From positions 1-32,469 of the forward strand of contig ONCI01000009.1 in NCBI GenBank assembly GCA_900316255.1: DNA of 32,469 nt, in the 5' to 3' direction. The notes beneath the pieces are model-generated. The model was not told where the DNA came from. It saw only the letters and a list, made by a program, of their open reading frames with translations, and did no database searches. Source of the stretch: an uncultured Eubacteriales bacterium. Its GTDB lineage: Bacteria; Bacillota; Clostridia; Oscillospirales; Oscillospiraceae. Made by a program: the position numbers and the translations under genes. This document shows positions 1 to 32,469 of the stretch, piece after piece (position 1 is the first letter of the stretch; every line of letters starts with the position of its first letter).

Positions 1-19
1 TATCACAATACAGCCAGGT

Positions 20-51
20 TCCGCCGGGAGGGCACAAGGCCCTCCCCTACG
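20..51. repeat. GTAGGGG-type hairpin repeat
   Basis: A perfect 8-bp stem (GGGAGGGC at 26-33, GCCCTCCC at 39-46) with a 5-nt loop, ending in CCCTACG. Read on the minus strand it begins CGTAGGGG and then folds. A related GTAGGGG-headed hairpin lies inside the glycosyltransferase gene near 5895-5924, so this looks like a dispersed palindromic repeat and not only a terminator. It could still act as a terminator for a gene upstream of the window. Confidence 0.5.
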
Positions 52-135
52 TTATGATCAGAGGTTTGCGCTCTTCTTCGTGTTTTGCAACAGCCCCTTT
101 CTTGCCCCGGAGGAGGCGGAGATAAGCGAAAGTGC

Positions 136-164
136 TTGATTCTCCGGCAGAAATAGAGTAAACT
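136..164 (+). promoter_or_regulatory. Putative promoter of the thiI operon
   Basis: A -35-like TTGATT (136-141) is followed after 17 nt by a -10-like TAAACT (159-164), about 30 nt before the thiI start. The -35 sits in the context TGCTTGAT, which resembles the TGCTTG context of three other promoters in this window. The -10 matches the consensus at only four of six positions. Confidence 0.45.
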
Positions 165-195
165 GACGGAGATTTCTATTGCGACAGGAGTACAT

Positions 196-1377
196 ATGAA
201 CGATATTCTTCTTCTCAAGCTGGGCGAGATCGTGCTGAAGGGTCTCAACCGCAAGGGCTTTGAACAGAAGCTCATGGGCAATATCCGCCGCCGCCTGGTG
301 CCCATCGGAAAATTCAGGGTGACGTGCATGCAGTCCACCATCTACGTGGAGGCCCTGGAGGAGGACGCCGACATGGACGCCGCCTTCGAGGCGGTGCAGA
401 AGATCTTTGGCGTGGTGAAGATCAGCCGGGCCGCCGCCTGTGAAAAGGACAAGGACGCCATCGCAAGGCTGGCCATCGACTATCTGCGGGAGGATATGCT
501 GCGGGCCAGGAGCTTCAAGGTGGAATCCAAGCGCAGCGACAAGAGCTTCCCCCTGACCTCCATCCAGCTGAGCCAGTATGTGGGCGGGGAGCTGGCCGAG
601 GCCTACCCCAACTGTGCCGTGGACGTGCACGAGCCGGAACTCATCGTGAACCTGGAGATCCGGGATCTGGCGGCCTACGTCCACGCCCAGCCGGTGAACG
701 GTGCCGGCGGCATGCCCGTGGGCTCCAACGGCGTGGCGGTGACCCTGCTCTCCGGCGGCATCGACAGCCCGGTTTCCACCTACATGATCGCGAAGCGGGG
801 CGTGCGCCTCATTCCGGTGCACTTCTTCTCCTTCCCCTACACCTCCCAGCAGGCCAAGGAAAAGGTCATTGAGCTGGCAAGACTGCTGACGGCCTGGTGC
901 GGCAAAATGACCCTGGAGGTGGTGCCTTTTACGCACATCCAGGAGGAGATCCGGGACAAGTGCCCGGAGGAGTATTTCACCCTGATCATGCGCCGCTTCA
1001 TGATGCGCATTGCCGAGCGGATCGCGCTGAGTAACGGGGCCCGCGCCATCGTCACCGGGGAGAACCTGGGCCAGGTGGCAAGCCAGACCATGGAGGCCAT
1101 GGCCTCTACCCAGGCCGTACTGAAGCTGCCAGTGCTGCAGCCGCTGATCGGCATGGACAAGGAGGAGATCGTACAGATGAGCCGCAGGATCGGCACCTTC
1201 GACACCTCCATCCTGCCCTATGAGGACTGCTGCACGGTCTTTACGCCGCGGCACCCCCGGACCCGACCCACGGTTTCCGAGGTGGAGAAGGCCGAGAGCG
1301 CCCTGGACGTGGACGCCCTGGTGGAGGAGGCCCTGCAGGGCATCGAACGGATCACTCTGGATCTGGAGGAAGCGTAA
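196..1377 (+). CDS. thiI: tRNA 4-thiouridine synthase ThiI (tRNA sulfurtransferase)
   Basis: ThiI adenylates uridine 8 of tRNA and transfers sulfur to it, giving 4-thiouridine; in many bacteria it also supplies sulfur for the thiazole of thiamine. The 393-aa protein has an N-terminal ferredoxin-like/THUMP region (about residues 1-165) for tRNA binding and a PP-loop ATP pyrophosphatase domain with SGGIDSP at residues 186-192. A YEDCCTVF segment near residue 345 is typical of the family. There is no C-terminal rhodanese domain, as in Bacillus-type ThiI (E. coli ThiI is longer because of that domain), so the persulfide relay must differ. The ATG at 196 has an AGGAG site 6 nt upstream. It is the first gene of an operon: the cinA start codon directly follows its stop. 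Confident. Confidence 0.96.
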   Translation: MNDILLLKLGEIVLKGLNRKGFEQKLMGNIRRRLVPIGKFRVTCMQSTIYVEALEEDADMDAAFEAVQKIFGVVKISRAAACEKDKDAIARLAIDYLREDMLRARSFKVESKRSDKSFPLTSIQLSQYVGGELAEAYPNCAVDVHEPELIVNLEIRDLAAYVHAQPVNGAGGMPVGSNGVAVTLLSGGIDSPVSTYMIAKRGVRLIPVHFFSFPYTSQQAKEKVIELARLLTAWCGKMTLEVVPFTHIQEEIRDKCPEEYFTLIMRRFMMRIAERIALSNGARAIVTGENLGQVASQTMEAMASTQAVLKLPVLQPLIGMDKEEIVQMSRRIGTFDTSILPYEDCCTVFTPRHPRTRPTVSEVEKAESALDVDALVEEALQGIERITLDLEEA

Positions 1378-2631
1378 ATGCGCGAATATAACACCGAGAT
1401 CCTCTCCGTGGGGACCGAGCTGCTGCTGGGACACATCACCAATACCGACACCCGGGACATCTCCGAGATGCTGTCCCGGATCGGGGTGAATGTGCGCTAC
1501 CAGACTGTGGTGGGGGACAACCCGGAACGCCTGGCCCAATGCGTCAGCATCGCGAAAGCGCGGGCGGACGTGATCATCACCACCGGCGGCCTGGGACCCA
1601 CCTGTGACGATCTGACCAAGCAGGTGCTGGCGGAGAGCTTCGGCCTGCGGCTGGTGGAAAACGCCGCCGAGCGGGAGGGGCTTTACGAGTACATCCGCAC
1701 GGGAAAGAACTTTACCCCCAACAACTTCACCCAGGCCCTGCTGCCGGAGGGCTGCACGGTATTCCACAACCGCTGGGGCACCGCCCCCGGCTGCGCCTTT
1801 GAGGCGGAGGGCAAGATCGTCCTCATGCTGCCGGGGCCTCCCAACGAGTGTGTGCCCATGTTCCGGGAATACGGCATCCCCTATCTGAAGAAACTCTCCG
1901 AGGAGCAGATCCTGTCCCACACGGTGCGTATCTTCGGCATGGGAGAGAGCGCGGTGGACGATCTCTTTGCCGAAGAGATGAACGCCATGCGCAACCCCTC
2001 CATGGCGCCCTACGCCAAGGAGTGCGACTGCCTGCTGAAGGTCACGGCCAAGGCCGGGACCGAAGAAGAGGCTGAGGCCATGATGGCGCCGGTGATCGCC
2101 CATGTAAAGGAAAAGCTGGGCGAATATGTCTACGGGATGGACGTGGAGTGCATCGAGGAGGCCGTGCTGCCCCTGTTGAAAGAGAAGGGCCTTACCTTCG
2201 CCGCGGCGGAGAGCTGCACCGGCGGGGACGTGGCCCGGCGCATCACCGAGATCCCCGGGGCCAGCGCCGTGTTCCTGGGCGGCTGCGTCACCTATACCAA
2301 CGAAGTGAAGTCCAGACTCCTGGGCATCGACCTGGACCTGATCGAAGAAAACGGCGCCGTCAGCGAGCCGGTGGCAAGACTGATGGCGGAGCGGGTCCGG
2401 GCGATCACCGGGGCGGACATCGGCCTTGGCGTCACGGGCCTTGCCGGACCGGACGGGGACGGCGTCCACGAGGTGGGGACGGTCTTCGTCTCCATGGCTG
2501 TGGAGGGGGAGACCTATGTGCGCGAGCTGCACCTGGGCACCTTCCGCACCCGCAGCTTCATCCGGCGCATGGCGGGCAACCACCTCTATGACATGATGCG
2601 CCGCTGCCTCACCGGCCTCCGTGTCGTGTAA
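1378..2631 (+). CDS. cinA: CinA-family protein, nicotinamide-nucleotide amidase
   Basis: A 417-aa two-domain CinA. The N-terminal half (about 1-170) is a MoaB/MogA-like domain with the TTGGLGPTCDD segment; in characterised homologues this half has ADP-ribose/NMN pyrophosphatase activity. The C-terminal half (from about residue 255) is the PncC amidase domain, with the signature ESCTGG at 278-283 and a later GVTGLAGPDGDG loop, converting NMN to nicotinate mononucleotide in NAD salvage. Length and both signatures are normal for a full-length CinA. The start codon abuts the thiI stop (TAA-ATG) and a GGAGG site sits in the end of thiI, indicating translational coupling. The historical link to competence is not supported by any neighbour here. 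Confidence 0.95.
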   Translation: MREYNTEILSVGTELLLGHITNTDTRDISEMLSRIGVNVRYQTVVGDNPERLAQCVSIAKARADVIITTGGLGPTCDDLTKQVLAESFGLRLVENAAEREGLYEYIRTGKNFTPNNFTQALLPEGCTVFHNRWGTAPGCAFEAEGKIVLMLPGPPNECVPMFREYGIPYLKKLSEEQILSHTVRIFGMGESAVDDLFAEEMNAMRNPSMAPYAKECDCLLKVTAKAGTEEEAEAMMAPVIAHVKEKLGEYVYGMDVECIEEAVLPLLKEKGLTFAAAESCTGGDVARRITEIPGASAVFLGGCVTYTNEVKSRLLGIDLDLIEENGAVSEPVARLMAERVRAITGADIGLGVTGLAGPDGDGVHEVGTVFVSMAVEGETYVRELHLGTFRTRSFIRRMAGNHLYDMMRRCLTGLRVV

Positions 2632-2642
2632 GCGGGACGACC

Positions 2643-3572
2643 ATGGAACGAGCAGTTGTGGGCCGCTTTGCGCCCAGCCCCTCGGGCTATCTGCATATGG
2701 GAAACCTCCTGGCCATGCTGCTGGCCTGGCTGGATTGCCGCGCGAAAAACGGGCGTCTGATCTTCCGGCTGGAGGATCTGGACCCGGCAAGGTCCAAGCA
2801 GATCTACATCGACGCCCTGGCGGAGGATCTGCGCTGGCTGGGCCTGGACTGGGACGAGGGCTGGCCGGATCCTGCCTATGCCCAGAGCAGGCGGGGGGAG
2901 CGCTATGCCGCGGCCTTCGAGTTCCTGAAAGAAAAGGGCCTCTGCTATCCCTGCTGGTGCAGCAGGGCGGAGCGGCTGGCGGCGGCCTCGGCCCCCGCGC
3001 CGGGGGAGGAGCAGTTCGACCCCGGCTGCCGCTGCGCCCATATGAGCCGGGAGGAGCGGGAGCACCGCTTTGAATCAGACACAAGGACGCCCGCCTGGAA
3101 GCTCCGGGTGCCGGATCGGGAGATCTGCCTTGTGGACGGCCACTACGGCCTGCTGCGGCAGAACCCGGCCCGGGAGGGCGGCGATATCGTGATATGCCGC
3201 TCGGACGGGGTCTTTGCCTATCAGCTGGCCGTCAGTGTGGACGACATGGAGATGGGCGTGACCCGGGTGGTCCGGGGCAGAGACCTGCTGGACTCCGCGC
3301 CGAAGCAGAAGTGGCTGGTCGAGACCCTGGGGGGCGCGGCGCCGGACTACTGCCACGCGCCGCTGCTGACGGAAGAAAAGGGCAAGCTCTCCAAGCGAAT
3401 GGGCAGCCTCTCCACCCAGGTGCTGCGAAAGGAAACGAGCCCGGAGGCGCTGGTGGGGAAGCTGGCCTTCCTCTGCGGCCTCAGGGACCGTGAGGAGCCT
3501 GCAAAGCCCGAAGAGCTGCTCCGGAACTTCAGTTGGAATACAATCAAAACAGAGGATATCCGCATCGGATGA
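2643..3572 (+). CDS. gluQ: Glutamyl-Q tRNA(Asp) synthetase
   Basis: A truncated class I aminoacyl-tRNA synthetase paralogue that, in its family, attaches glutamate to the queuosine at position 34 of tRNA(Asp). The 309-aa protein has only the GluRS catalytic core: RFAPSPSGYLHMGN near the N-terminus contains the HIGH-like element (HMGN), KLSKR at 248-252 is the KMSKS loop, and no anticodon-binding domain follows. Cys104, Cys106 and Cys129 (plus Cys101 and Cys131 nearby) form the expected zinc-site region. It starts 11 nt after cinA with a weak ribosome site, so it is probably read from the thiI-cinA transcript. All three operon members except cinA act on tRNA. A discrete GluRS would be about 480 residues, which rules that out. 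Confidence 0.92.
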   Translation: MERAVVGRFAPSPSGYLHMGNLLAMLLAWLDCRAKNGRLIFRLEDLDPARSKQIYIDALAEDLRWLGLDWDEGWPDPAYAQSRRGERYAAAFEFLKEKGLCYPCWCSRAERLAAASAPAPGEEQFDPGCRCAHMSREEREHRFESDTRTPAWKLRVPDREICLVDGHYGLLRQNPAREGGDIVICRSDGVFAYQLAVSVDDMEMGVTRVVRGRDLLDSAPKQKWLVETLGGAAPDYCHAPLLTEEKGKLSKRMGSLSTQVLRKETSPEALVGKLAFLCGLRDREEPAKPEELLRNFSWNTIKTEDIRIG

Positions 3573-3792
3573 ACAAGGGGATGTGAGAAACACATCCCCT
3601 CAAGCTGTCGACAAAGTGTCGACAGCTTGAAAGCAAAAATGGGAACTTCCAAAAAAGTTCCCATTTTTGCGTAGATTGGACGTGAAGGGGGGCATACCCT
3701 CCCCCCTTCACAATCCCCCCATGCGTGTCTATGCTATCCCGCATTGGTTTGTCTACAGTCTGAGGGGATGTGAGAAACACATCCCCTTGTTG
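3571..3792. repeat. 222-bp MITE-like composite of inverted repeats
   Basis: The ends are near-perfect terminal inverted repeats: GAACAAGGGGATGTG at the left and CACATCCCCTTGTTG at the right (14 of 15 match after reverse complementing). Each end carries the same 25-nt hairpin (3576-3600 and 3763-3787; stem AGGGGATGTG, loop AGAAA). Between them lie a 14-bp hairpin with a 3-nt loop (3600-3630), a 16-bp hairpin (3633-3670), and an 11-bp GTGAAGGGGGG hairpin (3682-3711). It starts at the gluQ stop codon. There is no transposase; it looks like a non-autonomous mobile repeat. It fills most of the 328-nt gap between gluQ and the next gene. Confidence 0.6.
3633..3670. terminator. Probable terminator after gluQ
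   Basis: A 16-bp perfect hairpin (3633-3648 with 3655-3670, loop CCAAAA) whose stem ends in AAAAA on one side and TTTTT on the other, so it could stop transcription in both directions. It is part of the composite repeat. Confidence 0.6.
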
Positions 3793-3795
3793 AGA

Positions 3796-3830
3796 TTTGA
3801 GTTTTGAGCTTTGAGTTTTGAGTTTTGAGA
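3796..3830. repeat. Five tandem TTTGAGN heptamers
   Basis: Five consecutive 7-nt units (starts at 3796, 3803, 3810, 3817, 3824) read TTTGAGT, TTTGAGC, TTTGAGT, TTTGAGT, TTTGAGA. The same word occurs in the arms of the element at 7965-8084. Confidence 0.75.
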
Positions 3831-3845
3831 AGCAGATGTACAGGA

Positions 3846-3885
3846 AAAAGGAGCTGTGAAAGCCGCGGTTTTCACAGCTCCTTTT
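3846..3885 (-). terminator. Terminator of the zinc-ribbon protein gene
   Basis: A perfect 16-bp stem (3846-3861 with 3870-3885) around an 8-nt loop, just beyond the minus-strand stop at 3901. The stem ends in AAAA/TTTT, giving a T run in the minus direction. Confidence 0.75.
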
Positions 3886-3900
3886 CGGATGCAAAGAAGA

Positions 3901-5169
3901 TCAGAAGATGATGTTCCAGACTTCGTAGGAGAGGATCTGGAAGGTGGGAACGCCGTTGAAGGTGTAGTCCCGCACCACGGCGGTGCCTCCCTGGACAGGC
4001 TTGGCCTTGCCGGACCAGACCAGGTTTGCGACCTCGTCGTTGTTGAGATGATAGAGAGAATCGCTCATACCATTGTCCCAGTACTCCATCAGGTCCAGCT
4101 CGTAGTTCTGGAACTGCACCGTATAGGTGCCGTCGCCGTTTGCGGTCATGTCATAGGCCACGGTGAAGTGGTTGTAGGCCTCGCCGTCCGCGGCGGGGAA
4201 GCGGAAGTAGCCGTCCCGGTAGACGAAGGTGTTCCAGGCGCTGAGCATGTATTCGGTGTTGTTCAGGGGGTTCACGCTGCGCGCAAAGAAGCGGTTGAGA
4301 TAGAGATTGGCGTCTTCCAGGCTGAGACACTCGTCGCCCTCCAGGTAGACGATGCGGTCGTGATGGTTGAGCTTGCAGTAGAGCTCTACAAAGCGGATCA
4401 GAAAGTCGTCCGCGGCATTGGAGCTGTTGAAGGAGGGCTTCATCTGCTCGGAGAAGTTGGAAAGGAAAATGTTGACGCGGTAGAGCCTGTCGCCGGAGAG
4501 CTCGGTGGAGCCTGCGGGGGCGGCCTTGGTGTAAACCAGGACGCTGCCCTGGATCCCCTCGCAGCTGGCCGTCAGGGTGACGGGGCTGCCCGGGTTTTTC
4601 AGCACCGTGATGGTGCAGTTCCTGCCCTTGGGACCCGGTTCCAGCTTGAGGACCGAGGGATCGCTGACGCTCCACTGGAAGGAAGCGTCGGCAAAGAGCG
4701 CCTCCGGGAAGGCCAGGGCTTTCAGATCCAGGGAGTTGCCCACCGCCTCGGTGAACTCCTCCAGCTGGGTGGTGCCATAGCAGATCCGCACGGCGTCGGG
4801 AACCGCCTTCGCCGTGGGCGTGGGGGTGCCGGGCACGGGCGTCACAGTCGCCGCGGCGGGGGAGGGCGTGATGACGATGATCTCCGTGGTGGGCTGGGGA
4901 CTGGGGGAAGGACTCGCCCCGGTCGCCTCCGGCACAAAGGTTTCCGCCGGGCTGAGTGGCTGGGGAGCTGCGTCCTTTTTGCCGCCCAGCAGCAGGACCA
5001 GCAGCACGATCACCGCGGCCAGCAGCGCAAGGCAAAGGGCGATCCAGGGCCAGAGAGGACGGGAGGGCCTCTCCTGGGCCTTGGGCTCGGAATTTGGCAG
5101 CGGGGCGCCGCAGATGGAACAGTAATTGGAGCCGTCGGGGCTTTCACAGCCGCAGTGGGGACAGAACAT
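3901..5169 (-). CDS. Zinc-ribbon, membrane-anchored extracytoplasmic protein of unknown function
   Basis: No specific function recognised. The 422-aa protein opens with a cytoplasmic zinc ribbon (CPHC near residue 3 and CSIC near residue 17), then a basic/proline stretch, one strongly hydrophobic segment (about 42-62), a Pro/Thr/Ser-rich linker (about 68-115), and a roughly 300-residue outer part. The outer part includes a segment like a bacterial Ig-type fold (SFQWSVSDPSVLKLEPG), followed by an acidic, Tyr/Phe-rich region. This zinc ribbon plus anchor layout is repeated in the RCC1-like protein at 18324-19667. It lies 41 nt downstream of the PMT-type glycosyltransferase on the same strand and may be cotranscribed. 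The start at 5169 is the first Met directly before the zinc ribbon. Confidence 0.8.
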   Translation of the reverse strand: MFCPHCGCESPDGSNYCSICGAPLPNSEPKAQERPSRPLWPWIALCLALLAAVIVLLVLLLGGKKDAAPQPLSPAETFVPEATGASPSPSPQPTTEIIVITPSPAAATVTPVPGTPTPTAKAVPDAVRICYGTTQLEEFTEAVGNSLDLKALAFPEALFADASFQWSVSDPSVLKLEPGPKGRNCTITVLKNPGSPVTLTASCEGIQGSVLVYTKAAPAGSTELSGDRLYRVNIFLSNFSEQMKPSFNSSNAADDFLIRFVELYCKLNHHDRIVYLEGDECLSLEDANLYLNRFFARSVNPLNNTEYMLSAWNTFVYRDGYFRFPAADGEAYNHFTVAYDMTANGDGTYTVQFQNYELDLMEYWDNGMSDSLYHLNNDEVANLVWSGKAKPVQGGTAVVRDYTFNGVPTFQILSYEVWNIIF

Positions 5170-5210
5170 GGGATCACCGGCTTTCTAAAGAATGGGAAGC
5201 ACGCGTTTTG

Positions 5211-7061
5211 TCAGAAGGGCCAGCTGGGCAGCCATTTGAGCAAAGCGTCGGCCAGTTCCGATTTGATGGGCAGCCCGTTCAGCACCGGGAAGAAAAGCAC
5301 AAAAAGGGCGATGGAGCCGGCGGTCAGACTCAGAGCGGAGAGCTTCCAGCTGCTGCGGTTTTCCCGGAGCAGGGCCATGGTGTAGCTGAGGGAGAGCACC
5401 AGGAAAAGCGCAGAGGGGAAATAGTGATAGGCGAAGGTGAGCCGCTCCACCGGCACCCAGGGCAGCAGCTGGCTGAGATAGCCTACCAGGATGAAGGCGG
5501 CCAGCCTGTCCCGGCGGCGAATGGCCATCCAGCAGAGCACCGGCAGGCTCAGCAGGCCGCCCCAGCAGAGCACCGGATTCAGGAAAGCGCCGATGCTGCT
5601 GCGCAGGCCGGGGGTGGGATACTCCAGCACATAGAGGATGGGCCGGTAGTCGATGAGCCAGTGGTACCAGTTGGAGGAATAGGGGTGAGTTGCTCCAAGC
5701 ACGCTCTTGGAATGATAGGTGAACATATAGTTCTGGTTATCCAGAACGATGCGCAGATAGTCCCCGGAGAAGAGGGAGACTCCCCTGGCCTGGCCGTAGG
5801 GCAGGTAGCTGAGATAATAGATCAGCAGAGGGACTGCGATGAAGAAGACCAGGCAGAAGAGGACGTTTTTCAGAAAAGCGGGAAGAAGGGAAGACGGGCC
5901 GTCGGGGACGCCGGCCCCTACATCTCCCTCGGGAGACGACGGACGTCTATCAGCCGCCCCTGCGGAGTCTTTTCGGGCCTTGATAAAGCGGAGGATCCAG
6001 TGGACAGCCCAGAGAAGGGCCAGGCCCGCCCCGGCATAGATGCTGGTCCACTTGGCGGCGGCGCCCAGACCGAAGCTGACACCGCAGAGGGCCAGAGCCC
6101 AGAGCTTGTCCTCCGAGAGCCAGATCCAGAGGAAGAGATACATCAGAAGGATGAAGAAAACCGAGTAGGTGTCGATGGTGGCGATGCGGGTCTGGACATA
6201 GTGCATGAAGTCCGAGGCAAAGAGAAGGGTGCCCAGGGAGGGCAGCAGCTGTCCGCCGAAGAGCTTTTTGAGAAAGACGTAGAGCAGCGGCAGCATCAGC
6301 GTACCGAAGAGGGTACCGGAAAAGCGCCAGCCGAAGGGCGTCATGCCGAAGAGGCGGATGCCCAGACCCATGATCTCCTTGCCGAGAGGCGGGTGGGTGA
6401 TCTCATAGGGCCAGACGCCGTTCAGATGCTCCCATGCCGTGCGGGCGTGGTAGATCTCGTCAAAGTAAGAGGAGTTCTGAAAACTCTGGGAGAGGGGGAC
6501 GGTGTCCGCCTCATCGCAGAGCTGGGGGATATTGCAGGATACGGCAATGGGGTCGCCGTCTCCGTTCAAGGGCACCACCTCGCCCAGCCAGGGCTCGCCG
6601 GAGGTGGCGCAGATGCGGATATACCGGGGGCGGAGGGAGGTCTCCGGGGTGATCGCCGTCCATTTGAGCACGGCGATGTGGTCCTGGGTGAAGGAGAAGA
6701 CGGAGAAATACTCCTGCCCGTTCTCGGAATAGGAGAGATCGTAGCTCCCCATGCCGACGCCGGGATAGAGCATGATGCTGCTGGGAGCGGAGCCCTCGGG
6801 CAGCTCCAGCACCGCCACCTGGCCGGCCATGGGCACAAAGCTCTGGGGATCGCGCATGCCGCCAAGACGGAAAAAGGCCGTGCAGGCGTAGAGCCCGGTG
6901 ATGAGCAGGATGGGCAGCGCGTCCCGGCGGGAAAGTGCGCGGGAGCGGGCCCTGCCCCCCTTCCCGGGGAGGAGGCAGCGGTTCAAATCCGGCAGGGTCA
7001 TGAAATAGACCAGCAGCAAAAGCACGGTCAGCAGGGGGAGAAAATAGGCAAAAACTTTCAT
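5211..7061 (-). CDS. PMT-family (GT39) membrane mannosyltransferase
   Basis: A 616-aa polytopic glycosyltransferase of the dolichyl/polyprenyl-phosphate-mannose protein mannosyltransferase type. Family landmarks are an acidic pair in FDEIYH (Asp201-Glu202) and HPPLGK (His223 onward), followed by many hydrophobic helices and a C-terminal four-helix region. In the family such enzymes move a lipid-linked sugar to an acceptor on the outer face of the membrane. Two oddities: a soluble beta-rich segment (about 65-190, including RPRYIRICA) sits between the first helix and the acidic pair and resembles a discoidin-like carbohydrate-binding domain; and residues about 365-392 contain a Gly/Pro/Ser-rich insert (VGAGVPDGP) encoded by a dispersed DNA repeat. 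The acceptor is unknown; the zinc-ribbon protein downstream is only a positional candidate. Confidence 0.85.
   Translation of the reverse strand: MKVFAYFLPLLTVLLLLVYFMTLPDLNRCLLPGKGGRARSRALSRRDALPILLITGLYACTAFFRLGGMRDPQSFVPMAGQVAVLELPEGSAPSSIMLYPGVGMGSYDLSYSENGQEYFSVFSFTQDHIAVLKWTAITPETSLRPRYIRICATSGEPWLGEVVPLNGDGDPIAVSCNIPQLCDEADTVPLSQSFQNSSYFDEIYHARTAWEHLNGVWPYEITHPPLGKEIMGLGIRLFGMTPFGWRFSGTLFGTLMLPLLYVFLKKLFGGQLLPSLGTLLFASDFMHYVQTRIATIDTYSVFFILLMYLFLWIWLSEDKLWALALCGVSFGLGAAAKWTSIYAGAGLALLWAVHWILRFIKARKDSAGAADRRPSSPEGDVGAGVPDGPSSLLPAFLKNVLFCLVFFIAVPLLIYYLSYLPYGQARGVSLFSGDYLRIVLDNQNYMFTYHSKSVLGATHPYSSNWYHWLIDYRPILYVLEYPTPGLRSSIGAFLNPVLCWGGLLSLPVLCWMAIRRRDRLAAFILVGYLSQLLPWVPVERLTFAYHYFPSALFLVLSLSYTMALLRENRSSWKLSALSLTAGSIALFVLFFPVLNGLPIKSELADALLKWLPSWPF
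5895..5924 (-). repeat. GTAGGGG repeat inserted in frame in the PMT gene
   Basis: On the minus strand this reads GATGTAGGGGCCGGCG and continues through CCCCGACGGCCCG, with a 6-bp GGGCCG/CGGCCC stem. It shares the GTAGGGG head and GC-rich hairpin form with the repeat at 20-51. It encodes residues 380-389 (DVGAGVPDGP) in a loop between membrane helices, keeping the frame open. Confidence 0.5.
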
Positions 7062-7090
7062 GGCAATACGGTCCTGATGATGAAATGGAG

Positions 7091-7122
7091 CGGGCGCAGG
7101 GGCAGAAGGCCGCCTGCGCCCG
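7091..7122 (-). terminator. Hairpin after the HAD phosphatase gene
   Basis: A 10-bp stem (CGGGCGCAGG at 7091-7100 with CCTGCGCCCG at 7113-7122) lies just past the minus-strand stop at 7136. The T run after it in the minus direction is poor, so it may attenuate instead of fully terminating before the PMT gene. Confidence 0.5.
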
Positions 7123-7135
7123 AAAAAGACAGGCT

Positions 7136-7957
7136 TCAGCTCCGAAGCAGCTGGTGCAGTTCCTTGACGGAGGGGAGGATCAGATCCGGCTGACGCTCCG
7201 CCGCGTCCACCATGGCCCGGTCCGTCTCGCCGGAGAGGACCAGTACGGAGACGCTGCCCGCGTTCTGGGCCACGGCAATATCGGTATAGAGCCGGTCGCC
7301 CACGGCGCAGATCTTCTCGTTGGGGATGCCGGTCATTTTGGAAATGACATCGATCATGTTCCGGTTGGGCTTGCCGATGTACTCGGGTTTTACCCCGGAG
7401 GAGGCGGTGAGCAGGGCGCAGATGCTGCCGCAGTCCGGCAGGACCTCGCCGGCGGGCATGGGGCAGACCCAGTCGGGGTTGGCGGCGATGAACTTGGAGC
7501 CCCGGCGCAGGAAGTGAACGGCCTTGTCCAGCTTCTCGTACACCAGCTCCGTATCGAAGCCCTGGACTACCACATCCACGTCAAAGGCCTCGGTGTGGCC
7601 CTTGTCGTCGTTCACCAGACGGATGCCGTAGCTTTCCAGCTCCCGGTAGAAGGCCCGGGTGCCGGCCAGATACACGCTGGCCCCGGGGTAGTTCTGGTTC
7701 AGGTAAAGGCCGGTGGCCATGCCGGAGGTGAAGACGTTCTCCGCCTCGCAGGGAAAGCCCAGCCTTCTGAGGCGGGTGATATAGTCCACTCCGGCCCGGG
7801 AGGAGTTGTTGGTGAGATAGATGTATTGTTTCCCAAGACGGGGCAGATCCTCCATCAGATCGATGGCGCCGTCGTAGACATTGTCTCCCAGGTAGAGGGT
7901 GCCGTCCATGTCAAAGAGGAAGAGCTCGCAGGCGCGGAGCTTGTCAAGGTTGGTCAT
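7136..7957 (-). CDS. HAD-IIA family sugar/phosphate phosphatase
   Basis: A 273-aa haloacid-dehalogenase phosphatase of subfamily IIA (NagD/AraL/p-nitrophenylphosphatase-like). Motif I is DMDGTLYLGD with nucleophile Asp16 and acid/base Asp18; motif II is the YLTNNSS segment; the C-terminal part has GKPN and AVGDRLYTDIAVAQNAG (motifs III/IV). The region in between is the C2-type cap. Length is typical. Substrates in this family are small phosphate esters, for example sugar phosphates or glycerol phosphate. Its place next to glycerol kinase makes a glycerol-phosphate or triose-phosphate substrate possible, but that is inference. The ATG has GGAG 8 nt upstream. A repeat element separates it from glpK. 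Confidence 0.92.
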   Translation of the reverse strand: MTNLDKLRACELFLFDMDGTLYLGDNVYDGAIDLMEDLPRLGKQYIYLTNNSSRAGVDYITRLRRLGFPCEAENVFTSGMATGLYLNQNYPGASVYLAGTRAFYRELESYGIRLVNDDKGHTEAFDVDVVVQGFDTELVYEKLDKAVHFLRRGSKFIAANPDWVCPMPAGEVLPDCGSICALLTASSGVKPEYIGKPNRNMIDVISKMTGIPNEKICAVGDRLYTDIAVAQNAGSVSVLVLSGETDRAMVDAAERQPDLILPSVKELHQLLRS

Positions 7958-7964
7958 GTTGTTT

Positions 7965-8081
7965 TCTCCAGTTTTGAGTTTAGAGAGTTAAGTTTTGAGA
8001 GGACGGGGGGGAGTGGAGCTTCATGATTCTGAGTGTTATGAAACGGAGCTTGCGCAGCACGCAAAACGGAAAACGCAAAAC

Positions 8082-8084
<3 letters not shown>
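7965..8084. repeat. Inverted-repeat element with TTTTGAG arms
   Basis: The left arm contains AGTTTTGAG twice and GTTAAG; the right arm is GCAAAACGGAAAACGCAAAACTC, whose complement reads GAGTTTTGCG and so on, so the two arms are imperfect inverted copies. The TCA at 8082-8084 (the TGA stop of glpK on the minus strand) is part of the right arm. It occupies the whole glpK-HAD spacer. Confidence 0.5.
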
Positions 8085-9575
<1,491 letters not shown>

Positions 9576-9646
9576 AACAGGAACCTCCGTGATTCAGATT
9601 GATTGGCAGAGGGTCAGATGCAGAGAAAAGAATTGTGGGGTGCGAC

Positions 9647-10165
9647 TCACTCCAGGGGGATCAGCTCGATCTCCTCGGCTTCCTTCTGAAGAAGAGCCTC
9701 CCGAGCCGCGTGCATGGAGGAGGAAAACACATCCATCAGACGGATGAAGCCCGCTTCCGCCTCGGGGCCCATGCGGTCAAGCTCATCAAAGATCGGCTGC
9801 CAGCTCCGAAGGGCGTCGACTGCGTACTGCCGGTAAACTTCCCTGGCAAAGTCCGTGGGCTGAATGATCACATTCTTGCGGTTATTGCTGGTCCGGTATT
9901 TCTCCAAAAGGCCCAGGCGCACCAGCTCGGAAACCAGCTTGGAAAAGCTGCTCTGGCTGATGTCCAGACGGGCGGCAACCTGGGACATGTTTTCCCGCCG
10001 CTCCTCGTTTTCCAGGATGTACTCCATCACCTGGAGCTCGGCAGCGGAAATGTCCACCTTATCGGTCATCAGGCCCCGCAGATTCACGCCCTGCGCGTAG
10101 CTGTTTCCGCAGCGGATCATGGCTTCCACGGCTGCGCGATGCTTTCCCATCCATTCCAACTTCAT
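9647..10165 (-). CDS. MarR-family transcriptional regulator
   Basis: A 172-aa winged-helix regulator. The core (about residues 35-105) has an ISAAELQVMEYIL helix, the recognition helix SQVAARLDISQSSFSKLVSELVRLGLL and a wing KYRTSNNRKNVIIQPT, flanked by long dimerisation helices. An upstream Met exists at 10201, but the Met at 10165 is chosen: GGGAGG lies 7 nt before it, and the predicted promoter places the transcription start near 10200, leaving no leader for the upstream Met. It precedes glpK, so it may control glycerol use and itself; neither operator nor ligand is evident. MarR repressors usually respond to small phenolic or lipophilic compounds or redox signals. Confidence 0.9.
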   Translation of the reverse strand: MKLEWMGKHRAAVEAMIRCGNSYAQGVNLRGLMTDKVDISAAELQVMEYILENEERRENMSQVAARLDISQSSFSKLVSELVRLGLLEKYRTSNNRKNVIIQPTDFAREVYRQYAVDALRSWQPIFDELDRMGPEAEAGFIRLMDVFSSSMHAAREALLQKEAEEIELIPLE

Positions 10166-10206
10166 GCTTTTGCCTCCCGGAGTATGGGCTTGAAAATCCA
10201 AATAAC

Positions 10207-10236
10207 AGTATACCTTTTTTTGATGCTTGCTGTCAA
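10207..10236 (-). promoter_or_regulatory. Strong promoter of the MarR gene
   Basis: On the minus strand TTGACA (10231-10236) and TATACT (10207-10212) are separated by 18 nt, close to the sigma-A consensus. This implies a transcription start near 10200. Confidence 0.8.
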
Positions 10237-10276
10237 TGCGTAATTGGGAAAGGGCGGATGGCGAGAAGATGAAAAG

Positions 10277-10310
10277 GGGGCTGTGAAGCCCAGTGGATCT
10301 TCACAGCCCC
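10277..10310 (-). terminator. Terminator of the alpha/beta hydrolase gene
   Basis: A perfect 12-bp stem (GGGGCTGTGAAG with CTTCACAGCCCC) and 10-nt loop, followed on the minus strand by CTTTTC. It lies between the hydrolase stop (10359) and the MarR promoter. Confidence 0.75.
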
Positions 10311-10358
10311 GCACGGGCTTGACTTGCCGCGACTCCATGAAAAAGCGGAGGAAGACGC

Positions 10359-12176
10359 TTAGTTCATGAGCGTGGAGCAGGTGTTGGTGATGGTCAGGAT
10401 CCCCACGATCAGGGCGTTGATGATGCCGCCCAGATAGGGGTTCTTCGTGGCCTTGTAAATGACGCGGTTGATGATCGTGGAGCCGAAGAGGATCAGCACG
10501 ATGGGGAAGAGCCACAGGATGTGCATGGCGTCACCGCCCCAGAGCATGTGCTTGGCGCCGTAGTAGGTGGCATACTGCATCCAGGGCAGGATCAGGGCGG
10601 GCAGGGTCACAAAGAGCGCGTTCAGGATGCCGTTGAACTTGCCGCCTACATTGTTGTAGTTGAAGCAGTTGGTGGCAACGGAGGAAGCAATGTAGAAGGT
10701 CAGGAAGAGGAGCATGTAGGGCCAGAAGCGGAGAATAGGCAGTTCGAAGGCCTTCAGAGCCAGCGTCCAGATGCGGAAGTCGGCAAAGAAGAAGTAGTCC
10801 AGCACAAAGATCAGACCGTAGCCCACGATGACCACGATGAAGGCAAGCAGAATGGTCTTCAGCAGCTTCTTGAAGCCGATGGCCGCGCCAACAGCTTTCA
10901 GATCCATGCCGTTCTTCTTGCCATAGGCAAAGTAGAAGACCACCATGCTGAGGATGGTGAACAGACCGCAGAGGGTGGACCAGAGACCCAGGCCCATGGC
11001 TTCGGTCTGGCCTACCTTCATGCCGGTGCCTACATTCAGGATCCAGCGGTAGATCAACATGGAGAAGAGTGCGCCCACAGCCAGCGAGCACCAGAACCAG
11101 AGCAGACCCTTCTTGTCCGCGACCTTGGCGGGCTCAACAGGCTCATCGGCCCGCAGATCCTCAAACTTCGGGGTGAAGACCATCAGAATGGAGAAGGCGC
11201 AGAGGAAAATGGCAAAGCCGATCAGACCCACGAAGTTGAAAGCCTCTTTCCACTGCCAGGTCTGGTTGGTGGAGGCTATGGCCGTGGGAGCGCCAAAGGC
11301 GGCGTCAAAGAACTCAATCACAGATTTGGTGGCTTTAGCGGAGAAGTGAGACCAGGGGTGGATAATGTCGGGACGGTAGATGACACGAATGGCTTCCTCC
11401 CCGTCGACCTGCCTGGTATAGATCGTGTCAGCCTGGAGCGCAGGCTTGCCGGCAGGATCCTCGCCGAAGTTGAGGAAGGACTGGGCATTGATGCCCTCCA
11501 TGAAGAAGGGAGCTTCCCGGGCAACGCCCTGATCGTCGGTGTACTTATGGAAGAACTCGTCGTACTGGGCGGAGAGGATGGCAATGTCACGGCCGCCGTA
11601 GATGTTGGCAAAGTTGCCGTCGGCGTCCACGTAGGTGGCGTCGGCACAGTTGAGCAGCACCGCGGAGATCACGCGGGTGTCATACAGGCCGGCTTCCAGG
11701 GCTGCATTGTCGGAGGCGATGGCCCTGTTGCAGCTCATGCCGCCCATGGAGTGGCCAGTGACACCGATCTTGCTCACGTCCACAAAGGGCATGCGGCTCA
11801 GAGCCAGTGCGCCGTTGTACACGCCGTCGGCGCCGTTATTTGCCAGAACTTCGCTGTCGCCGTGGCAGGGCTGGTCAATGGCCAGAACCACATAGCCTCG
11901 GCGGGCCAGCTCCACATAGTTGGCGTCCTGCATTTCCTTGTTGTTCAGGTAGCCGTGGCTGGTGACGATGCCGGGAACAGGGTTCTCGGCACTGGCAGTG
12001 GGCGGAATGAAGAGGTATGCGCTCATGGAGTAACCGGCGTCGGTTTCCAGATTCAGCTCCTTCATGACCACCTTGCCGCCATCGGTCTGAACAGCGGAGA
12101 CAACGATACCGCACAGGAGGATCAGTGCCAGGGAAATACAGAGCCATAGCCTTGCTTGCTTACGGACTTTTTCCAT
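10359..12176 (-). CDS. Alpha/beta hydrolase fused to a multi-helix membrane domain
   Basis: A 605-aa protein. A hydrophobic N-terminal segment (about 8-28) acts as anchor or uncleaved signal. Residues about 35-290 form an alpha/beta hydrolase domain: HGYLNNKEMQ as oxyanion-region segment, AIDQPCHGDSE, then the nucleophile elbow GHSMGG with Ser143, and a HPWSHFS segment that may hold the catalytic His. Residues about 305-605 contain about seven or eight hydrophobic helices. The catalytic domain is thus predicted on the outer face, tethered to a polytopic domain of unknown role. Substrate is unknown; an ester or lipid hydrolase is plausible. The ATG has AAGGAG 6-7 nt upstream. It sits between a MarR regulator and a damaged glycerol-1-phosphate dehydrogenase, each with its own terminator, so it is probably transcribed alone. 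Confidence 0.85.
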   Translation of the reverse strand: MEKVRKQARLWLCISLALILLCGIVVSAVQTDGGKVVMKELNLETDAGYSMSAYLFIPPTASAENPVPGIVTSHGYLNNKEMQDANYVELARRGYVVLAIDQPCHGDSEVLANNGADGVYNGALALSRMPFVDVSKIGVTGHSMGGMSCNRAIASDNAALEAGLYDTRVISAVLLNCADATYVDADGNFANIYGGRDIAILSAQYDEFFHKYTDDQGVAREAPFFMEGINAQSFLNFGEDPAGKPALQADTIYTRQVDGEEAIRVIYRPDIIHPWSHFSAKATKSVIEFFDAAFGAPTAIASTNQTWQWKEAFNFVGLIGFAIFLCAFSILMVFTPKFEDLRADEPVEPAKVADKKGLLWFWCSLAVGALFSMLIYRWILNVGTGMKVGQTEAMGLGLWSTLCGLFTILSMVVFYFAYGKKNGMDLKAVGAAIGFKKLLKTILLAFIVVIVGYGLIFVLDYFFFADFRIWTLALKAFELPILRFWPYMLLFLTFYIASSVATNCFNYNNVGGKFNGILNALFVTLPALILPWMQYATYYGAKHMLWGGDAMHILWLFPIVLILFGSTIINRVIYKATKNPYLGGIINALIVGILTITNTCSTLMN

Positions 12177-12287
12177 GATGTTCTCCTTTCATTGCCCCGT
12201 CCCGCGTCCTGCCGGGAGCGGGGAGCCTGCCGAAGCAGTCCGGTTCGTTTTTGATGCCTGCACTTTTGATTCTGGATTCATGCTTCT

Positions 12288-12316
12288 ATTATACAAATAC
12301 TTTCTGAAAGAAACAA
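12288..12316 (-). promoter_or_regulatory. Putative promoter of the alpha/beta hydrolase gene
   Basis: On the minus strand TTGTTT (12311-12316) and a perfect TATAAT (12288-12293) are 17 nt apart, about 110 nt before the start codon. The surrounding 12280-12390 stretch is markedly AT-rich for this genome and contains the small dyad ATTTG-GAA-CAAAT. Confidence 0.6.
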
Positions 12317-12393
12317 TATTCATTTGGAACAAATATATATGCGGAAAATTAGACACAATAGACAATGATGTAATAACATAGATTGAAATGATG

Positions 12394-12425
12394 AAAAAAC
12401 CCCTTCCCGCAGAAGCGGGAAGGGG
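12394..12425 (-). terminator. Terminator of the G1P dehydrogenase locus
   Basis: An 11-bp perfect stem (CCCCTTCCCGC at 12400-12410, GCGGGAAGGGG at 12415-12425) with a 4-nt loop and, in the minus direction, a run of six T. A textbook intrinsic terminator. Confidence 0.88.
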
Positions 12426-12447
12426 TGGGTAAACGGATGGGTCTGGC

Positions 12448-13676
12448 TTACTTCACGATCAGTCTGGTCATTCTGGCCAGGGTCAGGCGGTTGCGGATGG
12501 CGGAGGAGATGTCCAGGAAGCTGTCCTCCACGGCGGGGTCAATGCCCAGCTCCTCCAGGGTGTGCTTGGCGCCGATGGCGGCGTAGAGCTCGTTCAGCTC
12601 CTCATAGCTGGGGATCTTCGCGATGACCTCCCGGATCTCCTGCCAGTGATCGGCGATGGACCGGGGATCGAAGGTATTGAGCACATCGTTCTCGTTCTCC
12701 TTCAGGATGCCTTCGGCCAGGTCGCCGAAAATCTCCCGCACCCAGGCCTCGTCGATGGGCTCGAAGGGCTTGACCTCAATGCTCTCCCGCTGGGCCAGCT
12801 TGTGGTAGGCTTTGGCGCACATCAGGGTGCCCACACCCACGCACTCGCCGTGGAGGCCGTGGGCGTTTTCAAAGTACTTGGGCTTCATCTCCACCAGGTG
12901 GGCCACCAGACGGAGGCGGCGCGGGAGTTGGAGAGGATCTGCATGGTCAGGCCGGAGAGCATCTGGGTGTAGGCCATGGCCTCCAGATCGGGCTTCTTGC
13001 CCTCCTTCAGCTCATAGGCGCAGCGGACCATGATATCCAGCGCCTCCTGGGCCATGGCGCAGACCTTGTCGCAGAAGTACTCGCCGGAGACGATGTGGGC
13101 GATCTTCCAGTCGGCTATGGAGACGTGCTTGGCCAGAATGTCCTGGACGCCGGCAATGTTCAGGAACATGGGAGCGCCGGCGATGATGTTCATGTCGCAG
13201 ATCACCGCGTCCGCCGCCTGCATGGGGATGGACTTCTTCTGCCCGTCGATGATGATGGAGCAGATATCGGCGGTAAAGCCGTCAGAGGAGACGATGGTGG
13301 GGATGGCCACGAAGGGGATGCCCAGACGCCAGGCGCTGTAACGGCCAAAGTCCATCAGGGTGCCGCCGCCGACCACCACCACGTAGTCGGGCGTCTTCTC
13401 AAAGCGGGTCATGCAGTCCTCGATCAGACCCTTCTCGCTGTGCAGGCCCTTGGCCTCCAGCACGATCTCCTGGTCGGCCTTCACGTGGACCATGCCGGGC
13501 AGATTGTAGGTGTTGGTATCGTAGATGACGATGCGATGTCCGGAAAGGCCGCAGTCGTCCATGTACTGCTCAAACCTCTCCAGCGCGCCGTACTCGCAGA
13601 CCACCAGCTTGGTGCGCAGCTCGTGATCGCGCCCGCAGGCGCAGGGGCCCAGATACTGCTTGGTATTCAGGATCAT
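12448..13676 (-). pseudogene. sn-Glycerol-1-phosphate dehydrogenase (AraM/EgsA type), frameshifted
   Basis: Two minus-strand reading frames together make one iron/zinc-alcohol-dehydrogenase-like protein of the G1P dehydrogenase family, which reduces dihydroxyacetone phosphate to sn-glycerol 1-phosphate. Frame one (13676 to 12885) has the nucleotide-binding GGGTLMDFGRYSAW, PTIVSSDGFTAD and the metal-site region GVQDILAKH. Frame two (ending 12448) resumes with AHLVEM, then HGLHGECVGVGTLM with the second metal-ligand His. The break is near 12905-12915, after NSRAAS. Family members continue there with a Gly-x-Glu-His(-His) metal-binding stretch before AHL; that stretch is absent, and the spacing suggests about 10 nt are missing (net shift one base mod 3). 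The start has GGAGGT 6 nt upstream and the terminator is intact, so decay is recent or the break is an assembly error. Confidence 0.8.
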
Positions 13677-13787
13677 GATGCTACCTCCGAATCATTACAA
13701 TAAAAGAAAAAGAACTCTACTCCATACTGTAATCTTTCCCGGGGCGCTTGTCAAGGACGGAAAGGGGAAGGAGACACTTTCCTGCTC

Positions 13788-13816
13788 TTCCCATTTTTGC
13801 GTCCTTGTGCTATACT
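13788..13816 (+). promoter_or_regulatory. Promoter of the plsC-like gene
   Basis: TTCCCA (13788-13793), a 17-nt spacer and TATACT (13811-13816) preceded by TGC, an extended -10. It lies about 33 nt before the chosen start codon. Confidence 0.6.
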
Positions 13817-13848
13817 GGGAGCAACCAAAACAAAAAGGTGGGATCTGT

Positions 13849-14649
13849 ATGATCTGGGCGATAAGCTTTTTTGTGCTGAGTCTGGCGGGGGCTGTGCTGC
13901 TGCCGCTGGGCTGCGGCTTTTCTCTCTGGTGGGGGATCCTGATTTTTCTCGGCTTGGAGATCCTGATCCATCTGCTCTTCGTGCTGGCCCACTGGATCTT
14001 CTGCCTGCGGGGACGGGACCGGGAGACCCCCATGGAGAAGCAGTCCCCTGTGGGCCTCATCGGCGCGAAACGGGCGGGGGATCTGGTCTGCGCCTACGGC
14101 GGCGTGCGTCCCCAGGTCAGCGGAAAAGAGAAACTGCCGCAGACGCCCTTCCTGCTGGTCTGCAACCACCGGAGCCTTTTTGACCCCATGACCATCATGA
14201 AGGAACTGAGCGACTATAACATCGCCTTTGTGTCCAAGCCCTCCAATCTGCAGATCCCCATGGTGGGGGATATCGCCTATACGGCAGGGTATCTGGCCAT
14301 CAACCGGCAGAATGACCGGGAAGCCCTGAAGACCATCCTCCAGGCAGCGGATTATCTCAAGCGGGGCGTCTGCAGCATCGGCATCTTCCCCGAGGGTACC
14401 CGGACCCGGACCGGCAAGCTGCAGGACTTTCACGCGGGTTCCTTTAAGATCGCCCAGCGGGCCAACGTCCCGCTGGTGATCGCCTGTGTGCGGGACACGG
14501 AGAAGGTCTCCCACCGGCTCTTCCTCCGGCCCACCAAGGTCTATCTGGACATCCTCGAGGTGCTGCCCGCCCAGCAGGTGAAGGCCATGAGCACCCGGGA
14601 CCTGGCGGAGTACAGCCGGAACAAGATCCTGGAAGTCATAAAAGAGTGA
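13849..14649 (+). CDS. plsC: 1-acyl-sn-glycerol-3-phosphate acyltransferase (PlsC/LPLAT family)
   Basis: A 266-aa membrane-associated acyltransferase that, in its family, makes phosphatidic acid from lysophosphatidic acid. Two N-terminal hydrophobic segments span about residues 1-50. Block I is NHRSLFDP with His107 and Asp112 (the HX4D catalytic pair), and block III is FPEGTRTRTGKL with EGTR at 182-185. The open frame extends further upstream, but the Met at 13849 is chosen because AGGTGGG lies 5-6 nt before it and a promoter ends at 13816. It is divergent from the damaged G1P dehydrogenase gene. Its TGA stop lies inside the first heptamer of a repeat element. Confidence 0.92.
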   Translation: MIWAISFFVLSLAGAVLLPLGCGFSLWWGILIFLGLEILIHLLFVLAHWIFCLRGRDRETPMEKQSPVGLIGAKRAGDLVCAYGGVRPQVSGKEKLPQTPFLLVCNHRSLFDPMTIMKELSDYNIAFVSKPSNLQIPMVGDIAYTAGYLAINRQNDREALKTILQAADYLKRGVCSIGIFPEGTRTRTGKLQDFHAGSFKIAQRANVPLVIACVRDTEKVSHRLFLRPTKVYLDILEVLPAQQVKAMSTRDLAEYSRNKILEVIKE

Positions 14650-14771
14650 AGAGTGAATGGTGAATAGTTGAGGTGTCGCCTTTGGCGACGGATTGTTATT
14701 CAGCGCCGAAGGCGGTACGGCTATTCCTTCATTCCTTCTTGAGGGAAAGTCGACTTCATCTCTTCATTCTC
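14646..14771. repeat. Heptamer-armed double-hairpin element, copy A
   Basis: The left arm is four heptamers, GTGAAGA, GTGAATG, GTGAATA, GTTGAGG (14646-14673). Hairpin 1 is GTCGCC-TTT-GGCGAC (14675-14689); hairpin 2 is CGCC-GAA-GGCG (14704-14714). The right arm (to about 14771) reads in complement as GAGAATGAAGAGATGAAG and related words, an imperfect inverse of the left arm. It fills the plsC-SDR spacer, and the next ribosome-binding site follows at once. Confidence 0.7.
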
Positions 14772-14785
14772 ATCGGAGGCATATT

Positions 14786-15520
14786 ATGTCAACTAAAAAA
14801 GTGGCGCTGGTCACCGGCTCCAGCCGGGGGATCGGCGCGGCGGTGGCCGAGGCGCTCAGCGACGCTGGCTACGCCGTGTGCATCAACTATCTTGAGCGGG
14901 AGGACAAGGCGGAGGAACTGGCGGCGAAGCTCCGCCAAAAGGGCGGTCTCTGCATCACCCAGCAGGCGGATGTGGCGGACCGGGAGGCGGTATTCTCCAT
15001 GGTGCGCCGGATCGAGCGGGAGCTGGGCCCGGTGACCCTGCTGGTCTCCAACGCGGGCATTGCCAAACAGCAGCAGTTTCAGGACATCGACCCCGAGACC
15101 TGGCAGCGGCTTTATGCGGTGAACGTGAACGGCGCTTTCCACAGCGCCCAGGCGGTGCTGCCTCACATGCTCCATGAGCACAGCGGCTGCATGATCTTCG
15201 TCTCCTCCATCTGGGGCCAGCACGGCGCCAGCTGCGAAGCGGCCTATTCCTCCACCAAGCACGCCATCATCGGTCTGTCCCGCTCCCTCTCCGCGGAGCT
15301 GGCCCTCTCCGGCATCCGGGTCAATTGCGTGGCCCCGGGGGTCATCGACACGGACATGGTGCAGGTGCTGGGGCAGGAGACCCTGGAGGGCCTGGCCCGG
15401 GAGATCCCTCTGGGACGGCTGGGAAAGCCGGAGGAGATCGCCCAGACGGTGCTGTACCTGGCGAAAAATCCCTATATCACGGGGCAGGTCGTGACGGTGG
15501 ACGGAGGCTTTCTGCCGTAA
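14786..15520 (+). CDS. FabG-like 3-oxoacyl-[ACP] reductase (SDR family)
   Basis: A 244-aa classical short-chain dehydrogenase/reductase. It has the cofactor motif TGSSRGIG (residues 10-17), NAG in VSNAGIAKQQ, the catalytic Ser in FVSSIWG and the Tyr154-x3-Lys158 pair in YSSTK, then the PGVIDTDM loop. Sequence style is closest to FabG, an NADPH-dependent beta-ketoacyl-ACP reductase of fatty-acid elongation, but no other fab genes are present, so another alcohol/ketone substrate is possible. The Met at 14786 follows GGAGG at 14775-14779; the longer upstream frame runs through the repeat and is rejected. It lies downstream of the acyltransferase gene, with a repeat element between them. Confidence 0.9.
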   Translation: MSTKKVALVTGSSRGIGAAVAEALSDAGYAVCINYLEREDKAEELAAKLRQKGGLCITQQADVADREAVFSMVRRIERELGPVTLLVSNAGIAKQQQFQDIDPETWQRLYAVNVNGAFHSAQAVLPHMLHEHSGCMIFVSSIWGQHGASCEAAYSSTKHAIIGLSRSLSAELALSGIRVNCVAPGVIDTDMVQVLGQETLEGLAREIPLGRLGKPEEIAQTVLYLAKNPYITGQVVTVDGGFLP

Positions 15521-15525
15521 GAAAG

Positions 15526-15668
15526 GAAGGAATGAAGACGCTGCGCTTTTGAAGGGCCTTCGGCCAATGAAGGAATTTCGGTGTCCCACTTTGTGGGACG
15601 GATTTCAATTCATCTCCAAAGGAGATACCAGCATTTCTTTATTCGAAGAAGTCGAGCTTCATTCCTTC
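15526..15668. repeat. Heptamer-armed multi-hairpin element, copy B
   Basis: Perfect 12-bp terminal inverted repeats GAAGGAATGAAG (15526-15537) and CTTCATTCCTTC (15657-15668). Inside are GGCC-TTC-GGCC (15555-15565), GTCCCAC-TTT-GTGGGAC (15583-15599) and ATCTCC-AAA-GGAGAT (15612-15626). The second and third hairpins match hairpins 1 and 2 of copy A in position and flanks (GGTGTC before, GACGGATT after), but with different stem sequences that still pair. Confidence 0.75.
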
Positions 15669-15779
15669 ATTCTGCAGAGCCCTCTTCATGCGTATAATAT
15701 TTCACTTCTTGTGGGAGACTAAGAGCAGGCCCGGTACATAGAATGGTACGGGCGACTGGTTTTCCGGAGAGTGAAGAAC

Positions 15780-16124
15780 ATGGTCAAACGAGGAGATATC
15801 TATTTTGCGGACCTGAGCCCGGTGGTGGGCAGCGAGCAGGGGGGCATGCGCCCGGTGCTGATCGTGCAGAACGACACCGGCAACCGCCACAGTCCCACGG
15901 TGATCGCCGCCGCCATCACCAGCCAGACCGGAAAGGCCCGGCTCCCCACCCATATCTACCTTTCCGGCCCCAGCGTGGGCCTGAACCGGGACAGCGTGAT
16001 CCTGCTGGAGCAGATCCGTACCCTGGATAAGACCCGGCTGCGGGAGCGGATGGGCCATCTGGGGGAGGAGGCCATGAGCGCTGTGGACAGCGCCCTGGCG
16101 GTGAGTTTCGGGCTCAAGGGATGA
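15780..16124 (+). CDS. mazF: MazF/EndoA-family mRNA endoribonuclease toxin
   Basis: A 114-aa PemK/MazF toxin, very close in style to Bacillus Endo[33 protein letters not shown], then [12 protein letters not shown] and LPTHIYL. EndoA-type toxins cut mRNA at UACAU. An upstream GTG at 15771 is in frame, but it overlaps the GGAGAG ribosome site, so the ATG at 15780 is preferred. MazF normally follows a small antitoxin gene of the MazE/NdoAI type; here the preceding 259 nt hold the copy-B repeat and no antitoxin-sized frame with a ribosome site. The antitoxin may be elsewhere, or the toxin acts alone. A hairpin follows the stop. Confidence 0.93.
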
Positions 16125-16140
16125 CAATAGCATAGAACGG

Positions 16141-16171
16141 ACGCTCTGCCTCATAGATTGGGGCAGAGCGT
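16141..16171 (+). terminator. Hairpin after mazF
   Basis: A 10-bp perfect stem (ACGCTCTGCC with GGCAGAGCGT) 16 nt past the mazF stop, followed by ATTTC. The T run is weak. Confidence 0.55.
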
Positions 16172-16250
16172 ATTTCAATCGTGAAGAGAGAAAAGCAGTG
16201 ATGTCAGCTTCGCCGAAGAATCGATATTTGGTGGAAAGGGGATGAAGGCT

Positions 16251-16760
16251 ATGGAAATACCGGTCATGGAAAACGGCGAGCGGGTGGGGACCCTGCGGGT
16301 CTCGGCAAAGGGACTGTACACGCTTTTCGAAGCCCGCTTACCGCCGGCCGCTGCCTTGAGCAGACTGTGGCTTTTGGGCAAAAACGGAAGCGCGGCGCAC
16401 CTCGGCCTGCTGGCGCCCTGCCCCTCCGGACGCGTGTTTTCCCGTCGGCTGACCAAGCTGGAGTGCAGCCGCCTGCCTTCCGCTCCCATGACGGCGCTGG
16501 TCCTGCCCAGCGGGGAGAAGCCGAGGCCATCCGGAAAAGCGGAGGAAGGGCGGCCGCAGAGCTCTCCGGCGGGGGACCGGAAAGTAAATGCCGGGCCACG
16601 CCTTCCGCATCCCGAAGTCACCTGGCGGAACCTTCCGGACGGGAGCATGATCGACCGGAAACGGCGGCTGCTGGCCCTGCCCTGGGCTGGAGAGAAGCTG
16701 CCCTGTGGGGTACGCAAAATCTTGCGGAATGGGAAGGAATATTGGCTGTTTCGGTATTGA
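16251..16760 (+). CDS. Uncharacterised 169-aa protein
   Basis: Function not recognised. The N-terminal part (about 1-80) looks like an ordered domain: EIPVMENGERVGTLRVSAKGLYTLFEARLP, then RLWLLGKNGSAAHLGLLAP, which suggests a small beta-rich fold. A Pro/Ser/Gly-rich linker (about 85-120) follows, and then a C-terminal segment WRNLPDGSMIDRKRRLLALPW ending in KEYWLFRY. No signal peptide or membrane segment. The Met at 16251 is preferred over that at 16242 because AAAGGGG ends 9 nt before it. Neighbours (MazF, nucleoside phosphorylase) do not suggest a role. Frames on the opposite strand are open over much of this region, but this one has the ribosome site and the ordered ends. Confidence 0.7.
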   Translation: MEIPVMENGERVGTLRVSAKGLYTLFEARLPPAAALSRLWLLGKNGSAAHLGLLAPCPSGRVFSRRLTKLECSRLPSAPMTALVLPSGEKPRPSGKAEEGRPQSSPAGDRKVNAGPRLPHPEVTWRNLPDGSMIDRKRRLLALPWAGEKLPCGVRKILRNGKEYWLFRY

Positions 16761-16831
16761 GAAACGCCGGCGGGAGGTGTATACTGATTCTATCGTAACG
16801 ACGCAATAGCGAATGAGAAGGGGGCTTTTCC

Positions 16832-18136
16832 ATGCAAATGACCGATCTGATCGCCAAAAAGAGAGACGGCGGTGTGCTCAGCACCGAAGAGATCGATTTT
16901 ATGATCCAGGGCTATACCCGGGGCCAGATCCCGGATTACCAGATGTCCGCCATGTGCATGGCCATCCTGCTGCGGGGCATGGACGACCGGGAGACCCTGG
17001 ACATGACCATGTCCATGATGCACTCCGGCGAGGTGCTGGATCTGAGCCCCATCCAGGGCGTGAAGGCGGACAAGCACTCCACCGGCGGCGTGGGCGACAA
17101 GACCAGCCTGGTGCTCTGCCCCATGGTGGCGGCGGCGGGACTGAAGATCGCCAAAATGTCCGGCCGGGGACTGGGCCACACCGGCGGCACCATCGACAAG
17201 CTGGAGAGCTTCCCGGGCTTTACCACCGCCATCAGCGAAGAGGCCTTTTTTGAAAATGTGAACCGCATCGGCATCGCCATCATCGGCCAGACGGCGGACC
17301 TGGTGCCGGCGGACAAGAAGATCTATGCCCTGCGGGACGTGACCGGGACGGTGCCCTCCATCCCGCTGATCGTCTCCTCCATCATGTCCAAGAAACTGGC
17401 CTCCGGCGCGGACGTGATCGTGCTGGACGTGAAGTGCGGCGACGGCGCCTTTATGAAGACCGAGGAGGACGCCCGCACCCTGGCAAAGAGCCTCACCCGC
17501 ATCGGCCGCCTGGCAGGGCGCAAGTGCGCCGCCGTCATCACGGATATGGATCAGCCTCTTGGCTGGGCCGTGGGCAACGCCGTGGAAGTGAAGGAGGCCA
17601 TCGCCGTTTTGAAGGGTGAGCAGCAGGGAGACCTGCTGGAACTCTGCCTGACCCTGGGCGGCTGCATGCTGGCGGAAGCCGGATACGAGCCAAGCATCGA
17701 GGCGGCGAGAGCGCGGATGCTCCGAACCATTGCCGACGGCAGCGCCCTCAAAAAGCTTGCCGAGATGGTGCAGGCCCAGGGCGGCGACCCCGCCGCGGTG
17801 TATGATCCCTCCATCCTGCCCGACGCCAAGGTAAAGATCCCGGCGCCGGCGGAAAAGGGCGGCTATGTGAAGCGCATCCACGCCGAGCGGGTGGGCCTGG
17901 TGTCCATGCACCTGGGCGGCGGCCGCGCCACCAAGGAGAGCAGCATCGACCTCTCCGTGGGCGTGGTGCTGAACAAGAAGGTGGGGGACAAGGTGGAGCC
18001 CGGGGAGAGCCTCGGCACCATCCACGCCTCCAATATGGAAAAGGCGGAGCAGGCGGCAGCGCTGCTGCGGGATTGCTTTGAGTTCTCCGATGAGCCGGTG
18101 GAGCGTCCCGCCTTTATCAAGGACATCATCCGCTGA
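16832..18136 (+). CDS. pdp: Pyrimidine-nucleoside phosphorylase
   Basis: A 434-aa enzyme that splits uridine or thymidine with phosphate to free base and (deoxy)ribose 1-phosphate, for nucleoside salvage. The family signature SGRGLGHTGGTIDKLE spans residues 110-125; KADKHSTGGVGDKTSL upstream is the phosphate-binding loop, and the C-terminal domain contains GRATKESSIDLSVGVVLNKKVGDKVEPGE, typical of the family. Length is normal. Members from Firmicutes usually act on both uridine and thymidine, whereas enterobacterial DeoA prefers thymidine; which applies here cannot be read from the sequence. AAGGGGG lies 7 nt before the start and a strong terminator follows, so it forms a short unit. Confidence 0.95.
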   Translation: MQMTDLIAKKRDGGVLSTEEIDFMIQGYTRGQIPDYQMSAMCMAILLRGMDDRETLDMTMSMMHSGEVLDLSPIQGVKADKHSTGGVGDKTSLVLCPMVAAAGLKIAKMSGRGLGHTGGTIDKLESFPGFTTAISEEAFFENVNRIGIAIIGQTADLVPADKKIYALRDVTGTVPSIPLIVSSIMSKKLASGADVIVLDVKCGDGAFMKTEEDARTLAKSLTRIGRLAGRKCAAVITDMDQPLGWAVGNAVEVKEAIAVLKGEQQGDLLELCLTLGGCMLAEAGYEPSIEAARARMLRTIADGSALKKLAEMVQAQGGDPAAVYDPSILPDAKVKIPAPAEKGGYVKRIHAERVGLVSMHLGGGRATKESSIDLSVGVVLNKKVGDKVEPGESLGTIHASNMEKAEQAAALLRDCFEFSDEPVERPAFIKDIIR

Positions 18137-18155
18137 AACGAAAACAAGCTGATCG

Positions 18156-18194
18156 AAAAACCTTGGAAGGATCACAATCCTTCCAAGGTTTTTT
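18156..18194 (+). terminator. Intrinsic terminator after pdp
   Basis: A perfect CCTTGGAAGG/CCTTCCAAGG stem (18161-18170 with 18179-18188) followed by TTTTTT, and preceded by AAAAA that extends the stem. Confidence 0.9.
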
Positions 18195-18244
18195 CAATTT
18201 TAGGCCGCTGACGGGGAGGAAGGCCGCACCGCAAGGAATAATGC

Positions 18245-18273
18245 TTGCAAAAAAGAGAGAAATGAGTTACAAT
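18245..18273 (+). promoter_or_regulatory. Promoter of the RCC1-like gene
   Basis: TTGCAA (18245-18250), a 17-nt spacer and TACAAT (18268-18273). The -35 is embedded in ATAATGCTTG (18238-18247), identical to the sequence at two other promoters in this window. Confidence 0.7.
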
Positions 18274-18323
18274 ATGATGACAACATTGGCGGAATACGCC
18301 TTTGCATGAAAGGGGATAGGCAT

Positions 18324-19667
18324 ATGAAATGCCCTACCTGCGGCCAGATCTGCCGGACGAACCGGGAATTCTGCGCCCTCTGCGGTACGCCGCTGAAGCG
18401 GAAAAAGCGTCACGGCGGGCTGATCGCGCTGCTGCTGGTGCTGGTCCTGCTGCTGGGCGCCGCCGGATACGTCTTCCTGATGAAGGACCCGCTGAATCTG
18501 ATAAAGGGCCTGCGCCCCGCCGAACCCGCCGCCCGGGAGATCTCCGCTGTACAGGCGGATTCCTCCGCCATCATCGTCCAGGAGACGGCAGAGATGCCGG
18601 CAGCGGTTGCCCGGGAGGGCCTGCTCTGGCAGGACGCCGCGGAGATCTATGTGAAAGACCGCTACACCCTGGCGCTGTGCAAGGATGGCACGGTGAAGCT
18701 GGCCGGCCAGTCTGCCTCGCCGGAGTTCGGCTTCGACCTCTTTGACTGGGCCAATATCAAACAGCTCGTCCCCGCGGACTTCTTTGTGGCGGGCCTGACG
18801 GCGGACGGTCGGGTTCGGCTCACCGGAGAAGTGAGCGGCTATGAAGAAGCCGCCCGCTGGACCGACGTGGCGCAGCTTTACCTGGATGGGGATACCCTGC
18901 TGGGCCTGACCGGGGACGGCCATGTTCTGGCCGCTGCCCCCGAGCTGGCCTTCGATCCCTCCGAGCTCCATGACATGGTGAATATCCTCACCGGTGGCCC
19001 GGATACCCTGGCGGTGGCCCGGGACGGCAGGGTCAGCGTTCTGCGCCGGCAGGGCATGCTCTGGGATCTGGACGGCGCCTACGGGCTGAAGGAAGTCGCC
19101 TGCAACGCCGACTATGCCCTCTTTCTGATGGAGGACGGCACGGTGCGCACCGGCGCCTCCCTTCACTACTACCTCAACGGCACGGACAGCCCCTTCTACG
19201 GCTGGGAGAATATCAGCCAGCTGGTGGCGGGCGACTGGTTCGCCCTGGGCCTGACCCGGGAGGGGACGATCCTGGGCGCCTCCACCGCCTATGGCGAGCC
19301 GATCCCGGACACCTCCGCATGGACCGATGTGCGCCAGCTTCTGCTGGACCGGGAGCGCAGCATCGTCTACGGCACCACCGGGGACGGCCGGGTGCTGGCT
19401 GCCGCCGCTTCCCAGGAGACCACGCTGCCGGAGCTGGGCTCCTGGCAGAATGTAGCGCAGCTGCAGATCAGCCGGAACTACATCGCAGCGCTGACCACGG
19501 ACGGACGGGTGCTGACTTTTGCCTGGCCGGAAGCCCCGGCGGCGCTGGACTGCGAAGCCTGGGCCGGCGTCAGCTCCGTTGCCCTGAGCAATACGCACTT
19601 GGCGGCCCTGCTTGCGGACGGCACGGTGCTGGCCGCGGGAGACAACAGCTTTGGCCAGTGCGGCTGA
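18324..19667 (+). CDS. Zinc-ribbon, membrane-anchored RCC1-repeat protein
   Basis: A 447-aa protein with a zinc ribbon (CPTCG near residue 3, CALCG near 18), a basic stretch, one membrane helix (about 32-52), and an outer domain of about 390 residues. The outer part contains about nine units ending in a DG-x-V turn, such as LALCKDGTVKLAG, VAGLTADGRVRLTG and, last, LAALLADGTVLAAGDNSFGQCG, the classic RCC1 ending. RCC1 repeats form a beta-propeller; bacterial versions are usually extracellular and of unknown role, probably binding partners. The Met at 18324 is chosen over 18306 because the upstream one overlaps the AAAGGGG site. The anchor layout parallels that of the protein at 3901-5169. It has its own promoter and terminator. 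Confidence 0.82.
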   Translation: MKCPTCGQICRTNREFCALCGTPLKRKKRHGGLIALLLVLVLLLGAAGYVFLMKDPLNLIKGLRPAEPAAREISAVQADSSAIIVQETAEMPAAVAREGLLWQDAAEIYVKDRYTLALCKDGTVKLAGQSASPEFGFDLFDWANIKQLVPADFFVAGLTADGRVRLTGEVSGYEEAARWTDVAQLYLDGDTLLGLTGDGHVLAAAPELAFDPSELHDMVNILTGGPDTLAVARDGRVSVLRRQGMLWDLDGAYGLKEVACNADYALFLMEDGTVRTGASLHYYLNGTDSPFYGWENISQLVAGDWFALGLTREGTILGASTAYGEPIPDTSAWTDVRQLLLDRERSIVYGTTGDGRVLAAAASQETTLPELGSWQNVAQLQISRNYIAALTTDGRVLTFAWPEAPAALDCEAWAGVSSVALSNTHLAALLADGTVLAAGDNSFGQCG

Positions 19668-19691
19668 GAGAAGCATTTCTTGCGTTATGTT

Positions 19692-19721
19692 AACCGCGTG
19701 CCGGGAGGCACGCGGTTTTTG
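19692..19721 (+). terminator. Intrinsic terminator after the RCC1-like gene
   Basis: An 11-bp perfect stem (AACCGCGTGCC with GGCACGCGGTT), a GGGA loop, and a T run. Confidence 0.9.
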
Positions 19722-19782
19722 TTCGGCCCTGGGGGCTATCCGGGCTTTCTGCTTCGAAAGTAAAAACAAGAAAAAATAATGC

Positions 19783-19812
19783 TTGCCATAGCAGCGGTTT
19801 GTAGTGTATAAT
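19783..19812 (+). promoter_or_regulatory. Promoter of the EF-G-like gene
   Basis: TTGCCA (19783-19788), an 18-nt spacer and a perfect TATAAT (19807-19812). The -35 again sits in ATAATGCTTG (19776-19785). A leader of about 60 nt follows. Confidence 0.75.
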
Positions 19813-19878
19813 AATTTGGACTGTTTCTAAGGCGTAATACCAAGTCTTATATATACTTTTTCAGAGAGGAAGCAACAC

Positions 19879-21891
19879 ATGGAAACCAAAAACATTCGCA
19901 ACATCGCCCTCCTGGGCCACGGCAACAGCGGCAAGACCAGTCTGGCCGAGAGCATGCTCTTTGTGACCGGCGCTATCGACCGTCAGGGCAAGGTCTCCGA
20001 CGGCAACACCACCTGCGACTACGACGCGGAAGAGATCAAGCGCCAGATCACCATCGCCGCCTCCATCGCCCCCATCACCTTCGGCGGCAAGAAAATCAAC
20101 GTTCTGGACTGCCCGGGCTACTTCGACTTTGTCGGTGAGACCCTGTGCGCCCTGCGCGCTGTGGAAGCCGGCGCCATCCTGGTCACCGCCAAGGACGGCA
20201 TCTCCGTCGGCGCCGAGCGTATGTGGAAGGCCACCAAGGCCGCGAACCTGCCCACCATGTTTGTGGTGTCCAAGACCGATGAGGAGCACGGCGACTTCTT
20301 TGCCGTGGTGGACGCGCTGCGCGAGAAGTACGGCAGCATCGTCGCTCCCGTGACCATCCCCACCTCCGACGGCACCGGCGTCATCGACCTGGTGAAGAAC
20401 GTGGCTTACGTCACCAAGAGCGGCAAGACCACCAAGACCGAGGTCCCCGCTGCCGACGCCGGTCATGTGGAAGACCTGCGCATGGAGCTGATGGAGACCG
20501 CCGCCGGCGCCACCGAGGAGCTGATGGAGAAGTTCTTCGAGGAGATGGAGCTGAGCGAGGAAGACACCATTGCCGGTATCAAGGCCGGTGTCGCCACCCG
20601 TGACGTGATCCCCGTATTTGCCAGCGCCGCCATGCTGAACATCGGCACCGAGGCCCTGCTGCAGGGCATTGCCGACTACGTTCCCGATCCCTCCGAGGCC
20701 GAGGGCATCGACCCCAACGGTCCTGTCCAGGGCTTCGTGTTCAAGACCGTGTCCGACCAGTTCGGCAAGTACAGCTTCGTGAAGGTCATGAAGGGCACCA
20801 TCACCTCCGACCTCTCTCTGCGCAACCTGCGCGCCTCCAGCACCGATAAGCTGGGCCGTCTCTACACCGCCACCGGCAAGAAGATGACCGAGGTCAAGGA
20901 TGCCTGCTGCGGCGACATCGTTGCCGTGGGCAAGATGGACTGGAAGACCGGCGATACCGTGTGCGATCCCAAGAACGAGGACGAGCTCCCCGCCATCGAG
21001 ATGCCCGAACCCTGCTACTCCATGGCCATCTCCCCCAAGACCAAGGGCCAGGACGACAAGGTCGCCGGCGGTCTTGCCAGACTGAACGAGGAAGACATCT
21101 CCTTCACTCTCGTGAACAACGCCGAGACCCACCAGATGGTCATCTCCGGCCAGGGCGACATCCAGGTGGACGTGCTCTGCGCCAAGCTGAAGAGCCGCTT
21201 CGGCGTCGAGACCGAGCTGAAGCCCGCCCGCGTGGCTTACCGCGAGAAGATCAAGGGCAAGGTGGAAGCCCACGGCCGTCACAAGAAGCAGTCCGGCGGT
21301 TCCGGCCAGTTCGGTGACGTGTGGATCCGCTTCGAGCCCCAGGAGGAGCAGGACGAGATGATCTTCGCCGAGGAAGTCTTCGGCGGCTCCGTTCCCAAAA
21401 ACTTCTTCCCCTCTGTGGAAAAGGGTCTGCGCAACGCGGTGCAGAAGGGCGTTCTGGCGGGCTACCCGCTGGTGGGCCTGAAGGCCACCCTGTACGACGG
21501 CTCCTACCACCCGGTGGACTCCAACGATATGGCCTTCCAGACCGCTGCCCGCCTGGCCTACCAGGACGGCATCCCCAAGGCCAAGCCCACCATCCTGGAG
21601 CCCATCGGCCTGCTGCAGGTCAGCATCCCCGATGAGAACCTGGGCGACATCATGAGCGACATCAGCTCCAAGCGCCGCGGCACCGTGCTGGGCATGACCG
21701 CCGAGGACGGCATGCAGACCGTGGAGGCCGAGGTCCCCATGGCGGAGATGAGCTCCTACACCATCGACCTGCGCTCCATGACCCAGGGACGCGGTTCCTT
21801 CACCTGCAAGTTCATCCGTTACGAGGAAGCTCCCGGCAACGTGCAGCAGAAGGTCATCGAAGAGGCCAAGGCTCTGGCTGAGGCGGAATAA
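19879..21891 (+). CDS. Divergent elongation factor G (EF-G-2/FusA2-like GTPase)
   Basis: A 670-aa translational GTPase with the EF-G domain order. The P-loop GHGNSGKT is at 13-20; switch I reads DGNTTCDYDAEE; G3 is DCPGYFDF at 77-84, where canonical EF-G has DTPGHVDF; G4 is SKTD at 131-134 in place of NKxD. Domain IV begins near GKVEAHGRHKKQSGGSGQFGDVWI. The Tyr in place of the catalytic His of G3 and the DGNTTCDYD switch I are features of the EF-G-2/FusA2 paralogue group, not of housekeeping EF-G. Codons are strongly biased to C-ending ones, suggesting high expression. GAGAGG lies about 8-10 nt before the ATG. It might act in ribosome recycling, translocation under special conditions, or ribosome protection; not resolvable here. 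Confidence 0.88.
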   Translation: METKNIRNIALLGHGNSGKTSLAESMLFVTGAIDRQGKVSDGNTTCDYDAEEIKRQITIAASIAPITFGGKKINVLDCPGYFDFVGETLCALRAVEAGAILVTAKDGISVGAERMWKATKAANLPTMFVVSKTDEEHGDFFAVVDALREKYGSIVAPVTIPTSDGTGVIDLVKNVAYVTKSGKTTKTEVPAADAGHVEDLRMELMETAAGATEELMEKFFEEMELSEEDTIAGIKAGVATRDVIPVFASAAMLNIGTEALLQGIADYVPDPSEAEGIDPNGPVQGFVFKTVSDQFGKYSFVKVMKGTITSDLSLRNLRASSTDKLGRLYTATGKKMTEVKDACCGDIVAVGKMDWKTGDTVCDPKNEDELPAIEMPEPCYSMAISPKTKGQDDKVAGGLARLNEEDISFTLVNNAETHQMVISGQGDIQVDVLCAKLKSRFGVETELKPARVAYREKIKGKVEAHGRHKKQSGGSGQFGDVWIRFEPQEEQDEMIFAEEVFGGSVPKNFFPSVEKGLRNAVQKGVLAGYPLVGLKATLYDGSYHPVDSNDMAFQTAARLAYQDGIPKAKPTILEPIGLLQVSIPDENLGDIMSDISSKRRGTVLGMTAEDGMQTVEAEVPMAEMSSYTIDLRSMTQGRGSFTCKFIRYEEAPGNVQQKVIEEAKALAEAE

Positions 21892-21906
21892 TCAGGATTC
21901 CTTCAC

Positions 21907-21936
21907 ACACGGCGGCTCTCTTCGGGGTCGCCGTGT
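21907..21936 (+). terminator. Possible hairpin after the EF-G-like gene
   Basis: ACACGGCG and CGCCGTGT form an 8-bp stem around a long loop just past the stop codon; no T run follows, so termination is uncertain. Confidence 0.4.
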
Positions 21937-21950
21937 AGCATAAGAAGAGA

Positions 21951-22059
21951 AAAGTGAAGAATGAAAAGTGAAAAGATATGGGTTCGCCTTCGGCGATGAT
22001 TCCAATTTGTCCGCTCCGCGGACTCCACATCTCTTCACTCTTCTCTTTTCGCTATTCAC
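21951..22059. repeat. Heptamer-armed double-hairpin element, copy C
   Basis: The left arm includes GTGAAGA, ATGAAAA, GTGAAAA. Hairpin 1 is TCGCC-TTC-GGCGA (21984-21996) followed by TGATT; hairpin 2 is GTCCGC-TCC-GCGGAC (22009-22023). The right arm in complement reads GTGAATA, GCGAAAA, GAGAAGA, GTGAAGA, again in 7-nt steps. Same layout as copies A and B. It fills the EF-G to SGNH-like gene spacer. Confidence 0.72.
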
Positions 22060-22077
22060 TTGTAAATGGGTGGTTTC

Positions 22078-22902
22078 ATGAAACGCAATCTGTCTGTCAT
22101 GAAAAATATGGTCTGGGCACTGTCGATCATCCTGTGCCTGCTGGTGCTGTTCGTGGCCCTGATCATCGCCGCGGCCCTGCCCTACTCCGGACCCATCCAG
22201 CGGGGCGGCGTACAGCTGAACGAGCTGGACAGCGAGCCTGCGGAGGAGGCCCAGCAGAAGGAGGAGATCATCCTCAGCGAGCTGCGCACTCTGCCGGAAA
22301 GCCAGGACGCGGGCCAGGGCTACATCGACGGGCTCACCTTCCTCTGCGACAGCAGCGTCATCGGCCTGCGGGACTATGCCCTCCTGGCCGGCGGCACCGC
22401 CACCACCCAGGTCTGGGGCAGCACGGCGGGGAATATCCCCTCCAGCAGCTTTGCCGACTGCCGCATCCGCTATCAGGCGGAGGGCGTGGAGATCAGCCCC
22501 GCGGAGGCTGCCGCCAAGGCGCAGCCCTCCCGACTGGTGGTCGTTCTGGGCGCCGACGGGCTGGACAGCGTGGATGAGGAGACCTTTGTGGAGGGCTACG
22601 TGAGCCTGCTGAAGAGCATTCAGGAGGCCAGCCCCAACACCGTCATCATCGTCTGCTCCATGAGCTCCGTCACCACCAGCTACAACGGCGTGGACGGCGT
22701 GAACGCCAACACCATCCGCACGGTGAACGAGTGGATCAGGACCGTTTGCATGCGCACCGGGGTCTACTACTGCGACACGGCCTACGCGGTGAACGACCGG
22801 GCCGGCTGGCTGGACGTGGACTATGCCGCGGTGAACGGCAAGGCCCTGAACACCGCCGGCATCCAGAAGTTCCTGGAGTATCTCAGGACCCACGCGGTGT
22901 GA
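22078..22902 (+). CDS. Membrane-anchored SGNH/GDSL-like protein lacking catalytic residues
   Basis: A 274-aa protein with an N-terminal membrane anchor (about 11-34) and an extracytoplasmic domain resembling the SGNH/GDSL hydrolases of Clostridia. The block I position reads FLCDSSVIGL (Ser92 after Asp91) where active members have GDS; VVVLGADGLDSVDEETFVEGYVSLLKSIQEASPNTVIIVCS fits the central Rossmann-like strands; and ALNTAGIQKFLEYLRTH fits the C-terminal helix. In active members that helix is preceded by Asp-x-x-His-Leu-Asn; here the spot is VNGKALN (252-258), without the catalytic Asp and His. Probably inactive or altered. The Met at 22078 is preferred over 22066 because GGGTGG lies just before it. 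It sits between the EF-G-like gene and a convergent ABC operon. Confidence 0.72.
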   Translation: MKRNLSVMKNMVWALSIILCLLVLFVALIIAAALPYSGPIQRGGVQLNELDSEPAEEAQQKEEIILSELRTLPESQDAGQGYIDGLTFLCDSSVIGLRDYALLAGGTATTQVWGSTAGNIPSSSFADCRIRYQAEGVEISPAEAAAKAQPSRLVVVLGADGLDSVDEETFVEGYVSLLKSIQEASPNTVIIVCSMSSVTTSYNGVDGVNANTIRTVNEWIRTVCMRTGVYYCDTAYAVNDRAGWLDVDYAAVNGKALNTAGIQKFLEYLRTHAV

Positions 22903-22937
22903 GCAGTTTACTGCTTTTCAACCTCAGATAGAATACA

Positions 22938-22975
22938 AAACGACCCTGTCGGGTATGTTCCCGACAGGGTCGTTT
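22938..22975. terminator. Bidirectional terminator between convergent genes
   Basis: A 16-bp perfect stem (AAACGACCCTGTCGGG with CCCGACAGGGTCGTTT) with a 6-nt loop, between the plus-strand SGNH-like gene and the minus-strand ABC permease. Confidence 0.88.
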
Positions 22976-23025
22976 CATGTTCGAGCGTGCTTGTTCCGCT
23001 GGGTGAAGAGGCTGTCCGGCGCTTT

Positions 23026-24855
23026 TCAGCCGGCGCCCAGCTCCGCGTAGGTCTTCGGCTCCAGGTTCGTATGCTCCCGCAGCCACTGCAGCGTGTTCAC
23101 GGAAGAGCGCTCCACGGGAAAGCCCAGGTAGAACATGCCCGCGTAGGGATCGTTTCCGATTCCCTGCTCGCGGCAGGTGAAGTTGATGGCAAGGGAATAC
23201 ACGTTCTCTTCATAGTACTCGTCATGCACAAGATGGGCCAGCGCGATGTGCCCGTCCCGGGCGTCGGGGAGGATGCCCTCCTGATAAAGACTCATGGCCT
23301 CTTCGGCGGTGAGACTCACGCCGGTCCAGACCAGGTGCGCCGGATCGGTGCTTTCGTCCAGAATTCCGTAGGAGATCTCCGTGCCCACAAGGGTTTCCGG
23401 ACTGAGAGGCCGGTCTGCCCGGGCACGGGCAAGGATCGCCTCCGGCGCGTTGAGCAGGGCCTCCGCCCGGCGCAGGAGGGAATCGGGATCCTCCTTGTCC
23501 GCAGTCGGGAGCCGGTAAGTGCGGTCCAAAGTGCGCCCGTCGGAAAGATGGTAAAAGATCGCGAGGCCGGCGTCGCCAGCGCCCCTTTCGCAGGCGGCCT
23601 TGTCCGCGATCAGGTCCCGGTGAAAGGCCGCGGCCCGGGCGATCTGCGCAGGGTCTCTCAGCTCCGCGACTTCCCCGCCGGACCAGAGACTCACGCATTC
23701 CACGTCCTCGGGGGAGGGGACACGTTTTTCAAAGCCGGTGAGGTCAAACTCAAAGACGCCGACAAAGAGCAGAATCACCCCGCAGGCCACAGCAAAGCCA
23801 CGCCACTTGCCGTGAAAGACCTTCAGCGTCTTCTGCATCAGCATCTCGGCGGCAAAATAGCCGATGAAGGCGCCCACGAGCATCAGAGCCAGGATCAGCA
23901 GCGCCGCGGAAAGGCCCCGCATCGAGATACGATAGAAGGAGGCCAGCAGCATATCGGCAACCACCAGCGCCGTGCCGAAGCAGAGACAGTATTGAAAGAC
24001 GGGCTTGAGGATCCGGACGGCGACTACGTCGCCGGCGGTCTCCATCCTGCGGCGGCGGTAGAGCAGCAGGGCCGCAGCGGAGAGAAGCAGACCGACGGCG
24101 CAGTAGGCCGCCAGAGCGCCGAGACCGTTGATCCTGTAGCCCAGGGGCTGTAGCCGGGTGGTGTTGAGCTGCTTCATGAGCAGCACCGGCGGTGAGAGAA
24201 AATGGAGCTTCGAGCTGTGGTTGACCATGCCGAAGACGAAGAGGGACAGCAGCTCACGCCCGCAGCCCTCGACTGCCGCCACGGCAAAGTTCAGCACCAG
24301 ATAGACCGCCGGGAGCACCAGGATATTTCCCGTGAGCATGGCGCAGAAGACCGCGAAACCGTAAAAGGCGATGTTGCCCATGGCGGCGAGCACGAGGAAT
24401 TCCAACAGCGCGGAGACGTGCAGCAGGCCACGCGTACAGATGAGCAGTGCCGTAACCAGCACGACGAGAAGGTCGGAGAGCAGCAGCGGGACGATGCCGG
24501 TGAGCCAGGCCGTGAGGAACATGGTCTCCCGGCGGAGGGGGAGGCAGTTCATCATGCCGCAGCTTTTGCTCTGGTAGAGATAGTGGAACATGGCCATGGC
24601 GGCGATGACACCCACAAAGGCGGAAATGTATACGACCGCAATACCCTCATCTACGGCACAGAGATCCATGCCCGCTACGGCTTCCTCAAAGCTGATTGCC
24701 CCCGAGCCGATGTTGCTGAAGATTGTGGCCTGCGAGGCAAGCTCCCCCGGCAGGATCAGCAGCAGCAGGCAGAAATAGGCGGCCCACAGCGGCCAGAAGC
24801 GCCGCAGCAGGTTTTGAGCAATTCCCCGGTTAAAGAACGAGATCCTTGACTTCAT
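23026..24855 (-). CDS. ABC-2-type transporter permease with large extracytoplasmic domain
   Basis: A 609-aa membrane protein. About ten hydrophobic helices occupy residues 1-375, including the SKSCGMMNCLPLRRE loop typical of ABC-2 permeases near a coupling helix; residues about 380-609 are hydrophilic and predicted outside. It overlaps the end of the ATPase gene: the chosen Met at 24855 has GGGAGGTG 6 nt upstream, and the in-frame Met at 24876 lies before that site. With the ATPase and the GntR regulator it forms a Ytr-like three-gene operon. Such exporters in Firmicutes are linked to cell-envelope antibiotic or acetoin-related responses; the substrate here is unknown. Confidence 0.87.
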   Translation of the reverse strand: MKSRISFFNRGIAQNLLRRFWPLWAAYFCLLLLILPGELASQATIFSNIGSGAISFEEAVAGMDLCAVDEGIAVVYISAFVGVIAAMAMFHYLYQSKSCGMMNCLPLRRETMFLTAWLTGIVPLLLSDLLVVLVTALLICTRGLLHVSALLEFLVLAAMGNIAFYGFAVFCAMLTGNILVLPAVYLVLNFAVAAVEGCGRELLSLFVFGMVNHSSKLHFLSPPVLLMKQLNTTRLQPLGYRINGLGALAAYCAVGLLLSAAALLLYRRRRMETAGDVVAVRILKPVFQYCLCFGTALVVADMLLASFYRISMRGLSAALLILALMLVGAFIGYFAAEMLMQKTLKVFHGKWRGFAVACGVILLFVGVFEFDLTGFEKRVPSPEDVECVSLWSGGEVAELRDPAQIARAAAFHRDLIADKAACERGAGDAGLAIFYHLSDGRTLDRTYRLPTADKEDPDSLLRRAEALLNAPEAILARARADRPLSPETLVGTEISYGILDESTDPAHLVWTGVSLTAEEAMSLYQEGILPDARDGHIALAHLVHDEYYEENVYSLAINFTCREQGIGNDPYAGMFYLGFPVERSSVNTLQWLREHTNLEPKTYAELGAG

Positions 24856-25723
24856 AGTCGGCACCTCCCAACTCATAAATGAAGATTTCCTCCAGGCTCA
24901 GCGGCACCAGGTCCAGGAAGAGAGGCTGGGTGGCGGCGATCTTTTCGGTAAGCTCCTCAGCCCTGCCCCGGAGGATCAGCTGCCGCAGGCGGCCGGTGGC
25001 GCTCTCGTGCACGATCTCCAGACCCTCGGGCAGGCTGCCGCCGTCCGGGTAGGCCAGCTGCAGCTTCACCAGGTTTTCCTGCAGGTCGCTGAGGCTGCGC
25101 TCGATCATCATCCTGCCGTGGTTCATGATCCCCACGTGATCGCACACGTCTTCCAGCTCCCGCAGATTGTGGGACGAGACCAGAACCGTGGTGCCGTACT
25201 GCTCCACATCCGAGAGCAGCACGCTCCAGATCTGGCGGCGCATCACGGGATCGAGACCGTCCACCGGCTCGTCCAGCACCAGCAGTTCCGGCCGCTGGGC
25301 CATGGCGATTTGAAAGGCGGCCTGCTTCTGCTGTCCCTTGGAGAGCTTGCGCATGGGCCTTTTTTCATCGAGGCCGAAGAGCACGGAGAGCTTTTCGTAA
25401 CGCTCCCGGTCGAAGCGGGGATAGAGGCTTTCGGCAAAGCGGGCCATGTCGCGGATGCTGGCCTGGGTATAAAAGAAAATGTCGTCCGGAATGTAGGCGA
25501 TCTTCTCCTTGACGCCGGGGTTTTCGTAGACCGGCTCCCCGTCCACCAGCAGCTCTCCTTCGTCCTGCCGGTAGATCCCGGCCAGATGGCGGATAAAGGT
25601 GGATTTGCCGGCGCCGTTTGGCCCGACCAGGCCGTAGACGGCTCCCCTGGGCGCCGACAGGTTGAGCCCGTCAAGGGCGCGAAAGCAGTCAAAGCGCTTG
25701 ACAAGCGATCTTCCTTCAATCAT
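24830..25723 (-). CDS. ABC transporter ATP-binding protein (YtrB-like)
   Basis: A 297-aa nucleotide-binding subunit. Walker A is GPNGAGKST (34-42), the signature loop is the variant LSKGQ, Walker B is LLVLDEPVDGLD and the switch His is in VSSHNLRELEDVCDH. A C-terminal extension of about 80 residues follows the core, as in ABC-2 drug/lantibiotic exporters. It overlaps the GntR gene by 8 nt upstream and the permease start by 26 nt downstream, so all three are translationally coupled. Confidence 0.95.
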   Translation of the reverse strand: MIEGRSLVKRFDCFRALDGLNLSAPRGAVYGLVGPNGAGKSTFIRHLAGIYRQDEGELLVDGEPVYENPGVKEKIAYIPDDIFFYTQASIRDMARFAESLYPRFDRERYEKLSVLFGLDEKRPMRKLSKGQQKQAAFQIAMAQRPELLVLDEPVDGLDPVMRRQIWSVLLSDVEQYGTTVLVSSHNLRELEDVCDHVGIMNHGRMMIERSLSDLQENLVKLQLAYPDGGSLPEGLEIVHESATGRLRQLILRGRAEELTEKIAATQPLFLDLVPLSLEEIFIYELGGADYEVKDLVL

Positions 25724-26081
25724 GCTCGTTTCCCTCCTTGATGAGCGAAAGTATCTCCTCCGTACGCATGCCGAGGGCGCGAAGCTCCACGGCAGTCTGC
25801 TGCAGCTGCGCGCTCAGCGCGGCCCGGCGGGCGAGCATGGCAGCGTCCGTTTTGCAGACAAAGCTGCCTCGCCCCGGGACCGAGCAGATGCAGCCCTCGG
25901 CCTCCAGCTCGCGGTAGGCGCGCTGGATGGTGTTGGGATTGATGGCAAGGCTTGCCGCCAGCTCCCGCACCGAGGGCAGCTTTTCGTTGGGCTCCAGGAC
26001 ACCCGTCAGGATGAGCTGGCGAAAGCCGTCCCGCAGCTGCTCATAGATCGGCCGCGGATCGCGGTAGTTGATCTGGATCAC
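25716..26081 (-). CDS. GntR-family repressor, YtrA subfamily
   Basis: A 121-aa regulator beginning with GTG at 26081, chosen because GGAGGTG lies about 6 nt upstream and the protein then starts at the family's usual VIQINYRDPRPIYEQLRDGF. The winged helix (about 8-75) contains LPSVRELAASLAINPNTIQRAYRELEAEG; the C-terminal part is a short two-helix dimerisation region, as in YtrA, not a FadR or HutC effector domain. YtrA members repress their own ABC operon, and a perfect palindrome overlaps the promoter here. Confidence 0.93.
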   Translation of the reverse strand: MIQINYRDPRPIYEQLRDGFRQLILTGVLEPNEKLPSVRELAASLAINPNTIQRAYRELEAEGCICSVPGRGSFVCKTDAAMLARRAALSAQLQQTAVELRALGMRTEEILSLIKEGNEHD

Positions 26082-26092
26082 GCAGACACCTC

Positions 26093-26128
26093 CTGTACTA
26101 ACTGTATTAAATGACTTAGTACAGTCAA
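26093..26128 (-). promoter_or_regulatory. Promoter with palindromic operator for the GntR-ABC operon
   Basis: On the minus strand TTGACT (26123-26128) is the -35, and TACAGT (26101-26106) a plausible -10 at 16 nt. A perfect 9-bp dyad CTGTACTAA / TTAGTACAG (26093-26101 and 26116-26124, 14-nt spacer) covers both elements. This is the expected position for an autorepressor site. Confidence 0.72.
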
Positions 26129-26177
26129 GATAACACAGGCATTGCTTTTTGTCAAGCCCGCAGAAAAATATAGCAAA

Positions 26178-26216
26178 ACGAGCGTCCCTGCATTTCGGCA
26201 ATGCAAAGACGCTCGT
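26178..26216. terminator. Terminator of the pseudo-P-type ATPase gene
   Basis: An outer 9-bp stem (ACGAGCGTC at 26178-26186, GACGCTCGT at 26208-26216) encloses an inner TGCATT/AATGCA stem. In the minus direction it is followed by TTTTGCTATATTTTT. It separates the large gene from the GntR operon promoter. Confidence 0.78.
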
Positions 26217-26277
26217 GCTTTTGAAGAAATTGGGTTTGCTGCGAACAGCAGATCCGGTCACGCTGCGGGCGGGAAGA

Positions 26278-29200
26278 TCAGAGCCTGAGGAAGGCGCTGA
26301 TCAGCAGCACCGGCAGAGACCAGAGCAGCAGGAACAGCAGGAGGAAGCCGGCGGAGACGATGCCCGCGGAGAGCAGCTTGAAGAACACCACGAACACACC
26401 CAGCACGGCGGCCAGGATCGTCAGCAGCAGGTTGATGCGGACGGAGAGATAGAGGCTGCGGGCGGTGTCGGCCATATGCACCAGAGGACCCAGACCCTCC
26501 CGGCAGACCACAGCGGCAGGCTTGCTGTCCGCGGAGGGCTTGGCCTCGGAGATGGCGAAGCGGTCCACATAGGGCGGGAAATCATAGCCGTCGGTGGCGA
26601 CCTCAAAGCAGTCGGAAAGCATTTCGGGGGTCACCAGGAAGTCCCGGATGGCGAAGATGGGGTGGCGGTTGGAGCGGATCAGACCCACCAGGGCCTTGCG
26701 CACCTGGGGCTGCCCCTCGTACTTCATGTTGAAGATGCCGCAGAGGATGCCGTCCACCGCAAGGAGCACCGTGGTCTTGCCAACCAGACGGTAGGGAACG
26801 CGCACGTTCATGAGACGCATCAGGTCCAGACCGCCGCAGAGGATCACGCTGCCGTCGATGACGCCCTTCATGCCGCCGCCAGAGAGGTTTTCAAAGCCCT
26901 CCACCCGCCGCATGGAGCAGTTGTTCTTCTCCATCAGCTGGGAGAAGCAGGGGGCCAGATCCGAGCCGGAGGCGCAGATCATGGTACCGGCGTAGGAGAT
27001 GATGGTCTCGGGCTGGACTTCGGCAAAGATGCGGACGGTGTCGATCTCCACACTGCCCTCGGGGAACAGATCCCGGTCGGTGACGATCAGATTGTCGCTG
27101 CTGCCGATGTCGCTGATGCCGGACCAGCCGGCGATGGCGGCGCCGCTGTGGAAGATGCGCAGGGAGCCGAAGAGAAAGGGAAGGGCAAAGCAGAGCAGCG
27201 CCATGATGGGCACCGCGGGGCAGAGGATCACCGTGAGGATGTACAGATAATCGGGGAAGGCGTGCTTGGCGATGGCAACCACCAGGGCCATCAGCACCGC
27301 CAGGATCCCGAGAACGGGGGAGAGACGGTTGAAGGCTGTCTCGTCGGGGGCGGCCTCCTCCGTCCTGCGGACAAAGCCCTTGGGCGGCCGCAGGGACTTG
27401 AGCAGGGTCAGGCCGTTGCCCTTCACGTCCGGCTCCGCGGTGACCGCGTAGCAGCGCTTGCCGATGGCCGGCACCCGCAGGGCCTTGCGCAGGCCCCTGG
27501 CGCTGGCCAGGGAGGACATCAGCACCCCCAGGAAGGAGAGGCTGGAAATCAGGCAAAGGGGCATGTGAGGCGTGCCCATAAAGCCGAGACACACGGAGAG
27601 CGCGTCCAGACTTGTGAGAATGCAGGTGAGAACGGCCAGAGAGTCAGCGCCGAAACGGCCCCGGGCCAGGTTTATCAGCGAGCCGGTGACCACGTCCAGA
27701 CCCAGCAGCAGGATCGTGAGCTGGATGGCCAGGGAGAGACCCGCGGCCACCTCCACGGTGCGCAGCGCGCCGGAGACCGGCAGCCCCAGAGTGATCCAGG
27801 TAAGGACCGCCAGCAGCACCAGCCCGATGCGGACCCGCATGCGGAGACTGGTGACGAAGGAGCCGTAGTACTTGGAAGCGGTGGCAGGGGAGACCTCGGG
27901 ACCCAGATCCTCACTCTCGTCCTCCATGGTGGAGGCGGTGCCGGTGCGGCTGCGCCTGGCACCGAAGAGACGGACCAGGAGGCTGGAGGCCATGCCGGAG
28001 AGGTACTGACCAAAGGAGGGGAAGGCGTTGGGGTCGTCCCCGTCCTCCTCGTCATAATCCAGATCCGGGGCGTATTCCGGCCGGCGGCGGTCGTCGTAGC
28101 CCTCGGTATGTTCGGGCGCCTCCGCCTCGGCGGCAGGCGCTTTCTTTGTGCCTTTGCGGAAAAGACCCTTTTTCTCCAGAGGCTTTTCCGCCAGCTCCTC
28201 TTCGCCGGCCACCCAGTGGAAGCCCACGTTGCCGCTGGGCTTGGGGGGAACGTAGCTCTCGTCCGCGCTCAGGTCCAGCTCCCTGCCGTCGAAGACCATG
28301 GTGCTCTTCCGCTCCCCGCTGAGATTGAAGCGGGGATCGATCTCCTCGGAGGGGATGTAGCTCCGGGCCGGCTTGGGGCGGGCGAGCTCGCTCCCTTCCT
28401 TCCGGGAGGGCTCCACCGCGGCCGCCGGCTGGGGGGGCGCGGGATCCTGGTCGAGAAGACGGCGCAGGCTCTCGCTCCAGTCCGCGGCGGTGAGGTCCGG
28501 AACGGGACTAGCGGCTTCCTCCGCGGGGGAAGCGGGCATCGGTTCGGGGGCGGGGGCTTCGGCCTGGCGCCGCCGCAGACCGCCCTGGCTCCGGGCGCCA
28601 TCGGCGTGGGAGGAGAAGCTCTCACCCCGCATCTGCTGCAGGATGTCCCGGGCTTCCTCTTCCATGCGGGAAACTTTGCCGCCTCTGCCGGCTTTGGGAG
28701 AGGGGGAAGGAGCCGCGGCAGCGGAGACAGGCTCTGCCCTGCGGGCGGGTTCCGCCTTCCGCTCTTCGCCGATGACATCGGCGGCGGCGGGAATGGCGGC
28801 GAGTATATCGTTGTATTCGGCTAAAAAATCATCAACGGACATGGCGGAGAATTCAACATCCTCATCTTTAATCTCTCTTCGCCGAGGGGAAGGGGAGGGA
28901 ATTTGCTTTGCAGGGGGGGAAGAAGTCTGCCCGGGAGAAGGCGGAGCGGCCTGCTCCTTTTTGGCGGGAGGGGCCTCCTCGCGCCGTTCACGGCGGAGAA
29001 AACCGAAGGTCTCAGCGGCTTCGGAGGGCGCGAGCGGTTCGGGCTGCCCGGCCTCGGGGACCGGGGCCTCCTCCGCGGCGGAAGGGAGACCCTTCCGGCT
29101 CCGCTCCGCCGCTCCTTTCCGACGGGCGGGACGGGCGGCGGGAGAAGAGCTCTCCCTGCCGGAGGCAGAGCGGGAGCTTTTCTCCTTCTCCCTGCGCCGG

Positions 29201-30414
29201 GAAGCGTTCTCAGCGGCCGAGGGGGCCGCGCCGGTAGGGGGGAGAGAAGAAGCCTCCTCCCTCCTGCGGGCTGCTTCCCGACGGGAACGTGGCGCGTCGG
29301 CAGGGGGGGCGGGCTGTTCAGCCGGCTCCGTGTATTCTGCCCAGAACTCCGACAGAATGTCGTTTACGGACATGTTGAGAACATCGGGTTCGGCTTTTGG
29401 CCGGGCCTTCGGCAAAGGCCGCGGCGCCGGGGCAGGCGTCTCTTCCTCGGGGAAGAGCGGCCGGGCGGGCGCATCAACAGTGTCAGGCTCCGGCTCAGAG
29501 AAGAGGGGCCGGGCAGGCGCTTCCACAGTGTCGGGCTCGGATTCGGGAGCGGGGACAGGCTTGGCTTTTTTTGCGGGGGAAGGAGAGGCTTTCTTTGTAG
29601 GGGACGGGCGCATTTTGCTCACAGCGCCCAGGAGATCCTGGAAGGGATTTCGTTTGCTTTCGGTTTTGGCTTTCTCGGAGAAAAAGGCCCGGGGCTTCTC
29701 CGCCGGGGCGGGAGGCTCCTGCTGCCGTCTGCGGCGGGGGAGAGGCTGGGGCTCAACGGGCGCGGTACTCTCCTCCAGCCCGCCCCAGTATTCCGCCAGA
29801 ATGGCGTCTACCGAGAGGCCGGCGAGCTCCGCTTCCGGGATGTGGACCTCCACCTCCGGCACAGCGCGCCGAAGGGGAGCGGACACCGCGGCCCGGACCG
29901 GTTCCGGAGCGGGAGTCACGTCCTCTTCCTCTTCGATGCGCACGGGCTCTTCCTTTTTGCCCCAGAGCAGCTCGTCAAAGCTGGGGAGCTCCTCCGGAGC
30001 GGGAGGGACTTTGGAGGCCCGGGGCTTCGCTTCGGAACGGAGACGGGAAAGAAAGCCGCTTGCCAGACTTTTCAGATCCGGCCGGGGCTTTTCGGAAGGC
30101 GCAGGCTCTTCCTCCTCAGATGCGGGCGGAACAACCCGGTCATCCTCAGGGACGGGCGCTTCTTTTCCCCAGCGGGAGGCGAGACGCTCCTGGCTTTCCC
30201 TGCGGTCCCGCCGCGGCTGATAGATGCGCACGCTGTCCTCCGGCTCTTCCGCGGGGCGCAGAGCGTCCATAGAAGAGCGGGAAAGGCTGCGCCGGGGAGG
30301 GGACGTCTGCTCGGCTTCCGGCAGCATATCGTCCAAAATCTCCGCCAGGATGTCATTGACCCGGTAATCCGGAGATTCCATATTCTCTTCTTCGTCCGAG
30401 AGAAAACGACTCAT
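26278..30414 (-). CDS. Giant pseudo-P1B-type ATPase with a disordered tail bearing four VxDILAE motifs
   Basis: A 1378-aa protein. Residues 1 to about 860 are low-complexity (Pro, Glu, Ala, Arg, Ser-rich), presumably disordered, with motif copies VNDILAE (19-25), VDAILAE (202-208), VNDILSE (350-356) and VDDFLAE (527-533), plus a 16-residue tandem duplication at 294-325 (PDTV-[ED]-APARPLF). From about 863 there are eight hydrophobic helices in the P1B-ATPase arrangement: RGRFGADSLAVL matches the usual N-M-D-x-L-V region, LCPAVP in helix six matches CPC/CPx, and VEGFENLSGGGMKGVIDGSVILCGG (from 1171) matches the nucleotide-domain GxGxxG region. The phosphorylation site reads DRDLF (1113-1117), not DKTGT; the GDN position reads RDF (1257-1259); no TGE occurs in the short loop after helix four. 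Predicted non-pumping membrane scaffold. It lies 51 nt after rlmB, with AGGGG 7 nt before its start. Confidence 0.8.
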   Translation of the reverse strand: MSRFLSDEEENMESPDYRVNDILAEILDDMLPEAEQTSPPRRSLSRSSMDALRPAEEPEDSVRIYQPRRDRRESQERLASRWGKEAPVPEDDRVVPPASEEEEPAPSEKPRPDLKSLASGFLSRLRSEAKPRASKVPPAPEELPSFDELLWGKKEEPVRIEEEEDVTPAPEPVRAAVSAPLRRAVPEVEVHIPEAELAGLSVDAILAEYWGGLEESTAPVEPQPLPRRRRQQEPPAPAEKPRAFFSEKAKTESKRNPFQDLLGAVSKMRPSPTKKASPSPAKKAKPVPAPESEPDTVEAPARPLFSEPEPDTVDAPARPLFPEEETPAPAPRPLPKARPKAEPDVLNMSVNDILSEFWAEYTEPAEQPAPPADAPRSRREAARRREEASSLPPTGAAPSAAENASRRREKEKSSRSASGRESSSPAARPARRKGAAERSRKGLPSAAEEAPVPEAGQPEPLAPSEAAETFGFLRRERREEAPPAKKEQAAPPSPGQTSSPPAKQIPSPSPRRREIKDEDVEFSAMSVDDFLAEYNDILAAIPAAADVIGEERKAEPARRAEPVSAAAAPSPSPKAGRGGKVSRMEEEARDILQQMRGESFSSHADGARSQGGLRRRQAEAPAPEPMPASPAEEAASPVPDLTAADWSESLRRLLDQDPAPPQPAAAVEPSRKEGSELARPKPARSYIPSEEIDPRFNLSGERKSTMVFDGRELDLSADESYVPPKPSGNVGFHWVAGEEELAEKPLEKKGLFRKGTKKAPAAEAEAPEHTEGYDDRRRPEYAPDLDYDEEDGDDPNAFPSFGQYLSGMASSLLVRLFGARRSRTGTASTMEDESEDLGPEVSPATASKYYGSFVTSLRMRVRIGLVLLAVLTWITLGLPVSGALRTVEVAAGLSLAIQLTILLLGLDVVTGSLINLARGRFGADSLAVLTCILTSLDALSVCLGFMGTPHMPLCLISSLSFLGVLMSSLASARGLRKALRVPAIGKRCYAVTAEPDVKGNGLTLLKSLRPPKGFVRRTEEAAPDETAFNRLSPVLGILAVLMALVVAIAKHAFPDYLYILTVILCPAVPIMALLCFALPFLFGSLRIFHSGAAIAGWSGISDIGSSDNLIVTDRDLFPEGSVEIDTVRIFAEVQPETIISYAGTMICASGSDLAPCFSQLMEKNNCSMRRVEGFENLSGGGMKGVIDGSVILCGGLDLMRLMNVRVPYRLVGKTTVLLAVDGILCGIFNMKYEGQPQVRKALVGLIRSNRHPIFAIRDFLVTPEMLSDCFEVATDGYDFPPYVDRFAISEAKPSADSKPAAVVCREGLGPLVHMADTARSLYLSVRINLLLTILAAVLGVFVVFFKLLSAGIVSAGFLLLFLLLWSLPVLLISAFLRL

Positions 30415-30465
30415 ATTTCAACCCCTGCTTCCATGATGCGGTATGAGTTGACTGCTGATAACAGA

Positions 30466-31221
30466 TTACAGACTGCGCTGGCGAAGGATCTCGTACATGG
30501 TGATGGCGGCGGCTGCGCTGGCGTTGAGGGAGCTGACCCGGCCCTTCATGGGCAGGCTCACGATGAAATCACAGCACTCCCGCACCAGGCGGCCCATGCC
30601 GTCTCCCTCCGAGCCGATGACCAGGGCCAGGGGACCGGAAAAGTCCGTGTGCCACAGGTCGTTCTGCCCGTCGGCGGCGGTCCCGTAGACCCAGACGCCC
30701 CGGTCCTTCAGCTCTTTGAGCGCGGCGGGGATGTTGGGGACCCGGGCCACTGCCATATGCTCGGCAGCGCCGGCGCTGGCCTTGTCCACCACGGCGGTGA
30801 GCCCCGCGCTGCGGCGCTTGGGAATGATGACGCCGTGGGCGCCGGCACATTCGGCGGAGCGGATGATGGCGCCCAGATTGTGCCCGTCGCTGATCTCGTC
30901 ACAGACGATCAGGAAAGGAGCCTCGCCCCGCTCTTCGGCAATGGCGAAGAGATCCTCCACCGAGCAGTATTCCCGCACGGCGGCCAGCGCGATGACGCCC
31001 TGGTGGGCATGGGTCCTGGACATGAAGTCCAGCTTCCGCCGGTCACACTCCACCACGACGATGCCCTTGTCCCGGGCGGTGGAGGCAATGTGACCCAGGG
31101 TCCTGTCCACCTCGCCCTTGCTGATATAGAGCTTGTCCATGGCGCGGCCGGCCCGCAGGGCCTCCATAACGGCGTTGCGGCCTTCGATGATCTCGTTCTG
31201 AATCCCGGATTCTTTCTCCAT
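30466..31221 (-). CDS. rlmB: 23S rRNA 2'-O-methyltransferase RlmB (TrmH/SpoU family)
   Basis: A 251-aa SpoU methyltransferase that, in its family, methylates the ribose of G2251 in the peptidyl-transferase loop of 23S rRNA using SAM. The N-terminal substrate-binding domain begins IIEGRNAVMEALRAG; the knotted catalytic domain has DEISDGHNLGAIIRSAECAGAHGVIIPKRRSAGL (motif 1), LALVIGSEGDGMGRLVRECCD (motif 2) and SLPMKGRVSSLNASAAAAI (motif 3). The ATG at 31221 is preferred, since GGAG lies 9 nt upstream; an in-frame TTG at 31236 overlaps that site. The next gene on this strand is the large pseudo-ATPase, probably cotranscribed. Confidence 0.93.
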   Translation of the reverse strand: MEKESGIQNEIIEGRNAVMEALRAGRAMDKLYISKGEVDRTLGHIASTARDKGIVVVECDRRKLDFMSRTHAHQGVIALAAVREYCSVEDLFAIAEERGEAPFLIVCDEISDGHNLGAIIRSAECAGAHGVIIPKRRSAGLTAVVDKASAGAAEHMAVARVPNIPAALKELKDRGVWVYGTAADGQNDLWHTDFSGPLALVIGSEGDGMGRLVRECCDFIVSLPMKGRVSSLNASAAAAITMYEILRQRSL

Positions 31222-31390
31222 TGCATACGACTCCAAGTTATAATTTTACTGATAAAGCATACCACAGCTACGGGTAAAAAGGAAGCACAAGTTTGGAAAT
31301 TTACAATTTTTTATAGACTTTGCGGCAGGGGCAGAGTATGATAACGGGGTAGATCCTGATCCGCATTCCTGAAAAAAGAAAGGTGGTTCC

Positions 31391-32236
31391 ATGAAAGACC
31401 CCATGCGATCGGTGGAGCGCTTTGCCTATCAGCATCCCCATTTCGGCGTGCCCAACCTGATGCGCTATATCGTGGGCGGCAACGTCCTGTTCTGGCTGGC
31501 CGGGGTGCTGCTGCGCAACTATACCCTGCTGAGCTATATCAGCTTTGACGCCGCCGCCATTCTCCACGGCCAGGTGTGGCGTCTGGTCACCTTCATGTTC
31601 TATCCCATCAGCGGCAGCATGCTGTTCGCGCTGCTGTCCTTCTACTTCTATTACTGGATGGGCAGCACCCTGGAGCAGTATTGGGGCACGCCCCAGTTCA
31701 ACATTTTTATTCTGCTGGGCTGGTTCTTCACGGTGGTGTTCGGCTTCGCGGTGTACTTTATCACCGGCAATAGCCCCCAGATCACCGGAACCTATCTGTA
31801 TTACTCCCTGTTCTTCTCGTATGCCACCCTGTTCCCGGACGTGCAGGTGCTGCTCTTCATGCTGATACCGGTGAAAATGAAGTGGCTTGCCATTGTGGAC
31901 GCGCTGTTTTTCGCCTATGCCGTTGTAAGCGGCTTTGCCTGGTTCCCGGAAAACCTGCTGCCCCTGGTGGCGGTGCTGAATTACTTCATCTTCTTTGGAG
32001 CCGAGCTCTGGAACCGCCGTCCCCGGAAGGCCAGTGCCGAGACGGTGAATTTCCGGCGGGAGAGCGCCCGGATCCGCAGAGAGCAGAGAGGGGAACTCTA
32101 CAAGCACAAATGCTCCGTCTGCGGGCGGACGGATGTCTCCAACCCGGAACTGGAGTTTCGCTACTGTTCCCGCTGCGCGGGCTATCACTGCTTCTGCCAG
32201 GACCATATCAACAATCACATCCATTTTACGGAGTGA
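31391..32236 (+). CDS. Rhomboid-like membrane protein with C-terminal zinc ribbon
   Basis: A 281-aa protein with about six hydrophobic helices (about residues 20-205) and a cytoplasmic C-terminal tail. The early part matches the rhomboid style: YIVGGNVLFWL, then GQVWRLVTFMFYP, then FYFYYWMGSTLEQYWGTPQFN. The catalytic GxSG of active rhomboid proteases is not seen; the corresponding region reads TGTYLYYSLFFSYATLFPD, so it is probably a proteolytically inactive, derlin-like member. The tail (about 238-281) is a zinc-binding module: CSVC (241-244), CSRC (259-262), then HCFCQDHINNHIH. AAAGGTGG lies just before the ATG. It is divergent from rlmB and followed by a tRNA. Role unknown; partner binding or membrane quality control is a family-based guess. 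Confidence 0.8.
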   Translation: MKDPMRSVERFAYQHPHFGVPNLMRYIVGGNVLFWLAGVLLRNYTLLSYISFDAAAILHGQVWRLVTFMFYPISGSMLFALLSFYFYYWMGSTLEQYWGTPQFNIFILLGWFFTVVFGFAVYFITGNSPQITGTYLYYSLFFSYATLFPDVQVLLFMLIPVKMKWLAIVDALFFAYAVVSGFAWFPENLLPLVAVLNYFIFFGAELWNRRPRKASAETVNFRRESARIRREQRGELYKHKCSVCGRTDVSNPELEFRYCSRCAGYHCFCQDHINNHIHFTE

Positions 32237-32289
32237 TCCGGCCGCTGGAAAGGGATTCCAAAAAAATCGAAAAAAAGTAAAAATAATGC

Positions 32290-32318
32290 TTGACCTTGCC
32301 GCCCGAGTGTGCTAATAT
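32290..32318 (+). promoter_or_regulatory. Promoter of the tRNA-Pro gene
   Basis: TTGACC (32290-32295), 17 nt, then TAATAT (32313-32318) preceded by TGC; a TATAAT overlaps at 32316-32321, but at 20-nt spacing. The -35 lies in ATAATGCTTG (32283-32292), as at two other promoters. Confidence 0.65.
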
Positions 32319-32333
32319 AATCGGGCGGCAAGG
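32294..32333. promoter_or_regulatory. 13-bp perfect inverted repeat straddling the tRNA promoter -10
   Basis: CCTTGCCGCCCGA (32294-32306) and TCGGGCGGCAAGG (32321-32333) pair perfectly around a 14-nt AT-rich centre that contains the -10. It could be an operator or the terminator of the preceding membrane-protein gene, though no T run follows directly. Confidence 0.55.
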
Positions 32334-32391
32334 CCAAGGGGCTTTGTTTTCAGATACAGGAGGGGCTGTGAGCAGCTTCTTCTGAGTAGAC

Positions 32392-32467
32392 CCGGGTGTA
32401 GCGCAGATGGTAGCGCGCTTGAATGGGGTTCAAGAGGCCGCTGGTTCAAATCCAGTCACTCGGACCA
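32392..32467 (+). tRNA. tRNA-Pro (GGG anticodon)
   Basis: A complete 76-nt cloverleaf. The acceptor stem is CCGGGTG/CACTCGG (one G-T pair), the D stem GCGC/GCGC, and the anticodon stem CTTGA/TCAAG with loop ATGGGGT, giving anticodon GGG at 32425-32427 (reads CCC and CCU). The T stem is GCTGG/CCAGT with loop TTCAAAT. The discriminator is A and the CCA end is encoded. It may be the first member of a longer tRNA cluster, since the window ends two bases later. Confidence 0.97.
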
Positions 32468-32469
32468 AA

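What the first reader, a model, noticed from the sequence alone, without database searches (positions are those of the whole stretch)
26278..30414. A P1B-type ATPase fold stripped of its catalytic motifs, on a giant protein next to rlmB
The C-terminal 515 residues keep P1B-ATPase landmarks in the right order: RGRFGADSLAVL before helix three, CPAVP in helix six, the S-x-N-L-I-V-T-D approach to the phosphorylation site, the GGGMKGVIDG nucleotide-domain loop, and two closing helices. Yet DKTGT is DRDLF, TGE is absent from a shortened actuator loop, and the GDN hinge is RDF. The frame is intact, with clean ribosome site and terminator, so this looks like a maintained pseudo-enzyme and not decay. 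I know of no characterised family of this kind.
Basis: partly seen in the sequence, partly recalled or inferred. Interest (0 to 1): 0.82.

Follow-up and report, generated by a model that had tools for sequence, protein, structure and literature searches.

The report
Inactive metal-pump relative beside rlmB
Most sampled genomes of one order of anaerobic bacteria carry, usually right behind the same ribosome-modifying gene, a membrane protein descended from metal-pumping ATPases that lacks the parts needed to burn ATP yet is still conserved, so it has probably been reused for another job.

Summary
Residues ~860-1378 of the 1378-aa ORF (26278-30414, minus) are homologous to copper P1B-ATPases: a 38-member family profile hits CopA 3rfu at E=1e-24, and hhalign against canonical pumps aligns 499 columns at E=5e-35. 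In 86 aligned relatives TGES is a gap in all, the K, G and last T of DKTGT occur in none, GDGxND occurs in none, and a new signature (F/Y in 84, P in 77) replaces the phosphorylation loop. The pseudo-ATPases form one clade, 100/100 (40 sampled). They occur in 268 of 295 sampled genomes of the order and in no sampled genome outside it. rlmB lies upstream on the same strand in 83 of 86 loci. dN/dS of the core is 0.05-0.27. The N-terminal tail carries a short motif (type FSLEDILAEF) in 54 of 74 relatives; in the window's family the same motif ends the tail of some LspA proteins. Most likely a non-catalytic membrane scaffold; its partner is unknown.

The parts
26278..30414 (-). Whole ORF, 1378 aa: disordered tail plus pseudo-P1B-ATPase core
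27850..30414 (-). N-terminal tail, residues 1-855, rich in Pro/Ala/Glu (118/118/114 of 855), length variable between relatives
30337..30366 (-). Motif copy 1, YRVNDILAEI, residues 17-26
29788..29817 (-). Motif copy 2, LSVDAILAEY, residues 200-209
29344..29373 (-). Motif copy 3, MSVNDILSEF, residues 348-357
28813..28842 (-). Motif copy 4, MSVDDFLAEY, residues 525-534
26281..27837 (-). Pseudo-P1B-ATPase core, residues 860-1378
27328..27471 (-). Shrunken actuator-domain remnant, about 50 residues, no TGES
27208..27222 (-). CPAVP in the helix that aligns with the CPC helix of copper pumps; C kept in only 4 of 86 relatives
27064..27078 (-). DRDLF in place of DKTGT (followed by P)
26863..26880 (-). 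GGGMKG loop of the nucleotide domain; one Gly of it is kept in 86 of 86
26638..26646 (-). RDF in place of the GDN hinge
26178..26216 (-). Terminator-like hairpin behind the gene (consensus scan only)
30466..31236 (-). rlmB, 23S rRNA G2251 2'-O-methyltransferase, 51 bases upstream on the same strand

Best explanation
The gene encodes a pseudoenzyme: a P1B-type metal-ATPase body that lost the chemistry of the pump (phosphorylated Asp loop, TGE dephosphorylation loop, GDGxND magnesium site, ATP-contacting His) once, before the order diversified, and was then kept. I propose that the eight-helix body anchors the protein in the membrane, that the former P/N domains form a rigid cytosolic platform, and that the disordered N-terminal arm carries one (here four) copies of a short docking motif of the type FSLEDILAEF that binds a still unknown cytosolic partner. 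Some LspA proteins of the same family end in the same motif and would be gathered by the same partner, or by the pseudo-ATPase itself. Shown: homology, loss of the catalytic motifs, single origin, purifying selection, order-wide single-copy presence, the rlmB-pseudo-ATPase gene order, the motif in both proteins. Inferred: cytosolic side of the tail, that the motif binds anything, scaffold role, co-transcription with rlmB.
For: Homology: (21 of 38 members hit TIGR01525 at 1e-3). Motif loss: 0 of 86 DKTGT, 0 of 86 GDGxND, TGES gap 86 of 86, His of SEHP 0 of 86, P-domain Lys 2 of 86 against 24 of 24 canonical. New conserved residues in their place: F/Y 84 and P 77 of 86, Tyr for the Asp of DxxK in 81 of 86. 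One clade 100/100. 268 of 295 genomes of the order, 214 of 226 good ones; of 245 class genomes the nine of the same order hit at E<=3e-82 over the whole profile, the best of the others 5e-35 over part of it; 2 of 249 phylum genomes at 1e-40, both of the window's family. rlmB upstream in 83 of 86. Core dN/dS 0.05-0.27. Motif in 54 of 74 tails against a shuffled mean of 0.2 and maximum of 2. Strict EDILAE[FY] pattern in 41 genomes of the family: 8 hits, 4 in pseudo-ATPase tails and 4 at LspA C-termini, 0 with the reversed control pattern.
Against: No structure: both models failed. No binding partner found. The motif expression was written after seeing the sequences. 20 of 74 tails lack it, and five rows of about 550 aa (L091, L097, L108-L110, left out of that count) hardly have a tail. 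LspA with the motif was seen in six genomes of one family only; in 18 long LspA frames read, 1 has it. One of the six, G275, has no pseudo-ATPase hit. In the order-wide pattern search 8 of 22 hits lie in unrelated frames. Nothing shows that the scaffold idea beats a sensor.
Confidence: 0.5

Rival explanations
1. Nucleotide- or ligand-sensing pseudo-ATPase: the core still binds a nucleotide or metal without turning it over, and the shape change is passed to the tail or to a partner.
For: Two glycines of the nucleotide domain are kept in 86 of 86 and the hinge Asp in 83 of 86; N after the second glycine survives in 32 of 86.
Against: His of SEHP 0 of 86, E 9 of 86, G of TGD 0 of 86, K of DxxK 0 of 86; metal-site CPC cysteines 4 and 2 of 86. 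The glycines may be structural.
Confidence: 0.25
2. Regulatory subunit of a canonical P1B pump: the dead copy pairs with an active one and modulates it.
For: The window's genome has four loci above the TIGR01525 cut-off besides this one.
Against: Gene order is with rlmB, not with a metal pump; a pairing partner was not searched for by co-occurrence.
Confidence: 0.07
3. Still an enzyme of another kind: a HAD-type phosphatase using the D-x-D of the DxDLF loop.
For: D-x-[DE] with the spacing of HAD motif I occurs in the loop of many members (61 of 86 D at the K column, 66 of 86 D at the G column). That this is HAD motif I is recalled, not from a call.
Against: The first Asp is not fixed (other members read DAKDLF, DAEQLF, SEEELL), the Thr/Val after DxDx is F/Y, the motif III Lys is 2 of 86 and the GDGxND site is missing.
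Confidence: 0.04
4. A decaying or mis-assembled copper pump in one genome.
For: Catalytic motifs missing.
Against: Open frames, the same losses in 86 of 86 relatives, one old clade, low dN/dS, near-universal in the order. Three genomes do list one stop inside (G022, G075, G115).
Confidence: 0.01
5. Membrane scaffold or transporter-like role unrelated to the tail motif, the motif being only a structural helix cap or autoinhibitory peptide that binds the protein's own core.
For: The motif is present in one copy near the N-terminus in most relatives; P1B pumps are known to have N-terminal domains that contact the core (recalled).
Against: The same motif at the end of LspA speaks for binding in trans; four copies here.
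Confidence: 0.13

Closest known systems
Copper P1B-type ATPases (CopA, TIGR01525; PDB 3rfu, 7r0g, 8q75)
   Same: Colinear over 499 profile columns: four N-side helices, M3/M4, P and N domains, two closing helices; glycines of the N domain.
   Different: TGES, K/G/T of DKTGT, SEHP His, GN of TGDN, GDGxND and the CPC cysteines are lost; actuator domain reduced; long disordered tail with a short motif.
Pseudoenzymes in general (pseudokinases, inactive rhomboids; recalled)
   Same: Catalytic residues lost, fold and gene kept under purifying selection, new conserved residues.
   Different: No P-type ATPase example of this kind was found in my searches.
HAD-superfamily phosphatases
   Same: D-x-D in the loop in many members.
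   Different: Position not fixed; motifs III and IV missing.
LspA, signal peptidase II (PF01252)
   Same: In six genomes of the window's family its C-terminal tail ends in the same motif.
   Different: Unrelated fold and gene context.

Membership tests
P1B-type ATPase (by descent) | Sequence homology across membrane and cytosolic domains | tested here: met
   3rfu E=1.1e-24; E=5.2e-35, 499 columns; 21 of 38 members hit TIGR01525
P1B-type ATPase (working pump) | DKTGT phosphorylation motif | tested here: not met
   0 of 86
P1B-type ATPase (working pump) | TGE dephosphorylation loop in the actuator domain | tested here: not met
   gap in 86 of 86; the one TGE[SP] string, L063, lies at residue 78 of its tail
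P1B-type ATPase (working pump) | GDGxND magnesium site | tested here: not met
   0 of 86
P1B-type ATPase (working pump) | SEHP motif of the nucleotide domain | tested here: not met
   His in 0 of 86
P1B-type ATPase (working pump) | CPx metal site in M4 | tested here: not met
   CPC cysteines 4 and 2 of 86; the window itself has CPAVP
P1B-type ATPase (working pump) | Curated family score | tested here: not met
   27 bits against a cut-off of 346; no Pfam model
P1B-type ATPase (by descent) | Three-dimensional fold | tested here: inconclusive
   both models of low confidence
Pseudoenzyme | Purifying selection after loss of catalysis | tested here: met
   dN/dS 0.05-0.27 in six close pairs; conserved new residues in 86 rows
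Pseudoenzyme | No catalytic activity | not testable with these tools
   needs biochemistry
HAD phosphatase | Motif I DxD plus motif III Lys plus motif IV acidic pair | tested here: not met
   Lys 2 of 86, GDGxND absent

The most novel reading that the evidence does not exclude
A P-type ATPase fold was emptied of its chemistry once, at the base of an order of Bacillota, and became a near-universal single-copy membrane hub whose tail motif gathers other membrane proteins such as LspA, expressed together with the ribosome modifier RlmB; it would be the first bacterial pseudo-P-type ATPase family, and an order-defining one.
Probability: 0.2. Interest if true: 0.9.

Novelty: new variant of a known kind. 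Interest (0 to 1): 0.78.

Why it matters
P-type ATPases are textbook pumps, and I know of no established family that keeps the body and drops the pump chemistry (recalled; my searches of an open-access library found none). Here one has apparently been kept in about nine of ten sampled genomes of an order that is abundant in gut and rumen, unseen by Pfam, with a fixed gene neighbour and a short motif that gives a concrete handle for finding its partner. If confirmed, it would show that this fold can serve as a scaffold or sensor, and annotation pipelines that call such genes metal pumps would need correcting.

Tried and rejected
Structure: the only sequences allowed for prediction were the window and L031-L036 (82-96% identical), and both jobs failed (530 aa: pLDDT 38.0; P/N part of 234 aa: 31.5), so no fold search was run. 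To deepen that alignment I scanned viral contigs: alignment A2 had no usable conserved stretch, A1 found no relative.

Decay, contamination or a single degenerate copy: rejected by the relatives. HAD phosphatase: rejected on motifs. Motif as a generic clostridial N-terminus: a variant pattern (V-D-[DE]-I-L-E-E-x) hit 1 of 245 genomes, so it is not a common string; the locus of that hit was not read.

The cluster of opposite-strand ORFs in position -1 (20 loci) is mostly a shadow of rlmB: 17 of 20 overlap an rlmB match. First alignment attempts failed or took the wrong strand for some loci and were redone with the strands.

Limits of the counts: the 86 rows are 80 loci that I picked from the listed matches to span families, plus the window and five close relatives (L031, L033-L036), out of 280 matching genomes; L032 was left out. 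The canonical set (24) was picked by the presence of [DG]KTGT, so its full score at those columns is by construction. The tree used 40 of the 86. The motif count used 74 of the 86: five near copies and seven frames of 600 aa or less were dropped. Gap columns depend on the MAFFT alignment. The order name is not given by the tools; Oscillospirales is my inference from record titles (Oscillospiraceae, Ruminococcaceae).
Full report
What is there. The minus-strand ORF 26278-30414 encodes 1378 aa. Residues 1-855 are rich in Pro, Ala and Glu (118, 118 and 114) and look disordered (inference from composition and from the gap-rich alignment of close relatives). The rest has hydrophobic stretches compatible with four helices, a short loop, two helices, a cytosolic stretch of about 240 residues and two closing helices.

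Is it a P-type ATPase relative? Pfam finds nothing in the window protein or in 38 members (0 of 38). NCBIfam gives weak CopA/TIGR01525 matches to the window and 21 of 38 members match TIGR01525 at 1e-3, all far from its cut-off as far as the table shows (window: 27 against 346 bits). The family profile A2 (38 members, 16-36% identical to the window) hits CopA of PDB entry 3rfu at 1.1e-24 and other copper pumps next, the alignment placing DKTGT on the DLFP loop and the TGD hinge on RDF. hhalign of A2 with 15 canonical pumps: probability 99.9, E=5.2e-35, 499 columns, colinear from the first helices to the M5 region, with the actuator domain largely gapped.

What is lost and what is kept. Over 86 relatives: TGES gap 86; DKTGT letters D 19, K 0, T 15, G 0, T 0; SEHP letters S 35, E 9, H 0, P 25; TGDN letters T 46, G 0, D 83, N 0; GDGxND string 0; K of DxxK 0; P-domain Lys 2; CPC letters 4, 59, 2. 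Kept or new: Gly at two N-domain columns 86 and 86, F or Y after the loop 84, P 77, Tyr for the Asp of DxxK 81. The canonical comparison set was selected by DKTGT/GKTGT, so only its other columns are informative. None of the 86 full proteins contains DKTGT or GDGxND anywhere.

Distribution. With the window core alone 280 of 295 genomes of the order match at 1e-3, some of these being ordinary pumps perhaps. With the profile at 1e-50, 268 of 295 match (214 of 226 good ones), with one match each except G084 with two as far as I read the table. In the class sample the nine genomes of the same order match at 3e-82 or better over nearly the whole profile; the best other genome reaches 4.8e-35 over columns 173-438, the range where copper pumps match. 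In the phylum sample 2 of 249 match at 1e-40, the window's genome and one of its family. So the family is order-wide and, at this sampling, confined to the order; 27 of 295 genomes had no hit at that threshold, among them G275, listed as 100% complete. A tree of 40 family members and 24 canonical pumps separates the two with support 100/100; some member branches are long.

Selection. Six close pairs give dN/dS 0.05-0.27 for the core and 0.22-0.48 for the tail (Nei-Gojobori). The tail distances reach dS near 1 and rest on a gapped alignment, so they are rough.

Gene order. A tblastn of the window's RlmB finds rlmB upstream on the same strand in 83 of 86 loci, with distances from -220 to 224 bases in 81 of these (negative values come from called starts) and 661 and 1121 in L067 and L096. 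Of the other three, L042 and L103 begin at the contig end and L065 is a true exception. In the window the gap is 51 bases. Downstream, an EF-G-like gene is next or next but one on the same strand in 19 of 86 loci; in the window an EF-G-like gene lies at 19879-21891 on the plus strand. Such a fixed rlmB neighbour suggests co-expression; it does not prove a joint function.

The tail motif. The window tail has four copies of a motif of the type SVDDILAEY. In 74 relatives, 54 have it within the first 120 residues of the tail; composition-preserving shuffles give a mean of 0.2 and a maximum of 2 of 74 in 500 rounds. The expression was written after inspection. A strict DNA pattern for EDILAE[FY] in 41 genomes of the family gives 8 hits in 8 genomes: four in pseudo-ATPase tails (L188, L191, L192, L193) and four at the very C-terminus of LspA (L187, L189, L190, L194); the reversed control gives 0. 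The window's own LspA ends in FDLDDILAEFK. A looser pattern in 147 genomes of the order gives 22 hits: ten pseudo-ATPase tails, two probable fragments of them (L200, L205), two LspA (own and G098) and eight in other frames, five of these with DIFAE. LspA was found in 259 of 290 genomes; of 18 that I fetched for their long frames one, G275, ends in a variant, SILSEF. Five of the six genomes with motif-bearing LspA also hold the pseudo-ATPase; G275 does not. The two genes are not neighbours; LspA sits between what look like ileS and an rluD-type gene (my reading).

How it may work. Shown: a pump body without pump chemistry, of one origin, conserved, single copy, behind rlmB, with a conserved short motif in an otherwise variable tail. 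Inferred: the body is an anchor and platform, the tail a tether, the motif a docking site; since it also ends the tail of LspA, both may be gathered by the same partner, or LspA may dock to the pseudo-ATPase. I hold pseudoenzyme status at about 0.95 and the scaffold role at about 0.5, with a nucleotide or ligand sensor as the main rival.

Literature. Nine searches of an open-access library returned listings only: no paper in five of them, one or two in the others, whose titles and abstract starts concern other subjects (an artificial transporter design, fungal Apt1, P5A-ATPases, mouse Atp11b, a MACPF structure). No paper was opened. The library lacks most subscription journals, so this is weak evidence of novelty.

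Against the reading. No structure, no partner, no phenotype; the motif is missing in 20 of 74 tails and the tail itself is nearly missing in the short f10 members; LspA with the motif is confined, as far as seen, to one family.

Noticed in passing
L186:460-1524 (window's own genome, G000:C107); L187, L189, L190, L194, L246: LspA (signal peptidase II) with a long disordered C-terminal tail that ends in FDLDDILAEFK or similar; several tails also share a DPFAEWE string.
   Followed up: partly
window 19879-21891 (+): EF-G-like GTPase (all EF-G domains in Pfam); its relatives lie just behind the pseudo-ATPase in 19 of 86 loci.
   Followed up: partly
window 24830-26261 (-): GntR-family regulator and ABC ATPase; their NCBIfam matches, below the cut-offs, include PmtR/PmtA of the phenol-soluble modulin exporter.
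   Followed up: no
window 5211-7061 (-): Protein O-mannosyltransferase-like protein (PMT and PMT_4TMC), unusual-looking for this kind of bacterium.
   Followed up: no
window 18306-19667 (+): RCC1-repeat protein.
   Followed up: no
G022:C38, G075:C2, G115:C22: Pseudo-ATPase relatives with one in-frame stop each: sequencing error, decay or recoding, not examined.
   Followed up: no
L120 (G000:C79): A P1B-type ATPase of the window's genome above the family cut-off that reads GKTGT in place of DKTGT.
   Followed up: no
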